Below are positions 1 to 64,000 of a stretch of 64,000 nucleotides of DNA, one piece after another (position 1 is the first letter of the stretch; each line of letters opens with the position of its first letter). Source of the DNA: Leucobacter sp. UT-8R-CII-1-4. Lineage in GTDB: Bacteria > Actinomycetota > Actinomycetes > Actinomycetales > Microbacteriaceae. The position numbers and the translations under genes are program-made. The stretch covers positions 248,001 to 312,000 of the forward strand of contig NZ_JASCRS010000003.1 in assembly GCF_030010235.1 (NCBI RefSeq), read 5' to 3'. A model generated the notes under the pieces. The model saw nothing but the letters and a program-made list of their open reading frames with translations. It ran no database searches and had not been told where the DNA came from.

Positions 1-15
1 CGCAAGAATAGAGGG

Positions 16-642
16 GTGGAGTATCAGACCATCGCGAAACCGGCCGCGGCCGAACTCGAGATCTCGCGCTCACGATTTCTCACGAGAATCGAACGCGTAG
101 AAACCGAGGCTGAAGCCCGAGCAGTGATTGCTGCCGCACGCGACGAGCACCCGAAGGCCAGGCATCACTGCAGCGCATTTGTGCTTGGACCTGGCCAGCG
201 CACCCAGCGCTCGAACGATGATGGTGAGCCGGGCGGCACAGCCGGTGCGCCCATGCTTGATGCGCTTACGAGCGCTGGTCTGAGCGATGTGGTCGCGGTG
301 GTGACTCGTTATTTTGGTGGTGTCTTGCTTGGCGCTGGCGGCCTTACCCGGGCCTACCGTGCTGCGGTGGCCGATGCGGTACTGAACGCCGACCGGGTCA
401 CCCGAGCGCAGCGTCAGGAGGTGCTGGTTCGCACCTCCTACGATGTTGCCGCGCAGCTTGAGGCTGAGGCGAGACGTCGCGGCTGGATCGTCGGTGAGGC
501 GGCCTATAGCGATGTGGTCGAGCGCGCTTTTGCGGTCGCCGCTGGTGAGGTCGAACCGCTCGTGGCCTTGGCCGCAGAGTTGAGTGCGGGCGCAGCTGAA
601 GCGACGCTACAAGAAATCAACTACGTGGATTTGCCCGCTTAA
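16..642 (+). CDS. yigZ: YigZ/IMPACT family protein (UPF0029)
   Basis: A 208-residue protein of the usual size for the YigZ/IMPACT family. The N-terminal UPF0029 domain (about residues 15-125) carries the family signature SNDDGEPGGTAGAP at residues 66-79. The C-terminal part (about 140-195) fits the small DUF1949 domain. The family is linked to translation control in eukaryotes; the bacterial role is not settled, so no reaction is assigned. The start is a GTG close to the window edge, directly after a GAGGGG purine run, so a start further upstream cannot be excluded. The gene converges on xthA and the two stop codons share a TTAA at 639-642. Confidence 0.85.
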   Translation: MEYQTIAKPAAAELEISRSRFLTRIERVETEAEARAVIAAARDEHPKARHHCSAFVLGPGQRTQRSNDDGEPGGTAGAPMLDALTSAGLSDVVAVVTRYFGGVLLGAGGLTRAYRAAVADAVLNADRVTRAQRQEVLVRTSYDVAAQLEAEARRRGWIVGEAAYSDVVERAFAVAAGEVEPLVALAAELSAGAAEATLQEINYVDLPA

Positions 643-1520
643 CCGAAGATCATCGGCCGATCGTATTCGTCTTCAAAGGTGTCGCCGAGTAGGGTCGGGT
701 CGATATCGCAGACCACCGGAACGTGGTCGCTCGGGCCATCACCCTTGCGTTCGTCGCGGTGAATTGACGCATCGGTGACGGTGTCGGCGAACGCCTGCGA
801 GCCCATGATGAAGTCAATTCGCATGCCCTCGTTGCGTGGAAATCGCAGCTGCTTGTAGTCCCAGAAGGTGTAGCCCTCTGGCACAATCGGACGCACAACA
901 TCTTGCACAGTTGGCAGGAACGCTTCGAATGTTTTGCGCTCAACCGGAGATACATGGGTGCTCACACCCTCAATAAACGTTGGATCGCCCATGTCTGCTG
1001 GCAGTGGGGCGATATTGAAGTCACCCATCAGTGCGAGTGGTAGCTCGGGGTCTTCTGCGATCCAGCGTTCTGCATTCGCGCGGAGCGCGTTCAGCCACTC
1101 AAGCTTGTATTCAAAATGCGGATCGTCGAGCGAGCGGCCATTGGGCACGTAGAGGCTCCACAGGCGCAGGTCGCCAACGGTTACGCCGAGGGCACGTGCT
1201 TCAAGCGGCAGACCATTCGGGCCTTCTCCTTGTACGGCTTCTTGGCCCTTGATCGGCTTGCCAAACCCGGGCATGCCTTCGAAGCCACGGGCGACGTCGG
1301 TCATTTCGTGGCGGCTCGCAAAGGCAACACCGTTCCACTGGTTGAGGCCGTGAATTTCGAGCTGGTAACCGGCCTGCTCAAACAGTTCGACCGGAAACTG
1401 CTCTGGCTTGCACTTGATCTCTTGCATCGCCAGTACGTCGATGTCTTCGCGAACGAGCCAGTCGACCACTCGTGGGGCGCGGGTACGAATAGAGTTCACG
1501 TTCCAAGTGGCGATACGCAT
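639..1520 (-). CDS. xthA: Exodeoxyribonuclease III family (first paralogue)
   Basis: AP endonuclease/3'-5' exonuclease of the endonuclease-exonuclease-phosphatase fold, 293 residues, acting in base-excision repair. The start MRIATWNVNSIR carries the conserved Asn residues, LAMQE supplies the metal-binding Glu at residue 34, GDFNIAP the central Asp/Asn pair, and SDHVPVV the C-terminal Asp-His. The frame runs upstream to 1583, but those 21 residues lie over a hairpin and do not look like family sequence, so the ATG at 1520 is preferred. A second, diverged paralogue lies at 22592-23446. Function is firm from motifs. Confidence 0.93.
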   Translation of the reverse strand: MRIATWNVNSIRTRAPRVVDWLVREDIDVLAMQEIKCKPEQFPVELFEQAGYQLEIHGLNQWNGVAFASRHEMTDVARGFEGMPGFGKPIKGQEAVQGEGPNGLPLEARALGVTVGDLRLWSLYVPNGRSLDDPHFEYKLEWLNALRANAERWIAEDPELPLALMGDFNIAPLPADMGDPTFIEGVSTHVSPVERKTFEAFLPTVQDVVRPIVPEGYTFWDYKQLRFPRNEGMRIDFIMGSQAFADTVTDASIHRDERKGDGPSDHVPVVCDIDPTLLGDTFEDEYDRPMIFG

Positions 1521-1570
1521 GCCCACAAGCGTACCGGGTGCCACCTGATCGGGGGCGGGGCCAAAAAGAA

Positions 1571-1609
1571 AAGCCCCGCACATCTCGACTTGCTCGATGG
1601 GCGGGGCTT
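1571..1609 (-). terminator. Hairpin terminator insulating xthA
   Basis: AAGCCCCGC at 1571-1579 pairs with GCGGGGCTT at 1601-1609. Read on the minus strand the stem is followed by a T-rich run. It would stop leftward transcription from the island before it reaches xthA. Confidence 0.6.
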
Positions 1610-1627
1610 CATTTGGAGGGGCTATCA

Positions 1628-2068
1628 GTGGCTGACTCGCAAAATTGGAGGGCCCTTCTCGGCTTCATTCGCGACTACGTTCCTCGCGAGACATTGGAGC
1701 ATTCTTGCTCGTCCATTGTGCCGGGGTACGAGGTATCGACCGAGAGAAAGCAGACTCAGCACCGGTTGTCTGCCCTTGAGATTAAGGAGATCATTCGTCA
1801 GTTTCGCGAAGGAAAGACCACTCTGGCGCTCGCAGACGCCTCTGGATGCAGCCGGACGACGATCAGTCGACATCTTCAAAATGCAGGCCTCTCAGCGCGC
1901 GAGAAACGCTTTGATGAGGCGCAGCTGCGTGAGATGGAGCGGCTCTATGAGACGGGGCTCTCACTCGACAAAGTTGGCGAGCGGTTCGGCACGACGGGAA
2001 CCACGGCGACGAAGTATCTTCGGGCATGTGGAGTGCAGATCAGGGATAGGCACGACTGGTTGCGATAG
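1628..2068 (+). CDS. Helix-turn-helix protein, recombinase-associated type
   Basis: A 146-residue protein with two consecutive resolvase-like HTH units. The first covers roughly residues 50-85 (LSALEIKEIIRQFREGKT onward); the second covers about 95-135 (ARLYxxGxSLDKVGERFG-like). Small two-HTH proteins of this kind are common beside large serine recombinases in actinobacterial islands (family knowledge, from memory). The GTG start at 1628 is chosen because a TTGGAGGGG ribosome site lies at 1613-1621; the frame is open further upstream but crosses the terminator hairpin. It marks the left end of the island, with the recombinase remnant at 6245-7385 marking the right end. Possible roles are a recombination accessory factor or a regulator. 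Confidence 0.6.
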   Translation: MADSQNWRALLGFIRDYVPRETLEHSCSSIVPGYEVSTERKQTQHRLSALEIKEIIRQFREGKTTLALADASGCSRTTISRHLQNAGLSAREKRFDEAQLREMERLYETGLSLDKVGERFGTTGTTATKYLRACGVQIRDRHDWLR

Positions 2069-2082
2069 CTGATGCTGCTCCA

Positions 2083-3444
2083 TTACCAGTAGATCGCGAT
2101 GATTTCCGTATCTATGAGGTTTTCCGGTGCCTGTACTGCCTTGAGTTTTTGATTGCTCGAGGCAGCGGAGGGCTGGGATTCAAGAACAGGGAAAAGAGAC
2201 AATCCCTCGGCGGCACGGGCTTCTTCCCTTATCTCAAGGTCACGATCTGGATGCAGGGCCTTGTCGGTAAGTCCTTCTAGATAGGTTCTTATCAGTTTGA
2301 ATGCGGTTTTCTGGTCGGATACCGAAGCGGAGCGAAGGCTGAGCACATCTAATTGTTCGGAGATACACTCATCTTGTTCCGCATTCAGCCTGACATCCAG
2401 TTCAGAAGTCACAGATTCGTGATACCGAAGGAGTGCAGCTCGCAGCTTCACGCTATTGGCATCCGGTGCAGTCTTTTGCGGTGTGAATGAAACCCTGCCT
2501 GCAGCGTGTATTTGGCCCACGAGGTCTGGAACCATCTCACGGAAGAGATCTGCTAGCTTCACAGGAGTCCAAGAGGCTTGAACTCCACTTCGAGAGATGC
2601 GACCAAGCACAGTGAACTCGGCCTCTGAGAACAAGACTCGGCGTAGATCCTTCCAATATGCCAAGTGCTCTGTAACCCCCACTAGTTCCAAAGGCTCAGC
2701 TGCAACGTCTAACTCTTCAATGAGCTGGTTATGCACGATATACCGAGTGTTCTCCACGTTGATGACTGAGTAGTCGATCACCTGCGCTCGGATGGGAACC
2801 AGCCCAGCCAGGAGACGCTCGAGAATCTTCTTTACTGGTTGCACTTCCTGAAGGGCCGCTGCACCACCTTGGGCCGCAAACATCTCAGGATAGTCATCTG
2901 CCATGCCGGAAAGCTCACTTGTGACCGTGCTGAGATGGAACACGGGATCGGTGGAGAGTCGAACCCGAAACTCGATGAGTTCTCCTCGGACAAGGCGTTC
3001 TTCGTTGAGTAGGAGCGATGTGTCTGTAGTGGAGAGCAAGGCTTCGAGTGAAGAAGCAGGGCGCTCTGGGGTTGATTTGTCGACCAGCCTTAAGCCTGGG
3101 ATGGCACGAAAGTCCCTAAACCAAGACTGAACCGTTGACTTTCTAGACGTCTGAATTGATGTGCTGTTTGTGGTCTGAAACCGGGATGATGCACCGGCCT
3201 TGCCAGCAAGTGGGTTACTCGCTTCTAGGGAGGCTTCTAGTTCAGCTTGGAACTCATCGGAACTGCTCTCGGATCGTCCCTCCCGGAGGTCTCCTTTTAT
3301 CGAGGAGAGAAGGCTTGTCAACGTGACTTCGTCTAGGTACACAAACTCGCGAAGATTATCCTTGGAGACATCAGTCGGCTTGGACATCTCCTTTTGCTTC
3401 TTTGGCCTATTCCGCCAGCGCCGCCACCTGTCACGCAAACTCAT
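2083..3444 (-). CDS. DUF6414-like protein, partner of the AAA+ ATPase
   Basis: A 453-residue protein with no catalytic motif I can recognise. After a very basic N-terminus (many Arg/Lys in the first 20 residues) comes REFVYLDE at residues 32-39, the opening I associate with the DUF6414 family. A Ser-rich stretch (about 55-105) and a globular alpha/beta region follow. No signal peptide or membrane helix is evident. Its ATG overlaps the stop of the AAA+ gene by 4 bp (ATGA, 3441-3444) and has a GGAGG site 7 bases upstream, so the two are translationally coupled. GC content is visibly lower than in flanking housekeeping genes. The family name is from memory and should be checked; the role is unknown. 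Confidence 0.7.
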   Translation of the reverse strand: MSLRDRWRRWRNRPKKQKEMSKPTDVSKDNLREFVYLDEVTLTSLLSSIKGDLREGRSESSSDEFQAELEASLEASNPLAGKAGASSRFQTTNSTSIQTSRKSTVQSWFRDFRAIPGLRLVDKSTPERPASSLEALLSTTDTSLLLNEERLVRGELIEFRVRLSTDPVFHLSTVTSELSGMADDYPEMFAAQGGAAALQEVQPVKKILERLLAGLVPIRAQVIDYSVINVENTRYIVHNQLIEELDVAAEPLELVGVTEHLAYWKDLRRVLFSEAEFTVLGRISRSGVQASWTPVKLADLFREMVPDLVGQIHAAGRVSFTPQKTAPDANSVKLRAALLRYHESVTSELDVRLNAEQDECISEQLDVLSLRSASVSDQKTAFKLIRTYLEGLTDKALHPDRDLEIREEARAAEGLSLFPVLESQPSAASSNQKLKAVQAPENLIDTEIIAIYW

Positions 3445-4685
3445 TTCGACACCTCCTTCGCCTCTGTGCGTTTAGGTCTTTGCGAAACTCGTTCATACGC
3501 AACGGAGACATCTTCAGGCGATATGGCCTCACGATCATCACCGGCTGCGACCAATGCTGCTTCTGTCCATATTGCAGTGAGCTCTGCTGCGGACCATCCT
3601 TCTGTTAGGAGGGCGATATCCTCAAGCGGTAGTTCTCCGATGGTTTCAAGTTGGTTCGCGCGCACGCTAAGAATCTCAAACCGGTCCTGCATGGTGGGCA
3701 GGCCAAACTCAATTTCCCAATCGAAGCGACCGGGCCTGGTTAGAGCGGGATCGAGAGCTTCTACCCGGTTGGTGGCCGCAATAACCATCACGCTTTTACC
3801 TTGATCGTCGAATCCGTCCATCAGCGTAAGGAACTGAGCGACTAGCTTCCGAGATGATTCATGAGAATCACCACCACGATGCTCCGCAATACTGTCGATC
3901 TCGTCGAAAAAAATGATCGCTCGTCCCGATTCGCACTTTGTGGCCGCCTCGAAAATCTTTCGAAGCGTATCCTCAGAACTGCCAACATATTTGCTTACGA
4001 TCGATGGTCCACTTACGAGAAAGAACTCCGCTTTGGATTCTCGTGCAATGATGCGTGCCAAGTGAGTCTTGCCGGTGCCAGGCGGTCCTGTGAAGAGGAC
4101 TCCTTTAACTGGACGTGCTCTGATCTTTTCCAGCTTCTCTCGTCGCTCTAGCTGTGTTTCAATAAGTTCGCGAGCACGCTCCTTAACGCGAGGATAGCCT
4201 CCAAAATCGCTAAATCCCGCGCCTAAACTGCTGGCATCCCAAAGGTAAGCTTCCTTGACATCATCGACATCAAGCTCTTGACTCAGCAGACTGCTCCGAA
4301 TCGGAGTGTCAGCAATGACTCGAATTACACCGTCAAAGGCGTTGTATTCAATGGTGTTGCCCTTTTCTACCTCAATATCGAAGTCGTTTGACAGCACCTT
4401 GAGCTCATGATTGAGCTCTACTACAACGGTATTGTCTTCGAGAACCTCGCGAACCACGGCCACAGAGTTGGTCTCTTTCCATAAGCCCGGTGGCGTGGAT
4501 TCCCAGCCGGCCGAACCAAGAATCAAGACATCTCCCGGGGCGACATGTTGGAGATTTGCTAGGCCGGTGGCGCGACCTGTGCCTCCCCCTGGGAGCCGGT
4601 AGTGGATAGTGGCGTTCTCTGCGTCTACCCTGACGGCTTTCACTAAGTTTCCTACAGGACCAAGTGCCTCAAGATCTTCAATCAT
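3441..4685 (-). CDS. Classic-clade AAA+ ATPase (CDC48/FtsH/ARC-like)
   Basis: A 414-residue single-ring AAA+ ATPase. Residues 1-140 form a beta-rich N-domain reminiscent of the OB domains of proteasome-associated ATPases. The AAA core follows: Walker A GPPGTGKT at 200-207, aromatic pore loop KYVG at 232-235, Walker B IIFFDEID at 257-264, sensor-1 ATN at 304-306, and the Arg finger region RPGRFD at 317-322. A C-terminal lid (about 345-400) completes it. All ATPase residues are present, so an active unfoldase or remodeller is expected. There is no protease domain, so it must act with a partner, most simply the coupled DUF6414-like protein downstream. Start ATG has GGAGG 7 bases upstream. Island location and lower GC suggest transfer. 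Confidence 0.88.
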   Translation of the reverse strand: MIEDLEALGPVGNLVKAVRVDAENATIHYRLPGGGTGRATGLANLQHVAPGDVLILGSAGWESTPPGLWKETNSVAVVREVLEDNTVVVELNHELKVLSNDFDIEVEKGNTIEYNAFDGVIRVIADTPIRSSLLSQELDVDDVKEAYLWDASSLGAGFSDFGGYPRVKERARELIETQLERREKLEKIRARPVKGVLFTGPPGTGKTHLARIIARESKAEFFLVSGPSIVSKYVGSSEDTLRKIFEAATKCESGRAIIFFDEIDSIAEHRGGDSHESSRKLVAQFLTLMDGFDDQGKSVMVIAATNRVEALDPALTRPGRFDWEIEFGLPTMQDRFEILSVRANQLETIGELPLEDIALLTEGWSAAELTAIWTEAALVAAGDDREAISPEDVSVAYERVSQRPKRTEAKEVSK

Positions 4686-4756
4686 TCGGGCCTCCTACGC
4701 AAAGAGGCTCCAACGAACTCGGCCGACTTCTTAGATGCGTTCTCATGTTGTTCCTG

Positions 4757-4784
4757 AGTATGACATTTACCTCATACAAGTCAA
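4757..4784 (-). promoter_or_regulatory. Promoter with embedded palindrome for the AAA+/DUF6414 operon
   Basis: On the minus strand there is a -35-like TTGACT (4779-4784) and a -10-like CATACT (4757-4762) with a 16-base spacer. A perfect inverted repeat GTATGA-N8-TCATAC occupies 4758-4777, exactly between and overlapping the two elements, as a repressor operator would. The rest of the 290-base gap 4686-4976 shows no gene. Confidence 0.45.
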
Positions 4785-4976
4785 GTCCTCACTGATTTGG
4801 CCATTCATCGCTTAGTTCAGACGGGGCTGTTCTTTAGTTGAGGCCGACTTGTCGCTCTAGATCACAGTCCTCCTGAGGCGCTTTTAGGTCCGTGGTCCGA
4901 TCCTTTGAAAAACGGGTGTGCTCGATGCTGAATTCGATTAGTAGAGCTGCGCAGGAACCCTGAGTGAACCACTCCC

Positions 4977-5843
4977 CTACTCTTCCGGGGTCTCTAATGC
5001 TTCTAGTCCTTCTTCGCTGATCGGAGGCAGAAGATCCCATAGTCCATCAGACTCGAGATCGCAGTCACAGTACGTGAATTGATCGCCACAACGAGGACAC
5101 TCCTCCACGCAACATCCAGGTCCATGCAACTCACCGAGTCTGCATCCACAGTCTCGACAGTGCTCCCGTGGAACGTACCCCTCTCTTCGAGTTTCCTCCC
5201 AATGGGACTCACGCCCCCAGTGAATGCGCTGGAAAATTATACCTTCGCAGGACACCTCTGGGTATTTCTGTGCGGTGAGAAGCTTGTGAGGCCAACTTCG
5301 ATGCATGGAGCGCCCTTGAAACTCGACGAACTCGCTGCGAAACTCTTGGACCATCTGGGCCGCCGTAGGAGCATTCGCCACTGACAAATGCTGGGTCAAA
5401 CCGCCTTGAAAATGAGTCAGATGAAATGAATCAAGAAACTCAAAGATCAGAAGGTAGTTCTCCCGCACTTCATGTATCAACAAGTCGGTCTCATAGTGGG
5501 TTATGGCGTTACGCCATTTGATTGCCTGGTCAATGGCTGCAACATCACGAGGTTCGATTGTGACCTCTACGGACCGCAAACGCTCTAGAGCGCGTTCAAG
5601 CGAAACTGTTCTATTCGGTCGATCAACATTCTCAAAAAGTAGGAGCCTGTGTTCCTCGTGGAGCCGATGCTTCAGGAGCAACTCAAGAGCATGGACAAGA
5701 TTTAGAACCGCAAACTTCCACTGGCCGGGATCTTCTGCGGCCTGAGCTACCTTGGCTAGCGACTCGTTCAAGGAGTCATATGCGTTTTCGAGAAGTGAAA
5801 GCTTTAGAGATACGATTCTTTGCTCCGCATTCTCGGCATCCAT
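4977..5843 (-). CDS. HEPN-like protein with C-terminal cysteine cluster
   Basis: A 288-residue protein. The N-terminal half is all-helical and carries RNAITH at residues 111-116, matching the Rx4-6H active-site motif of HEPN ribonucleases, preceded by a typical HEPN helix (about 45-60). The C-terminal part is rich in Cys (199, 229, 232, 234, 244, 245, 249, 252, 259, 261) and probably binds zinc. This suggests RNA cleavage with a nucleic-acid or partner-binding tail. It lies 57 bases after the XRE regulator gene and reads the same way. HEPN proteins are frequent toxins and effectors in defence systems; the Cys-rich fusion is not one I recognise. RNase activity is inferred only from the motif. 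Confidence 0.65.
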   Translation of the reverse strand: MDAENAEQRIVSLKLSLLENAYDSLNESLAKVAQAAEDPGQWKFAVLNLVHALELLLKHRLHEEHRLLLFENVDRPNRTVSLERALERLRSVEVTIEPRDVAAIDQAIKWRNAITHYETDLLIHEVRENYLLIFEFLDSFHLTHFQGGLTQHLSVANAPTAAQMVQEFRSEFVEFQGRSMHRSWPHKLLTAQKYPEVSCEGIIFQRIHWGRESHWEETRREGYVPREHCRDCGCRLGELHGPGCCVEECPRCGDQFTYCDCDLESDGLWDLLPPISEEGLEALETPEE

Positions 5844-5900
5844 ACATTCCAGGCTATATCAGGTGTTGTTGGTCGCCTATAAATGTAGACCCTCTTGGCC

Positions 5901-6185
5901 CTATGGCTTTCCGTCGGCAACTCTCGGAGAGTCATCAGACAGGAGGTCGCGAGTATTTACGCCGAGTATTTCCGCAAGTGCAACAAGCGTCTTGAGCCTC
6001 GGGTTTGCGGCGGTACCGGGATTCGATTCGCCCTTTTCGAGCTTAAGATACGTAAAGGTTGAGATGCCCGCGGCGTGAGCGATCTTCTCTTGGCTGAGGC
6101 CCGTGGCTGCGCGCGCACGTTGGAGGCGGAGTCTGAGTTCGCGGACGAACGCTTCCCAGCTATCCGCACTCTCTTCTGTCGCCAT
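5901..6185 (-). CDS. XRE-family HTH regulator
   Basis: A 94-residue DNA-binding protein consisting almost entirely of one Cro/C1-type HTH: LQRARAATGLSQEKIAHAAG followed by the recognition helix TFTYLKLEKGESNPG. It probably represses its own operon and the HEPN gene immediately downstream, much as antitoxin or control genes do; that is inference from arrangement. An inverted repeat lies directly upstream of its ATG at 6188-6216. No sensor domain is present. It could also act on the palindrome in the AAA+ promoter, although the two repeats differ in sequence. Confidence 0.85.
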   Translation of the reverse strand: MATEESADSWEAFVRELRLRLQRARAATGLSQEKIAHAAGISTFTYLKLEKGESNPGTAANPRLKTLVALAEILGVNTRDLLSDDSPRVADGKP

Positions 6186-6187
6186 AT

Positions 6188-6216
6188 TTCCAGCGTGGAG
6201 TTACTTGATGCTGGAA
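6188..6216 (-). promoter_or_regulatory. Inverted repeat upstream of XRE gene
   Basis: TTCCAGC (6188-6194) and GCTGGAA (6210-6216) form perfect 7-base arms with a 15-base spacer, ending three bases before the XRE start codon. Likely an autoregulatory operator or a leader hairpin. Confidence 0.35.
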
Positions 6217-6244
6217 TTGCACGTGTATTCATGCCGCTATTGAA

Positions 6245-7385
6245 GTGCGCAAGTACGGCGTACTTGGAACTAATTTCTTAGGTGGCACCAACGGCAAGGC
6301 GCCCCTTGGCTACCTCAACCACCAAGGATTCGACAGCGAAAGGCGTGAGTACAGCAACGTAATTCTGGGCGAAGAGCGAACCTCGTTGGTTCGGCAGGCG
6401 TTCGAACTGTACGCCACGGGCGACTGGACGGCTGTGAAACTTGCCTCGCGCCTGAACCGTTTGGGGCCGCGCACCCTTGCAACCGCCAGGGTGTCCTCCT
6501 CGCCAATCACGGAGAGCTACGTCTACCGCATCCTCGGAAATCCCTACTACACGGGCGTGGTGCGATTCCAGGGCGTCACTTACGTTGGGCGGCACGAGCC
6601 GCTGACGGACACCGTGATGTGGCAGCGAGTGCAGGATATTCTCAAGTCGCACAATCAGGGTGAGCGCACGAGAAAGCACCCCCACTAGCTCCGCTCGACC
6701 GTTTACTGCGGTGGGAGCGGAGAACGCTTGCTCGTCAGCATGAGCTGATCGAAGACCGGGGTGCGGTGCCCGTACTTCATGTGCGCCGGACGTCACTCGA
6801 AGCGGAACGATCGTGCCATGAACGCCGTGCTGATCTATGAAGTCGAAGATAAGCTCAAAGAGCACTACCAGCAAGTGCAGCTCTCACCCCGGAGTTATGC
6901 GTCAGTGTGAAAGAAATTATCCGAGAAGGTCTGAGTGACTCACGCGAGCAAACCGAAGCCGAGCAGCGCGCCCTGAAGCTCGAAGAAGACAAACTCGAAC
7001 GCCAACAGATGAAGCTCCTTGATTCGCACTACGTTGACTCGATCCCTGTCGTCCTGCTCGGCAAAGAACAAGCTCGGATCAGTAGAAGCTTGACCGAGAT
7101 CGGGCCGCAGATGAACGCCAGCACCGTGCACGTTGAGGAGGTTGAACAGAATCTCAACCTTGCACTGGAACTCGCCGAGTGCGTTGGGCGGGTGTACCCG
7201 AGTGCGCCGGATTACATCAAGCGGTAAATGAACCAGGCTCTGTTTGAACAGGTGCTTGTGGTGCGCAACGCAGGCGACACTGACACATTCCACCTGGAAG
7301 CCGAACTGCGCGAACCATTCGTGACGCTCACAAGTCGAGAAATAAAAACCGCAGTAGCGGCACACAGGCAAGCAAAGAAAAAGAA
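6245..7385 (+). pseudogene. Decayed large serine recombinase
   Basis: Remnant of the recombinase domain and C-terminus of a large serine recombinase. The piece begins near GGTNGKAPLGYLN, so the catalytic resolvase domain is missing. The conserved linker and recombinase fold follow (ITESYVYRILGNPYYTG at about residues 90-106 of the open segment). In the same frame come a TAG at 6686-6688, a TGA at 6749-6751 inside the zinc-ribbon region, a frameshift near 6905, and a TAA at 7225-7227 just before MNQALFEQ, a usual C-terminal recombinase motif. At least four lesions make it non-functional. It presumably once mobilised the island to its left. The 3' limit is approximate. Confidence 0.8.
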
Positions 7386-7418
7386 CAGGCCGACCCTTGT
7401 GGGACGACCTGTTTCTTC
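7379..7418 (-). terminator. Terminator of tRNA-Gly
   Basis: Imperfect hairpin: AAGAACAGG (7381-7389) against CCTGTTTCTT (7408-7417) with further inner pairs. On the minus strand it is followed by a T-rich run, 60 bases downstream of the tRNA 3' end. Confidence 0.55.
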
Positions 7419-7474
7419 TGATGTTCTAAGGTCTGCTACCCAAACTTTTGTGCAGAGTTTGAGTAAGAAGACCT

Positions 7475-7548
7475 TGGAGGGGCCGACGGGAATCGAACCC
7501 GCGTTCTCAGCTTGGGAAGCTGATGTCTTACCATTAGACGACGGCCCC
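7475..7548 (-). tRNA. tRNA-Gly(CCC)
   Basis: Complete cloverleaf on the minus strand. The acceptor GGGGCCG (5' end at 7548) pairs with CGGCCCC, the D-arm is GTC-TAATGGTA-AGAC, the anticodon loop is TTCCCAA, giving anticodon CCC (codon GGG), and the T-arm is CGGG-TTCGAAT-CCCG. The CCA end is encoded (7475-7477). It borders the island containing the recombinase remnant, although large serine recombinases do not usually use tRNA genes as targets. Confidence 0.95.
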
Positions 7549-7604
7549 GAAGAGGCACAAGGCCTCAACGGATCAACCCTATCAAGGCTGACCCATCTGT
7601 CCTA

Positions 7605-8954
7605 CTATTCGGCCGGGGCCTCTTCAGCAGGTGCTTCGGCGGCTGGCTGGCAGACTGCGCGCTCGGCGAGTACTGCGGTCTGGTCTTCGACGGTCCACTC
7701 CACAGGGTTGCCTGCGACGGCTGCCAGTTGGAAGGCGAGCGCGCGCACGAATCCTGCGCCAGCGCTCGAGTTGTTCAGCGAAACCACGACTGTGAAGTTG
7801 TTTACGGGGTCGTGGTAGGCGGCGGTGAGTGTGCCGGTGATGGCGCCGCTTTGACCGTAGAGGGTGCCCTGCTTTTCGAGTCCGAAGGTCCAGCCGTTGG
7901 TTGGTGGGGCTGGTGCCTCTTCGCCTTCGGCTGGAGGTTCAGCGCCTTCGGCGGGCGGTGGAACGGTAAGCGTTGTTACGAGTTCTGCTGACTTCTGGCC
8001 GTAGCCGCCCGAAACGTAGTGCTCGTAGAATTTCTTCAGGTCGCTGACCGTGGTCACGGTTGCGCCTGCGCCGCCGAGCATCGATGGGCTGACGTGCGGA
8101 ACTGCGGTTGGATCAACTGCGACAGTTTCACCTTCGGCCTCGCCGGGTACGTTGCAAACTGGCGCACCACCGCTCGAGGAGTAGGTGAGGCCGTTCATGC
8201 CGCCCTTTGGCAGATCGAGCTGCGTATTCATGTCGCGCGGGTAGTCGGAGTTTGACATATCTGCGGGGCCGAAGATTCGGTCTTCGAGCAGCTGAGCAAT
8301 AGGGGTGCCGGTGCTTTCGCGCAGTGCGCGGGCGATCAGCAGTGCATTGGTGTCAGACGCGTGAACTTCGGTGCCTGGTGCATTTACCGGTGAGTGCGGC
8401 AGCGCGTGCGCCAGCAGCTCGCGGTCAGACCAGGGCCTTGTGGGGTTGTTTGCGTAGATGTCTACAAGCGTCGAGTCTTTGAAATCGGCGAGGCCGGAAG
8501 TCGCGTTGCAGAGTTCGCCGTAGGTAATGTCGTCAAGGCCGACCTGGCGAGGCAGATCTTTCGACAGCTTGCGATCGAGTTTGAGCTTGCCCTGCTCGAC
8601 CTGGTCGAGTACCAGTGCGCACATCACGGGCTGTGAGGCTTGGGCTGCGCGAATGGGTGCGTTCGCGGTAATGCCGTCGCCGTAGCCGTGCACGTATTCA
8701 CCCGAGCCTGTCCATACGCCGACGATGGCGTTTGATGACTGGCTCAGTTGCATTGCGTTGGCGATTGCCTCATCAATGCTGCCGGCGAGGCCTGCGTCAA
8801 TGGTGTTTACTTCGCCGTTTCCGCCACCGAACCCGTTTCCGGTGCAACCGGTGAGGGTGAGGGCAGCTGCGGCAAGCAGCGAGATGGCGGCGATGCCCCT
8901 GCGTCGTGTCCGTGTTACAGCCACTGGTCCCCGATCTCTTTTATCTATACGCAT
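7605..8954 (-). CDS. Lipoprotein of the serine beta-lactamase/PBP fold lacking catalytic residues
   Basis: A 449-residue secreted lipoprotein with a signal peptide of basic and hydrophobic residues and lipobox LTGC at 34-37 (acylated Cys37). The rest follows the class C beta-lactamase/D-Ala carboxypeptidase fold. The motif positions are substituted: where SxxK is expected the sequence reads QASQ (105-108), the YxN position reads ASD within HASDTN, and the HxG position reads QSG. A hydrolase is therefore unlikely; a binding or scaffold role at the cell surface is more plausible. The ATG at 8954 is chosen over the longer frame (to 9263) because it starts the signal peptide; a GTG 11 codons further in has a better purine run. 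The C-terminus has a proline/glutamate-rich tail. Confidence 0.8.
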   Translation of the reverse strand: MRIDKRDRGPVAVTRTRRRGIAAISLLAAAALTLTGCTGNGFGGGNGEVNTIDAGLAGSIDEAIANAMQLSQSSNAIVGVWTGSGEYVHGYGDGITANAPIRAAQASQPVMCALVLDQVEQGKLKLDRKLSKDLPRQVGLDDITYGELCNATSGLADFKDSTLVDIYANNPTRPWSDRELLAHALPHSPVNAPGTEVHASDTNALLIARALRESTGTPIAQLLEDRIFGPADMSNSDYPRDMNTQLDLPKGGMNGLTYSSSGGAPVCNVPGEAEGETVAVDPTAVPHVSPSMLGGAGATVTTVSDLKKFYEHYVSGGYGQKSAELVTTLTVPPPAEGAEPPAEGEEAPAPPTNGWTFGLEKQGTLYGQSGAITGTLTAAYHDPVNNFTVVVSLNNSSAGAGFVRALAFQLAAVAGNPVEWTVEDQTAVLAERAVCQPAAEAPAEEAPAE

Positions 8955-9058
8955 AGAAAACGTTGCGATTCTACCCTGGCGCGCTGAGAGTAAAGCCGAT
9001 CCAGCGGGGAGCGCCAAATATCGCCCATAGCATACTTCATCTGATGAATGGTGCAAAG

Positions 9059-9077
9059 TGAGGTAAACCTTACTACG
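9059..9077 (+). promoter_or_regulatory. DtxR/IdeR-like iron box
   Basis: The sequence TGAGGTAAACCTTAC agrees at 13 of its 15 positions with the left part of the DtxR/IdeR consensus TWAGGTWAGSCTWACCTWA; the outer right arm is poor. It sits just before the GTG of the heme oxygenase gene, fitting derepression under iron limitation. Confidence 0.5.
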
Positions 9078-9085
9078 ATGTACAC

Positions 9086-10162
9086 GTGAGTAACTTTGAT
9101 GTGAGCGTGGTCGATGCCGTAACAGGGCATATGAATGGGGACCACCCGGAAGACAATCTGCTGATCGTTCGCGCCTTCGGCTACCCCGAGGCGCAGGCCA
9201 GCACCATGACTGGACTCGATAGCGCCGCCGGAGTGTGGCACGTCGAAGACGCCAGCGGTGCACACGAGGTGCGTATCGAGTGGCCTAGCGGCTCGATCAA
9301 CGAGCGACCACAGATTCGTCGCGAAGTTGTGGCTCTGTACAAGAGCGCTTGCGAAAAGCTCGGCGTGCCTGCCCGCGAAGAGCACGCACCATCAGCCGGC
9401 GGACACGAGGCACATAGCCACAGCGGTCACGGCGAGCACGGTCACGGCGGCGGCAACCCGCACGCGGCACAGGGCGGCAACCCTCACGCAAAACCCGAAG
9501 ACGACGGTTCATTCTCGTACCAGATTCGTACCGCAACCTGGGGTGACCACTCAGACAGCGAAGGCGCAAGCGTGATGGAAGACATCATGCGTATGCGAGC
9601 AACCCGCGAAGAGTACATCGACCTCGTGGTGCAGCACTTTTACATGTACGAGGCACTCGAAGAGTCAGCGAAGGCGCTGGCCGAAGACGCCCGTTACGCA
9701 GCACTGCACCCAGCAGCGCTGGTGCGCGAGCAGACCCTGATCGAAGACCTCGAATTCTTGCTCGGTGAGAACTGGCGCGACGAAATCTCGGCTCACCCAG
9801 CGACCGCGGCATATGCAGCGCGTATTCGCGAGGTAACTGCTGAGGGCTGGCTGCCTGGCTTGATCGCACACCACTACACCCGATACCTCGGCGACCTTTC
9901 GGGTGGCCAGATGATTGCCAAGCGTGTGAAGAAGCAGTTCGATTTCGACCGCGCTGGCGTCGCTTTCTACGACTTCACCGAGCTCGGCGACCTTGCTGAG
10001 TTCAAGCAGGGCTACCGTGACGTGCTGAACGCACTCGGCGAATCGCTCGACGAAGCAGGCCGCCAACGCATGGTTGATGAAGTTCGCGCCTCATACCGAT
10101 TTAACTCACAGATCTTCACCGAGATGAAGCAGGCCGTCGAAACTGCGACAGTCTCCTCTTAA
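9086..10162 (+). CDS. DUF2470-heme oxygenase fusion
   Basis: A 358-residue cytosolic enzyme predicted to open the heme ring to biliverdin, CO and Fe2+ for iron acquisition. The N-terminal DUF2470 domain (about 6-85) is typical of HugZ-like heme-degrading proteins. A His/Gly-rich linker (about 100-135) could bind metal. The C-terminal heme oxygenase domain (about 145-350) has a candidate proximal heme ligand at His155 (TWGDHSD) and the distal-helix motif GDLSGG. Start is a GTG, preceded by an iron-box-like sequence. The gene stands alone, divergent from the lipoprotein gene. The linker between the domains is unusually His-rich. Confidence 0.9.
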   Translation: MSNFDVSVVDAVTGHMNGDHPEDNLLIVRAFGYPEAQASTMTGLDSAAGVWHVEDASGAHEVRIEWPSGSINERPQIRREVVALYKSACEKLGVPAREEHAPSAGGHEAHSHSGHGEHGHGGGNPHAAQGGNPHAKPEDDGSFSYQIRTATWGDHSDSEGASVMEDIMRMRATREEYIDLVVQHFYMYEALEESAKALAEDARYAALHPAALVREQTLIEDLEFLLGENWRDEISAHPATAAYAARIREVTAEGWLPGLIAHHYTRYLGDLSGGQMIAKRVKKQFDFDRAGVAFYDFTELGDLAEFKQGYRDVLNALGESLDEAGRQRMVDEVRASYRFNSQIFTEMKQAVETATVSS

Positions 10163-10186
10163 CTCACCTCGCCGCCCACACGATCT

Positions 10187-11311
10187 ATGCTTGATCGCGT
10201 GAGTAGCGAAACCTTGTCCCACACCGCACCTCGACCTCGAGTGGCGGTGTGGGACAACGCACGTTTTGTGCTGATTTTGCTTGTTGTTGTGGCACACGTC
10301 ATCTCAACAATTCGGTCTCAAACTCCGCTCGGTTGGGGGCTTTACGCCTTCATCTATCTCTTTCATATGCCAGCGATGATCGCGCTTTCTGGTTTGTTCT
10401 CGAAAGCCGATGTGACGCTCAAAACGGTGCGATCAACCGTGCAGCTCTTGGTCACCTGGTTGGGCTGGGAAGTTATCTGGGCACTCATCCACTTCTTCGC
10501 TGGTGGCCGAGACCTGTCGAAGAACTGGTTGGTGGCCCCGGCATGGACACTGTGGTTTCTGGTCACCCTCGCCACGATGCGAATTCTGCTGCCCTACATC
10601 GTGCGACTCAAGCACCCATTACTCTTCTCAATCGCGCTGGCGCTCGTGGCTGGCCTCAGCCCCGCTATCGGTGGACAGTTTTCGGCATCACGTACGCTCT
10701 GCTTCTTGCCGTTTTTTGTTGCAGGCTGGCTCATCACGAACCGCGGGTGGCTCAGCGGTCAATGGTTTACTGCGCCGGATCGCAAGACCCGAGCCATCGC
10801 TGCTGGTGCGCTCGCAGTGATCGCACTCGGGGTGGCGCTGCTCGCTCCGATTCGCAAGGAATGGCGGGTTGATACTTGGGTTGTTTGGCGCGACAACTAT
10901 GCCTGGCTTTTTGATCATGCGCCAGTGTTCGGTTGGTCACCGACTGAGTGGTGGGCGATTGCTCTTGGTGGTGCCGGAGTGCGCTTGCTGCTGATCCTGG
11001 TTGCTGCGGCGATGACCCTTGCGCTTTTGATCCTGGTGCCGCGTGGGCACAGCTTCATCACGGTGTGGGGCACCCGAACGCTTTACGTGTATCTATTGCA
11101 CGGTCTGGTCGTTATGGCGCTGCGATCTTCGGGTGCGGTGGCCTGGTTTGGCGAGTTCGGGGAGGCCGGTGTGCTGATGCTGGTCGCGCTCGGAATCGCG
11201 ATCACCCTGCTGCTTTCTATGCGCTGGATCACGAAGGTCTTCCGGCCATTGGTTGAGCCAAAGATCGACTGGATCTTTGCGAGGGCCGACGAGAGCATCG
11301 TCAAAAAATAG
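10187..11311 (+). CDS. Integral membrane acyltransferase (acyltransferase-3 family)
   Basis: A 374-residue protein with about ten hydrophobic segments. The N-terminal motif WDNARFVLILLVVVAHV matches the (R/D)xxxxxxxVxxH signature of acyltransferase-3 proteins (fucose 4-O-acetylase-like), which acylate cell-surface sugars. Substrate is unknown. The ATG at 10187 and a GTG at 10199 are both possible starts. It follows the heme oxygenase by 24 bases and may be cotranscribed, but no functional link is evident. Confidence 0.8.
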   Translation: MLDRVSSETLSHTAPRPRVAVWDNARFVLILLVVVAHVISTIRSQTPLGWGLYAFIYLFHMPAMIALSGLFSKADVTLKTVRSTVQLLVTWLGWEVIWALIHFFAGGRDLSKNWLVAPAWTLWFLVTLATMRILLPYIVRLKHPLLFSIALALVAGLSPAIGGQFSASRTLCFLPFFVAGWLITNRGWLSGQWFTAPDRKTRAIAAGALAVIALGVALLAPIRKEWRVDTWVVWRDNYAWLFDHAPVFGWSPTEWWAIALGGAGVRLLLILVAAAMTLALLILVPRGHSFITVWGTRTLYVYLLHGLVVMALRSSGAVAWFGEFGEAGVLMLVALGIAITLLLSMRWITKVFRPLVEPKIDWIFARADESIVKK

Positions 11312-11330
11312 CCAGCACACTTGCGCTGCA

Positions 11331-11361
11331 GTGTGTTTGGGCGCCGCAGCCCCAAACACTA
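11331..11361. terminator. Bidirectional hairpin between convergent genes
   Basis: GTGTTTGGG (11333-11341) pairs with CCCAAACAC (11351-11359). The stem ends in the stop codon of the ABC exporter and serves both convergent genes; T-runs are weak. Confidence 0.5.
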
Positions 11362-13371
11362 TTCCTGTTCTGCGACGAGCAGCTGATGCTTCGCGAGTTC
11401 GCGGTAGAGCGGCACAGTCTCGACCAGCTCGTCGTGCGTGCCCTCACCGACAACGCGGCCCTCTTCGAGCACAATGATGCGATCACTGTCGACCACGGTT
11501 GAGAGTCGGTGCGCAATCACAATGAGTGTGCGCCCGGTCGCAACCGAGTCGAGAGCCTCACGCATCAGCCGCTCATTGACTCCGTCAAGGCTTGCGGTTG
11601 ATTCATCGAGCAACAAGATTGACGGTGCACTCAGCAGAGTGCGGGCAATCGCAAGGCGTTGTTTCTCGCCGCCCGAGAGCATGATCCCGCGTTCGCCAAC
11701 CTGGGTATCGAGTGCCTCAGAAATGTTTTCTGAGGTTCGATCGATGAGGCCACCCAGGTTTACCGCGCGCAGTACACGTTCGCAGGCGGCGTCGCTGGCG
11801 TCTGGCGCACCAAGCAGCAGATTTTCGCGAAGGCTGCCCGCGAGCACGGGCGCGTCTTGCTCGACGTAACCCATTTGCGAGCGCAGCTCGGCGCGATCGA
11901 GGCTGCGCAGATCGGCGCCATGCAGTGACACGGTGCCCTGCTCTGGGTCGTAGAAACGCTCGATCAGCGAGAGCACAGTTGATTTGCCGGCACCCGAGGG
12001 GCCGACCAGTGCGACGCGTGATCCGCGCGGAACACTAAATGAAACCTCGTGCAGCACCGGTGTTTCAATGATTTCTGCCGGGGCGGCCTCGGCATCTCGT
12101 CGACCCGAGCGTCCAGAGGTGACGAGCTCACGTGCATCGACGCGCTGCGGAGCGGCCGAACGGTAGGTGAAGCTGACATCTTCGAAGCTGATTGCCGGGG
12201 CCTGTTCAACTGCGAGCTCACTGAGGGGCGCGATTCGGCCGATCGGTGAGAGCTTTGCATCGTGCTCTGTTTCGGTGGGACTTGAGGTGATTTCTTGAAT
12301 GCGCCCGAGAGCTCCGAGTGCTTGATTTACCGCCGCAATCGCGCCAAAGGCCTGGCCAAGTGGGGCAACCATCAGGAAGAGGAAGACGATAAACATCACG
12401 AGCTGAGCAATACCGATTGCGCCAGTTGCCACACGGTAGCCGCCGAGTCCCAGCACAATGAGGAAAGACAGTTGCAATGCGAGGAACGAAATTGGCACGA
12501 TGAGCGCCGAGATCTTTGCGACCTTGAGGCCAAGAACATAGGCCTCTTCGGCTTCTGCCTCGGTTGCCCGCTGCTCTCGTTCGGTCGCGCCAGCGGCGCG
12601 AATTGTGCGAATTGACGAGATTGATCGCTCTACTTGCGCGGCCAGATCGCCAACTTTTTGTTGTGCTCGGGTTACGGCTGGGCGAATTCGGGCTGAGACC
12701 AGCACCACAATCACGAGCGCGACAAGAACCACCGAGAAGGTGATGCCGAAGAGCACCGGGTCAATGATGAGCATGCCAACGAGCGCACCAACAAAAACGA
12801 GAAGGCCGCTGATCGCCTCGACCAGACCCTGCGTGAGCACGGCGCGAAGCAGGGTGGTGTCGCTGCCGACGCGTGAGACGAGATCGCCGGTGCGGCGGCG
12901 GTCAAACTCACCGATCGGTAAGTGCAGAATGCGTGAGATGAGACTGCGACGGCTGTGCAGCACAACGCCCTCGCCCATGCGCTGCAACACATAGTGCTGA
13001 AACCCGCTGAGCAGCGCGTCGATCACAACGAGCGCACTCAACACCACAAGCAGCACGCCGAGTGGTTGGCTTGATTGCACTCGCTCAATTACCTGGCCGA
13101 GCAGAACCGGCTGCACAAGCGAGGTGCCAGCGCCGATGATGCCGAGCACCAGGGCCAACGTCAGCGGGCCGCGCTGCGAAAGCAGGTAGGGGAGCAGCTG
13201 TTTGATCGAGGCTCGTGGGCCTTTTGGCTGCTGGCCTTCGCCGCGATTTACGCGACCACCACGTGTTTTTCGCGCGCGGGGTTCGCCCTGCGAAGAAGTC
13301 GACGAGGATCGGCGCTGCGCTGTGCCGGAACCATTGTGCTGAGCGGTCTGCTGATCAGAGTCTTCTGCCAC
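11359..13371 (-). CDS. ABC exporter half-transporter (membrane + ATPase)
   Basis: A 670-residue type IV ABC exporter subunit with a low-complexity charged N-terminus (about 1-55), six transmembrane helices (about 60-350) and a nucleotide-binding domain (about 390-660). The ATPase motifs are complete: Walker A GPSGAGKS, signature LSGGEKQR, Walker B LLLDEST, and the His-loop AHRLS. It probably works as a homodimer exporting a lipid, drug or peptide; the substrate is unknown. The gene lies 9 bases after the CPBP protease gene, so the two are likely cotranscribed, and a CPBP protease next to an exporter may indicate export of a processed peptide (inference). Confidence 0.9.
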   Translation of the reverse strand: MAEDSDQQTAQHNGSGTAQRRSSSTSSQGEPRARKTRGGRVNRGEGQQPKGPRASIKQLLPYLLSQRGPLTLALVLGIIGAGTSLVQPVLLGQVIERVQSSQPLGVLLVVLSALVVIDALLSGFQHYVLQRMGEGVVLHSRRSLISRILHLPIGEFDRRRTGDLVSRVGSDTTLLRAVLTQGLVEAISGLLVFVGALVGMLIIDPVLFGITFSVVLVALVIVVLVSARIRPAVTRAQQKVGDLAAQVERSISSIRTIRAAGATEREQRATEAEAEEAYVLGLKVAKISALIVPISFLALQLSFLIVLGLGGYRVATGAIGIAQLVMFIVFLFLMVAPLGQAFGAIAAVNQALGALGRIQEITSSPTETEHDAKLSPIGRIAPLSELAVEQAPAISFEDVSFTYRSAAPQRVDARELVTSGRSGRRDAEAAPAEIIETPVLHEVSFSVPRGSRVALVGPSGAGKSTVLSLIERFYDPEQGTVSLHGADLRSLDRAELRSQMGYVEQDAPVLAGSLRENLLLGAPDASDAACERVLRAVNLGGLIDRTSENISEALDTQVGERGIMLSGGEKQRLAIARTLLSAPSILLLDESTASLDGVNERLMREALDSVATGRTLIVIAHRLSTVVDSDRIIVLEEGRVVGEGTHDELVETVPLYRELAKHQLLVAEQE

Positions 13372-13380
13372 TCCACAAGC

Positions 13381-14340
13381 CTATGGCTCGCGGCTGATAG
13401 CTCCCTCAGCGGCGGTGTTTGCGCGGCGCTTCTGCCAGATCTTCCACGCGATGAACGCGCCAACCAGGTACACGACGGTGGTGACGAGGCTGCCCTCGAT
13501 GCCGAAAGTGCCTCCGGTCAAAAGATCAGCGGATCCAGCGTTGGACTCGTAACGCAGCATTGCTGCTTCGACCGGGTTGCCAGATACGGCAACGCCAAAG
13601 AGGTTGCCCTGGGCCCAGTTCCAAGCGCCGTGCATTGCGCACACTCCCCAGAGGCTCCCCTCTGCGAGTGACATCAGGCTTGCGAAGACCGCGAAGAGAA
13701 GCAGATTGACGATCGGCAAGAAGCCGATTCCCGGATTAACTCCGTGCAGCAGAGCGAAAAATACTGCCTGCACAATGACCGCTGTGAGCAGGCCCCAGCG
13801 GCGTGCAACTGCCTGTGTCAGGTAGCCTCTGGTCAGAATTTCTTCGGTCGATCCCTGCACCAAAAAGCCGAGCAGCATGATGGCCATAAACGCGAAAGTG
13901 GTGCCATCGGGTGAAGCCCACTGCAAGGTAGCTTGCCCAGTGATAACAGGCACCAGTACGCAGATCGCCATCATGATGATGCCGATAAGCACGCCGCGCC
14001 CGCCCAGGCGAATACCGCGGCTGATCGATTCGAAGCCAAGGGTGGCAAAGCTGCGTCGTTCTTTAACGGCCATCCAGAACCAGAGCCAGAGAATGCCAAG
14101 TCCGAATGAGAACAGTGTGAGCGTTGCGTTTGCATTGTCGAAGGAGGTGCCGGTGAACGAGTAGACCGTGCCATTCAGTGCGGCCTTTACCCCCTCGGAG
14201 ATTGCCTGCACGAGCATCGGTAGCGACTGTACGACGAGGGCAATGAAGATCACCACAAAGGCCATGGTGATGCCGGTGGGTCGCTCAGCCCGAAGCATGC
14301 CGCCGGTAGGGGCTGGCAGGGTGGTGTGAATCGGGCGCAT
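13381..14340 (-). CDS. CPBP family intramembrane glutamic endopeptidase
   Basis: A 319-residue membrane protein with about eight transmembrane helices. The CPBP (Abi) motifs are present: STEEILTRGYL supplies the EExxxR catalytic motif, ALLHGVNPG the FxxxH-like motif, and a later segment the second His/Asn motif (MHGAWNWAQGN). In other bacteria these proteases process peptides or protect against bacteriocins. Start ATG has a GAGGAG site. It is the first gene of a two-gene unit with the ABC exporter. Confidence 0.88.
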   Translation of the reverse strand: MRPIHTTLPAPTGGMLRAERPTGITMAFVVIFIALVVQSLPMLVQAISEGVKAALNGTVYSFTGTSFDNANATLTLFSFGLGILWLWFWMAVKERRSFATLGFESISRGIRLGGRGVLIGIIMMAICVLVPVITGQATLQWASPDGTTFAFMAIMLLGFLVQGSTEEILTRGYLTQAVARRWGLLTAVIVQAVFFALLHGVNPGIGFLPIVNLLLFAVFASLMSLAEGSLWGVCAMHGAWNWAQGNLFGVAVSGNPVEAAMLRYESNAGSADLLTGGTFGIEGSLVTTVVYLVGAFIAWKIWQKRRANTAAEGAISREP

Positions 14341-14389
14341 GGGGGTCTCCTCGGTGGTGGCTACGCGTCAGACTACCCCCGAAAAGACA

Positions 14390-14436
14390 GTGCCCGCTTG
14401 AATTCTTGATACCAGTTCGCGAATTCAAGCGGGCAC
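14390..14436 (-). terminator. Terminator of the rib operon, 16-bp perfect stem
   Basis: Perfect arms at 14390-14405 and 14421-14436 (GTGCCCGCTTGAATTC and its complement) enclose a 15-base loop; on the minus strand TGTCTTTTC follows. It separates ribH from the CPBP gene. Confidence 0.75.
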
Positions 14437-14475
14437 TTTGCGCACGACTGTGCGCGGTGAGGTGTGTGGGGCGTG

Positions 14476-14964
14476 TTAGCCGCGAATCTTACGCAGCGTA
14501 ACCGCCGAGTGCAGCGCAGCCTCAGCCGCCTCAACGCCCTTTGACTCACGTGAATCGGCCAGGCCAGCGCGATCCAGCGCTTGCTCGTCATTATCGGTCG
14601 TAAGCACACCGAAGCCAACCGGCTTGCCCGAATCGAGCTGCACACGAGTCAGACCATCAGTGACCGAGTTCGCAACAAAATCGAAGTGCGGGGTGCCGCC
14701 ACGAATAATCACGCCGAGACAGATAGCAGCGTCGTAACCGCCGCCGCCCTGCTCAACCGGAGTGAGCGCCGCCTGAGCCGCAAGCGGAAGCTCAAACGCG
14801 CCAGCAACCTGAAACAGATCATGCTCTGCACCAGACTCGACGATGGTGTTGTGCGCACCGGTGATGAGGCCCTTCATGACCTCCTTGTGCCACTTGCCAG
14901 CGATAACCGCTACCCGCAGTCCGCTCGCATCAACTTTCAGGCTTGGTGATCCTTCGCCACTCAT
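14476..14964 (-). CDS. ribH: 6,7-dimethyl-8-ribityllumazine synthase
   Basis: 162 residues, the normal length. It condenses 3,4-dihydroxy-2-butanone 4-phosphate with the pyrimidine intermediate to give lumazine, forming a cytosolic icosahedral or pentameric assembly. Recognisable motifs are AGAFELPLAAQ, the ribityl-binding LGVIIRGGTPHFDFV with its catalytic His, and PVGFGVLTTDN. The frame extends upstream to 15060, but the ATG at 14964 (MSGEGSPSLKV) fits the family start. It is the last gene of the rib operon, 13 bases after ribBA. Confidence 0.96.
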   Translation of the reverse strand: MSGEGSPSLKVDASGLRVAVIAGKWHKEVMKGLITGAHNTIVESGAEHDLFQVAGAFELPLAAQAALTPVEQGGGGYDAAICLGVIIRGGTPHFDFVANSVTDGLTRVQLDSGKPVGFGVLTTDNDEQALDRAGLADSRESKGVEAAEAALHSAVTLRKIRG

Positions 14965-14977
14965 AATGTGCTCGCTT

Positions 14978-16282
14978 CTACTCGTTTGAATCGGTTGCTG
15001 CCGAGTCGGCAGGCAAAATATGGCCCATGCGGTCACGCTTTGCTGCCAGGTAGCCGGCATTGGTTTCGTTCACGCCAACGTAAAGCGGAACCCGCTCGCT
15101 CACGGTGACCCCACTCTTCTCGAGCTGGGCAACCTTGTCCGGGTTATTGGTGAGCAAGCGCACGCTACTCAAGCCAAGATCAGCCAGAATCTCTGCGGCC
15201 GCATGGTAGTCGCGAGCGTCTGCGGGCAGGCCAAGCTGCAGGTTTGCGTCGAGGGTGTCGACGCCGCTTTCTTGCAGCTGGTAAGCGCGCAGCTTATTGG
15301 CGAGGCCAATCCCGCGACCCTCCTGGCCGCGCAGGTAAATCACTGCGCCGCCATGCTGGTGCACCATATCCATCGCTGCCTTGAGCTGCGGGCCGCACTC
15401 GCACTTGAGTGAACCGAAAGCTTCACCCGTGATGCACTCCGAGTGCACCCGCACGAGCGAGTTATTGCCCAGCAGACTGCCGTCTGGATTTGCCGCGAGC
15501 AGAGCGACATGATCAACACCGTTGCGACGGTCGCGGTAGGCCCGCATACGGAACTCGCCGTGTTCGGTTGGCACCAGAGTATCTGCGCGCAAGCTCACCT
15601 GACGGTGTGCTGAAGGCGCAGACGGCGTGTGCTCGGGGTCGATCTTGTCGAGGTAAGCGGCAAGCTGCTCGATCGTGATGACGAGCACACCCTCTTCTTT
15701 GCCAAGCTCAATCAGCCCTGGCAGGCGCATCATCTCACCGTCTTCAGCAACGATTTCGCCGATTACGGCAACCTCGCGAAGACCCGCGAGGCGCATCAGC
15801 TCTACCGCAGCCTCGGTATGACCGGCGCGCGAGCGCACGCCACCGTCAACCGCGCGCAGCGGCAGAATGTGACCTGGGCGGCGCACATCGGTGGGCTTTG
15901 CCTCTGGGTTCGCCAGGGCGCGCAGGGTGGTTGCACGGTCGCTCGCGCTAATGCCGGTGGTAACGCCTTCGGCGGCATCGACCGTCACGGTGTAGGCGGT
16001 CCCGCGCGCATCTTCATTGCGCTCAACCATCATGGGCAGATCGAGCTGATCTGCGATCGAGTTGGTCATCGGTGCGCAGAGCAGACCTGACGACCAGCGT
16101 ACGGTCCAAGCCACCCACTCAGAGCTTGCGAGCTCAGCCGAGAGAATAACGTCACCCTCGTTTTCGCGGTTTTCGTCGTCGGCAACGATGACCGGACGAC
16201 CGGCAGCAATTGCGGCAATCGCGTCTTCGATTGAGGCGATTCCCGAGCTAATGCTGGGGTCTTTTGAGGTCTGATCGGTCAT
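14978..16282 (-). CDS. ribBA: Bifunctional DHBP synthase / GTP cyclohydrolase II
   Basis: 434 residues with two fused enzymes of riboflavin synthesis. Residues about 15-215 are 3,4-dihydroxy-2-butanone 4-phosphate synthase, with the metal/acidic loop DDENRENEGD and a later GHTEAAVEL. Residues about 225-420 are GTP cyclohydrolase II, with the zinc site C-x10-CxC (HSECITGEAFGSLKCECG) and GQEGRGIGL. It overlaps ribE by 4 bp, so translation is coupled. Confidence 0.96.
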   Translation of the reverse strand: MTDQTSKDPSISSGIASIEDAIAAIAAGRPVIVADDENRENEGDVILSAELASSEWVAWTVRWSSGLLCAPMTNSIADQLDLPMMVERNEDARGTAYTVTVDAAEGVTTGISASDRATTLRALANPEAKPTDVRRPGHILPLRAVDGGVRSRAGHTEAAVELMRLAGLREVAVIGEIVAEDGEMMRLPGLIELGKEEGVLVITIEQLAAYLDKIDPEHTPSAPSAHRQVSLRADTLVPTEHGEFRMRAYRDRRNGVDHVALLAANPDGSLLGNNSLVRVHSECITGEAFGSLKCECGPQLKAAMDMVHQHGGAVIYLRGQEGRGIGLANKLRAYQLQESGVDTLDANLQLGLPADARDYHAAAEILADLGLSSVRLLTNNPDKVAQLEKSGVTVSERVPLYVGVNETNAGYLAAKRDRMGHILPADSAATDSNE

Positions 16283-16953
16283 GAGTTGGCTCCTTCGCGG
16301 GAGAGGTCTGATTGGGGGCTTTGAGTAGCTGAGACGCTGTTTGCGCCGAAGCCAAAGTTCATCATTCGTGCCACATGGCGTGCAAGCACGTCAGTTTCTA
16401 GGTTGACGCGGTCGCCGGGGGTGAGCGTTCCGAGGGTGGTCGCAACGAGGGTTTCAGGAATCAGGGACACCTCGAACCAAGCCTCGGCTTCGGCCGCTGG
16501 TGCAATGTCTGAAACGGTGAGCGAGACACCTGCAAGCGTCACTGAACCCTTGTCGACGAGGTAAGGGGCGAGCTCTGGTGCCAGCGAGAAACGAAGTGTG
16601 CGCCAATTGTCGTGCTGTGTGCTCGAGATCAGCGCAGCGGTGCCGTCAACGTGGCCCTGCACGATGTGACCACCGAGTCGGCTGTCGACTCGGGCCGCAC
16701 GCTCAAGGTTCACGCCGTCGCCAACCGCGAGATTGCCGAGCGTCGACATCTTGATTGACTGCTCCATAACATCTGCCGTGAACTCGTTATTGGAATTTCC
16801 AATAACCGTGAGGCAGACGCCCGATACTTGGATCGAGTCGCCGTGACCCGCGTCGCTTGTGACCTTGGGCCCGCGCACGGTCAGCCGAAGCGAAGCTCCG
16901 ACCGGTTCAATCGCGACTATTTCGCCGATTTCTTCGATGAGGCCGGTAAACAC
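16279..16953 (-). CDS. ribE: Riboflavin synthase, alpha chain
   Basis: 224 residues with two lumazine-binding repeats (about 1-97 and 98-200). It starts MFTGLIEEIGEI, the family's classic N-terminus, and the second repeat contains GGHIVQGHVDGTA. It catalyses dismutation of two lumazines to riboflavin and a pyrimidine recycled to RibH. It lies between ribD (1-bp overlap) and ribBA (4-bp overlap). The C-terminal 25 residues beyond the second barrel are not conserved. Confidence 0.96.
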   Translation of the reverse strand: MFTGLIEEIGEIVAIEPVGASLRLTVRGPKVTSDAGHGDSIQVSGVCLTVIGNSNNEFTADVMEQSIKMSTLGNLAVGDGVNLERAARVDSRLGGHIVQGHVDGTAALISSTQHDNWRTLRFSLAPELAPYLVDKGSVTLAGVSLTVSDIAPAAEAEAWFEVSLIPETLVATTLGTLTPGDRVNLETDVLARHVARMMNFGFGANSVSATQSPQSDLSREGANS

Positions 16954-18122
16954 TAGTGGCCCTCCTCGTTCTCTGTGTGGTGAATGGAAGCTTTAATCAG
17001 GAGATCTTCATCAAGCCGCGTAACATCGGTGATGCTCAGCCGTTGAATGTCAGCCATGCTCTCGATGCCGAGGTCACTAATCGCAACGCGAGGGCCGCCA
17101 AGCAAGGCTGGTGCGACGTAGACGAGCACCTCATCGACAAGGCCAGCTCGCAAGAATGCAGTCGCAATCGTCGGGCCGCCCTCAACAAAGACGCTGCGTA
17201 CACCGCGGCTACGAAGTTCCGCGAGATGATCAGCGAGGTTATCGCCTGCAAAGTGCAGCGGAGCATCAAGACCATTGGCCGCAAGCGCCGGGTGTTCGCG
17301 GATCAGCGCGTTGGCGGGAATTTCTCGCTTGCCAAGCACCACGGGAATCGGCTGTGCTTCAGCGGGAACCAAAAGGCCGGTTTCGTGAGACTCGTCTCGT
17401 GCGGTCAGCGCCGGGTTATCGGCGAAGAGGGTTCCTGTTCCGACGAGGATCGCATCAGCGGCGGCGCGCCGCTGATGAACATCGCGCCGGGCGGCCTTCC
17501 CAGTGATCCATTGGCTACTGCCGTCGGCTGCGGCCGCACGGCCGTCGAGGGTTTGAGCCCACTTGACTGTGACATGCACCCCTACGGAATTCTGCAGTTT
17601 AGGCGCAGCCTGCTGTTCAAGCTCGGTCTGTGCTGCCTTACGCTCGACCCAGCTTTCAAGAATTTTGTTGCCCTCAGCCTCAAGCACTCCGCCAAGTACT
17701 TCCACCCCCGCAGCTCGCAGGGTCGCTGATCCACCGGAAGAGGCATTGCCGGGATCGGACATTGAAAATGCGACAGCCCCGATGCCGGCATCGACAAGCG
17801 CAACCGCGCACGGACCGGTGCGGCCGGTGTGATTACACGGTTCGAGTGACGCCACGGCAGTGAGCTCGCCCGAGCGGTCTCGCCACTGGGTAGGCAGCGC
17901 TGCGAGTGCGGCGACTTCTGCGTGCGGAGTACCGGCGCCGCGATGCCAGCCCTCTGAAACGATGACTCCGGCCGGATCAAGAATGACGCAACCCACCTGT
18001 GGGTTGGGGTTGTCTGCCGGGCCGAGCGCAGCAAGCTCGAACGCACGACGCATTGCCGTTTCGAGAATATCGCGACCGAGCATGAGTTCTTTCTGCGCGC
18101 CGGGTTCGCGAGGTAACCGCAC
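16953..18122 (-). CDS. ribD: Bifunctional pyrimidine deaminase/reductase
   Basis: 389 residues. The N-terminal deaminase domain (about 20-150) has the zinc motifs HAEVAAL and, for the PCxxxGRTGPC signature, EPCNHTGRTGPC. The C-terminal reductase domain (about 185-375) has VTVKWAQTLDGRAA and FVEGGPTIATAFL. It is the first gene of the rib operon and directly follows an FMN riboswitch. Two starts are possible: the GTG at 18122, about 19 bases after the riboswitch, and an ATG at 18083 with an AGAAAGAA site; the ATG gives a start closer to family length. Confidence 0.95.
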   Translation of the reverse strand: MRLPREPGAQKELMLGRDILETAMRRAFELAALGPADNPNPQVGCVILDPAGVIVSEGWHRGAGTPHAEVAALAALPTQWRDRSGELTAVASLEPCNHTGRTGPCAVALVDAGIGAVAFSMSDPGNASSGGSATLRAAGVEVLGGVLEAEGNKILESWVERKAAQTELEQQAAPKLQNSVGVHVTVKWAQTLDGRAAAADGSSQWITGKAARRDVHQRRAAADAILVGTGTLFADNPALTARDESHETGLLVPAEAQPIPVVLGKREIPANALIREHPALAANGLDAPLHFAGDNLADHLAELRSRGVRSVFVEGGPTIATAFLRAGLVDEVLVYVAPALLGGPRVAISDLGIESMADIQRLSITDVTRLDEDLLIKASIHHTENEEGH

Positions 18123-18140
18123 GAAGGCGGCCCTTGCGTT

Positions 18141-18295
18141 CCTCTCATCCGGACTCGCACGCAGCCTCAGCCAGTTTTCACTGGCTTCGCCTCGTGCATC
18201 ACCGTCGGTACCGGAATTTCACCGGTTCGGCCCCACAGGAGTGGAGTTCGCGGACTATCACCGCCGGTTCAGATTCTCACTGACCCCGGAACACG
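18141..18295 (-). promoter_or_regulatory. FMN riboswitch (RFN element)
   Basis: On the minus strand the conserved RFN blocks follow in order: a 5' P1 strand near GTTCCGGGG, GGCGGTGATAGTCCGCGA, the CACTCC block, ACCGGTGAAATTCCGGTACC, GACGGTGATG, and the closing AGTCCGGATGAGAGG. It ends about 20 bases before ribD and should shut down the rib operon when FMN is high. Ends are approximate. Confidence 0.93.
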
Positions 18296-18405
18296 CTTCT
18301 TACTCTAACGCTCTTTGGCGGAAAGTATTCCCTGAGTTACCGTCTTCCTGCATCGACAAGTTCGACGGAGTAATCGGCTGTGCCGACCAGGCTCGCTGCT
18401 GATGA

Positions 18406-19113
18406 TTAAAGAAGCGCGAAGCCGCCAGAGATGGTGTTCATGGTCAGCACAATGATCAGCGCGTTGAAAAAGAAGCTGAAGGTTGTGTGCCAGACGACTG
18501 TCCAGCGCATTCGCGAGGTGCGTACCGAGACATCTGATGGCGAAAACGAAGTGCCGTTAGTGAACGAAAAGTACACAAAATCGATGAGTCGCGGCTGTTC
18601 GGTGCCGGGAAAGTGCAGTGGTTGATCCGCTTCGTACTTTTGGTAGGCGGCGTAGTAGATGCGCGAATAACCCCAGTGAAACATTGCCCATGAGGCGAGC
18701 ATCGCCCACACGGCGACGAGTTCATATACGTGAAACGCATCGGTCTTGCTAGCTTCTGACACCAGCGAGATTGCTGCGCTCAAACCGACCAGGCTCGCGG
18801 TGAAGGTAGCAATTGTCGAGAACCAGGCGATTAGCGGATTGCGCGAGGTCTCGCGTAAAAAACGATGGTCGTCACGGTTGATTCTGAGGTCAATGTTGAG
18901 CCAGAACACTGTGCCGGCAAGGTACAGGGTTGCTACCACGCACCATGCGAACAAGTACACAAGGTCGGCGAGGGGCTCTGTTTCTTCGTTAAACAGGTAG
19001 ATCAAGCCGACATAGAGCAACAGCAACTGCGCAAGAATGCCAACCACTTCGATCACCACGGTGATCGAACGCGAGCCACTTCGTTGTTGGCGCGTTGGTT
19101 GTGTCGCTGTCAT
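18406..19113 (-). CDS. DUF1345 integral membrane protein
   Basis: A 235-residue protein with about six transmembrane helices. The C-terminal half matches DUF1345: FVYFSFTNGTSFSPSDVSV followed by a helix, then FFFNALIIVLTMN. The FTxGTxFxPSD loop resembles a potassium-channel-like pore region, but no function is established. It is transcribed toward the rib riboswitch region, with its own promoter presumably in 19114-19328, where I see no gene. Confidence 0.8.
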   Translation of the reverse strand: MTATQPTRQQRSGSRSITVVIEVVGILAQLLLLYVGLIYLFNEETEPLADLVYLFAWCVVATLYLAGTVFWLNIDLRINRDDHRFLRETSRNPLIAWFSTIATFTASLVGLSAAISLVSEASKTDAFHVYELVAVWAMLASWAMFHWGYSRIYYAAYQKYEADQPLHFPGTEQPRLIDFVYFSFTNGTSFSPSDVSVRTSRMRWTVVWHTTFSFFFNALIIVLTMNTISGGFALL

Positions 19114-19328
19114 AGCGGTAAGTGTAACCGCCCAGGCGGCTCGATCTGCGCGAGTTTCGAATCTTATTCGCCAATTGCTTACGTTGTTCGCGATTGTGCA
19201 CGTTGCGGGGTGTTTCGACGCGTCTCATCGCGAACAAGGTGTTCGATTGCGAGTTTGGCGACGGTTTTTATTCGCCGGCCTCGCCGCGGAATGCTGCGCG
19301 TACCTCTTGGGCTCCCGACTGACAAGAA

Positions 19329-21404
19329 CTAGGCGGGTGTCGCCGAAGCAAGCAAGTCTCTTAGCGAGGCGTCCGGCAGGTAGGCCCTGGTGAGCGCCAT
19401 ACCAATGCGCGGCAGATCACCCTCATCGCGGTACAGCAGATAAAGCGGCTCAGCCCTCGGGTTAAATTTCTGCTTAAAACGGTGCAGCGATTTAAAACCG
19501 TAGACGGGTTCGATAAGCTCGCCGATTCGCGTCAAAACTTGATCAACGGGGGTGAGTTCGCGGTCCTCAGGGTGAATAAACGGTGCCCCAGAAAGGGACA
19601 CAAATTGATAGCCAGCCTCAGCGAAATATTGAGTAGACGAGGCGATCAGAAACTCCATAGTTTGCGAGAACCCATTATCGGCGCGGCGCATCACATCGAG
19701 AGTCCAGCCAATCGGCTTTGGCGCGACGCCGTCACCGCCACTCGGTCCATACACCGGCAGCCAAGAAGTCACCCCCTGCATCTCACCGGCCTCATTAAAA
19801 GCGAGGCCAACCATTACCTCAGGGTCAAGTGCCTCTTGTACGGTGCCGAGTGTGAACTTCATTTCGGGCAGGCTCTTGTCGCCCGTCCACTGCTCAGAAA
19901 TCTTGCGCACTTGCGCGACCACCTGGCGAGGCTCATCAGCCAAATGAGTCATTCTGAATGAAATACCCTCGCGACCCGCCTTGTTGATGGCCGTACGCAC
20001 CGCGCCCCAAGCCTTGCCGGTAAAAGCCAAGCCCGGCAGATCAACGATGGTGTCTTCTGCAACGATAAGCGAACGCCAACCAGCGGGCTTTGCATCAAAT
20101 GATGACTGGCTCACCGAGAACAGCGCGGGTACGAGACCTGCCTTCTGTGCAGCATCGGCAAAATCACTGATCGCATCAGCCCGACTGCCCTCTGAAACGA
20201 TCGGATCGCTCAGCATCAGAGCGACACCAGCGTGTGTTTGAAAAGCAGCACTGCCATCGGCAATGGCAGCATGGCGATTGAGCGGCCACGTGGTCATCCA
20301 AGAAATAGTGCCACCGCCAAACCGCTTCAACTGCTGCTCGCTTTCGGCAGCAGTCAGCGGAGGGGCCGCGAGCGCCCGCTTTGACGTGCGAACATGCACC
20401 CGAAACGCACTTCGGCCCACAACAAGAAGTGTGACCTCGCCGGCCCACAGCACCGCCGGAGCAAGTATCAAACCGAGAATCTCGCGTGGGTGCTCAAGAA
20501 CACCAAGTTCAATGAGTAGCGGCACGAGAGCGATGAGCAACGCTGCAGTCACAAAGTTAAACGCGGCAAGGCAAAGCGTAATCACCCATGCAACGCGATG
20601 ACCCTGGCGAATACCGTTTGCAACAAGCAAAATCACCACAATATCGATGGCCACGTCGATCCACGACGCGATCGGGGTGCTCGAACCAAGCGGTCCATCA
20701 AACGGCACCGCAAGATCAAACACCTCGGTCACGCCGATAGTGATAAGCCCCGCAAAGGCAAGAAACCGCCACTCGCGCTCGGTAGGTCTGCCCCTTCGGT
20801 GCCGAAATGCTGGCAACGCGCCACTCACAGAAAGAGCCACGACCATAGTTACTGCGTGCTCAACATCGTAGATCTGACCGAGATACAGCACCGAAATAGT
20901 GATCCACACGAGGATCAAAGCCCTGGCGCGCAAACGCCACGGTGAGCGCAGCGTAGCAATCGCGAAAACTAACGCGGCGATCGCGCCACACGACGGGCCC
21001 ACATCAAAATGACTCTGCAGCATGGTGGCCCAAGGTGATCCAGCGCTCGCGAGCAACCAGACTAGAAGTGCGGCCCCATAAATACCAACGAGGTGCCCCG
21101 AAACAAACAGTGCAACGGTGCGGAGCGTGCCAAAACGCCATTCTGCCCAGGCCAGGCTGAGCAGCACCAGTGGCACCACAAAGGCGTACACCCACGGCTC
21201 ACCCACGAAAAACATTGAGGTGAACGGTGACCACCAGCGGCCCTCAGCAAAAGCGGGTAGCCCTGTAGCCACTCGCTCGAACCAGGGCTGTTGCGATGCG
21301 GGGCTAAAAAGCGCGCCGCTGATTGCTCCGACTGCGACAAGAGCGATTGTGAAAACTATCGCGAAGGGGGAACGGCGGAGCGCCTCGTTGAGCTTCTGGG
21401 CCAT
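19329..21404 (-). CDS. MprF-like lysyl-lipid synthase domain with rhomboid-like membrane N-terminus
   Basis: 691 residues. The N-terminal part (about 1-350) has about ten transmembrane segments. The first six look rhomboid-like, with GRWWSPFTSMFF in the loop, GPSCGAIAAL at the usual catalytic-Ser position and EHAVTMVVAL at the His position. The C-terminal cytosolic part (about 370-690) is the phosphatidylglycerol lysyltransferase/DUF2156 domain that transfers an amino acid from tRNA to a lipid. Such modification lowers surface charge and raises resistance to cationic peptides. The ATG at 21404 is preferred to an upstream extension to 21557 that overlaps trpS. The amino acid and lipid substrates are not known. 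Confidence 0.82.
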   Translation of the reverse strand: MAQKLNEALRRSPFAIVFTIALVAVGAISGALFSPASQQPWFERVATGLPAFAEGRWWSPFTSMFFVGEPWVYAFVVPLVLLSLAWAEWRFGTLRTVALFVSGHLVGIYGAALLVWLLASAGSPWATMLQSHFDVGPSCGAIAALVFAIATLRSPWRLRARALILVWITISVLYLGQIYDVEHAVTMVVALSVSGALPAFRHRRGRPTEREWRFLAFAGLITIGVTEVFDLAVPFDGPLGSSTPIASWIDVAIDIVVILLVANGIRQGHRVAWVITLCLAAFNFVTAALLIALVPLLIELGVLEHPREILGLILAPAVLWAGEVTLLVVGRSAFRVHVRTSKRALAAPPLTAAESEQQLKRFGGGTISWMTTWPLNRHAAIADGSAAFQTHAGVALMLSDPIVSEGSRADAISDFADAAQKAGLVPALFSVSQSSFDAKPAGWRSLIVAEDTIVDLPGLAFTGKAWGAVRTAINKAGREGISFRMTHLADEPRQVVAQVRKISEQWTGDKSLPEMKFTLGTVQEALDPEVMVGLAFNEAGEMQGVTSWLPVYGPSGGDGVAPKPIGWTLDVMRRADNGFSQTMEFLIASSTQYFAEAGYQFVSLSGAPFIHPEDRELTPVDQVLTRIGELIEPVYGFKSLHRFKQKFNPRAEPLYLLYRDEGDLPRIGMALTRAYLPDASLRDLLASATPA

Positions 21405-21459
21405 GACATCAGTGTATTCAAGGCATGGCCCAGAGGTGAGAGAGTTTTGGTCTGGCGAA

Positions 21460-22488
21460 CTAGCCGCGCAGCAGGCCAACCGCTTCATAGACACGGTCAA
21501 GCGTGGCCGAAGCCAGCTCGTTCGCGCGCTCAGCGCCACGAGCAAGCAGACGGTCAAGCTCAGCCGGATCGCCCATCAGCTCTTCGGTGCGCTCGCGCAC
21601 AGGAGTCAGCGACGAATCGACGACCTCAGCGACGGCCTTCTTCAGATCGCCATAACCGCGCCCCGAGAATTCGCTTTCGATCGATTCGATGGTGCGGCCA
21701 GAAAGCACCGAGAAAATGGTGAGCAGGTTCGAGACGCCAGGCTTTTCTTGACGGTCAAAACGAATCTCATTGTCTGCGTCGGTGACCGCACGCATGATCT
21801 TCTTTGTCGTCACCTTTGCTGGATCAAGCACCTTGATTAGCCCGGCCTCGGTCTCAGCTGACTTCGACATCTTTGCTGTCGGATTCTGCAGGTCGTAGAT
21901 CTTGGCGGTCTCTTTGCCGATGTGCGCCTCGGGCACCACAAAAGTCTTGCCAAAACGCGAGTTGAAACGAGTCGCAAGGTCGCGAGTCAGTTCAACGTGC
22001 TGACGCTGATCTTCGCCCACAGGCACACTTGCTGCCTGGTAGAGCAAGATGTCTGCAGCCATCAGAATCGGGTAGGTGAACAGGCCGACCGAAGACGCGT
22101 CAGCGCCATTCTTCTGCGACTTGTCTTTGAACTGAGTCATGCGGCTCGCCTCACCGAAACCGGTGAGCGTGTTCAGCACCCAGGCAAGCTCGGCATGCGC
22201 TGGAACCTGCGACTGCACAAACAGGGTCGACTTCTCGGGGTCGATGCCCGCCGCAATGTACTGTGCAGCGGTACGTCGGGTGCGCAGTACCAGCTCGGCT
22301 GGGTCTTGCGGCACGGTGATCGCGTGCAGATTCACAACGCAAAAGATCGCGTCAAAGTCTTCTTGCATCTGAGTCCACTGGCTCAGCGCACCAATGTAGT
22401 TGCCAAGCTGCAGCGAATCGCTCGAGGGCTGCATACCGCTGAACAGTTTTGGCTTTTCGGTCGATGCTGGGGTGGTTGCGTCAGTCAT
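21460..22488 (-). CDS. trpS: Tryptophanyl-tRNA synthetase
   Basis: 342 residues, class Ic synthetase. The HIGH-equivalent is in [15 protein letters not shown] (about 22-36) and the KMSKS loop is AKMSKSAE. The dimerisation and Trp-binding segments include [16 protein letters not shown] single cytosolic housekeeping enzyme charging tRNA-Trp. Its neighbour upstream is the second xthA on the same strand, about 100 bases away. Confidence 0.97.
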
Positions 22489-22591
22489 TTCAAGGTCTCT
22501 CTTATCTCAATGCCCGATTGGCATTGGTGGGGTAGCTTCGCTCCCCAAAATTGCGATTATGAGAGCAGCGGATCAGCCGCGCTCGTATGGA

Positions 22592-23446
22592 TTACGCCGT
22601 GTAGTCAACAACGACTGCGGCGTGATCCGACCATCGCTCGTCGTAGCTAGCGGCACGATCCACCGTGTAGTGCGTGACTCGCTCAGCCAGCTGAGGAGTA
22701 ACCGCGTGGTAGTCGATGCGCCAACCGGTGTCATTCACAAACGCCTGGCCACGGTTCGACCACCAGGTGTACGGGCCATCAACCTCGCCAGCCCAGCGGC
22801 GACCAACGTCAACCCAGCCGTAGCCGGCACCCTCGGTGCCATCTACACCGGTAACATTCTCGCCCAGTGGACCAAAGAAACGGTCAAAGTATGAGCGCTC
22901 GCGAGGTAGGAAGCCGCTGCGCTTCACATTGCCCTTCCAGTTCTTGATATCGAACTCGCGGTGGCCAACATTCAGGTCGCCAACCACAGCCGCGTATTCG
23001 CGCTCGGACGCAAGCTCGGTAAAGCGCGGGCCCATCGCATCAAGAAAAGCCCACTTGGCTTCTTGCTTCGGCGTATCAACCTCACCAGAGTGCACATAGG
23101 TGCTGACGATGGTGAATGGCTTGCCGCCGAGCTCAAAATCTGCTTCGATCCAGCGACCACTCGACTGGATCGAATCCTGCTGATCTTCAGCACCCAAACC
23201 AATTCGGTGCGCAGTAGGTGCAACACGGCTCGCAATCGCGACACCGGCGCGACCCTTGATCTGGCATGGGTCGTGCAAAATATGCCAACCGTCGCCGAGC
23301 AATTCTTCGAGATGCGAATCGTCAGCGCGTACCTCTTGCATGGCAAGCACATCAACGTCGCGGCTCTCAAGCCACTCGCCCATGCCCTTGCGGAACGCTG
23401 CACGAATACCATTCACGTTTACAGAAGCGAGGCGAAGTTTTTGCAT
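22592..23446 (-). CDS. Exodeoxyribonuclease III family (second paralogue)
   Basis: 284 residues of the endonuclease-exonuclease-phosphatase fold. It starts MQKLRLASVNVNGIRAAF with the metal-binding Glu in LAMQEVR, GDLNVGH in the centre and the C-terminal WSDHAAVVVDY. It carries the same catalytic set as the xthA at 639-1520 but the sequences are diverged, so these are old paralogues, perhaps with different AP-site or 3'-end preferences. Confidence 0.92.
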   Translation of the reverse strand: MQKLRLASVNVNGIRAAFRKGMGEWLESRDVDVLAMQEVRADDSHLEELLGDGWHILHDPCQIKGRAGVAIASRVAPTAHRIGLGAEDQQDSIQSSGRWIEADFELGGKPFTIVSTYVHSGEVDTPKQEAKWAFLDAMGPRFTELASEREYAAVVGDLNVGHREFDIKNWKGNVKRSGFLPRERSYFDRFFGPLGENVTGVDGTEGAGYGWVDVGRRWAGEVDGPYTWWSNRGQAFVNDTGWRIDYHAVTPQLAERVTHYTVDRAASYDERWSDHAAVVVDYTA

Positions 23447-23535
23447 GCCCCCAGTCTATGCCGAGGGTACGACAGTGGCACGTTGAAAGCTCACGCGAGT
23501 AGGCTCGGACCAAAGCGCTTTGAGCGGAGGCACTA

Positions 23536-25089
23536 GTGACTGACCACCTCATTTCGATCGACCAAGGCACCACAAGCACGCGAGTAATTGTGTTTGACAA
23601 GCATGCTCGTGTAGTTGCGAGCGCGCAGCGCGAACACCGACAAATCTTTGAAAAGCCCGGATGGGTTGGTCACGACGCTGTCGAAATCTGGCAGACCACC
23701 AAACGGCTACTGCACGACGCGCTCGGCAAAGCCCGCATCGGAAGAGAACGTATCGCGGGCGTCGGCATCACAAACCAGCGCGAAACCACAGTCGTATGGG
23801 ACGCCGCAACCGGCGAACCAATCGCAGACGCCATCGTCTGGCAAGACACCAGAGTGCAGCACATTGTCGACGCGCTCGCCGCAGAGGTAAACCCAGTAAC
23901 AGGTGCCCCCTTCGGCACCGAACGTTTACGGCAGATCACCGGACTGCCGCTCGCGAGCTACTTCTCAGCAGGCAAAGTGCGTTGGCTGCTCGATGAAATT
24001 CCCGGTGCCCGCGAGCGAGCAGAACGCGGCGAACTGCGCTTTGGCACAATCGACTCCTGGCTGATCTACAACCTCACCGGCGGTGCCAACGGCGGCCTGC
24101 ACGTGACCGATGTGACCAACGCGAGCCGTACCCAACTCTGCGATCTGCGCACGCTGCAATGGAGCGATGAAGCGCTCGCCGCATTCAACATTCCACGCAG
24201 CATGCTGCCGCAGATCGTTTCGTCTTCGGGAACAATCGGCGAGATGCGCGGAGTGCCCGGCCTCGACGGCGTTCCCATCGCAGGTGTGCTCGGTGACCAG
24301 CAAGCGGCAACCTTCGGCCAGGCCGCGTTTGCCCCAGGCAGCGCAAAACACACCTTCGGCACCGGCGGCTTCCTGATCGTAAACACTGGCGAACAGCCAG
24401 TCTTCTCCGGCAACGGCCTGCTCACAACGGTCGCCTACCAGCTTGAAGGGCAGACACCGGTCTACGCGCTTGAAGGCAGCGTTGCTGTCGCTGGATCGCT
24501 ACACCACTGGCTGCGCGACAATCTCGGCATGCTGCGCGATTCAACCGAGATTGAAGGGCTCGCCTCAAGTGTGCCCGACACCGGCGGCGCATTTATAGTT
24601 CCCGCCTTTTCAGGACTCTTTGCCCCACGATGGCAGCCGGACGCGCGCGGAGTGATCGTCGGACTCACCCGCTTCGTGACGCGCGCACACCTTGTCCGCG
24701 CCGCAAGCGAAGCAAGCGTCTACCAAACAGTTGAAGTGATCGAAGCAGCCGCCGCTGATACCGGCGTACGCCTAGACGAACTGCGCGTTGACGGCGGCGG
24801 CTCAGTCAGCGACATGATGATGCAGTTTCAGGCAGACATGCTCGGCATCGACGTGGTGCGGCCCGAAATTCTAGAGACAACAGCGCTCGGCGCAGCCTTT
24901 GCCGCAGGCCTTGCCACCGGAGTCTGGCAAAGCCTCGACGAAGTAGGTGGCCTCGTGCGGGAAGGCCGCCGATGGATCGCCAGAATGGGCGATGAAGACC
25001 GGCAACGCCGCCTAAGACTCTGGAACCGAGCGGTTGAGCGCTCACTCGATTGGGTCGACGATGACGTTCGCGCCTATGCGGGAGATTAG
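23536..25089 (+). CDS. glpK: Glycerol kinase
   Basis: 517 residues, normal length. FGGY kinase fold with the phosphate-1 loop IDQGTTSTRV near the N-terminus, the glycerol-binding WQDTR region, and the C-terminal ATP site DGGGSVSDMMMQFQAD. It phosphorylates glycerol to glycerol 3-phosphate in the cytosol. Start is a GTG with GGAGG eight bases upstream. No glycerol facilitator or dehydrogenase is adjacent. Confidence 0.95.
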   Translation: MTDHLISIDQGTTSTRVIVFDKHARVVASAQREHRQIFEKPGWVGHDAVEIWQTTKRLLHDALGKARIGRERIAGVGITNQRETTVVWDAATGEPIADAIVWQDTRVQHIVDALAAEVNPVTGAPFGTERLRQITGLPLASYFSAGKVRWLLDEIPGARERAERGELRFGTIDSWLIYNLTGGANGGLHVTDVTNASRTQLCDLRTLQWSDEALAAFNIPRSMLPQIVSSSGTIGEMRGVPGLDGVPIAGVLGDQQAATFGQAAFAPGSAKHTFGTGGFLIVNTGEQPVFSGNGLLTTVAYQLEGQTPVYALEGSVAVAGSLHHWLRDNLGMLRDSTEIEGLASSVPDTGGAFIVPAFSGLFAPRWQPDARGVIVGLTRFVTRAHLVRAASEASVYQTVEVIEAAAADTGVRLDELRVDGGGSVSDMMMQFQADMLGIDVVRPEILETTALGAAFAAGLATGVWQSLDEVGGLVREGRRWIARMGDEDRQRRLRLWNRAVERSLDWVDDDVRAYAGD

Positions 25090-25151
25090 GCGCCGGCTGG
25101 GCGATCCAACGCTAACCTGAACTCAGACAACTACCCGAAAGGTAACCCACC

Positions 25152-25478
25152 GTGATTCTTGCTTTTTCTGTTGCCCCGAGCGGACCAGCTACCGGACGCC
25201 CCGAGCGCGACGGAGGTTCAGTTTCTGACGCGGTTGCCGAGGCAGTAAAGATTGTGCGCGAGTCGGGCCTGCCCCACCGCACCAGCAGTATGTTCACCGA
25301 AATCGAGGGTGAGTGGGACGAGGTCTTCGACGTGGTGAAGCGCGCAACCGAAGCCGTGCTGCCCTTCGGCTCGCGCGTCTCGCTCGTGATGAAGGCCGAT
25401 ATTCGCCCCGGCTTCGAAGGTGAAATGGACGGCAAACTTGAGCGCCTTGAGAAGGCGATTGAGGAATCGGGGGAGTAG
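25152..25478 (+). CDS. Thiamine-binding (DUF77/MTH1187-YkoF type) small protein
   Basis: 108 residues in a single ferredoxin-like domain with VSPSGP-like start (ILAFSVAPSGPATG), VSDAVAEAVKIVRESGL and FDVVKRATEAVLPFGSRVSLVMKADIRPG. The family binds thiamine or its precursors and may regulate or deliver it; no enzyme activity is known. GTG start with an AGGTAA-type site. It follows glpK by 62 bases. Confidence 0.75.
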   Translation: MILAFSVAPSGPATGRPERDGGSVSDAVAEAVKIVRESGLPHRTSSMFTEIEGEWDEVFDVVKRATEAVLPFGSRVSLVMKADIRPGFEGEMDGKLERLEKAIEESGE

Positions 25479-25521
25479 CGCCTAGCGGCACCACTCAGAA
25501 GTTCTGCTCCAGCGGGCAGAA

Positions 25522-26841
25522 TTACCTCACCACCAGCCCCACAAACTTTGACAGCAGGGTTTCGAGCGGGCCGCGCTTCTTGGTGGCAGAAAGCACGGCG
25601 CCAAAGGCGAGAGCCACACAGATCTGCAGCGCAAAGGCACCCGGGCCAACTACCCACCACGGAATCTCAGTTGGGCCGAACCACGCGGAACCCTGCAAAC
25701 CAAAGTACGGATACATCAGCACACCAGAGATAACAATGTGTGCCGAATAGATGGTGAGCGGTGCCGCACCGGTGGCCCGCACCACATCAAGAAGCCTGGC
25801 TGGCAAGGATGAACCCGACTCTGGGCTCGCCGATGCGCTCTCAACAGCCGCAAGCTTCGGCCGTTCACGATCGCACAGCCAAACCAGCGCGCCAATCACA
25901 AAGACCGCGAGAGCAATTGTGCGAATCAGATCCATCGTTGAACCTGTGTGCGGGATCGCGAGCAACTGAGCGAGTGGCCGCGCAGACGGTGGCGCACCGC
26001 TGCCGCCGGTTGTCTCAATGTAATCGCGCAACTGCTCTTGCGAAAGGCCGAGGGCCTTCACACCGATCGTGTCGAGATGATTGATCGCCCAGATCGAGAC
26101 AAGTTGTGCCACCACAAACACGGCTGCGCCAACGCCTGCTAGTTTCGCCGCCGTGCGACCGAGCACACCCGAACTAGCCGAGGCTACCAAGAGCCGCCCA
26201 ACCAGCATTCCGGTGAGCAGATACACCAGCCAGGTCACCGCAGGGTATTCGCCGGTAAGGAATAGTGCACGAATCACACCGAGCGGGTCGGTTGAGAGAA
26301 ATTCGACATTGATGTGCGGCCCCTCAAGACCCGAATCGAGCGCTTTACGCACGCTGGCATTGATCCAACCAGAAAACAGGCCGAGCACACCGGCAATGCT
26401 GGCGAGAATCCAATTGCGTTTGATCAATACAAACGGAGCCGCCAGAATCATTGCCACGCCGTAATAGGCGAGGATCACGACAATCGCATTGTCTACAAAA
26501 CCGAGCAGCACACCGAGAACGATCAACGCGAAACCGCGCACCGCTACTGAAGCAACCGCTTTGCCAGGTTGCTGGTTGCGCAAGTATTTGCGGGTTGCAA
26601 ACACGATGCTGACCCCGCCAAGCACGGCAAAAAGTGTGGCCGGGGCGCCGTTGCTGACCAGACCTACCGCTTTCGCAACAGCCAGATCAGGTTCGCTGAC
26701 ACCCGGCAGGGCCGAACGAATCGCGATCAGGTGTGCCGCGATCATTCCCGCAATTGCGACAAAGCGAGCGAGGTCGACGCCGACGTAACGCACGCGATTA
26801 CGGGCGGGCGCAACTGCTACCGGTTGTTCTGTGACTGCCAT
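25522..26841 (-). CDS. DUF418/HGSNAT-like membrane protein
   Basis: 439 residues with about ten transmembrane helices. The N-terminal VGVDLARFVAIAGMIAAHL resembles the heparan-alpha-glucosaminide acetyltransferase-like start and the C-terminal APLTIYSAHIVISG and RGPLETLL segments match the DUF418/DUF1624 group. Probably an acyl transferase acting on a cell-envelope glycan; substrate unknown. A short hairpin (TTCTGC/GCAGAA) lies between it and the convergent thiamine-binding gene. Confidence 0.72.
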   Translation of the reverse strand: MAVTEQPVAVAPARNRVRYVGVDLARFVAIAGMIAAHLIAIRSALPGVSEPDLAVAKAVGLVSNGAPATLFAVLGGVSIVFATRKYLRNQQPGKAVASVAVRGFALIVLGVLLGFVDNAIVVILAYYGVAMILAAPFVLIKRNWILASIAGVLGLFSGWINASVRKALDSGLEGPHINVEFLSTDPLGVIRALFLTGEYPAVTWLVYLLTGMLVGRLLVASASSGVLGRTAAKLAGVGAAVFVVAQLVSIWAINHLDTIGVKALGLSQEQLRDYIETTGGSGAPPSARPLAQLLAIPHTGSTMDLIRTIALAVFVIGALVWLCDRERPKLAAVESASASPESGSSLPARLLDVVRATGAAPLTIYSAHIVISGVLMYPYFGLQGSAWFGPTEIPWWVVGPGAFALQICVALAFGAVLSATKKRGPLETLLSKFVGLVVR

Positions 26842-26921
26842 GACGATAAGTATGAGGGCAGCGCAGTCTGCTCTCGCACACTATTCGCAAACTGAGCACT
26901 CACATGCGTGGGTTGGTGCGC

Positions 26922-28169
26922 TCAGCCGGAGCTTGTTTCATTTGCTGTCGTGGCGGCGTGCACCGTGCTCGCTTTGCGTAACTTGCGCCACGGTGAAATA
27001 GCGACTGCGATCAGGCAACCGGCAAGGAGTGCCCAAAAAGCAGAACTGAGGCCCGCGATTTGCACGCCAGAGGCAGCCACCAGCATGGTGACGGCGGCGG
27101 GTAGACGCAACGCTGGATCGGCCATGGCGCTTGCGCAGGCCGCCGCAAAAGCGCCAAACAACGCAATACCTGCAACCGTCTGCATAATCTCAGGGGGAGC
27201 CGCGAGCACGGCCGCGGCAAGCCCGGTACTTGTGAGGCCCAGCACAATATAGGCGACTCCGGCAGTGATCCCGGCGATCCAGCGTTGCTCTTTTCTGCCG
27301 GCCTCTGGCCCGGCCGCCAGCGCCGCGCTGATCGCCGCTAGGTTGATCGCGTGGCCACCAAATGGTGCGCTTACGATGCTGCCGAATCCAGTCGCGACTA
27401 GCGCCGGGCGCCAAGGCACTTGATACCCGAAGCCCGCCATGACGGCGACTCCGGGAATGTTCTGCGATGCCATCGTGACAATGTAGAGCGGAAGCGCGAT
27501 TCCCGTGAGCGCTTGGATCGTGAACGTTGGGGTGGTCCACTCAGCGACCGGAATGAAGGCGCTCGCGGCAGGGGCGTTTCCGTTGTTACTGAGGTGGATC
27601 AGGATCACAACCAGCGCGACAGCGAGTGCGGCTGGCACTGCCCACTTTGGCGCCAGCTTCGTCATCACCAGCCAGGTCAGCACTATCGGCAATACCGAAA
27701 GCGGGTGGCTTGCGAGGGAGGTGACGGGTGCGATGCACAGCGGAAGCAAAATGCCAGCGAGCATTGCTTGGGCCAGCGGGACGGGTATGCGCTGAACAAG
27801 CTTTGCAAGGCCAGGCCACAGCCCGGTGACGGTGAGGAGCACACCGCAGCAGACAAACGCGCCGATTGCCGCCGGCCAACCACCAGCAACCATGCCTGTG
27901 CTCAGCAGCAGGGCCGCGCCCGGTGTGGACCAGGCCGAAGTGATCGGCATTCGAAAACGCCAAGAGAGCAACACCGATGCAATGCCCATGGTGATCGTGA
28001 CCGCAAGCAACCCCGAGGCTGCCTGGCGCGGTGTCGCGCCGACGGCTTGCAGTCCGCCGAGCACCACGGCAAACGCCGCGGTGAAGCCAACCAGAGCGCA
28101 GACGAGCCCGGCAGTTACCGGGACGAGGAGATGCGTGGGTGGGCGCGTCTTCGCGTCGGTGCGACTCAT
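26922..28169 (-). CDS. benE: BenE-family benzoate/proton symporter
   Basis: 415 residues with about 12 transmembrane helices. It shows the BenE features SAWSTPGAALLLSTG in helices 3-4, LPLYIVTMASQNIPGVAVM and FGGHAINLAAISAALAAGPEA. The prototype imports benzoate with a proton; no benzoate degradation genes are nearby, so the aromatic acid carried is uncertain. The gene is divergent from the MFS gene at 28260. Confidence 0.85.
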   Translation of the reverse strand: MSRTDAKTRPPTHLLVPVTAGLVCALVGFTAAFAVVLGGLQAVGATPRQAASGLLAVTITMGIASVLLSWRFRMPITSAWSTPGAALLLSTGMVAGGWPAAIGAFVCCGVLLTVTGLWPGLAKLVQRIPVPLAQAMLAGILLPLCIAPVTSLASHPLSVLPIVLTWLVMTKLAPKWAVPAALAVALVVILIHLSNNGNAPAASAFIPVAEWTTPTFTIQALTGIALPLYIVTMASQNIPGVAVMAGFGYQVPWRPALVATGFGSIVSAPFGGHAINLAAISAALAAGPEAGRKEQRWIAGITAGVAYIVLGLTSTGLAAAVLAAPPEIMQTVAGIALFGAFAAACASAMADPALRLPAAVTMLVAASGVQIAGLSSAFWALLAGCLIAVAISPWRKLRKASTVHAATTANETSSG

Positions 28170-28259
28170 GGGGAGAATCTAACACGCGTGGATCGCCGGG
28201 CCGGGTCGCTGCAGCAGCGCATGTGCATAAACGTCGGTGCTGGGGCGTAGTCTTGCTGG

Positions 28260-29759
28260 GTGAGTAATCCAGAGACTTCAGCGCCCCAGCCAGACCCGAA
28301 GATTAGGCCGTGGGCCGCACTCTGGACGCTCGTGCTCGGCTTCTTTATGATTCTGGTCGACACCACGATTGTCTCAGTCGCGAACCCATCGATCATGTCG
28401 GCGCTTGACACCACTATGACGGCGACGCTCTGGGCGACTAGCGCGTATCTGCTGGCTTACGCTGTGCCGCTTTTGATTACGGGTCGACTCGGTGATCGCT
28501 TCGGACCGCGTCGTATCTACCTCATTGGCTTGGTGATGTTCACCCTGTCATCGCTTGCGTGTGGGCTCTCGGGCAACATTGAGATGCTGATTGGCGCTCG
28601 TGTCTTCCAGGGTCTTGGTGCCGCGCTGATGACCCCGCAGACGATGGCCGTGATCACACGAATCTTCCCGCCGCGGGAGCGCGGATCGGCGATGGCTATC
28701 TGGGGTGTGACGGCAGGCGCGGCTACTCTGATCGGGCCAATTCTTGGCGGGTTCCTGCTTGATTCGCTCGGGTGGGAGTGGATCTTCTTTATTAATCTGC
28801 CGGTCGGCCTGATCGCCTTTGTGTTGACCCTGCGTTACGTGCCGGTACTGCCCACAAACGCACACCGTTTTGACTGGCTTGGTGTGGTGCTCAGCGCCGT
28901 CGGCATGTTCTTGCTGGTGTTTGGTATTCAAGAGGGCGAGAGTTTTGACTGGGGCATGATCTGGGGCCCAATCTCGGTGTGGAGCCTGATCATTTCTGGT
29001 GCCGTAGTGCTGGTGCTGTTCTTCGTTTGGCAGAAAGTGCAGCGCGGCGAGCCGCTGATTCCTCTTGAGATTTTCCGCGACCGAAATTTTTCGGTTGGCA
29101 CTCTGGTCATCATTACCGTCGGTTTCTCGATCACGAGCATGAGCCTGCCACTGATGTTCTACCTGCAGCTCGTGCGTGGTCTCACGCCAACTCAATCGGC
29201 ACTGATGATGGTGCCAATGGCAGTGCTGTCGATTGCGCTTGCGCGTCCAGTAGGTTTGCTGATCGACCGAAATGAACCTCAGCGTATGCCGCTTGTGGGG
29301 CTCGTTGGTGTGGCGGCAGGCATTCTGCTGTATTCGATGATGGCCACACCAGACACTTCGATCTGGTTGCTGTTGATTCCGAGCGCGGTGCTCGGTGTTG
29401 GCAATGCCTTTATGTGGGGTCCGCTCGCCTCGATCACGACTTTTGCATTGCCGCCAAAGCTCGCTGGTGCGGGTTCGGGCGTTTACAACACCAGTCGCCA
29501 GGTGGGTGCCGTGCTCGGTTCGGCTGCCATGGCCGTGTTGATGCAGTCGCGGCTGACCGCGCAATTTGGTGAGGCAGCTTCGTCGGCCGGTGGTTTCTCT
29601 GAGGGGCACGTCGGTGCATTGCCGGAGCCGCTGCGTGAGGGGTTTGCAACCGCGATGTCGCAGTCGATTCTGATGCCAATGGGAGTCATTCTTGTTGGTG
29701 CCGTAGTCGCGCTGTTCTTCGTGAAACGACCAACCAGGACTGGCCCAGTAAAGGTCTAA
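28260..29759 (+). CDS. MFS drug exporter, DHA2 (EmrB/QacA) family
   Basis: 499 residues with 14 predicted transmembrane helices. Family marks are the helix-1 motif D-1 (FMILVDTTIVSVANPSIM), motif A GRLGDRFGPRR in loop 2-3 and the motif C-like WGVTAGAATLIGPILGG in helix 5. It probably exports cationic or hydrophobic compounds by proton antiport. GTG start; divergent from benE with 90 bases between, and 36 bases upstream of the ABC exporter in the same direction. Confidence 0.9.
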   Translation: MSNPETSAPQPDPKIRPWAALWTLVLGFFMILVDTTIVSVANPSIMSALDTTMTATLWATSAYLLAYAVPLLITGRLGDRFGPRRIYLIGLVMFTLSSLACGLSGNIEMLIGARVFQGLGAALMTPQTMAVITRIFPPRERGSAMAIWGVTAGAATLIGPILGGFLLDSLGWEWIFFINLPVGLIAFVLTLRYVPVLPTNAHRFDWLGVVLSAVGMFLLVFGIQEGESFDWGMIWGPISVWSLIISGAVVLVLFFVWQKVQRGEPLIPLEIFRDRNFSVGTLVIITVGFSITSMSLPLMFYLQLVRGLTPTQSALMMVPMAVLSIALARPVGLLIDRNEPQRMPLVGLVGVAAGILLYSMMATPDTSIWLLLIPSAVLGVGNAFMWGPLASITTFALPPKLAGAGSGVYNTSRQVGAVLGSAAMAVLMQSRLTAQFGEAASSAGGFSEGHVGALPEPLREGFATAMSQSILMPMGVILVGAVVALFFVKRPTRTGPVKV

Positions 29760-29795
29760 TCACGCGGTGACGGTGGTGGGGGCTACCCTGAGACC

Positions 29796-31670
29796 ATGAG
29801 CATGGGACAGGGCGGTGGGCCGGGGCGAGGATCGCGCGTCTCGGGCGGCGATATCGCCAAACAGCGCGAGCTGAACCGGCAAGCCCCCGAGGTTGAGGGT
29901 CTTGGCCGTCGCATCGCCGAGCTCTTTTCGCCGTACCGGGGCCGGCTTGGCATCATTATCGCTTTGGTTTTGGTGTCGGCAGCGCTCGGTATCGTGCCGC
30001 CGCTTATCACCCAACGGGTGTTTGACGATGGGCTTTTTCCGCCAAGCGGATCACCCAACATGCCAGTGCTTATCTGGCTGGTCACGATCATGTTGCTCGT
30101 GTTCGTCGTAAGCCAGGTGCTCGGCATCGTGCAAACGAAGTTCACTGCCGAGGTCGGCAATAGCGTGATGGGTGACCTCAGGGTCAAGCTTTTCTCGCAT
30201 CTGCAATCGATGGAGCTCGGCTTTTTCACTCGTACAAAAACCGGGGTGATCCAGTCTCGTCTGCAAAACGATGTGGGCGGCGTAGCGAGCGTGCTCTCGA
30301 ACACGGTCTCAAGCGTGATCGGCAACACCGTCACGGTGATCGCGGCTTTTGTCGCCATGTTGCTGCTGAGCTGGCAACTCACAATCATTGCTCTTGTACT
30401 CTTGCCGATTCTTGTTGCTGGGCAGCGCAGAGTCGGTCAGATTCGAGCACGAATCGCAGGCGAAACCCAAGAGTCGCTCAGCGAAATGAGCGCGATTACT
30501 CAAGAGGCGCTCTCGGTGTCGGGCGTGCTGCTCGCAAAAACCTATTCGCGCCAGCGAGCAGAGACCGAGCGCTACGCGGTTGAGAACAACAACCAGATCA
30601 GACTTCAGGTGCGCCAGGCTATGAGTGGCCAGCTCTTCTTCGGTGTTATTCAGGTCTTCATGTCTGCCGTGCCAGCCATTGTCTACCTCGTCTCTGGCTG
30701 GATCATTGCCAATGCGCAGGGCCAGGGTTTCGACGCCGGTATCACCGCGGGCACCATCGTCGCTTTCACCACGGTGCAGGCCAGACTGCTCTTCCCGATG
30801 ATGGCACTGATGCGGGTCGCGCTCGATCTGCAGACCTCGAGAGCGCTTTTCGCCCGCATCTTTGAATACCTTGATCTTGAACCGGCGATCCTCGATGCTG
30901 CAGACGCAAAAGAGCCAAACGAAACAGGCGAACGAGCCGGGCGCGTGCAATTTGAGCGGGTCACTTTCCGCTATCCGGATGCTGCCGTCGAGAGCGCGCC
31001 CACGCTTGATCGGGTCTCATTCACAGTTGAACCCGGCGAGTTTGTCGCTTTTGTTGGAGCCTCAGGGTCTGGCAAGACCACTATCGGATCGCTGATCCCC
31101 CGTCTCTATGAGGCCAGCGAAGGCAGCGTGCGCTATGCCGGGGAGGACGTGCGTACGCTTCGCCAAGAGGCGCTGATGGACAGGATCGGCGTGGTCACCC
31201 AGGAGCCCTACCTCTTTCACGCAAGTATCGCCGACAACCTTCGTTACGCTGACCCCGAGGCGAGCCAAGAACAGATTGAGGCTGCCGCTAAACTCGCCAA
31301 TATTCATGAGACCATCGTGTCTTTTGAACAGGGTTACGACACGATTGTTGGCGAGCGCGGCTACCGGCTTTCAGGCGGCGAGAAGCAGCGGATCGCCATC
31401 GCGCGAGTGCTGCTGAAGAACCCGCGGGTGTTGGTGCTCGACGAAGCGACCAGTGCGCTCGACACCGTCAACGAACGTATTGTTCAGCGTGCGCTTGATG
31501 ACGCCCGCAGCGGGCGCACCACCATCGCTATTGCGCATCGGCTTTCGACCATTGTCGACGCCGACCGTATCTACGTAGTCTCGGCGGGGCGCATCATCGA
31601 GCAGGGCAGCCACGAGGAGCTACTTGAGTTCGATGGCGCCTACGCCGAACTGTACGCACAGCAGAGCTGA
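29796..31670 (+). CDS. ABC exporter half-transporter (membrane + ATPase)
   Basis: 624 residues: a charged N-terminus, six transmembrane helices (about 45-330) and an ATPase domain (about 370-610). Motifs are Walker A GASGSGKT, signature LSGGEKQR, Walker B VLVLDEAT, and the His-loop AHRLS. Probably a homodimeric lipid or drug exporter. It follows the DHA2 exporter gene closely and may share its transcript; its stop is only 4 bases from that of lysA on the other strand, with no clear terminator. Confidence 0.9.
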   Translation: MSMGQGGGPGRGSRVSGGDIAKQRELNRQAPEVEGLGRRIAELFSPYRGRLGIIIALVLVSAALGIVPPLITQRVFDDGLFPPSGSPNMPVLIWLVTIMLLVFVVSQVLGIVQTKFTAEVGNSVMGDLRVKLFSHLQSMELGFFTRTKTGVIQSRLQNDVGGVASVLSNTVSSVIGNTVTVIAAFVAMLLLSWQLTIIALVLLPILVAGQRRVGQIRARIAGETQESLSEMSAITQEALSVSGVLLAKTYSRQRAETERYAVENNNQIRLQVRQAMSGQLFFGVIQVFMSAVPAIVYLVSGWIIANAQGQGFDAGITAGTIVAFTTVQARLLFPMMALMRVALDLQTSRALFARIFEYLDLEPAILDAADAKEPNETGERAGRVQFERVTFRYPDAAVESAPTLDRVSFTVEPGEFVAFVGASGSGKTTIGSLIPRLYEASEGSVRYAGEDVRTLRQEALMDRIGVVTQEPYLFHASIADNLRYADPEASQEQIEAAAKLANIHETIVSFEQGYDTIVGERGYRLSGGEKQRIAIARVLLKNPRVLVLDEATSALDTVNERIVQRALDDARSGRTTIAIAHRLSTIVDADRIYVVSAGRIIEQGSHEELLEFDGAYAELYAQQS

Positions 31671-31674
31671 TTGG

Positions 31675-32970
31675 TTAGCTTTCGAGAGCGGGTGCGTGTG
31701 TAGCGAGCAGGTCGGCGTAGGTCTCGCGGCGAGTGACCAGTCGTGCTTTGCTTTCGCTCACAAAAACAATGGCTGGCTTGAGCGCGCCGTTGTAATTGTT
31801 TGAAGTGGTGTACGAGTAGGCGCCTGTGGTCGCCATGACCAGCACATCACCGACCTCTGCGCGTGGCAACTCAGCTCCGTCAATCAGCAGATCGCCCGAC
31901 TCGCACTGTCGGCCGACCAACTGCACGCTCTCGGCAGCAGCCTCATCGGCGCGGTTCGCGAGTATCGCCTCGTAGCGCTGCTGAGTGAGCGCAACATCAA
32001 GCTGATCTGCCATGCCGCCGTCGACGGCGACGAACACCTGACCGGTGCGTTTCACAGAAACCACACGGTACACGCTGACACCGGCGCGTGCCACGAGCGA
32101 GCGACCGGGTTCGATCAGCAGGCGCGCGTCAGCTGGCAGGTGTGCTCGGGCAGCGGCGACAATTGCGTCGAGGTATGACTCGACGCTTGGCGCATCATCA
32201 CTGTGGGTGTAGCGCACCCCGAGGCCGCCGCCAATGTCGTAGGTAGGAAACTCGCCAGCGGTTGAGATCTTTGCAACGGCTTCGGCGAATTGCGTGGTGT
32301 TCAGGATCTGCGAGCCGATGTGCAAGTGCACGCCCTCGAAACGCATCATCGGGTGCGTGCGCATGCGCGCGATGGCCGCGAGGGCCTGATCCATCGGCAG
32401 GCCAAACTTTGAGCGGGTGCCGCCGGTGGCTTGTGAGGCGTGAGTTTCGGCCTCGACGCCTGGGATCACGCGAAGCAGCAGCGCCTGAGGCTCGGTGAGC
32501 AGTGCGTCTAGGCGATCCAACTCGTCTTCGTTGTCAACGATGATGGTGCCAACACCGCGTTCAATAGCAAACGCGAGTTCTTCGCTGGTTTTCGCGTTGC
32601 CATGAAAGTAGATGCGCGCTGGATCGACACCGGCTGCGAGGGCGAGGTGCAGTTCGCCAGCGCCGGCCACATCGACGGCGAGTCCCTCTTCTTGGGCGAT
32701 CTGGTACATGCCGACGGCGGGTAGTGATTTTGAGGCGAAGAGCACGTCGGAGTTTGGCCAGCGTTCGCGCAGGCCGGTGACAAATCGACGGGCTTGTTCG
32801 CGAAGTCCCTGCTCATCAAACACATGCAGCGGTGTGCCGAATTGTTCGGCGAGTTCGGTGATGGCGACGCCGCCAATTCGAAGTTCGCCACTGGCCGAGA
32901 CGTCGCTGTGCTCGGGCAGCATTCCGCTCAGGCGTGCCGCGTGAGAGTCGTGTGCTGGCGCTGCGGTCAT
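31675..32970 (-). CDS. lysA: Diaminopimelate decarboxylase
   Basis: 431 residues, fold III PLP enzyme making L-lysine from meso-diaminopimelate. The PLP lysine is K81 (FASKSLP); HIGSQI, GGGLGVRY and the phosphate/substrate motif EPGRSLVARAG follow. The C-terminal CESGDLL contributes the active-site Cys of the dimer. It stands alone, divergent from a GntR/UTRA regulator, with an operator-like palindrome just downstream of its -10 element. Most lysA genes sit with argS or homoserine genes; this setting suggests control by the peptide cluster regulator (inference). Confidence 0.93.
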   Translation of the reverse strand: MTAAPAHDSHAARLSGMLPEHSDVSASGELRIGGVAITELAEQFGTPLHVFDEQGLREQARRFVTGLRERWPNSDVLFASKSLPAVGMYQIAQEEGLAVDVAGAGELHLALAAGVDPARIYFHGNAKTSEELAFAIERGVGTIIVDNEDELDRLDALLTEPQALLLRVIPGVEAETHASQATGGTRSKFGLPMDQALAAIARMRTHPMMRFEGVHLHIGSQILNTTQFAEAVAKISTAGEFPTYDIGGGLGVRYTHSDDAPSVESYLDAIVAAARAHLPADARLLIEPGRSLVARAGVSVYRVVSVKRTGQVFVAVDGGMADQLDVALTQQRYEAILANRADEAAAESVQLVGRQCESGDLLIDGAELPRAEVGDVLVMATTGAYSYTTSNNYNGALKPAIVFVSESKARLVTRRETYADLLATHAPALES

Positions 32971-32985
32971 GAGTCCTCCTGGATT

Positions 32986-32999
32986 CTTGTTATACCTAG
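32986..32999. promoter_or_regulatory. GntR-type operator between lysA and the regulator
   Basis: CTTGTTATACCTAG is one base short of a perfect HutC-type palindrome. On the minus strand it lies just after a TATACT -10-like hexamer (33001-33006) for lysA. A 13-of-14 match occurs at 41087-41100. Confidence 0.55.
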
Positions 33000-33079
33000 C
33001 AGTATATGACGAGACAATAGCTTGCTACTCTAGGTTGACGAATTATAAGTTCACGATGGTGTAAACCGGAGGTATCGCG

Positions 33080-33913
33080 TTGGCAACGACAACATCGGGT
33101 GTGCCGACACCACCCCAGCCGGCAGCCGGTCGAGAGCTGCGCTACCAGCGCGTCTACGACCTTGTACTGCGCCTCATTGAAGAGGATGGCCTAGAGCCAG
33201 GCGACAAACTGCCCAGCACGGCAGAACTCACAAAACTTGCTGACGTAAGTGTGATCTCGGTGCGCAGAGCGCTCGACGAACTCGACCACGACGGCGTAAT
33301 CGAGCGCCACCAGGGCCTCGGCACTTTTGTTGCAAAACCGCGCTTGATCAGTCAGCCCGGTCGCGCGGGCGCACTGCTGGGCACAATCTCGCAAGATGAA
33401 CGCCCAGTTGAGTTTTCAACCAAGCTGGTGCGCATCGCTGTGGGTATGCCGAGCCGCAATCACGTTCGTGCGCTCGACATTCAAGAAGGGCAGCCGGTCT
33501 GGGAGATTACCCGTGTGCGCCTACGCGACGGCCGCGAAACCGTCGCCGAGCGCGCAACCCTACCGCTGAGCCTCGTGCCCGCGCTTGACGAAGAACAGCT
33601 GGCCGAAGGCCGCTCGCTCTATGAACTGCTCGAAGAACGCCACGGCATCTCTGAAGCCTACGCAGAGCAGGTGTTTCAAGTGGATCGCCCAAGTCAGTGG
33701 GAACGAGAACTGCTCGGGCTCGGACCAAACGACACTGTGATGCGCGTGCGCGGTGTGAGCTACACCGAAGACGATGTTGCCTTCGACTCGTACCAGCAGT
33801 CCTACCGGGCCGACGAGTTCTTGTTTTACGTGCAGGGCTCACGCTCCACACCGCGCCTATTGAACCCCGAGTCAGTTGGCTCATGGGGAGTGCGTGCGCT
33901 GGGCGGCGAATAA
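33080..33913 (+). CDS. GntR/HutC-family regulator with UTRA domain
   Basis: 277 residues. The winged-HTH (about 20-90) has the GntR pattern LIEEDGLEPGDKLPSTAELT and the recognition helix SVISVRRALDELDHDGVIE. The C-terminal UTRA ligand domain (about 110-265) should bind a small molecule, often a sugar phosphate or amino-acid derivative. The start is a TTG with GGAGG at 33068-33072. It probably represses lysA and the 41142 operon through the shared palindrome, and perhaps the transporter genes beside it. The ligand is unknown. Confidence 0.88.
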   Translation: MATTTSGVPTPPQPAAGRELRYQRVYDLVLRLIEEDGLEPGDKLPSTAELTKLADVSVISVRRALDELDHDGVIERHQGLGTFVAKPRLISQPGRAGALLGTISQDERPVEFSTKLVRIAVGMPSRNHVRALDIQEGQPVWEITRVRLRDGRETVAERATLPLSLVPALDEEQLAEGRSLYELLEERHGISEAYAEQVFQVDRPSQWERELLGLGPNDTVMRVRGVSYTEDDVAFDSYQQSYRADEFLFYVQGSRSTPRLLNPESVGSWGVRALGGE

Positions 33914-33960
33914 GCGATCAGCCGCCGACAGCCAGAAGCTGGCCGCACAGGCGTCCGAGC

Positions 33961-34010
33961 AAAACGTGGGGGCCGCACCTCTCAAAGATAAGGTGCGGCC
34001 CCCACGTTTT
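33961..34010. terminator. Bidirectional terminator, 20-bp perfect stem
   Basis: Arms 33961-33980 and 33991-34010 pair perfectly (AAAACGTGGGGGCCGCACCT and its complement) around a 10-base loop, giving a T-run on either strand. It serves the convergent regulator and transporter genes. Confidence 0.92.
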
Positions 34011-34020
34011 TGCCCGAATA

Positions 34021-35667
34021 CTACGCGTTTGAGTGCGCAGGGTCTGGGCTCGGAATGCTGTTGATGAGCAACTGGGTATACGGATCCCGCGGGTGATTCA
34101 CCACCTCGTCTGGCGTGCCTGACTCAATGATTCGGCCCTCGCGCATCACAATAATTCGGTCGGCGTACTCCGCCGCAGTCGAAAGATCGTGTGTGATCAT
34201 CAAAATGCCAAGGCCCGCAGAGTCTTTGAGATCTGCAAGCAGTTTCAACACACCCGAGCGCACCGATACGTCGAGCATGCTGACCGGCTCATCTGCCAAC
34301 AGCAGCGAGGGCGTGAGCACGAGTCCCGAAGCGATCGCGACGCGCTGCCGCTGACCGCCCGAAAGCTGGTGCGGGTATCGATACAGGTAGTTCTCAACGG
34401 GGGTGAGGCCAACCGATTCGAGAGCCGCCTCGATCCGCTGCATACGCTCAGCCCGACTGCCTCCGACCCGGTGAATCAGCAGCGGCTCTTCAAGGGTGTC
34501 AGCGACAGTGAAGCGCACATCGAGCGACTCGTACGGGTCCTGGAAGATTGGCTGCACCTTGGAACGCAAGGTTTTGCGTTCTTTTCTGCGCGCACCAAGA
34601 GCCGCAATGCCATCAACGGAGATGCTGCCTGTCGCCTCGGGCACGAGGCCCATAATCGACTGCAGGGTGGTCGTCTTCCCACAGCCAGACTGGCCCACCA
34701 GCGCCACCATTTCGCCGCGCTCAACGCTGAACGAAATCCCATCAACCGCAAGGTGATCGCGCTTGCCGGCGTAGTGCACCGTGAGGTTGCTCACCGAGAG
34801 CAACGGCTCAGGTTTACTGCCAGCCGCACTCGTCGCACCAGTGGTGCTTTCTGCGCGATCGGCTGTCGCAACCTGCGCGATATCGGGGGTCGATTCAAAA
34901 AGCGTGCGGGTGTATGGATGGGCAGGGTTGCGATAAAGCTGTTCAACCTCGCCCACCTCAACAATTTCGCCCGCCTGCATGACGGCTGCCCGAGAACAAC
35001 TCTGCGCAACCACACCAAGGTCGTGGGTTACCAGAATCACAGCGAGGCCGAGACGGTCAGAAAGCTCAACGAGGAGCTTCAGAATCTGATCCTGTACCAC
35101 CACGTCGAGCGCCGTGGTGGGCTCGTCGGCGAGCAGCACTTTCGGCTCACAAGAGAGCGCCATCGCGATAACCGCGCGCTGCTTCATGCCACCAGAAAGC
35201 TCATGCGGGTAGCGCTTCTCGGTGCCTTCAGGCAGGCCAACAAGGCCGAGCAGCTCGCGAACGCGCTCGGCAATGCTTTCCCGAGCGAATCCGTGAAAAC
35301 GCAGCGCCTCTTCGATCTGCCAGCCAATTGTCTTCACCGGGTTGAACGCGCTCATCGCGCCCTGGAACACCATCGCAATGTCTTTCCAGCGATGAGGGCG
35401 CACGGTCGCATCGCCGCCAGCAATGATGTCTTTGCCCTCAAGCAGAATCTGGCCACTTACTGTCGCATTTGCGGGCAAGAGGCCGAGGGCCGCGAGAATC
35501 GTGGTGGTTTTGCCGCAGCCTGACTCGCCGACTAAGCCCAGTCGCTCGCCCGGTGCGAGGCTCAGGTTGATGCCGTGCACAGTCTCAATGTCTTCGCCCT
35601 GGTCGTTTGCGAACCAGACACGCAGATCACGAATCTCAAGAACCGGGGTGGTGTCTGCTGCGGTCAT
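34021..35667 (-). CDS. Oligopeptide ABC transporter, fused double ATPase
   Basis: 548 residues with two complete ATP-binding domains, equivalent to DppD and DppF fused (about 8-265 and 285-540). Each has Walker A (GESGCGKTT; GQSGCGKTT), the signature LSGGMKQR or LSGGQRQR, and Walker B LLADEPTTALD or LLADEPVSMLD. It powers import through the permeases encoded just upstream. The true start is the ATG at 35667 (MTAADTTPVLEI), which overlaps the DppC-like gene by 4 bp; the open frame upstream to 35913 is antisense-like sequence. Confidence 0.93.
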   Translation of the reverse strand: MTAADTTPVLEIRDLRVWFANDQGEDIETVHGINLSLAPGERLGLVGESGCGKTTTILAALGLLPANATVSGQILLEGKDIIAGGDATVRPHRWKDIAMVFQGAMSAFNPVKTIGWQIEEALRFHGFARESIAERVRELLGLVGLPEGTEKRYPHELSGGMKQRAVIAMALSCEPKVLLADEPTTALDVVVQDQILKLLVELSDRLGLAVILVTHDLGVVAQSCSRAAVMQAGEIVEVGEVEQLYRNPAHPYTRTLFESTPDIAQVATADRAESTTGATSAAGSKPEPLLSVSNLTVHYAGKRDHLAVDGISFSVERGEMVALVGQSGCGKTTTLQSIMGLVPEATGSISVDGIAALGARRKERKTLRSKVQPIFQDPYESLDVRFTVADTLEEPLLIHRVGGSRAERMQRIEAALESVGLTPVENYLYRYPHQLSGGQRQRVAIASGLVLTPSLLLADEPVSMLDVSVRSGVLKLLADLKDSAGLGILMITHDLSTAAEYADRIIVMREGRIIESGTPDEVVNHPRDPYTQLLINSIPSPDPAHSNA

Positions 35668-36698
35668 TCGCCCGCTCCGTTCGTCTTGTCTGTGGTGGCG
35701 GTTGTGTCGGCTGCGCTTCGGTTTTTGCGTTTCACCGGATCGCGCGGCTTGGCATCTTCGGTCGAGCCAAGTGGGCGAATCGCCCAGGTGCGCAGTGCGA
35801 GGTGCGAGATCTTCAGGCGCGGGTTGAGTGCGTCTTCGATTGCGCGACCGACAAGATAGCAACCGAGAATCAGCAGCGCGACTGCGATGCCAGCGGGCAC
35901 GATGGCCCACCACGCACCGGTGCTAATGGCTGCGCGGGTGAAGGCGCGTTCCATGATCACGCCCCAGGTCACGGTGTTCGGATCTGAGAGGCCCAGGAAG
36001 GCGAGTGCGGTTTCGTTGAAGATTGCCACGGTGATGGCTAGCACGCCGCTTGCGGCAAGCAGGGGACCGAGCTGCGGCAGAATGTGCCGCATGATGATGC
36101 GCAGGTGACTTCCGCCGAGCGCTTCGACTCGGCGCACGTAAACGCGTTCGCGCAGGCTCTTCACCTGTGAACGAACAATACGCGCGGTGCCAGTCCACAT
36201 CAGCACGCCGATCACGATGATCACGTGGTTGAGGCTGGGGCCCCAGACCGCCGCGATTACGATCATCAGCACGATCTGAGGAATCACGAGGAAGTAATCG
36301 GTGATCCGCATGAGAACCGAATCAACCCAGCCGCCGAAGTAACCAGAAATGATGCCAACAGCAGAGCCGATCACAATCGCGATGAGAGCTGCAGTGAAGC
36401 CCACCCACATCGAGACGCGACCGCCCTCAAGCACGAGGGTGAGCACGTCAACTCCGCCATCGTCGCAGCCGAACCAGTGCGCTGACGATGGTGCTTCGAA
36501 GACTCCGCAGCTCACCTCGTTGCCGGAGTAGGGGGTGAGTACCGGGGCGAAGATCGACATCAGTAAGAAGCCGGCGATGATGGCGAGGCCGATGATGGCG
36601 CTCGGCTGCCGAATAGCTGTGGCGAATGCGCCGCGGCGGCGATCGCGAGGCCTACGCTTGCGCGGCAGTGAGAAAACGGTGGTGCCTGGTGAGGTCAT
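35664..36698 (-). CDS. Oligopeptide ABC permease, DppC type
   Basis: 344 residues with six transmembrane helices and a long N-terminal basic tail. The EAA loop reads VRRVEALGGSHLRIIMRHILPQ-like (EALGGSxxRIIxRHILP), which contacts the ATPase. The C-terminal 50 residues extend beyond the usual end and are Lys/Thr-rich. It overlaps the ATPase gene by 4 bp and follows the DppB-like gene by 15 bases. Confidence 0.92.
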   Translation of the reverse strand: MTSPGTTVFSLPRKRRPRDRRRGAFATAIRQPSAIIGLAIIAGFLLMSIFAPVLTPYSGNEVSCGVFEAPSSAHWFGCDDGGVDVLTLVLEGGRVSMWVGFTAALIAIVIGSAVGIISGYFGGWVDSVLMRITDYFLVIPQIVLMIVIAAVWGPSLNHVIIVIGVLMWTGTARIVRSQVKSLRERVYVRRVEALGGSHLRIIMRHILPQLGPLLAASGVLAITVAIFNETALAFLGLSDPNTVTWGVIMERAFTRAAISTGAWWAIVPAGIAVALLILGCYLVGRAIEDALNPRLKISHLALRTWAIRPLGSTEDAKPRDPVKRKNRSAADTTATTDKTNGAGE

Positions 36699-36713
36699 GG
36701 TTTTGCTCCCTGC

Positions 36714-37679
36714 TTAATCTGAGACTCGTGGGTCGAGCCACGCGTATGCGAGGTCGGCGAGGTAGTTGAAGATGACAACGGTAATGGTGATCACGAGGAA
36801 CCCGCCTTGCAGCATCGGATAGTCACGTTGCAGTACCGCTTGGTAAAGCTCGCGGCCAATGCCTGGCCAGGAGTAAATGACCTCGATGAGGATTGCGCCG
36901 CTCACCACTGTTCCGAGGGCGAGTGCAATCATCGTGACGGTTGGCAGCATGGCGTTGCGAACCGAGTATGAGCGAATGATGCGGCCGCGAGGCAAACCTT
37001 TGGCGCGCGCGGTGAGCACGTAATCCTCGCCGAGGGTTTCTAGTACCGAGGATCGAATGATCAGCAGGTATTCGGCGTAGAGGGTCAGCGCGAGTGTGGT
37101 CACCGGCAATATCAAGTGCCGCAGTCTGTCTGCGAATTGTTCACCGGGGCTGAGCGCTATGGCGAATGGATCGGCCATGCCTGCCGATGGCAGCACGCCT
37201 GCGAAGAAGATCAGCAGCATGGCGCCAACAAACTGGGTGGGGAACGCGTAGAAGAGCACCGAGATGTTGGTCATCGCGTGGTCAAAGAACGTGCCTCGAC
37301 GCACGGCGCTCAGCACACCTAAGGTGATGCCGATGATGAGCGCAATGATCGTGCCGGTGAGTACGAGTGGGAGCGTGTTCATAAAGGCATCGGCAAGATT
37401 TGATGCAACGGGCTGCCGGTTGGAGAAGGAGATACCCAGATTGCCGGTGAAGAGGCCCTTGATGTAGAGCACGTACTGCTCCCAGAGCGGCTTGTCGATG
37501 CCGAATTGCGCTTCAAGTGCTGCCTTCATCTCGGCAGAGGCGCCTGGAACTCGAGAGAGTCTATTGGCGGCTGAGCCCGGCAAGATTCGGAAGAGCAGGA
37601 AGTTGATGGTCACGGCAACGAAGACCGTGACGAGCGCAAACAGTGTCCTGCGCCAGATATATCGTCCTCGATGCATCAA
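36714..37679 (-). CDS. Oligopeptide ABC permease, DppB type
   Basis: 321 residues, six transmembrane helices. It starts with the typical YIWRRTLFALVTVFVAVTINF and has the EAA loop LTARAKGLPRGRIIRSYSVRN. It is the first gene of the leftward transporter unit and is divergent from the binding-protein gene; the 156-base gap between them includes a short hairpin (GCCCGAA/TTCGGGC, 37711-37729) in its leader. Confidence 0.92.
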   Translation of the reverse strand: MMHRGRYIWRRTLFALVTVFVAVTINFLLFRILPGSAANRLSRVPGASAEMKAALEAQFGIDKPLWEQYVLYIKGLFTGNLGISFSNRQPVASNLADAFMNTLPLVLTGTIIALIIGITLGVLSAVRRGTFFDHAMTNISVLFYAFPTQFVGAMLLIFFAGVLPSAGMADPFAIALSPGEQFADRLRHLILPVTTLALTLYAEYLLIIRSSVLETLGEDYVLTARAKGLPRGRIIRSYSVRNAMLPTVTMIALALGTVVSGAILIEVIYSWPGIGRELYQAVLQRDYPMLQGGFLVITITVVIFNYLADLAYAWLDPRVSD

Positions 37680-37835
37680 TGTTCCTTTCAGTGCAGCAGC
37701 GGTGCGTGCGGCCCGAAATTACTTCGGGCGATGGAACTACATTACTGCCTATATGAGAAGTAGCGCCATATAGTATGCTAAGCCTACTGAGGCAGGTGCG
37801 CGAGCCGCGCGTACCAAGCAGTCGATGGAGGATCA

Positions 37836-39488
37836 ATGAAGATCGCAGTACGCGCGGGTATGGCTTTAGCAGCCGCAGCCGCACTAGTTGTATCAGTCGC
37901 CGCTTGTTCGCCAGGTGGCTCAGGGGGAGGAAACGGCAACTTCTTGCGAGTTGGCTCAACCGCAGTGGTTGACTCCTTGAACCCCTTCGTCTCGGATTCT
38001 GACTACTCGAGCGTGATGTACCAGTACGTGTACCCGCACCTCACTGAGTATGACGAGAATCTTGAGATCGTCCCCTCGTTTGCAGAGTCCTGGGAGACCA
38101 ACGAAGACGGCACCGTCTGGACCTTCAACACGGTAAAAGACGTTAAGTGGAGCGATGGAGAGGCCCTCGACGCTGAGGATGTCGCCTTCACCGCAAACAT
38201 GATTCTTGAGTACGCAAATGGCCCAACCGGTATTCTCTCGGGCTGGGTTGCGCACCTGAACAATGCTGAAGCTACCGACGCCAACACTGTGGTTTTCACC
38301 TATGACGCGCCCGTCGCGAATGTGTTGACCCAGGTGCAGGCGCTGCACATCTTGCCAGAGCACATCTGGGCGCCAAAGGCGACCGGTGACGGCATCGATA
38401 TCACTAGCTTTGACAATGCTCCACCGATTGTTTCGGGCGGTCCATTCACACTTGAGTCCTACAAAAAGGACCAGATGATGATGTTTAAGACCAATCCGAG
38501 CTGGTACGGCAAAGCGCCAGAAATTGATGGCTGGGGTCTGCAGTTCTTCGCGAACGATGACGCAATGGTGTCTGCTCTGAAGAGCGGCCAGGTTGACATG
38601 GTTGGTCTCACTACTCCGCCTACAGCGGTTGAAAAGCTCAAGTCAGACGGCATGGTCGTGCAAACCGGGCAGAGCGTGTCAATTAAGAACGTCATCATCA
38701 ACACCAACCCAGAGAAGACTTCGCATCGCGAACTGCTCAACCCTGAGGTGCGCAAAGCGCTTGAATATGGCATCGACCGCAACGAAATCGTTGAGCAGAC
38801 CTACCTCGGTCATGCAGAGCCGGGTTCGACCCTGCTTGCTCCAATCTCAGGTTTTAAGAACGAAGAACTGCCGGGCTTGCCATTCGATATTGAGGCAGGT
38901 AACAAGATCCTTGATGACCTCGGCTACCTGCCGGGCGCAGACGGTGTGCGTGTCGCCGATGGCGAGCGTATGGCTTACGAGCTGATCTTCCCAACCGCAG
39001 AATCGGGTTCGGGTGACCGTGCGTTCCAGACCATGCAGCGCGGCTGGGAACAGCTTGGCATTAAGGTCGAGCAGCGCAAGATGGACTCTGATGCTGCTTG
39101 GGATGCCATCACCGCCCCAGAGAACAAATACCTCGATTTCGACATCGCAATGTGGAACTGGGCGCCACCCTACGAGCCAGACTTCATTCTGAGCACGCTC
39201 ACCTGCGATTCGCTCGGCGGTAACTCCGATAGCGGCTACTGCAACCCGGCCTACGACGAGCTCTACAAGGCACAGGGCACTGAGCTTGATGTTGAAAAGC
39301 GTCACGCAATTATCGATGAGATGCAGCAGGTTATCTTCGATGATCGCCCGTACATCGTGTACGCCTACCCGAACGTTATCGAGGCTTACAACCCAGCGTG
39401 GGATGGCTTTGTGCTTTCGCCGCTGATTGGATCGATTAACAACCTTTCGACGCAGACTCTCACAGGTGTGCATCGAGTAGAAAACTAA
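37836..39488 (+). CDS. Peptide-binding lipoprotein, ABC family 5
   Basis: 550 residues with a lipoprotein signal: basic start, hydrophobic core and lipobox VAAC around residues 21-24. The mature part is a family-5 solute-binding protein, with YEPDFILSTLTCDSLGGN in the ligand lobe. It catches peptides or related compounds outside the membrane and delivers them to the permeases encoded divergently. Ligand not predictable by eye. It is the first gene of the rightward unit, 15 bases before the M17 aminopeptidase. Confidence 0.92.
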   Translation: MKIAVRAGMALAAAAALVVSVAACSPGGSGGGNGNFLRVGSTAVVDSLNPFVSDSDYSSVMYQYVYPHLTEYDENLEIVPSFAESWETNEDGTVWTFNTVKDVKWSDGEALDAEDVAFTANMILEYANGPTGILSGWVAHLNNAEATDANTVVFTYDAPVANVLTQVQALHILPEHIWAPKATGDGIDITSFDNAPPIVSGGPFTLESYKKDQMMMFKTNPSWYGKAPEIDGWGLQFFANDDAMVSALKSGQVDMVGLTTPPTAVEKLKSDGMVVQTGQSVSIKNVIINTNPEKTSHRELLNPEVRKALEYGIDRNEIVEQTYLGHAEPGSTLLAPISGFKNEELPGLPFDIEAGNKILDDLGYLPGADGVRVADGERMAYELIFPTAESGSGDRAFQTMQRGWEQLGIKVEQRKMDSDAAWDAITAPENKYLDFDIAMWNWAPPYEPDFILSTLTCDSLGGNSDSGYCNPAYDELYKAQGTELDVEKRHAIIDEMQQVIFDDRPYIVYAYPNVIEAYNPAWDGFVLSPLIGSINNLSTQTLTGVHRVEN

Positions 39489-39503
39489 AGGAAAGGGCGC
39501 GAC

Positions 39504-40985
39504 GTGCAGGCATCGCATCTTCTATTGCTCGGAAACGAGTGGGATACCGACGGGCAACGCCCGGCGTCGGACGGAATCGCTGGTCTTGCTGCGGCTCTGC
39601 AGCTGAGTGAGCGTGACCTCGCGGCGGCGGTTGCTGCTGCGTTGCCGACCGAACGCAATGCGGATCCCGGGAAGATTGTGGTCCCTGCGCCCGCTGGCCC
39701 GGCCACCGTGGCCGTGTGTGCGCTGCCCCCAGTGCACCGCGGCCCCGGTGCGCCAAGCACGGCCGAGCGTCTCCTTGAGGCTGGGCTTCGCCTCGGCGGG
39801 GCAAGCGCTGGCCTTGGCACTATTTGGTTCTCTGGTCGTGTCGACGGCTCGAGTGATACCGGCCACCTGATTGCTTCGCTTCGCGATGCGCTGTGGGCGG
39901 GAGTTTGGCTCGCGACTCAAGAACCCGCTGCCGCGCTCAATGAAGCCCGTAGGCCGGTGTTCGGTGACGGCGTGGCCGTTTCTGAGGCTGCCGAACTTGG
40001 TGTGCGTGCTCGCGCCTGGGTGCGGATGCTCTCGGAGCGTCCCGCGAATCTGCTTGGGCCCGAGCAGCTGGGGGCAGAAATTGTGCGCCTGGTGAACGAG
40101 ATGGGTCGTAGCGTTGACGTCGAATTGTGGACGGCGGAAGAGGCGGCCTCGCGCGGTTTTGGTGCGGTTAACGCAGTTGGCGGTGGATCGGCACGGCCGC
40201 CATACGTAGCGAAACTGCGCTGGGCTGGATCGGCCGCGACCGGGTCAGATGCAACGCTCGGTGTGGTGGGCAAGGGAATTACCTTTGATACCGGCGGTCT
40301 GAACGTGAAGCGTGATTCGGGCGAGCTTGCTTGGATGAAGAGCGATATGGCTGCGGCTGCCACGGTCGCGGCTGCCCTTGTGCTTGCTTCGCGCACGAGC
40401 GAGGCCGGTGCGCCGGTTGAGGTGATTCTTCCGCTCTGTGACAATGCGGTGTCGGGCAGCTCGGTGCGCCCAGGCGATGTTATTACGCACCCAGACGGTC
40501 GCACGACCGAGGTGGTAGACACCGACTGCGAGGGTCGTCTCGTGATTGCCGATGGGCTTGCCTGGCTGCGCAAGCAGGGTGCTGCCGCAGTGATTGATAT
40601 GGGCACACTGACCGATGGGGGTGCTGGTCTTCGACGAGCTGGTCTGTGGTCAAACGATGCCGAGTTCGCCGCGCAATTGCAGCGCCTTGGTGACGAAGCG
40701 GTTGATCCGCTTTGGGCGATCCCACTGCCCTACGGAGAAGATGAAGTTCTTGAGAGCCGGGTTGCCGATGCGAAAAACGCGCCGATGGACAGGCCGGATG
40801 TTGGTCGCCACGCTGCGACGTTCTTGGCGGAGTTCGTGGGCGAGGTTCCCTGGGGTCACCTAGACATTGGCGGCGTCGCGTACCTCGAATCATCAATCGC
40901 TGGCTGGCCTGAGGGTCCGACGGGCGCGATGACGTTTGCGGTTGCTGAGGCCATGCGTGCCTGGGCTGCTGGCTCACTTCGTTAG
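39504..40985 (+). CDS. M17 leucyl-type aminopeptidase
   Basis: 493 residues. The N-terminal domain (about 1-160) is variable; the C-terminal catalytic domain has the metal and bicarbonate-binding segments GKGITFDTGGLNVK and MKSDMAAAATV and the M17 signature, here DTDCEGRLVIADGL where most members read NTDAEGR. The metal-binding Asp and Glu are kept. It should release N-terminal residues from imported peptides in the cytosol. GTG start with AAAGGAAAGGG. It sits directly behind the binding-protein gene, consistent with peptide use. Confidence 0.92.
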   Translation: MQASHLLLLGNEWDTDGQRPASDGIAGLAAALQLSERDLAAAVAAALPTERNADPGKIVVPAPAGPATVAVCALPPVHRGPGAPSTAERLLEAGLRLGGASAGLGTIWFSGRVDGSSDTGHLIASLRDALWAGVWLATQEPAAALNEARRPVFGDGVAVSEAAELGVRARAWVRMLSERPANLLGPEQLGAEIVRLVNEMGRSVDVELWTAEEAASRGFGAVNAVGGGSARPPYVAKLRWAGSAATGSDATLGVVGKGITFDTGGLNVKRDSGELAWMKSDMAAAATVAAALVLASRTSEAGAPVEVILPLCDNAVSGSSVRPGDVITHPDGRTTEVVDTDCEGRLVIADGLAWLRKQGAAAVIDMGTLTDGGAGLRRAGLWSNDAEFAAQLQRLGDEAVDPLWAIPLPYGEDEVLESRVADAKNAPMDRPDVGRHAATFLAEFVGEVPWGHLDIGGVAYLESSIAGWPEGPTGAMTFAVAEAMRAWAAGSLR

Positions 40986-41086
40986 TCGCGCGTTGTCTCG
41001 CGGTGAAGTTTTGCACCGTTGCAATCCCTGTTCGCTGCACCGGCGCAGTGCGCAGGGATTGCATACACATGACAAGTGTGTATATG

Positions 41087-41100
41087 CTTGGTATAACAAG
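41087..41100 (+). promoter_or_regulatory. GntR-type operator of the aminotransferase operon
   Basis: CTTGGTATAACAAG, symmetric except at two positions. It overlaps the end of a -10-like TATGCT (41083-41088) that has a TTGCAT -35-like element 18 bases upstream. It differs from the complement of 32986-32999 at one position. Confidence 0.58.
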
Positions 41101-41141
41101 ATAGCGGCGGGGTTTCCTCCGCGGTAATTGAAAGGCTCAAC

Positions 41142-42500
41142 GTGGACCTCACATTTGATTCAGCGTTCCCATCGCGCACCGCGCGTTCTCGCGAACTTTT
41201 TGAGCGCGCAAAGCTCACGATTCCCGGCGGCGCAGGCAGCACCGCGCGTCTGCCGCGCAACGGCTGGAACCCATACCCGCTGTTCATCGAACAGGGTCAG
41301 GGCTCACGCATCACCGACGTAGACGGCAACGAATACGTCGACTACCTGCTTGGCCTAGGACCAGACATTCTTGGCCACCGCCACCCGGTTGTCACCGAAG
41401 CCGTCGTCAAGGCGATCCAGGAGCAGGGCACCAGCTTCGGACTGCCCTACGAACTCGAGATTGAGGCATCTGAAAAAGTCGTCGCAGCGGTTCCCGGCGT
41501 TGAACAGGTTCGTTTCGCGAACTCGGGATCTGAAGCAGTTGGCCAGGCGATCCGCATCGCCCGGGCAACCACCGGTCGTCGCATCATCGTTCGCTTCGAG
41601 GGCCTGTACCACGGCTGGCAGGACAGCGTCTACTGGTCGAACCACGTTGACCTGGACAAGGCAGGCCCAGCGGACCGCCCACGCCCAGTCGCAATGGGTC
41701 TTGGTGTGCCAGCAGAACTCGAGGAAACCCTCGTTGTGCTGACCTGGAACGATGCAGAGAGCTTCGTCAAGCTGATGGAAGAGCGCGGTGAGGAAATCGC
41801 TGCCGTAATCACCGAGCCAGCAGTACTCAACACCGGTTGCATCCTGCCAGAGCCCGGCTACCTGGAGCTGCTACGCAGCGAAACCCAGAAGTACGGCGCA
41901 ATGCTGATCTTTGACGAGGTCATCACCGGCTTCCGTATCGCCCGCGGCGGAGCCCACGAGTACTACGGCGTGATTCCCGACCTGACCACCTATGCAAAGG
42001 GTGTTGGCGGAGGCTTCCCAGTTGCAGCAATCGGCGGCACCAAGGAAGCAATGCGCCTGATCGCAGACGGCACCTACTCGCACTCGGGCACCTACAACGC
42101 AAACGTCGTGCAGTGTGCAGCAGTCTCGGCAACGATGGATCTGCTCGCAGAGCCAGGGCTCTACGAGCGCCAGCGAGCACTCGGTGATCGCCTTGCGCGC
42201 GGTCTCGAATCGATTGCCAACGAGAACGGAATCGACGCGTATGTCACCGGACTCGGTACCGTGTTCCAGCTCTGGTTCGCAGACGGCCCGATCAAGAACT
42301 GGCGTGACGCAGTCGCAAACACCCGCGAGGGCGTGTTCAAGCGCTGGTACGAAGAAATGCTTGTGCGCGGCGTACTGTTCCACCCGCTACAGTTTGAGAA
42401 CCTCTTTGTGTCGCTTGTGCACGACGACCGTGACATCGACGACACCCTTGAGGCCGCAGCAGGTGCCATGAAGGTGCTCAAGCAGGAATTCTCGCGCTAA
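41142..42500 (+). CDS. Class III aminotransferase, glutamate-1-semialdehyde aminomutase-like
   Basis: 452 residues, PLP fold I. LIFDEVITGFRIARGG gives the cofactor-binding Asp, and YAKGVGGGFPVAAIGG the PLP lysine. NSGSEAVGQAIRIARATTGR and YHGWQDSVYW are also typical of the GSA-AM branch. It is too far from heme genes to be HemL; it probably moves an amino group on a cluster-specific amino sugar or amino acid. GTG start behind GAAAGG. First gene of a five-gene rightward operon under a GntR-type operator. Confidence 0.85.
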   Translation: MDLTFDSAFPSRTARSRELFERAKLTIPGGAGSTARLPRNGWNPYPLFIEQGQGSRITDVDGNEYVDYLLGLGPDILGHRHPVVTEAVVKAIQEQGTSFGLPYELEIEASEKVVAAVPGVEQVRFANSGSEAVGQAIRIARATTGRRIIVRFEGLYHGWQDSVYWSNHVDLDKAGPADRPRPVAMGLGVPAELEETLVVLTWNDAESFVKLMEERGEEIAAVITEPAVLNTGCILPEPGYLELLRSETQKYGAMLIFDEVITGFRIARGGAHEYYGVIPDLTTYAKGVGGGFPVAAIGGTKEAMRLIADGTYSHSGTYNANVVQCAAVSATMDLLAEPGLYERQRALGDRLARGLESIANENGIDAYVTGLGTVFQLWFADGPIKNWRDAVANTREGVFKRWYEEMLVRGVLFHPLQFENLFVSLVHDDRDIDDTLEAAAGAMKVLKQEFSR

Positions 42501-42526
42501 GCGATTCAACGAAGAAAGGGCGCGGC

Positions 42527-43984
42527 ATGACGCCTCCCGAGGGCATCGCGATCGGACTCGACCTAGGCACCTCAAGCCTCAAAGCAATAGCGGTCGGGGT
42601 CCAGTCCGGCCGGGTGCTCTTCAGGGAGCGGCAGCCGTACCCAACGCACCGACCAGAACTCGGTGCAGCCGAACAGGCACCGCAAGATTGGATGGCGGCG
42701 GCGATAGGCGCACTGGCGCGTCTCGCCGCCGCAACCGGGGCAGAACGTTGGGTAGGCATCGGACTCTCGGCGATGCTGCCGACCCTGGTCTGCCTCGATG
42801 CAGACGGTGAACCGGTTGGCAACGCCATCGTCTGGGAAGACACCAGAGCCGAAGCCGAAGCTGAATGGCTGAGACAAGAACACCCCGCAGCCGTCGCCTA
42901 CCAGCGCACCGGACAGCAATTTGACGGGCGATACCTGGTGCCGATGTACCTGCGACTGCGCGAGCAAGACGCCGAGGTCGCCGCACGCACCACACGACTT
43001 GCCGGCGCAAAAGACTACCTATTTGAGCAGCTCACAGGCGAACTGCTCACCGACCCCTCTACCGCGGCGGGCAGCGGGGTCTACGACCTCACCACCGGTG
43101 ACTATGCCACCGGACCCTGGCCAGAATTGCCGCCAGTAGTGCCATCAACCGCGTCGCGCGGCCTCGACGCTGGAGTCGCAAGACTCATCGGCGTGCGTGC
43201 GGGCATTCCTGTCGCACTCGGCGGTGCCGACTCAGTGCTTGGCGCAGAAGCGCTTGGCACGAGGCCCGGGCTCGACGTCGCAATTATCTCGGGCACCAGC
43301 ACCGTAGTGCTTGGTACCCACACCGAACTTGAAATTCACCCAGACGGCAGGGCCCTCGTCACCCCGCTGGCCCGAGGCGGTTACGGCCTCGAAATGGATC
43401 TGGTTGCCACCGGATCAGCCTTCCAATGGTTGGCAAGCCTCACGGGTGCAGCGAGCGTCGCAGACCTTATTGCAGAAGCGATCGAGGTAGACCACCTCGC
43501 GGCCCCGAGCGTGCTGCCCTACCTTGGGCCGGGCGAACAGGGAGCGCTCTGGGAGCCAAACATTTTCGCTTCCTTCCAAGGGATCACCCTCGGCACCAGC
43601 AGAGGTGCACTCATGCGCGGCTTGCTCACCGGAGTCGTTCTCGAACTCCGACGCTGCATACTTGCGATTGCCGCGAGCGACCAGGGGCGCATTATTGCCT
43701 CGGGCAGCTCACTGACATCGCCACAAATGTTGCAAGACCTCGCAGACGCGTGCGGTCGTGAAGTGCTTGCTGATGTGAGCGACGCGGATCACTCAGCTCT
43801 CGGAGCAATCGACGCACTGCTTGAAGGCATCGGACTCCCACTACCTGAACGCAACACCGAACGCTCACGGTTCACACCCTCGGCAGCACAAACGGAGCTG
43901 TGGCAACAGCTCGCCGCTCGGCACGAGGGCGATCTTGGGCGTGAGCGCGAACGTGTTGCCGCTACCCGAGAGGCAGCACAGTGA
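42527..43984 (+). CDS. FGGY-family carbohydrate kinase
   Basis: 485 residues. The N-terminal phosphate loop is GLDLGTSSLKAIAVG (about 9-23) and WEDTRAEAEAEW is the xylulokinase-like sugar loop; the C-terminal ATP lobe contains GLDVAIISGTSTVVLG. It phosphorylates a sugar, sugar acid or polyol; the closest named relatives are xylulokinases but the substrate is open. It follows the aminotransferase by 26 bases with an AAAGGG site and overlaps the serine hydrolase gene by 4 bp. Confidence 0.88.
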   Translation: MTPPEGIAIGLDLGTSSLKAIAVGVQSGRVLFRERQPYPTHRPELGAAEQAPQDWMAAAIGALARLAAATGAERWVGIGLSAMLPTLVCLDADGEPVGNAIVWEDTRAEAEAEWLRQEHPAAVAYQRTGQQFDGRYLVPMYLRLREQDAEVAARTTRLAGAKDYLFEQLTGELLTDPSTAAGSGVYDLTTGDYATGPWPELPPVVPSTASRGLDAGVARLIGVRAGIPVALGGADSVLGAEALGTRPGLDVAIISGTSTVVLGTHTELEIHPDGRALVTPLARGGYGLEMDLVATGSAFQWLASLTGAASVADLIAEAIEVDHLAAPSVLPYLGPGEQGALWEPNIFASFQGITLGTSRGALMRGLLTGVVLELRRCILAIAASDQGRIIASGSSLTSPQMLQDLADACGREVLADVSDADHSALGAIDALLEGIGLPLPERNTERSRFTPSAAQTELWQQLAARHEGDLGRERERVAATREAAQ

Positions 43985-45447
43985 ACGAAGCAACACCTGA
44001 CAACGCAGCCCAGACCGGCATACTGCACGCGCAACCCATCGGCGCCCTGATCAACGCGCTACTCACCTCTGCTCCGGTGAGCGGAGGAAGCGTCGCGATT
44101 TCGCGCGGCGAAACAATCGAGACTCGTGCCTTCGGCACACGCGGGCCAAACGGTGCGCCCGTAGATCCTCGTGACCGATTCGAAATCGGCTCAATTTCAA
44201 AAACCGTAGCTGCTCTCGCCGCAGCCCGGCTCGAAGTCGAGGGCAAGATTGCGCTAGACAGCCCGGTTCGCGACCACCTGCCGTGGCTAGTGCTGCCCGA
44301 AGGTGCGGGTGATCCAACGCTCAGACACCTGCTTGCGCACACCGCAGGCTGGATCGCGGGCAACTCTGCTGCCCCTGGAGAAGTCGCACAGGCGCTTTCG
44401 CTCACTGAATCTCGTGCGGTAACCGCACCGGGCGAGCGTTTTCACTACTCAAATGTGGGATACGTAGTGCTCGGCCTCGCGCTCGCCGAAGCAACCGGCA
44501 CAAGCTTTGCGGCGCTCTTGCGCGAACAGCTCTTTGTGCCGCTTGGCATACCTGGCGCAATCGCGAGCATCACCGGCGCAGAACGTGAGCAGCTTTGCCC
44601 AGGCACCGTGCCAAGTCGGGATGATGCGCAGTGGGAACCGGGAGCGGCCCTGAGCGAGCAAAGCTGGGTCGAACCGGCGGGCGCCGACGGCAACGTTGCG
44701 GCGAGCGCACTCGAACTATTGCAGTTTGGGCGCGCCCTGAGCAACCCCGAAAGCTTCACCGGGCGAGCCCCCTGGCTCCCAGCCGCGGTTGCGGCAATCG
44801 CGACCCCCACCGCACCTAGCGGTGAAGACATTCTTGGAGCCGGCCCGCACCTCACAGTAAACGAAGCGCGCTACGGCCTCGGCGTAAACGTCGAACCCAC
44901 CGATCTTGGCACTCTGCTCACGCACGGCGGCGGCATGATCGGATACGGTGCCTTCCTGATCGCGCACCCTGACTCAGACATTACGGTGGCCGTCACGCTC
45001 AGCACCCCGGGAGAATGGCCCCACGCTGAACTGCTGGCACGCGCTGTGCACGCCGAACTCGTTCGTGAGCACAGTGGCACGATCGCGGCAGGTGCCGACA
45101 ACCCAGTAGCAGCGTTGCGAGTAAAACGTGCACCGCTCTCACCAGGCAACGAAGAACAAGCTCGGCTCTCCGGTCACTACCGCAGCTACACACCGTGGTG
45201 CCCACACTATGAAGTTGGTGTCTCTGCCGAGCCTGGCATTGCCGGACAGCTCGTCCTGCGCGCATATAGCGGAGTCGAAGCGCCAACCGAAGACACTCCG
45301 CTCGTGTCGATCAATGGAGACGACGCCTTCACCGTTGGCGCCGAAGCCGGCACACCAGAACGAGCACGCTTTGGCGATGTTATTGGCGGTGTCGCACAAA
45401 CGTTGAACATCGACGGCTGCGTGTACTCGCGAGTCACCAGCCGATAG
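43981..45447 (+). CDS. Serine hydrolase, beta-lactamase/PBP4-like fold
   Basis: 488 residues. All catalytic motifs are kept: SISK (71-74), YSN (156-158) and HGG in LTHGGGMIGYG. There is no signal peptide, so it is cytosolic, unlike classical D,D-carboxypeptidases; D-aminopeptidase or esterase activity on an imported compound is likely. The C-terminal 100 residues form an added beta-rich domain. GTG start overlapping the kinase stop (GTGA). Confidence 0.87.
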   Translation: MNEATPDNAAQTGILHAQPIGALINALLTSAPVSGGSVAISRGETIETRAFGTRGPNGAPVDPRDRFEIGSISKTVAALAAARLEVEGKIALDSPVRDHLPWLVLPEGAGDPTLRHLLAHTAGWIAGNSAAPGEVAQALSLTESRAVTAPGERFHYSNVGYVVLGLALAEATGTSFAALLREQLFVPLGIPGAIASITGAEREQLCPGTVPSRDDAQWEPGAALSEQSWVEPAGADGNVAASALELLQFGRALSNPESFTGRAPWLPAAVAAIATPTAPSGEDILGAGPHLTVNEARYGLGVNVEPTDLGTLLTHGGGMIGYGAFLIAHPDSDITVAVTLSTPGEWPHAELLARAVHAELVREHSGTIAAGADNPVAALRVKRAPLSPGNEEQARLSGHYRSYTPWCPHYEVGVSAEPGIAGQLVLRAYSGVEAPTEDTPLVSINGDDAFTVGAEAGTPERARFGDVIGGVAQTLNIDGCVYSRVTSR

Positions 45448-45476
45448 TACGCCCCGGCGTAGAAAGAGAGTGCACC

Positions 45477-46226
45477 GTGCACATCAATATCTTTAGTTCA
45501 GAATCGGCACTCGCAGAGGCCGCTGCCGAACGCATCATCGCGCAGGTGCGCGAAAACGCCGAAGCCGTGATCGGCCTCGCTACTGGCGCCTCACCCGTAG
45601 CGGTCTATCACGCCTGGGGTAAGGGCGCTGCCACACTCGGTCTCGACCAGAGCCGCGTGCGAGGTTTCGCACTCGACGAATACCTTGGGCTCGACCCCGA
45701 AGACTCGCGCAGCTACCACGCAGTCATTCGTCGCGACGCCGTTGCCGGGGCTGGCTTGAACGCTGAGCTGGTGCTGATTCCGCAGGGCAGCGGCGACCCA
45801 GAAGCCCCGGCAGCATATGAACGCGCTATTCGCGAGGCCGGCGGCGTTGACGTGCAAGTGCTCGGTATCGGACGAAACGGTCACCTTGGTTTTAATGAAC
45901 CAGGATCGCCCGCCCAATCGCGTACACGCGTGGTACAGCTCGCTGCCTCAACAATGGCAGACAACGCACGCTACTTTGATCGTGCAGAAGACGTGCCGAC
46001 AGCGGCCATCACCCAGGGGCTCGGCACCATCTTTGAAGCGCGTGAGCTCATAGTGATCGCGGTTGGCGAAGCCAAAGCAGATGCGGTCGCAGCAGCTATT
46101 GAGGGCGAAACCACCGAAGATCTGCCCGCAAGTCTGTTGCAGAGCCACCCGAATGTGCACTGGTTCATCGACCAAGCCGCGGCAGCAAAGCTCAGTGAAT
46201 CGGTGGCGCTCGTCGCTGCTGTGTAG
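45477..46226 (+). CDS. nagB: Glucosamine-6-phosphate deaminase
   Basis: 249 residues, NagB/RpiA fold. GLATGASPVAVYHAW is the phosphate loop, FALDEYLGL and the active-site GIGRNGHLGFNEPGS (Asp/Glu/His set) follow. It converts GlcN6P to Fru6P and ammonia. As last gene of the operon it ties the cluster to amino-sugar breakdown. GTG start with GAAAGAGAG. Confidence 0.93.
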   Translation: MHINIFSSESALAEAAAERIIAQVRENAEAVIGLATGASPVAVYHAWGKGAATLGLDQSRVRGFALDEYLGLDPEDSRSYHAVIRRDAVAGAGLNAELVLIPQGSGDPEAPAAYERAIREAGGVDVQVLGIGRNGHLGFNEPGSPAQSRTRVVQLAASTMADNARYFDRAEDVPTAAITQGLGTIFEARELIVIAVGEAKADAVAAAIEGETTEDLPASLLQSHPNVHWFIDQAAAAKLSESVALVAAV

Positions 46227-46304
46227 CAGGGCTGGGCGATCCAGCGCGCGAATCTGGTGCTGCCCGGTCGGGGCGACACGCCAGATCGCAGTAGGATTTT
46301 GAAC

Positions 46305-47531
46305 GTGCGTAACATCACCCAATCGAGCAAACTCAGCGGCGTGCGTTACGACGTGCGCGGCCCAATTCTGCAAGAGGCCGAGCGCCTTGAGCGAGCCGGA
46401 TCCCAGATTCTGAAGCTGAACATCGGAAACCCGGCGCCCTTCGGATTCGAGGCCCCACCTGAGATTCTTGAGGCGTTGCGGGCAGGGTTGCCTGACGCTC
46501 AGGGATACAGCGATTCACGCGGAATCTTGCCAGCGCGCGAAGCAGTCGCGCAGCACTACACCGATCTCGGTGTGCAGGCCGTGAGCCCAGACGATGTGCT
46601 GATTGGCAACGGCGTGAGCGAATTGATTTCACTCGTGCTGCAGGCGCTCGTGAGTCCAGGTGATGAGATTCTGGTGCCCTCGCCCGACTACCCACTGTGG
46701 ACCGCGCAGGTCACATTGCAGGGCGGCAACGCGGTGCACTACCCCTGTGATGAGCAGAACGGTTGGATGCCTGACCTCGCAGCGATCGAGTCACTGATCA
46801 CCGATCGCTCCAAGGGCATCGTGCTGATCAACCCGAACAACCCGACGGGCGCGGTGTACTCCGCGGAGCTCGTGCGTGGTTTTGCGGCACTTGCCGAGAA
46901 GCACGGGCTTGTGCTGATGGCAGACGAGATTTACGACCATATTCTTTACGGTGAGGCGTCGCACGAGCATGCTGCACTGCACGCAACCGAGACCCTGTGC
47001 CTTACCTTCAGTGGTCTTTCGAAAGTGCAGCGAGTAGCGGGCTACCGATCGGGCTGGTTGCTGGCCTCTGGTAACCGCGAGATGGCTGCAGATTTCTTGG
47101 AGGGTCTGACTCTGCTCGCAAACATGCGGATGTGCGCGAACGTGCCCGGGCAATACGCGATTCCGGTTGCGCTCTCACCGGCATCGAACTGGTCCGGCAT
47201 TGCCGAGCTGTGCGCTCCCGGTGGTCGCCTGCGTGAGCAGCGAGACATCGCGCACCGATTGCTCACTGAGATTCCGGGAGTGAGTTGTGTGCTGCCAGGC
47301 GGTGCCATGTATCTCTTCCCGAAGCTTGATCCTGCGCGCTACCCGATCGAAGACGATCAACAATTTGTGATTGACCTGCTGCGGGCCACCCATGTGATGG
47401 TTACTAATGGTCGAGGCTTTAACCTGCCGACACCTGACCACCTGCGTTTTGTGTCGCTGCCGACGGTGCCGGTGTTGAGCGAGGCCATTGGGCGGATCGC
47501 TGAGTACCTTGAGTCTGTGCGGGTTGACTAG
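46305..47531 (+). CDS. Aminotransferase, AlaA-like (class I/II)
   Basis: 408 residues, PLP fold I. Lys of FSGLSKVQRVAGYRSGW binds PLP, NPNNPTGAVY and ADEIYDHILY are the substrate/cofactor motifs. AlaA-type enzymes make alanine from pyruvate and glutamate. The open frame begins at 46257, but the GTG at 46305 with an AGGA site gives VRNITQSSKLSGVRYDVRGP, the normal family start. It is 78 bases after nagB and may lie on its own promoter. Confidence 0.9.
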   Translation: MRNITQSSKLSGVRYDVRGPILQEAERLERAGSQILKLNIGNPAPFGFEAPPEILEALRAGLPDAQGYSDSRGILPAREAVAQHYTDLGVQAVSPDDVLIGNGVSELISLVLQALVSPGDEILVPSPDYPLWTAQVTLQGGNAVHYPCDEQNGWMPDLAAIESLITDRSKGIVLINPNNPTGAVYSAELVRGFAALAEKHGLVLMADEIYDHILYGEASHEHAALHATETLCLTFSGLSKVQRVAGYRSGWLLASGNREMAADFLEGLTLLANMRMCANVPGQYAIPVALSPASNWSGIAELCAPGGRLREQRDIAHRLLTEIPGVSCVLPGGAMYLFPKLDPARYPIEDDQQFVIDLLRATHVMVTNGRGFNLPTPDHLRFVSLPTVPVLSEAIGRIAEYLESVRVD

Positions 47532-47533
47532 GG

Positions 47534-47992
47534 ATGTCGGTAAAGGTTCTTGCGGTAGGTAAGCGCCATGAATCTTGGGTGGTCGACGGGATCACTCGTT
47601 ACGAGCAGCGCCTGCGCAAACCATTTGATACCTCGTGGCAGCTGCTGCCGCACTCCGCCCGTGAGGGCGAGGCTGCGCGCAGCGAAGAGTCAGATCGCAT
47701 TTTGGCGAAGTTGGATCGCGACGTCTTCGTCGTGCTGCTTGATGAACGCGGGCAAAACGTCGACTCGCCTGCGCTCGCGAAAAAGCTACAGGGCGCCTTT
47801 GATGCCTCGCGCCAAGTTGCAGTGGTGATCGGCGGTGCTTACGGCGTGGACGATCGGGTGCGCGAGCGCGCTGACTTCGTCTGGAGTCTGTCAAAGCTCG
47901 TGTTTCCGCACCAACTGGTGCGGTTGATCCTCGCCGAGCAGCTCTACCGGGCGCAAGAGATTGCAGGCGGACGCCCCTATCATCACGTGTAA
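47534..47992 (+). CDS. rlmH: 23S rRNA pseudouridine1915 N3-methyltransferase
   Basis: 152 residues, SPOUT methyltransferase that methylates pseudouridine 1915 in helix 69 of 23S rRNA. The C-terminal SAM knot is visible in VIGGAYGVDDRVRERAD and the ending GGRPYHHV is diagnostic. Overlaps nothing; its ATG is 2 bases after the aminotransferase stop, so the two are cotranscribed. Confidence 0.96.
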   Translation: MSVKVLAVGKRHESWVVDGITRYEQRLRKPFDTSWQLLPHSAREGEAARSEESDRILAKLDRDVFVVLLDERGQNVDSPALAKKLQGAFDASRQVAVVIGGAYGVDDRVRERADFVWSLSKLVFPHQLVRLILAEQLYRAQEIAGGRPYHHV

Positions 47993-48237
47993 CCCCGTGA
48001 ATGTCGGTGGTTGCTCGTAGGCTTTGTCTCACCACACAAGGCCTAGTGGTGGTCGCTGAGGCTTCCACTAGATGATGTGGTTTTGGGCTCTGCGCGACAC
48101 GCCGCGAAGGGGGTGTGAGTAAAAATCTTGAGGCGACTAAGAGCCTGTGGATAACTCCGCAAAATGCGCGGAATTGCGCCAGGGTTATTCCCCAATTGTA
48201 TTCCAAATTCGGTGGAAAAGCTCTGTAAAACTACATT

Positions 48238-48251
48238 GGTGTAACTACACC
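48238..48251 (+). promoter_or_regulatory. Perfect palindrome upstream of nrdH
   Basis: GGTGTAACTACACC: 6-base arms GGTGTA and TACACC around AC. It is not an NrdR box. It may be a site for a second regulator of the nrd operon. Confidence 0.4.
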
Positions 48252-48276
48252 ATGTTGGGGTCGGGTCTTGTGTGGC

Positions 48277-48292
48277 ACACTATATGTAGTGC
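48277..48292 (+). promoter_or_regulatory. NrdR box
   Basis: ACACTATATGTAGTGC matches the NrdR consensus ACACWATATATWGTGT at 14 of 16 positions, about 40 bases before the nrdH start. It lies in the 340-base gap between rlmH and nrdH, which I read as the nrd control region. A second box in the usual tandem spacing is not clear. Confidence 0.7.
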
Positions 48293-48332
48293 CTCGGCAG
48301 AGGCGTGTAAGTTTTCACGAAAGGTCGAAATT

Positions 48333-48569
48333 ATGGCAACAACTGTGTACACCAAGCCGTCTTGCGTGCAGTGCAACGCGACCTATCGAGCGCTTGACAG
48401 CAAGGGCATCGAATACGACATCATCGACCTTTCAGAAGACCCAGCAGCGCTCGAGACCGTGAAGGAACTCGGCTACCTGCAGGCTCCAGTCGTGGTTACC
48501 GACGACGAGCACTGGTCAGGCTTCCGCCCGGACAAGATCTCGGCGCTCGCTGACCGTCTCGCAGATTAG
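48333..48569 (+). CDS. nrdH: Glutaredoxin-like NrdH redoxin
   Basis: 78 residues, thioredoxin fold with redox motif CVQC (residues 11-14), and LGYLQAPVVV for the thioredoxin-reductase contact. It reduces the class Ib ribonucleotide reductase. ATG at 48333 with GAAAGG. First gene of nrdHIEF. Confidence 0.95.
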   Translation: MATTVYTKPSCVQCNATYRALDSKGIEYDIIDLSEDPAALETVKELGYLQAPVVVTDDEHWSGFRPDKISALADRLAD

Positions 48570-48662
48570 GTTCGGGTGGGGTCAGTGAAGCCTGAGGCTG
48601 GTTTCACAGGATCCGCAACAGCGGCAATCACTGAGCGCAGTGAAGCTGATAATGAGCAAGAA

Positions 48663-49076
48663 ATGTCGGCACTCGTCTACTTTTCAAGCATTTCAGGCAA
48701 CACTCATCGTTTCGTCGAGAAGCTAGATCTTCCAGCGAAACGCATCCCGATTTACGCAAAAGACGAACCCCTGGTCGTAGATGAGCCCTACGTGCTTATC
48801 GTTCCCACCTACGGTGGCGGACCAGAAACCAGGGCCGTACCAAAGCAAGTGATTCGATTCCTCAACGACGAGCACAATCGAAATCTCTGCAGGGGCGTAA
48901 TAGCAGCGGGAAACACAAATTTCGGCGAAGCCTATGGCATCGCCGGAGACATCATCGCGAGAAAGCTGCAGGTGCCATACCTGTATCGCTTAGAACTCTT
49001 TGGAACACCTGACGACGTAAGCGCCGTCAAAGAAGGATTGGAACGGTTTTGGAATCAGCAGGGACAGCCGCAGTGA
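48663..49076 (+). CDS. nrdI: NrdI flavodoxin-like protein
   Basis: 137 residues from the ATG at 48663, with [18 protein letters not shown] as the FMN-binding loop and PTYGGG later. It supplies superoxide or redox equivalents for assembly of the Mn2-tyrosyl cofactor of NrdF. The open frame starts at 48576, but those 29 residues are not conserved. Its stop overlaps the nrdE start (GTGA). Confidence 0.94.
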
Positions 49077-51211
49077 TCGATCACGCTTCTTCAAAAGTCA
49101 GCGACATGGACTATCACTCGCTGAACGCGATGCTGAATCTGTATGACGCAGACGGCAAGATCCAGTTCGACAAAGACCGCGAAGCTGCACGCCAGTACTT
49201 CCTGCAGCACGTGAACCAGAACACCGTGTTCTTCCACAACTTCGAAGAGCGCATGCGGTTCCTCATCGACAACGACTACTACGAGAAGGAACTGATCGAG
49301 CAGTACTCGATCCCCTTCATCGAGAAGTTAACCGATGAAGCCTACGCAATGAAGTTCCGCTTCCCGACCTTCCTCGGTGCGTTCAAGTTCTTCACCTCGT
49401 ACGCACTCAAGACGTTTGACGGCAAGCGCTACCTTGAGCGTTTCGAAGACCGTGTCGTCATGGTTGCACTGGGCCTTGCCCAGGGTGACGAAGAACTCGC
49501 TCGTGGCTACGTTCGCGAAATCATCTCGGGTCGCTTCCAGCCAGCAACCCCGACCTTCTTGAACCTCGGTAAGGCACAGCGCGGCGAGCTCGTCTCCTGC
49601 TTCCTGCTGCGTATCGAAGACAACATGGAGTCGATTTCACGCGGGATCAACTCGTCGCTACAGCTCTCAAAGCGCGGCGGCGGAGTAGCACTCTCGCTCT
49701 CGAACATTCGTGAGTCGGGCGCGCCGATCAAGAAGATTGAGAACCAGTCTTCAGGCATTATTCCCGTCATGAAGCTGCTCGAAGACAGCTTCAGCTACGC
49801 AAACCAGCTCGGCGCACGTCAGGGTGCCGGCGCGGTGTACCTGAGCGCACACCACCCAGACATTATGAAGTTCCTCGACACCAAGCGTGAGAACGCCGAC
49901 GAGAAGATTCGTATTAAGACGCTCTCGCTGGGTGTCGTGGTGCCAGACATTACCTTCGAACTCGCGAAGAAGAACGAAGACATGTACCTCTTCTCGCCAT
50001 ACGACGTTGAGCGTGTGTACGGCGTGCCATTCGGTGATATCGCCGTGAGCGAGAAGTACTACGAGATGGTCGACGATGCACGCATCCGTAAGACCAAGAT
50101 CAGTGCGCGTCACTTCTTCCAGACCATCGCTGAACTGCAGTTCGAGTCGGGCTACCCATACATCGTGTTTGAAGACACGGTGAACCGCGAGAACCCAATC
50201 AAGGGTCGCATCAACATGTCGAACCTCTGCAGCGAGATTCTGCAGGTGAACACTCCAACCAGCTACAACGATGATCTGAGCTACAACAAGATCGGCAAGG
50301 ACATTTCTTGCAACCTTGGCTCGATGAACATCGCAATGGCAATGGACGGCGACAACTTCGGTGGCGCAGTTGAACTGGCGATCCGTGCGCTCACCGCGGT
50401 GAGCGACATGAGCCACATCTCTTCGGTGCGTTCGATTGAAGACGGCAACGACAAGTCGCACGCGATTGGTCTTGGCCAGATGAACCTGCACGGCTACCTG
50501 GCGCGCGAGCACGTGCACTACGGCAGCGAAGAAGGCATCGACTTCACGAACATCTACTTCTACACGGTGCTGTTCCACGCGCTGCGCGCATCGAACAAGA
50601 TCGCGATTGAGCGCAAGCAAGTATTTGAGGGCTTCGCCGACTCGAAGTACGCTTCGGGCGAGTTCTTCGACAAGTACACCGAGCAGGAGTGGGCGCCAGC
50701 AACCGAGCGCGTGCGTGCGCTGTTTGCTGACGCAAACGTTGATATCCCAACTCAGGCTGACTGGCTTGAGCTGAAGGCAAGCGTGCAAGAGCACGGTATC
50801 TACAACCAGAACCTGCAGGCTGTGCCGCCAACCGGTTCAATCTCGTACATCAACAACTCGACGAGCTCGATCCACCCGATCGCCTCGAAGATTGAGATTC
50901 GCAAGGAAGGCAAGCTGGGCCGTGTGTACTACCCAGCTCCGTTCCTCACGAACGACAACCTCGACTACTACGAGGATGCCTACGAGATCGGCCCGGAGAA
51001 GATCATCGACACCTACGCTGCGGCAACTCAGCACGTGGACCAGGGTCTTTCGCTCACACTGTTCTTCAAGGACACTGCAAGCACCCGTGACATCAACAAG
51101 GCGCAGATCTACGCATGGCGCAAGGGCATCAAGACGATCTACTACATCCGCCTTCGCCAGATGGCGCTTGAGGGAACCGATATGTCGGAGTGCGTCAGCT
51201 GCATGCTGTAA
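49073..51211 (+). CDS. nrdE: Class Ib ribonucleotide reductase, large subunit
   Basis: 712 residues from the GTG at 49073. Substrate-site cysteines are in [11 protein letters not shown] and [10 protein letters not shown], and the C-terminal shuttle pair is the CVSC of the last residues. It reduces ribonucleoside diphosphates. The N-terminal ATP-cone is absent, as is normal for class Ib. Coupled to nrdI by the GTGA overlap. Confidence 0.96.
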
Positions 51212-51267
51212 TTCTTGAGAAGAAACACTCTCTCAAGAACTACCGCAGCTCACCGGATTTCTTATAA

Positions 51268-52251
<984 letters not shown>

Positions 52252-52276
52252 AAGCCCTCGTCAAAGCATCTGATAC

Positions 52277-52328
52277 AAAAGCCCCGCGCTTTACTTCGAA
52301 CATCATCGGAGTGAGTGCGGGGCTTTTT
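52277..52328 (+). terminator. Terminator of nrdHIEF
   Basis: AAAAGCCCCGC (52277-52287) pairs with GCGGGGCTTTT; the stem is followed by a T-run ending at 52328. Confidence 0.9.
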
Positions 52329-52378
52329 GCGTTCCTGACACGCTTGCTGATCAAATCGCTAGAGAAATTGCGCGAGCA

Positions 52379-52513
52379 TCACTCCGCGGCCGCTACTGCG
52401 TCAATGTCTGCATCAAACCAATCTGCCTAAACACCAAGAGCTATTGCCGTCGAAGCGTGACCCAACATGCGCTGAACCCCCTTCGCGTTCGGGTGCCTGG
52501 CCGGAGCAAGATC
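52379..52513 (-). pseudogene. C-terminal fragment of a tyrosine integrase
   Basis: On the minus strand the translation reads HPNAKGVQRMLGHASTAIAL, then GV, a TAG stop, ADWFDADIDAVAAAE and a natural stop at 52379-52381. This matches the tail of phage tyrosine integrases, where the segment LGHxxxxxTLxxY carries the catalytic Tyr; here the Tyr codon is the TAG. No resolvable N-terminal part remains upstream. It sits between the nrd terminator and the prophage regulators. The remaining bases of 52329-52558 show no other gene. Confidence 0.75.
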
Positions 52514-52558
52514 TGACCCGAACGCGCCTTTACTGTTCTTGAGTTGAATAGACGCCGA

Positions 52559-53005
52559 TTACGCAGTCACTTTCAATGCCCACTGCCCCACACCCATTTT
52601 CGCGTTGAAGTAGACGTCGTTGCCGATGCGTTGCATGGTTCGTTCGTAAGCTTCTACGATCCAGTCCATAACCTCTAGCTCCTGAGCGATGGCTTCTGTG
52701 TTCGTGCCGAATCGTGACTCTGCGGCCGAGTATGAGTTGATGTCGATGAGAAAGTGAGCTGCCCACTCATCTGCGCGGCGTTCGTCCTTATCGTCGTAAT
52801 GGCCAAGAATCGTGCGCCGGTCGCCACGAATCATATGAGCAAGTTCGTGGGCCAAAACCGAGCGTTCGAGTCGGTAAAGCATTCCGGGTTGGAGCCGGAT
52901 GGTGCGTGAATCGATGCTGCAGTCTCCGTCCCTGTCGAGATGCGTGAGGTCTGCGTATTCGATTCGCACGTCTAGCGACTCTGCCAGATCGTACAAGTGC
53001 TGCAA
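52559..53005 (-). CDS. ImmA/IrrE-family metallopeptidase
   Basis: 148 residues with the zinc protease motif LAHELAHMI and downstream DERRADEWAAHFLI. ImmA-type proteases cleave the companion repressor to trigger prophage or ICE induction. TTG start behind AGGAG; it lies 8 bases after the repressor gene, same strand, as expected for a repressor/anti-repressor pair. Confidence 0.88.
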   Translation of the reverse strand: MQHLYDLAESLDVRIEYADLTHLDRDGDCSIDSRTIRLQPGMLYRLERSVLAHELAHMIRGDRRTILGHYDDKDERRADEWAAHFLIDINSYSAAESRFGTNTEAIAQELEVMDWIVEAYERTMQRIGNDVYFNAKMGVGQWALKVTA

Positions 53006-53013
53006 TATGACTC

Positions 53014-53472
53014 CTAGTCGAAATCTACTTCGCCGCGGTTCTTGCTCCGCTTCTTGGCTGCCAGATCGTGATCGCTTTGTCGGGGTGAATCAGCAGTATC
53101 CCCCGAGCCACTGACACTGGAATCTTGAGGGGTGGTTGGCGAACCCTCGAACATCACTCTTCGAGCGCGCGCTCGGTCCATGAGTGCGGTCAGTAACTGC
53201 TCATCAGACGCTTCACCAATTGTTACTTCTGCGTAGCTCTCTGGGGAGGGGGCGAGGTTGCCAGTTCCAGCACCTAGCCCAGCTCGAATGCGCCGACCGG
53301 TCAGGTGTTCTTCTAATACGTCAAAGACCTGATGCTCTGACTTTCGAGGAACGCCGTTCGCTTCCCAGTTCACGATGGTCCTATGAGACACCCCAAGCCT
53401 CTCCGCAAGCTGTGCTTGGGTTAACCCTGCCGCCTTGCGCGCTGCCTGAAGTTGCATCCATGTAATTGGCAT
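53014..53472 (-). CDS. Prophage-type XRE repressor
   Basis: 152 residues. The HTH occupies about residues 4-60 (MQLQAARKAAGLTQAQLAER, then SHRTIVNWEANGVP). The rest is a low-complexity acidic/Ser-rich region and is probably the ImmA-sensitive part. The ATG at 53472 is preferred to an in-frame start at 53508. Its promoter reads across a mirror-image operator shared with the Cro-like gene. Confidence 0.85.
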   Translation of the reverse strand: MPITWMQLQAARKAAGLTQAQLAERLGVSHRTIVNWEANGVPRKSEHQVFDVLEEHLTGRRIRAGLGAGTGNLAPSPESYAEVTIGEASDEQLLTALMDRARARRVMFEGSPTTPQDSSVSGSGDTADSPRQSDHDLAAKKRSKNRGEVDFD

Positions 53473-53482
53473 ATCTACAGGA

Positions 53483-53583
53483 TAGGCAAGTGTAGGCAAT
53501 AAGTGCAAGATAATTGCTAATTGCTGGCTGCATTAATGAAAAATCTTCTTGCCACAGTTGCTACTTATTGCCATTCTTGCCTA
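53483..53583. promoter_or_regulatory. Mirror-image operator between repressor and Cro-like gene
   Basis: The left arm (53483-53503) reads TAGGCAAG, a 2-base gap, then TAGGCAATAAG. The right arm (53564-53583) is its near-complement: CTTATTGCC, three bases, CTTGCCTA. Each arm holds two GGCAA half-sites in the same order, so each divergent promoter has its own pair. It is probably the lysogeny switch. Confidence 0.65.
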
Positions 53584-53593
53584 ATCTGGTTAC

Positions 53594-53821
53594 ATGCTTA
53601 CAAGAAATTTGAACGGCGCAGCAGTAGCCGTAATTCGTGAACTAATGGGAATCCGCAAAGGCGAGTTTGCTCGACGCTGCGAGATTGATCCTGGTTATCT
53701 GACAAAACTCGAAAACGGCACTCGCCAACCGTCACCGGCAGTGATGCGACGAGTTGCTTTCGCGCTCGGTGTATCAATTGAAGTCGTTTCGTACCCTGTC
53801 ACTGTGGAGCTGGCTGCCTAA
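53594..53821 (+). CDS. Small Cro-like XRE protein
   Basis: 75 residues, nearly all HTH: VIRELMGIRKGEFARRCEID, then GYLTKLENGTRQPSPAVM. Divergent from the repressor, so it is probably the early gene regulator (Cro) of the prophage. Its stop overlaps the next small gene by one base (TAATG). Confidence 0.85.
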   Translation: MLTRNLNGAAVAVIRELMGIRKGEFARRCEIDPGYLTKLENGTRQPSPAVMRRVAFALGVSIEVVSYPVTVELAA

Positions 53822-53946
53822 TGTCCATTCAGTACTCACACGAATCCGAAAAATCTAACCTGCCGAAAGAGCTCTCGGGGCTCACCGGCCTCGCTCGGTC
53901 GGCTGAAGAATCTTCGCCATATGCGGAGGCGGTTCCTATTTCATAA
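53821..53946 (+). CDS. Small unknown prophage gene
   Basis: 41-residue open frame (MSIQYSHESEK... PIS) starting at the ATG that overlaps the Cro-like stop codon. Acidic and soluble; no family recognised. Overlap suggests translational coupling. Confidence 0.4.
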   Translation: MSIQYSHESEKSNLPKELSGLTGLARSAEESSPYAEAVPIS

Positions 53947-54586
53947 AGTGCCAGGAACTCTGGCTGTTCTCGGCAACCGTGCCGAGATTTATCGAACTAT
54001 CGAAGAATGACCGGCTGAAGTCAGATCATAAATCTTCATCGTTTTGGCGGTAGCTGGGCTACTGCATACCCAAAAACGGGGCGTACGACCTCGAAACCGT
54101 GCGCCTCACTACATGGCCTAAACAGCCGTCCCATCGTCACGAGTGCCCCTTTCACCGGGCGTGCCATGACTGACATTCAGGGACCGAACTTAATACAAGA
54201 AAACTCGCGTGGAGAGCGTGGCCAGAGTTGTGACTGGTCGCATCTGCTTGAAGCCGTGGGGAGCCGTTGCGGAGTGGTCTGTGCGGCAAGTCGAGGCGGG
54301 TATGTCCCCGTCGTGCCACTTGAACCTGTCGGTGATGGTGCTTCTGACCCTGTGCGGGGTCAACGATTTTCAGCCGGCCTGCCCTCACTGGGCACCCAAA
54401 CACTCGGGGGATATCGAGCGGACGTGTTGGCGGCGCGTAGAAGGGGCATGCGGTTGGTGCGCGCCCCGGGGAAAGGCCGCGCATGCATTGCGGGTTCAAC
54501 TCCCGTTGCCTTCATCTACGGCCCGGTGATGTCGGTGTTATAGGTGCAGCGTATTCACCTATCCCGCAGATTCTCGAGGAGAAATT
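53947..54586. other. Intergenic stretch without a convincing gene
   Basis: Two overlapping open frames (54166-54543 and 54209-54529) lack any family resemblance and their codons disagree. The DNA has several hairpins, for example GACCC/GGGTC near 54346-54361, and a tRNA-like 3' end near 54500-54514. It may hold a non-coding RNA or be decayed sequence. Confidence 0.4.
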
Positions 54587-54682
54587 ATGAACAAGTTGAA
54601 CGAAATGCTGAATAGCGAATTGTCCATGAGCGAGCAGCTCAAGGAGGAGGCAGCGGAATGCCAAGGAGCCGATGATGCGTAA
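54587..54682 (+). CDS. Tiny prophage protein A
   Basis: 31 residues, MNKLNEMLNSELSMSEQ..., mostly helical and charged, with an excellent GAGGAG site. Overlaps the next gene by 8 bp. No family recognised. Confidence 0.5.
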   Translation: MNKLNEMLNSELSMSEQLKEEAAECQGADDA

Positions 54683-54776
54683 CCCATGGCATTGGTCGTG
54701 GCTGCCAGTACTAGTCATGCTGGCGATGTTGTGCACGGTAGTCGTCTACTTCGTGGTGACGGGGCCGGGCTCATGA
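54675..54776 (+). CDS. Tiny membrane protein B
   Basis: 33 residues with one hydrophobic helix (LPVLVMLAMLCTVVVYFVV). Overlaps A by 8 bp and C by 4 bp (ATGA). Probably inserts in the membrane; role unknown. Confidence 0.45.
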   Translation: MRNPWHWSWLPVLVMLAMLCTVVVYFVVTGPGS

Positions 54777-54856
54777 ACGGATGTTCGCTACTTGGCTATG
54801 CCGTGATGTTGGCGCTTGTGTGCGCCTGGTATTCGAAGGAGACGAAAGCGCGATGA
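54773..54856 (+). CDS. Tiny membrane protein C
   Basis: 27 residues (MNGCSLLGYAVMLALVCAWY...), one hydrophobic helix and a basic tail. Coupled to B and D by 4-bp ATGA overlaps. Confidence 0.4.
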   Translation: MNGCSLLGYAVMLALVCAWYSKETKAR

Positions 54857-55083
54857 GTGATTTCAGTACGCCAGTGAGTTTCACCGGTTCGACTGGGGCC
54901 GGTCTTTATGGCGTGACAGTGCCTACGCACAAGACTGCGTGCGTGAACAGCAACAATCCGTTTGGTCATTCGAGTGAATGTCCCTGTCGGCGGAAGGCTC
55001 AGTCGGTGCCGCACGAGGCGGAGATGTTCGAAGCTCAGGGGGAACCCGACGATGGTCTGTTCGCGTTGCGGGATGCGGCTTGA
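54853..55083 (+). CDS. Small unknown prophage protein D
   Basis: 76 residues from the ATG that overlaps the stop of C. It has a Cys/His cluster (HKTACVNSN...HSSECPC) near residues 27-45 that may bind zinc. No family recognised. Confidence 0.45.
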   Translation: MSDFSTPVSFTGSTGAGLYGVTVPTHKTACVNSNNPFGHSSECPCRRKAQSVPHEAEMFEAQGEPDDGLFALRDAA

Positions 55084-55234
55084 TGGCCGACGAAGAGCAG
55101 ATCGAGGAGAAGTCGTCATCGCCGCCATATGCGACGGCGTTGCTCTGGCAACAGTAACGATGCCAACTCGGAAAAGCGAACACCCGACTGTCTGCCTCAA
55201 TAGGCATCGTCTCTGTAACGAACATCAACTCTAA
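55052..55234 (+). CDS. Small Cys-rich prophage protein E
   Basis: 60 residues, MVCSRCGMRLDGRR... with a CxxC at the start and a Cys/His set near the end (VCLNRHRLCNEH). An AGGGGGAA site lies six to seven bases upstream. It overlaps D by 32 bp. Probably a small zinc finger; function unknown. Confidence 0.45.
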   Translation: MVCSRCGMRLDGRRRADRGEVVIAAICDGVALATVTMPTRKSEHPTVCLNRHRLCNEHQL

Positions 55235-55313
55235 AGTGCCGGGCGACGAGCTCGAACGCTGCCGGTTCATTGAAATACCGGAGAACGCAACATTTGGAAC
55301 ACCAAGGAGGATC

Positions 55314-55961
55314 ATGGAATCAACTGAGCGTGCTGTGGTGCGGCTCACAGAAGCACACACTGAACACGAGGGAGGCAAGGCGGTTGAGCGCGGACCACTG
55401 CTTGTTGAGCTCGCAGAGTCAGCGACATCGCAAGGCGCCCGGGGGAGTGGCGGCGGCGGTGCTGGTATCCCCATCAATCTTGGCGTGATCGCTCTACAAG
55501 ACCACATCGCGGGCAAACTGAAACAAATGCAGCTTGCGCTCTTCATGCGCCAGATCAAAGACCCCATCGAGGCAACCATAGCCGTCTGGGCCCATGCGGT
55601 CACCGAGCGCCACAGAGGGCGAATTGATGACGCCAGCTGGGGGTGGTTCGTCCGTGAGTTTCCCGACTGGGTGCATCGCATCACCGAGGAAGTATCGCCA
55701 CCCTCCTCAATCGAGATGATCGCACCATGCCCGAGTTGCGGAGAAACAAGGGCGGTCGTCCGCGGCGACTCGGTAACGGCTGTCGTAGTGAAGTGGTATC
55801 CCGAAGAACTCAGCCGAGCGCCAATCGGCAAGTGCCGGTTCTGTGGGGCCAAATGGGTCGGCTGGGGCGCAATGCACTACACGCTCGATGTAGTGGATCG
55901 TGGCGCGCTCGCGAAACTCGGAATCGATGTTTCTGTGTTTATTCCAAAAACTCTGCTATAG
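55314..55961 (+). CDS. Phage protein with C-terminal zinc ribbon
   Basis: 215 residues from the ATG at 55314, which has a perfect AAGGAGG site seven bases before it. The N-terminal half is helical; the C-terminal part holds CPSC...CRFC (about 140-180), a zinc ribbon. It resembles unnamed early proteins of actinophages; I do not assign a function. It is followed by a terminator. Confidence 0.7.
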   Translation: MESTERAVVRLTEAHTEHEGGKAVERGPLLVELAESATSQGARGSGGGGAGIPINLGVIALQDHIAGKLKQMQLALFMRQIKDPIEATIAVWAHAVTERHRGRIDDASWGWFVREFPDWVHRITEEVSPPSSIEMIAPCPSCGETRAVVRGDSVTAVVVKWYPEELSRAPIGKCRFCGAKWVGWGAMHYTLDVVDRGALAKLGIDVSVFIPKTLL

Positions 55962-55994
55962 TAGAAAGCAGTTCGGATAACTATGTCCGAAAAC

Positions 55995-56030
55995 AGGCTC
56001 TGAATCTCGAATGATTCGGGGCCTTTCGTG
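55995..56030 (+). terminator. Terminator after the zinc-ribbon gene
   Basis: AGGCTCTGAATC and GATTCGGGGCCT pair (two mismatches or wobbles) around TCGAAT, followed by TTTCGTGTTTCTT. Confidence 0.75.
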
Positions 56031-56500
56031 TTTCTTAGGGCGGATCACATCGGCTCGCACTGCCCACGGTCGGATCGCCCAGCGGCAGTGAGCTCTCCAC
56101 CGCGCGGTCACGCCATGATCGCCAGCGATCCTCGCGCTGTCGGGATAGCCCTTACCAAGCCGCCTCTGGTGCAGAACTACCGTATTCCCGGGCTGAACAC
56201 CGGTGGCCGTCCATACGTCCTTCCGGACAACGGGGATCAACTTTGCGCAAGCCGACTTGATCCCTTCATCCACAGCAAACATGCGTTGCCACCGACGCCA
56301 TCATGAGCCCGGCTATTTCTTGCGGCGGGACATGCTGCCTCCGCGTCATGAAGTCTGCACTTGCTTGGACGTTGCGTACGCGCTGTCTGCGGGATTGACA
56401 TGCACGCGCTAAACGCTTGTTCGCTTCGGGCAGTCGAAACCGTTTCTAGTATCGAGCTTCGCTGCTGCGGAGTCTTCCTCGTCTGGAGAAAGGAACTGGG
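56031..56500. other. Gap without a clear gene, probable deletion junction
   Basis: Open frames on both strands are short and unlike any family. In related phages the terminase, portal, capsid and tail genes would lie between the early genes and the lysis genes, that is, here. Those genes are absent, so this stretch probably contains the scar of their loss. Confidence 0.45.
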
Positions 56501-57268
56501 TTGGAATCCTTCTATTCGAATCCTGATCTTGATGACGGTTTCGCTGCGACTGCAGGTCGTGCTCGCCCGCATCGTGGTCTTGACTTTCCGAAGCGTGAGG
56601 GTGAGCGTGTGCCTGCTTGGGCTGCGGGTATCGTCGTCGTTTCTGAATATCACTCTGGTCTGGGCTGGGTGGTGGAGATCGACAGTGGCTCCGTGTTTTC
56701 CGGCTATTGCCACCTCTTCAGGCAAGGCCTCCCCGTTGGAACTGTTGTTGGTCTCGGGGATGTGATCGGGTATGTCGGGAATACCGGCACCGAATCGTTG
56801 GGGCCACACCTACACACCACGGCGGGGAATCGTCGAGGGGCAGTGTTCGGTGCGTCAATGGCGAACCTGCAAGATCCTTGGCCCATCATCCAGGCCACCA
56901 CGAACAGATCCGCTCGGGCGGAGGAAGAAGACGAAGATATGCCTGATTCGATGTATGCCGTTGTCGACGGTGTTCAGTCTTGGTGCTGGATCAACTGGGC
57001 GACCGGGAAGGTGTTCGCGTGCCATACGCAGGCGGAAGCCAACTGGGTGGCCGGGTATATGGGTCCTACGAAGAAAAACTTCTCGAAAGATTCTGACAAG
57101 GGTGCAGAACGGTACAAGAACCTACTTGCGATGCTCGGTATCCTCGCGCCCGAGGTTGAGATTTTCGGTGGCGCCCTCTCCGAGACAGATCTGAAACGAA
57201 TCCGCGAGCAGGTCGACGCCGGCGTTACCGGCGCGCTTTCCGGACTCGCGCAGAAGGCAGCCGTATGA
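56501..57268 (+). CDS. M23 endopeptidase lysin 1
   Basis: 255 residues. The M23 domain (about 5-135) has all zinc ligands: H24/D28 in PHRGLDF and HLH at 103-105 after GNTG; YCH at about 69-71 is the usual extra motif. No signal peptide, so holin-dependent release is expected. The C-terminal domain (about 147-255) begins with an in-frame ATG at 56939 and is probably a cell-wall binding module. TTG start behind AAAGGAAC. Its stop overlaps the next gene (ATGA). Confidence 0.87.
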   Translation: MESFYSNPDLDDGFAATAGRARPHRGLDFPKREGERVPAWAAGIVVVSEYHSGLGWVVEIDSGSVFSGYCHLFRQGLPVGTVVGLGDVIGYVGNTGTESLGPHLHTTAGNRRGAVFGASMANLQDPWPIIQATTNRSARAEEEDEDMPDSMYAVVDGVQSWCWINWATGKVFACHTQAEANWVAGYMGPTKKNFSKDSDKGAERYKNLLAMLGILAPEVEIFGGALSETDLKRIREQVDAGVTGALSGLAQKAAV

Positions 57269-57561
57269 GCGAAGACTCCGAGTCCTACTCTCAGGCCGAG
57301 ATTGTTCGGCTGCTCAAAGGTCTCTCAGACGATCTGCGCGATCTTCGCGGTGAAGTGCATGCGCTCGGTACGACTTTTGTTACTCGCGCAGAGCTTGCCG
57401 CGTGGCAAACCTCGTATGACCGTGAAGTGAAAGAGCTCAAAGAAAACGCGAAGCCAGTGAAAGTGTCCGGTTGGACAGTCGCTGGCTTTTTTGTTGCCGC
57501 TTTGGTCGGGCTTGGCTCGCTGCTAGGTCTCGCGATCACGCTCATCACAGTTCTCAAGTAA
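57265..57561 (+). CDS. Holin-like protein with coiled coil and C-terminal helix
   Basis: 98 residues. The first 65 residues are heptad-like (VRLLKGLSDDLRDLRGEV...), then one hydrophobic segment (WTVAGFFVAALVGLGSLLGLAI) that may form a hairpin or a single helix. The layout and place between lysin genes fit a holin or a spanin-like assistant. Coupled to lysin 1 by 4 bp. Confidence 0.65.
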   Translation: MSEDSESYSQAEIVRLLKGLSDDLRDLRGEVHALGTTFVTRAELAAWQTSYDREVKELKENAKPVKVSGWTVAGFFVAALVGLGSLLGLAITLITVLK

Positions 57562-57600
57562 ACCGAGACAACTCGTCTCACAACAAAGAAAGGAGAAGAG

Positions 57601-58245
57601 GTGACTCTGCCTTTTTATAGAAATCCCGATCTAGCAGATGGGTTCGGCGCTACTGCAGGACGCTCCCAACCGCACCGCGGACTGGACTTTCCGCATGCGA
57701 CAGGAACACCTATTCCGTCCGTTAACGCAGGTGTCGTAGTCGTATCCGAATGGAGTTCTGTTCTTGGATGGGTCGTGGAAGTGAGGGGCGACGACGGCGT
57801 GTATCTGGGCTATTGCCATATGAACACTCAAGGACTGGCCGTCGGTACTCGTGTAGCTGTCGGGTCCATTATCGGGCCCGTTGGAAACACTGGTTCGGCC
57901 TCATTCGGTTCGCACCTGCACATTACCAAGGGAGACCGTCAGGGGGCCGTTTTTGGCGCCTCGATGTCTTACCTATCTAACCCCTGGCCATACATTCAAG
58001 CCGGCGGATCAATTACAAACCCAACTATCGAAGGAATTAAAATGCCAGCACTTATCCGCCTCCCAAATGGCAGCATCGGCTTTGTCTCTGACTCAGGCGA
58101 ACTGGACTCAATCGGCGACCTGAATGAGGTCGAGTCGCTGAAAGCAACTATCGTGCCGCAGGGCTGGATTCAGCTGAACGACACCCTCATCTGGGACAAG
58201 CTTGCCTCGCGCACCGCACGTCTGCGAGCAGCTCGAGCGGCTTAG
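57601..58245 (+). CDS. M23 endopeptidase lysin 2
   Basis: 214 residues. M23 ligands: H25/D29 (PHRGLDF) and HLH at 105-107. It is closely similar to lysin 1 over the catalytic domain, but the C-terminal domain differs and starts at an in-frame ATG (58042) with an AAGGA site six bases upstream. GTG start with AAAGGAGAAG. Confidence 0.87.
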   Translation: MTLPFYRNPDLADGFGATAGRSQPHRGLDFPHATGTPIPSVNAGVVVVSEWSSVLGWVVEVRGDDGVYLGYCHMNTQGLAVGTRVAVGSIIGPVGNTGSASFGSHLHITKGDRQGAVFGASMSYLSNPWPYIQAGGSITNPTIEGIKMPALIRLPNGSIGFVSDSGELDSIGDLNEVESLKATIVPQGWIQLNDTLIWDKLASRTARLRAARAA

Positions 58246-58274
58246 TTCCTGGTTGCTCACCTGATGTGCCAATC

Positions 58275-58322
58275 GCATACGTCCGAGCGGATCGTTTCAA
58301 CTCGATCCGCTCGGACGTATGC
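58275..58322. other. 20-bp perfect hairpin between lysins 2 and 3
   Basis: Arms 58275-58294 (GCATACGTCCGAGCGGATCG) and 58303-58322 pair perfectly around an 8-base loop. No T-run follows, so it is not a clear terminator; it may protect or process mRNA. Confidence 0.6.
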
Positions 58323-58415
58323 GTACCCGCAACCGAATCGACGGTGTCTATGCCGCTTAGGTCTCGCACTAGGGCGGTTTAGTCATTTGTCTCACAAACA
58401 AGAAAAGAGGGGAAT

Positions 58416-59126
58416 ATGACAAGACTCGTATGGCCAAATGGCAGTAGCACGACGGAGCCGATTCGATCTGATGATTGGGGCTGGCGGACTGGCTATTCGC
58501 GCCCATTTCATACGGGCCAGGACTGGTACTCGATTGGCTCTTTGAAAGCAATCGGCGCTGCAACTGTGGTTGAAAACCATTGGGGAGGCTGGGCTGGGTG
58601 GCAGGTGCTTCTGCATCTTGGCTCAATTGACGGAGTTGAGACGTGGGCGCGGTACTGCCACCTCGCTTCTCAACCAGCACTTCCCCTAGGCACCAGTCTT
58701 GCGATTGGCGCGACTGTCGGACAGGAAGGCAACACGGGTGAATCCGAGGGCAACCACTTGCATCTTGAGATTTACCAGGGCGCAGTCGATCGTGGCGACG
58801 GCAGTGGGCCGGCGTCAACTGTAAATCCACGAACATTCATCAGGAATCGGCTTACCGGCAGTGATTCAAACACAAACCCAGTAGAAGAGGTAAACATGTC
58901 AAACCCTATTGTTAACGTAAAACCAGACACCGTATGGATCGGACGTGCGGACGGCACGTTCGAAAAGCTCGACCAGTCGGCGGTGCTTGCCATGAACACT
59001 CGAGGAATCATCAGCCACGTTTTCCTTGGCCTGCCTAACGGCAACAGCGACATTATTCCTTCGGTCTCTGCTGCAGACTTTGCTGTTGTCAAGAAGGTCT
59101 GGGAACAGATGTGCCGCGGACGTTAA
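58416..59126 (+). CDS. M23 endopeptidase lysin 3
   Basis: 236 residues. M23 ligands: H32/D36 (FHTGQDW) and HLH at 114-116; YCH near 80. Its catalytic domain is more diverged from the other two. The C-terminal module starts at an in-frame ATG (58896) with GAAGAGG five bases upstream. ATG start with AGAGGGG. Confidence 0.87.
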   Translation: MTRLVWPNGSSTTEPIRSDDWGWRTGYSRPFHTGQDWYSIGSLKAIGAATVVENHWGGWAGWQVLLHLGSIDGVETWARYCHLASQPALPLGTSLAIGATVGQEGNTGESEGNHLHLEIYQGAVDRGDGSGPASTVNPRTFIRNRLTGSDSNTNPVEEVNMSNPIVNVKPDTVWIGRADGTFEKLDQSAVLAMNTRGIISHVFLGLPNGNSDIIPSVSAADFAVVKKVWEQMCRGR

Positions 59127-59163
59127 TCACAGGCCAGAGAAATCGTACCGGATGGAGGGATTG

Positions 59164-59460
59164 ATGCAGATCCAGTCGATTCGAACTTTTGTTGCTGCCT
59201 TGGTGGGCGTGCTCCTGGTGCGTCTTGTTGCTGCTCTACCAGCGGTTGCTGCTGGACTGGCTTGGGCTGATGGCGTGTTTACTGAGGCTGGCTATGCTGG
59301 CATCTCGGCACTCGCCCTGGTCCAGGCTGTCGTGACTGCTGCCGTGATCTTGGCGTACCAGAAGGTCGCTCAGCGACTTGGTGACCGCTGGCCGAGTGCT
59401 GAAAAGTGGATGCTTGGTTCATCCGCGCGCCCGAGCTATATGCCGCGTTACGGTAAATAA
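59164..59460 (+). CDS. Holin-like protein, two transmembrane helices
   Basis: 98 residues with two hydrophobic helices (about 7-28 and 42-65) and a basic tail, as in class II holins. The ATG at 59164 is chosen because GGAGG lies at 59155-59159. Last gene of the lysis region before a strong terminator. Confidence 0.7.
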   Translation: MQIQSIRTFVAALVGVLLVRLVAALPAVAAGLAWADGVFTEAGYAGISALALVQAVVTAAVILAYQKVAQRLGDRWPSAEKWMLGSSARPSYMPRYGK

Positions 59461-59471
59461 TTGAATATGAA

Positions 59472-59518
59472 AATGCCCCCGGACTCACCCTTGTGGTGGG
59501 TTCCGGGGGCATTTTTTG
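59472..59518 (+). terminator. Terminator closing the lysis operon
   Basis: AATGCCCCCGGA and TCCGGGGGCATT form a near-perfect stem with an inner arm, then TTTTTT. Confidence 0.93.
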
Positions 59519-59555
59519 CATGCCCGATATCTAGCTAGCTCCACAAACTCTTAAG

Positions 59556-60038
59556 ATGAAGTATCAAATGCCGGAGGAAGGGGTAACGAAATTGCTCGGA
59601 ATGAAAGCAACTGGAGTTGTTGCAGCGGTGTTTCTGCTGGTGGGCTGCGCGACCACAGGGCCGACCCCTCAGCCTGTAGAGACCAGCAAGGTGCCTGTTG
59701 AAACGCCTGTACCCGAGCCCGTGCCAACTCCGGAGCTGATTACCTCCGACAATTTCTATGACATTTGCGTCGCTCAGCTCACCGCCCATGATTACGTTCG
59801 TGATGAGGCTCCGGTGCGCACCATCGCCGCAGAATCTGATTCTCTTATCGTGCAGCGAGCAGACGGCATGGTCGTCATGGCGGCCCACGGTACAAATGAG
59901 AACGGAGATACGACGCTTATCTGCGGCGCAAAGGGTTATGTTGATGACCCGGAATGGCATCAGTTTGGTGCCAGCCTTCGGATGACAGATGCGCAGATCC
60001 AGGAACGCATCGATTTGATCGGTAACGAGAGTGCTTAA
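59556..60038 (+). CDS. Small lipoprotein
   Basis: 160 residues in the longest frame, with lipobox LVGC (about 28-31), then a Pro/Glu/Thr-rich linker and a compact domain (about 62-155). Starts at a TTG (59592, behind GGAGGAAGGGG) or ATG (59601) give more typical signal peptides. No family recognised. Whether it belongs to the prophage is unclear; it lies outside the lysis terminator. Confidence 0.6.
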   Translation: MKYQMPEEGVTKLLGMKATGVVAAVFLLVGCATTGPTPQPVETSKVPVETPVPEPVPTPELITSDNFYDICVAQLTAHDYVRDEAPVRTIAAESDSLIVQRADGMVVMAAHGTNENGDTTLICGAKGYVDDPEWHQFGASLRMTDAQIQERIDLIGNESA

Positions 60039-60325
60039 TTTCTGATTCCGCAATTCATCTACCACTCGCCAGTCACAGCGAGGTCAAACTCATCTATCGT
60101 GCATGCCTCGATTATTTGGGTCGGGCCCTGAAGATCGAACGCCCTGTTCGCTATGCCTCAGAATGCGGCCCGCATGACTCCAGGCTGCCGAGTCAAAGAT
60201 CAGGCCCACGTTGTATTTGTTTGCGGCGTGGTGTTGTGACGGCTTTTGGGTAGAGGCGCACGAAGGGCCGTACGCGGGGAGGCCGGCGTGTGTGAGCGCT
60301 TGCTTTGTAGCGGTTGACGAGGCCG

Positions 60326-60736
60326 CTACTGATACCAGGTGTTAAGGTCGCGCCGCACTTCTTTTAGCGTTGGCTGTTTTGGCTGGGCTGAGGGGCGCTG
60401 GCTTTGAGCCGGGCGGTCACTATTCTCGCCGAGTTTGTTTCTGTGCGAGCGGCCGAGAGCAGTCACTGAGATGGGGATCAGGAAGAGCGCTACGCCTCCG
60501 CCTAGTGTGTTGAGCGCGTCGTCCCTCTGGTTGTTGACTTCTTCTGCGTGCCACGCATGTGCTTCAGCAGCGCTGGGTGTATCAAAACCGCTGCCGTGGG
60601 CTGCTGCCATTTCTTTGATGGCTTGCCGCGAGTCATAGTTGTAGTGACTTTCTACAGATTTGACCCACATGAATCCGCCCAGCGATATTACGAGCACGGG
60701 AATGCCGTATAGCAGGATGAGGGCTGGGTTCTTCAT
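60326..60736 (-). CDS. Small membrane protein of unknown function
   Basis: 136 residues with transmembrane helices near 5-25 and 75-95 and a basic, Pro/Gln-rich C-terminal tail. The region before it (60039-60325) shows no gene or obvious signal. It may be the first chromosomal gene after the prophage, or its last passenger. Confidence 0.55.
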   Translation of the reverse strand: MKNPALILLYGIPVLVISLGGFMWVKSVESHYNYDSRQAIKEMAAAHGSGFDTPSAAEAHAWHAEEVNNQRDDALNTLGGGVALFLIPISVTALGRSHRNKLGENSDRPAQSQRPSAQPKQPTLKEVRRDLNTWYQ

Positions 60737-60973
60737 GCTCTCAGCATAGGTGGAAAAGTGCTGGTCGACAGTCTATTTTTTCTGAGAAAATAGCATGAAT
60801 ACGCGCTTTTGTAATGAGAAAGTGATCATTTGTCGGCTTGCGTTAACGTTGCCTTAACTGGTGAACAACAGTCTTTCGCTTTCTTGTGAATTTTCGTATT
60901 GTCCCGAGCGAGAACTGGAAGTCTGTGGGGAAACTCGTTTTGGTTTTCCAGGACTCTACGAATCTTTACGCGG

Positions 60974-62140
60974 CTAGCTTGCTTCGGTGCGTGGGGGCAC
61001 TCCGCTCCCTGCCAGCGCAATCAGCGCCCGGGCAGCGTCGCGCGGCACGGTGGGGTCCATGCCGGTGAGGTCGTGGAAGGTGCGCAGCCGGTTCACCACG
61101 GTATTGCGGTGCACAAAGCCGGTTTCGGCGGTCTGTTTCACTGAACCGGTCTCGCAATAGGCCAAAAACGTTTCGATGATGCGTGAGCGGTCACCGGGTG
61201 AGACCGAATCCAATCCAGAAAGCGCAGCGGGGCTGAGCCCGGGTAGCACCGACGAGAGCGTTGCCGCTGCCACGGGCGGCCACAGCTCGTGCTCGTCGCT
61301 GAGTCTCCCTGCGGGCGCGTATGGCGCGAGCCGGTGGGCGAGGCGCGCTGCTTCGGCGACGCCGCCGAGTCCGGCAATTTCGTCAACCACCACACCTCGC
61401 GTTGAGGCGAGCGGGTGTTTGCCGAGTGCTTCTGGCCGCGGCCTCACAAAGAGCACGCCATCGTCGAAGTCCCAGAGCAAAAACCGGGCTCGGGTGTGTT
61501 GCAGGTCGGCGATCAATCGGTGTGCTTCTGTTGCCGAGGCTGACGGGACTAGTACCACTTCATACTCGGCGTCGAGCGGCAGACCGAGTTCAAGTGCAAC
61601 TTCGGCGGCGACTTCTTCAGGTTGCTCTGCGGCGAGCAACTTTGCGATTGCTCGGGTTTCGGCTGCTCGGGTGTCGAGTGCAAGGGTTTCAAGCTCATTT
61701 AGAAATGCGACCTGAACCTCGCCGATGTAGTCCTCAACCACTGAGAGCACGACCTCTGCGTGGGCAACGAGTAGCGCGGTGTCTTCGGGCGATACTACGC
61801 GCGTGAGGCCGGCCCAGAGCACCCGGTAGTCGAGGCGCACGGCTTCAAGCAGCCGGTCGCGATCTACGCCCTGCCGCGCACGGCGCACACCGAGTCGGTG
61901 GGGTAGGTCTTGCAGTTCGTCGGGCAGTGGTTCTTCGCTCAGTTCCGTGATGAGCAGCGTCAGGGTTTCGCGGGCGGTTGCCCGAATGTCTGCCGAGGAG
62001 ACGTCTTCGTAGCCGCTGCCCATTGCGCGAAGTCGCACTTCGAAGTCGTCGACGAGAGCGTCCATGTCGCCGCGCAGGTCGGCGAGAGTGGTGTTCCACC
62101 AGCTGCATTCGGTTTCGCTGTTTATTGTTGTGTGGTGCAC
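60974..62140 (-). CDS. PucR-family regulator
   Basis: 388 residues from the GTG at 62140, which has a perfect GGAGG (GAGGGAGGAG) six bases before it. The C-terminal HTH_30 domain (about 320-370) reads VKQTAETGFVHRNTVVNRL; the N-terminal half is a helical/GGDEF-like sensing region of the CdaR/PucR group. Such regulators often activate transport and use of a nitrogen compound or sugar acid. It is divergent from the MHS transporter and probably controls it. Confidence 0.87.
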   Translation of the reverse strand: MHHTTINSETECSWWNTTLADLRGDMDALVDDFEVRLRAMGSGYEDVSSADIRATARETLTLLITELSEEPLPDELQDLPHRLGVRRARQGVDRDRLLEAVRLDYRVLWAGLTRVVSPEDTALLVAHAEVVLSVVEDYIGEVQVAFLNELETLALDTRAAETRAIAKLLAAEQPEEVAAEVALELGLPLDAEYEVVLVPSASATEAHRLIADLQHTRARFLLWDFDDGVLFVRPRPEALGKHPLASTRGVVVDEIAGLGGVAEAARLAHRLAPYAPAGRLSDEHELWPPVAAATLSSVLPGLSPAALSGLDSVSPGDRSRIIETFLAYCETGSVKQTAETGFVHRNTVVNRLRTFHDLTGMDPTVPRDAARALIALAGSGVPPRTEAS

Positions 62141-62352
62141 TCGGCTCCTCCCTCGATAGCGCGTACTCCCATAGTATTGAATTTTCACACACTTAAGAGT
62201 ACGTTTTTGAGGTTAAATCTGATTGTGACTGTGCAAATGCCTAATTTGACTGGTAAACCGTGTGCGAATGTCGGTTGCCGGTCTCTCGGGAACAAGCGAA
62301 CGTAGATAGGTGGGCCAGTGAAGTGCCCAACACGTATTCCATGGAGGAAACA

Positions 62353-63705
62353 ATGACTGCACAGCTAGCTACGGACGAGGCTGTCCCCAACGCGCGCCTT
62401 GACCAGTCCAAGATGCGAAAAATCGCTACGGCGAGCGTCATCGGGACGACTGTCGAATGGTACGACCTGTTCTTGTTTGGTACAGCCTCAGCGCTCGTCT
62501 TCAACCAGGTGTTCTTCCCGAACCTGCCACCTGCCGTCGGCACGATCCTTGCCTTCCTGACCTTCGCTGCGGCCTACGTCGCACGTACGCTCGGTGCAAT
62601 CCTGTTCGGTCACTTCGGTGATCGTCTTGGCCGCAAGTCAATGCTGCTGATCTCGCTGCTCACCATGGGCGCCGCGACCCTCGCGATCGGCCTCGTGCCC
62701 GACTACAACACGATCGGCCTCGCCGCTCCGTTTATCCTGCTCACCCTCCGCATCATCCAGGGCCTCGCGCTCGGTGGCGAATGGGGTGGCGCGGTGCTGA
62801 TGACCGTTGAGCACGCTCCAGAAGACAAGCGCGGTTGGTACGGCTCGCTTGTGCAGGTTGGTGTGCCATTCGGTACCCTGCTCGCAAACGTTGCCTTCCT
62901 CATTGTTACCGCTTCGGTCTCGCAGGAAGCTCTCATCTCGTGGGGCTGGCGAGTACCGTTCATCGCTTCGGTGCTGCTCGTTGCGGTCGGCATTTACATT
63001 CGTTTGAACATCGAAGAGACCCCAAGCTTCCAGCAGGTTCGCGAGCAGGGCGCAAAGGCCAAGCTGCCTTTCGCTTACCTGATGAAGCACTACTGGAAGC
63101 AGGTTATCCTCGGTGGCGTTGCAACGCTCTCGACCGGTTCGACCTTCACCCTGATGGTTGCCTCGGGCATGAACTACGGCACCAGTGAGCAGGGTTTCTC
63201 GGCAAACCTGATGCTCTGGGTAGTGCTCGTTGCCTGCCTGCTCGGCCTGTTCCTGATCCCGTTCTTTGGCAAGCTCTCTGACAAGTACGGCCGCAAGCCA
63301 ATCATCGCGGCAGGTATCGCGGCAGAAGCGCTGCTCGCCTTCCCGTTCTTCTGGCTGATCAACACCGGCGAGGTCTGGGCAGTGTTCCTTGCGTACGGCC
63401 TGATGATGATCGCCTTCTCGGCAAACTATGGTCCAATCGCCACCTTCCTCGCAGAGCTCTTCGGTTCAAAGGTTCGTTACTCGGGTCTGTCGATCGCGTA
63501 CATGCTTTCGGGTCTGCTCGGTTCGGCGATCACCCCAGCGGTTACCGTCTGGTTGCTTGATCTCACCGGCCAGAGCGATTCGATCGCCTGGTACATCGCG
63601 GCTGCTGCGGCGCTGTCGTTCATTGCACTCTTCCTGCTGAACGATAACCACAAACGCGACATCGACCGCGTTGGCGCGACCTCGGCAATCTCGGTCGACC
63701 ATTGA
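62353..63705 (+). CDS. MHS-family MFS transporter (ProP/ShiA-like)
   Basis: 450 residues from the ATG at 62353, which has GGAGG five bases upstream. Twelve transmembrane helices; GTTVEWYDLFLFGTA is the diagnostic helix-1 motif, and GHFGDRLGRKSMLL the motif A. Proton symporters of this family take up metabolites such as osmolytes, citrate, shikimate or alpha-ketoglutarate. It is coupled to the ridA-like gene by a 4-bp TTGA overlap and divergent from pucR. Confidence 0.9.
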   Translation: MTAQLATDEAVPNARLDQSKMRKIATASVIGTTVEWYDLFLFGTASALVFNQVFFPNLPPAVGTILAFLTFAAAYVARTLGAILFGHFGDRLGRKSMLLISLLTMGAATLAIGLVPDYNTIGLAAPFILLTLRIIQGLALGGEWGGAVLMTVEHAPEDKRGWYGSLVQVGVPFGTLLANVAFLIVTASVSQEALISWGWRVPFIASVLLVAVGIYIRLNIEETPSFQQVREQGAKAKLPFAYLMKHYWKQVILGGVATLSTGSTFTLMVASGMNYGTSEQGFSANLMLWVVLVACLLGLFLIPFFGKLSDKYGRKPIIAAGIAAEALLAFPFFWLINTGEVWAVFLAYGLMMIAFSANYGPIATFLAELFGSKVRYSGLSIAYMLSGLLGSAITPAVTVWLLDLTGQSDSIAWYIAAAAALSFIALFLLNDNHKRDIDRVGATSAISVDH

Positions 63706-64000
63706 TTCGCCGGATCGACTCGGCGCCGGGGCTTGCCCCGGCGATCGGACCCTACTCGCAGGCGGTTGTCGCGAACGGTTTTGTGTTCACGACGGGCCAG
63801 GTGCCGTTCCACGCGGACGGCACCGCGCCAGCGGAGTTTGAAGATCAGGTGCGGGTTTGCATCGAGAATCTACGCTCTGTGCTTGAGACTGCCGGTTCCG
63901 GCCTGGACCTGGTGGTCAAGGTGAACGCCTACCTCACCGATGCTGCGCAGCGCGATCCCTTCAACCGGATCTACGCCGAGTACTTTGGCGAGGCAAAGCC
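63702..64000 (+). CDS. RidA/YjgF-family protein (partial, cut by window end)
   Basis: 99 codons to the window end. TTG start overlapping the transporter stop (TTGA at 63702-63705). It matches RidA: APAIGPYSQAVVANGFVFTT, FEDQVRVCIENLRSVLETAG and VNAYLTDAAQRDPFNRIYA. RidA proteins hydrolyse reactive imines/enamines from amino-acid breakdown, which suggests the transporter carries an amino compound. The catalytic Arg/Glu region lies past the cut. Confidence 0.88.
   Translation, partial: MIRRIDSAPGLAPAIGPYSQAVVANGFVFTTGQVPFHADGTAPAEFEDQVRVCIENLRSVLETAGSGLDLVVKVNAYLTDAAQRDPFNRIYAEYFGEAK

Follow-up and report, generated by a model that had tools for sequence, protein, structure and literature searches.

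The segment between the exonuclease III gene and a tRNA-Gly gene of Leucobacter sp. UT-8R-CII-1-4 carries, in our view somewhat more probably than otherwise, two mutually independent modules of defence type, stacked on what is left of an older serine-recombinase element. One module couples an AAA ATPase to a DUF6414 protein; the other couples an XRE-family regulator to a HEPN-type putative ribonuclease. Positions refer to the window, the whole 64,000-nucleotide stretch of DNA that was analysed.

A variable slot beside tRNA-Gly

The island (1537..7472) was delimited by breaks in homology with three relatives that have exonuclease III near tRNA-Gly (G007, G010 and G018). Aligned against the window, homology ends at 1536, 1521 and 1521 and restarts at 7477, 7473 and 7476, respectively. 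The site is polymorphic: all three relatives keep the flanks and carry cargo different from that of the window (a hydantoinase operon; a DNA methylase with HNH; a rhodanese). The island origin proposed in an earlier note on this DNA is thus supported by the synteny comparison, and the same four genes are not present at the locus in all close relatives.

Those four minus-strand genes, encoding the XRE, HEPN, AAA and DUF6414 proteins, lie where the earlier note had placed them, and the lower GC that it had judged by eye was confirmed by calculation. The block from XRE to DUF6414 has a GC content of 0.525 versus 0.587 for the whole window, and the 4.1-kb stretch from 2001 is the minimum of the window (0.523; the lowest 4.1-kb stretch starting beyond 8000 has 0.548). 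GC3 is 0.50-0.54 in DUF6414, AAA and HEPN, 0.64-0.69 in YigZ, exonuclease III, a beta-lactamase-like gene and heme oxygenase, and in between (0.61) in XRE. The genes are sporadic, with long-type DUF6414 present in 2/54 genomes of the genus and HEPN in 2/297 genomes of the order, our own included in each case. These observations support a horizontal origin for the segment, as cargo of a variable slot flanked by exonuclease III and tRNA-Gly.

The right border is the tRNA-Gly(CCC) gene that had been noted next door (7475..7548, minus strand), and this tRNA was the sole match in an Rfam scan of 1-12000. As an integrase attachment site at the tRNA gene, we found just a 10-bp match (1613 versus 7474); it is one of two 10-mers common to the compared stretches, hence at chance level, and was rejected. 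The slot resembles defence islands and tRNA-side variable slots in its variable cargo (including the DNA methylase with HNH in one relative), low GC and recombinase remains, but differs from them in that the window has no convincing attachment-site repeat.

Remains of a recombinase

A large serine recombinase remnant occupies 6281..7260 on the plus strand, recognised by PF07508 (42.3 bits on the ORF at 6245-6688) and by tblastn. Of the 583 residues of an intact-looking relative (in L027), only 176-350 and 390-501 align; the first piece is in frame 2 and reads past a stop at 6688, and the second is in frame 1 and reads past a stop at 7227. Nothing in 1-9200 of the window matches residues 1-175 of that relative, and Pfam found no Resolvase domain on the two ORFs tested. 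With stops, a frame change and the N-terminal catalytic domain missing, this is indeed the decayed recombinase described previously on the right. Since the catalytic domain is gone, mobilisation by the present recombinase is impossible as it stands.

On the left, the gene at 1628..2068 (plus strand) encodes an HTH DNA-binding protein, tandem by eye (PF13384, 30.0 bits; PF02796, 24.1 bits; PHROG DNA-binding protein matches). Searches with Pfam and PHROG found HTH domains only and no recombinase catalytic domain. The label 'recombinase-type HTH' is therefore fair for the domain, but the description of the island as recombinase-bracketed is not.

AAA and DUF6414 form a two-gene unit

The AAA gene (3441..4685, minus strand) overlaps the DUF6414 gene (2083..3444, minus strand) by 4 bp. 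We collected 79 loci, one lacking a DUF6414 ORF (L144) and two in which that ORF is present but an AAA gene was not detected (L104 and L127). AAA lies directly upstream of DUF6414 in 76/78 loci, a count that includes near-duplicates, usually with a short overlap of a few bases; our home-made gene caller takes the first possible start codon, so these overlaps are approximate. Pairwise identities of the two proteins correlate (r = 0.89, 44 loci). The pair occurs in Actinomycetota, Pseudomonadota, Chloroflexota and haloarchaea. Plasmids account for 22 records, 8 from Halobacterium, and the pair is present in at least 4 of 396 genomes of the phylum (own included; E <= 1e-20), a lower bound because four candidates were scored per genome. 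Judging by coordinates and lengths, some records appear under two labels and give no extra support: G014 is L066, G234 (L050) is L134, plasmid H5 (L148) and G546 (L190) are L093, and G641 (L189) is probably L101. AAA-DUF6414 is a self-contained two-gene unit, separate from XRE-HEPN.

The AAA protein is a classical AAA ATPase with a PAN/Cdc48/FtsH-like ATPase module (PF00004, 145.7 bits against a cut-off of 21.2), in which no protease domain was found. In the alignment of pair loci, K206, D261, E262, N306, R317 and R320 are invariant (44/44) and position 233 is aromatic in 43/44. We take these residues to be the Walker A/B, sensor 1, arginine-finger and pore-loop positions, so that the full set expected of an unfoldase/translocase is present. 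Upstream on the same strand is a promoter-like TTGACT-16-CATACT with TG ahead of the second hexamer (4757..4784), overlapped by a 6+8+6 palindrome (4758-4777); this promoter call is weak, since one such site was observed and shuffled sequences gave a mean of 3.2.

Two known arrangements are closest. IetAS is an anti-phage system of an AAA ATPase and a subtilisin-like protease. Our pair likewise consists of two genes including an AAA ATPase, and the AAA matches PADLOC IetA (best 121.5 bits) and NCBIfam NF042959, although its 101.9 bits on the latter are far under the 510-bit equivalog cut-off and the partner is DUF6414 instead of a protease, with no peptidase family match in Pfam. The PAN/Cdc48/Mpa-type unfoldases share the ATPase module, its Walker, arginine and pore-loop residues being intact, but the AAA scores 218.3 bits against a PAN cut-off (PRK03992) of 500, has no HbYX-like ending itself and is again partnered by DUF6414.

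The DUF6414 protein matches PF19952 over its full length (model 1-283, 199.9 versus 25 bits) and, unlike the Pfam family at large, is of a long (~415-460 aa), AAA-linked form, for which we aligned 67 sequences. An AAA gene lies within ~1.5 kb of none of the 15 short-form loci, which represent 14 distinct places. The window protein ends in ...EIIAIYW, and YW is the exact C-terminal end in 67/70 DUF6414 ORFs, which carry the N-terminal search pattern and were thus found independently of their ending. The three exceptions include one ORF followed immediately by another ending in IAIYW (L100) and one truncated by the contig end (L122). An AlphaFold2 model (mean pLDDT 83.5) had no PDB or BFVD match at E <= 0.001, and profile searches did not find a relative of solved structure (best E 0.099). 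Neither sequence nor fold matches point to a biochemical activity, and the protein is matched by no model in NCBIfam or in the PADLOC library of 2023.

HbYX is a C-terminal docking motif, and the [hydrophobic]-Tyr-Trp ending resembles it. Together with the alignment of the AAA to PAN/Cdc48, this could suggest a housekeeping protein-quality or proteasome-like machine, with a PAN-type AAA and DUF6414 docking by its tail. We regard this as highly improbable. PF00227 (proteasome/HslV) was not found in our own genome, which is 93% complete, whereas 10/14 control genomes match it; this mostly refutes the idea for this genome and led us to reject proteasome docking of the tail. The sporadic spread in genus and phylum also argues against it.

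Neighbours of the pair

The pair directly follows a co-oriented restriction operon in 6/76 AAA-linked loci from five lineages (L088 and L092 are near-copies). The operon is type I in L066, L086, L088 and L092 and type III-like in L087 and L129, and reading frames overlap in 5/6 when first possible starts are used. Also beside the pair are genes for an OLD-like nuclease (L026/L066), a SIR2/ThsA-like protein (L049) and a PDC-M03 HipA-like/HIRAN protein (L050). Among 219 neighbour genes (220, minus one each of L097 and L121, plus one of L117; 96 + 123), from tallies that omit 16/79 loci as near-duplicates or lacking AAA, we counted ResIII 8, HSDR_N 5, Phage_integrase 4, Methylase_S 2, Resolvase 2 and Mrr_cat 2, none of them a family with two or more matches among 120 control genes. 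AAA_21 and SMC_N, to which OLD-like genes also have matches, do occur in control genes (2 and 3 members). The controls come from one order, the pair loci from several phyla, and the tallies list the 25 commonest families, so this enrichment is indicative and not a formal test. A relaxase gene and integrases are also among the neighbours, and some neighbours are housekeeping genes, e.g. those for RecA and triosephosphate isomerase.

In restriction alleviation, ClpXP acts on HsdR. By analogy, the pair might be a restriction-modification accessory in which the unfoldase removes restriction complexes or dampens their action, solo copies acting on distant systems. The overlapping, directly adjoining operons would fit such a role, but we consider it unlikely: most AAA-linked loci are without an adjacent restriction gene (by the seeds used), and our own genome (assembly 93% complete) has no HSDR_N match that would mark a type I restriction enzyme. 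Similarly doubtful is the idea that the pair serves plasmids and islands for maintenance or in the manner of a toxin-antitoxin module, with DUF6414 as the toxic protein and the ATPase as its control. The plasmid records, the integrases and relaxase gene, and the tight coupling of the two genes are consistent with this. However, proteins of ~410 and ~450 aa are big, typical toxin-antitoxin proteins being smaller, no toxin domain or fold was recognised, and in six loci the pair is joined to restriction operons.

Our preferred interpretation is that AAA and DUF6414 make up a defence module of two genes that has not been catalogued and probably works through an unfoldase. Restriction operons, defence-type neighbours and a retron-adjacent HEPN relative (below) are genomic context in favour of the defence-type function suggested earlier for the island. 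Against it, a restriction operon directly precedes the pair in few loci, several of the neighbours are housekeeping genes, and DUF6414 has neither a PADLOC or NCBIfam match nor a relative that reveals its activity. No DUF6414 carrier was confirmed among viral contigs or phage records, as would be equally expected under a purely cellular role. The AAA would form a ring threading proteins through its pore, as its conserved residues suggest. DUF6414 would act as its adaptor or effector, recognising an invader target and handing it to the ring, or alternatively would itself be switched by the ring; the nearly invariant Tyr-Trp at the C-terminus of DUF6414 probably serves in docking or assembly. 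Only tentatively do we put these parts together as an unrecognised and widely transferred defence system of an unfoldase ring and a new-fold DUF6414, with -[hydrophobic]-Tyr-Trp-COOH docking that is HbYX-like without a proteasome, and joined in some lineages to type I/III restriction operons.

A separate XRE-HEPN module

The XRE-family regulator (5901..6185, minus strand; PF01381, 39.7 bits) is encoded 57 bp upstream of HEPN. Further upstream, a perfect 8+1+8 palindrome, CAAGTACG-G-CGTACTTG (6250..6266), is a candidate operator. The HEPN-type putative ribonuclease (4977..5843, minus strand) has a C-terminal Cys/His cluster and carries RNAITH, in agreement with the HEPN Rx4-6H motif; its relatives in L147 and L154 keep an RN...H motif (RNNITH and RNSFVH). 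Pfam scores are below cut-offs (DUF3644, 15.9 versus 27.6 bits; HEPN_RiboL-PSP, 15.3 versus 28.4 bits). The protein does match PADLOC PDC-S64 (2.4e-22, model 2-119 of 339), a name that we read as a HEPN-like single-gene defence candidate. The likeness lies in the N-terminal HEPN region, and both relatives also match the model; the window module has a C-terminal Cys domain and an XRE partner in addition. One HEPN relative (23% identity) begins 27 bp past a retron RT-Toprim gene, and a scan of viral contigs confirmed no HEPN carriers.

Judged from these domains and motifs, a regulated ribonuclease is the most likely role of XRE-HEPN with its Cys domain. XRE would hold expression of the operon low, and the HEPN enzyme would cleave RNA once triggered; the Cys/His domain may be what senses or binds the trigger.

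The earlier note had treated the four genes as one combination, and this was not supported. It remains very unlikely that they constitute one new system with HEPN as effector of the pair, even though they share a strand, an island and a similarly low GC. Within the sequence stretches examined, a HEPN homologue occurs at 0/79 pair loci and neither AAA nor DUF6414 was found around the two HEPN relatives. The upstream regions of the two operons have no 8-mer in common, and an operator shared by both was accordingly rejected. The AAA also has a promoter-like site of its own, although that call is weak.

Implications

The open literature searched mentions neither 'DUF6414' nor 'PDC-S64' by name, and the AAA-DUF6414 pair was not recognised in its listings and abstract openings. 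If the pair is a defence system, it has a component that those 2023 PADLOC and NCBIfam models miss, and it spans Actinomycetota, Pseudomonadota, Chloroflexota and haloarchaea. The strictly C-terminal Tyr-Trp of DUF6414 provides a concrete, testable feature. If our interpretation is true, it would be protein unfolding, and not DNA cutting, that is tied to restriction operons.

Variability of the insertion site

The island (1537-7472) lies on contig C4 of a 3.0 Mb genome, bordered on the left by an exonuclease III gene (639-1583) and on the right by tRNA-Gly(CCC) (7475-7548). Between them are a tandem HTH gene, the DUF6414 and AAA ATPase genes, the HEPN and XRE genes, and what is left of a large serine recombinase. 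The names exonuclease III, beta-lactamase-like gene and heme oxygenase were assigned by eye. The earlier note had described the enclosed genes as lower in GC than their neighbours; by third-position GC this held for DUF6414, AAA and HEPN, which fell below all four flanking genes measured, with XRE between these three and the flanking genes.

We searched 30 genomes at the DNA level, including the host's own and 18 genus relatives. Exonuclease III and tRNA-Gly lay near each other on one contig in three of the 18 (G007, G010 and G018), with spacings of ~14.6, ~3.8 and ~1.2 kb, respectively. The matches were on one contig at least ~30 kb apart in eight others, and seven were uninformative on the slot, with matches on different contigs or one match unlisted. 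In each of the three, likeness to the window stops at the start of exonuclease III and restarts at the tRNA, and the cargo differs: hydantoinase/oxoprolinase genes in G007; a D12 adenine methylase, an HNH protein and an oxidoreductase in G010; and a rhodanese in G018. None of the three therefore has the island genes at this position, in support of the island origin proposed earlier. Long-form DUF6414 occurs in two of 54 genus genomes, the host and G014, and the G014 pair sits elsewhere, downstream of HsdM, HsdS, HsdR and a YgjP-like gene.

Just outside tRNA-Gly, G007 and G010 carry a ~150-bp element (L024:16277-16430; L025 ~6786-6945) whose borders are a duplicate of the tRNA 3' end and an inverted T-arm-like copy. 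The element resembles a small mobile or attachment repeat; none was seen beside the window tRNA-Gly.

A decayed recombinase

The island had also been read as bracketed by recombinases. The right-hand gene is indeed a decayed serine recombinase: residues 1-175 of its relative have no counterpart, and an in-frame stop at 6688 is followed by resumption in another frame. The left-hand gene, however, has HTH domains only. The present recombinase is therefore unable to move the island; it is a relic of an older element.

G005 encodes a serine recombinase of 583 aa that looks intact (L027:7381-9132), ~3.4 kb from the same exonuclease III gene that borders the island. In G014, an HTH protein of similar size to that of the window (L026:14150-14632) lies 4.3 kb from the pair; it did not match the window HTH in tblastn.

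AAA and DUF6414 form a unit

Five long DUF6414 proteins were used as queries against 84,980 species genomes, which gave 79 loci. A DUF6414 ORF was present in 78, and in 76 of these the AAA gene was immediately upstream on the same strand. The same linkage was seen on plasmids (22 records with DUF6414; AAA present in 6/6 opened, one being the record of L093 itself) and in an unselected order sample, where AAA accompanied all four long-form copies, that of the host and those in L031, L034 and L039. None of 15 short-form loci had AAA nearby. Three other genomes in a phylum sample matched DUF6414; two were already known records with the pair intact, and in G557 DUF6414 was broken and AAA absent from the short stretch examined. 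We conclude that AAA-DUF6414 is a unit. In a midpoint-rooted DUF6414 tree, the window and four actinobacterial sequences were nested (98/91 support) in a set of 12, the other seven being from Pseudomonadota; this fits transfer between phyla, without proving it.

One DUF6414 sub-clade has a conserved protein of 251 aa encoded immediately upstream of AAA in the same orientation (L117:6985-7740; L123:6985-7740; L130:6961-7716), possibly as a third component. The L117 copy had no Pfam or PADLOC match.

Of 44 AAA sequences compared, all or nearly all keep the catalytic and pore-loop residues. The window AAA is closest to PAN/Cdc48 ATPases, but no peptidase domain was found, and the host genome gave no proteasome/HslV match. 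The DUF6414 model was confident (mean pLDDT 83.5, pTM 0.69) and had no match at E ≤ 0.001 in PDB or viral model libraries. Its best-conserved residues are an N-terminal REFxYLD, which also served as one of the search patterns, and a C-terminal Tyr-Trp that terminates a predicted strand. Selection alone cannot account for the YW ending, since it occurs in 67/70 ORFs bearing the N-terminal pattern. Two short-form proteins (L029 and L032), with no AAA in the stretch examined, end in -VYR, the same hydrophobic-Tyr-X type of ending.

Defence context of the pair

The pair lies directly downstream of a restriction operon in six loci (each gene was checked in L088, and some of them in L066/L026, L086 and L092). 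It is preceded in the type I cases by an N6 methylase, a specificity protein, an HSDR_N protein and a YgjP-like protein; in L087 and L129 (gap of 115 bp in the latter) the genes before it encode an N6/N4 methylase and a ResIII protein. Other neighbours include an OLD/Gabija-like nuclease adjoining the G014 pair (L066), a SIR2 gene with ThsA-like matches (L049), and a HipA-like/HIRAN pair (HIRAN by eye) matching the PADLOC candidate models PDC-M03A/B (L050). In a coarse comparison, restriction, integrase and resolvase families recurred among 219 neighbouring genes and were absent from the families matched by at least two of 120 control genes, which included AAA_21 and SMC_N. Against a defence reading, however, most pairs have no adjoining restriction operon, many neighbours are ordinary genes, and HSDR_N had no match in the host genome.

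The XRE-HEPN module

The HEPN protein combines an RNxxxH motif with a Cys/His cluster at its C-terminus. It has few relatives: among 296 other order genomes G298 alone encodes one, with no AAA-DUF6414 pair in the surrounding 18 kb, and another, 23% identical, is carried by two Enterococcus plasmids, lying in the one opened 27 bp downstream of a retron RT-Toprim gene. A phylum search matched 11 other genomes, nine by the C-terminal cluster only; the G649 match covers residues 165-231, with stops, and that in G492 runs through the HEPN part, with motif RNALTH. We read XRE-HEPN as a putative ribonuclease-based module, separate from the AAA-DUF6414 pair. The Cys/His cluster is apparently an independent module, because other phylum members also carry it in short ORFs, 103-178 aa long (L155, L156, L158, L161, L165 and L166).

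The segment at 1537-7472 is an acquired slot in which two defence-type modules are stacked. Variability of the site and the AAA-DUF6414 linkage are well supported, and, judged from gene context, a defence role for the modules is likely. As an island it belongs to a known kind; what merits follow-up is the AAA-DUF6414 pair.
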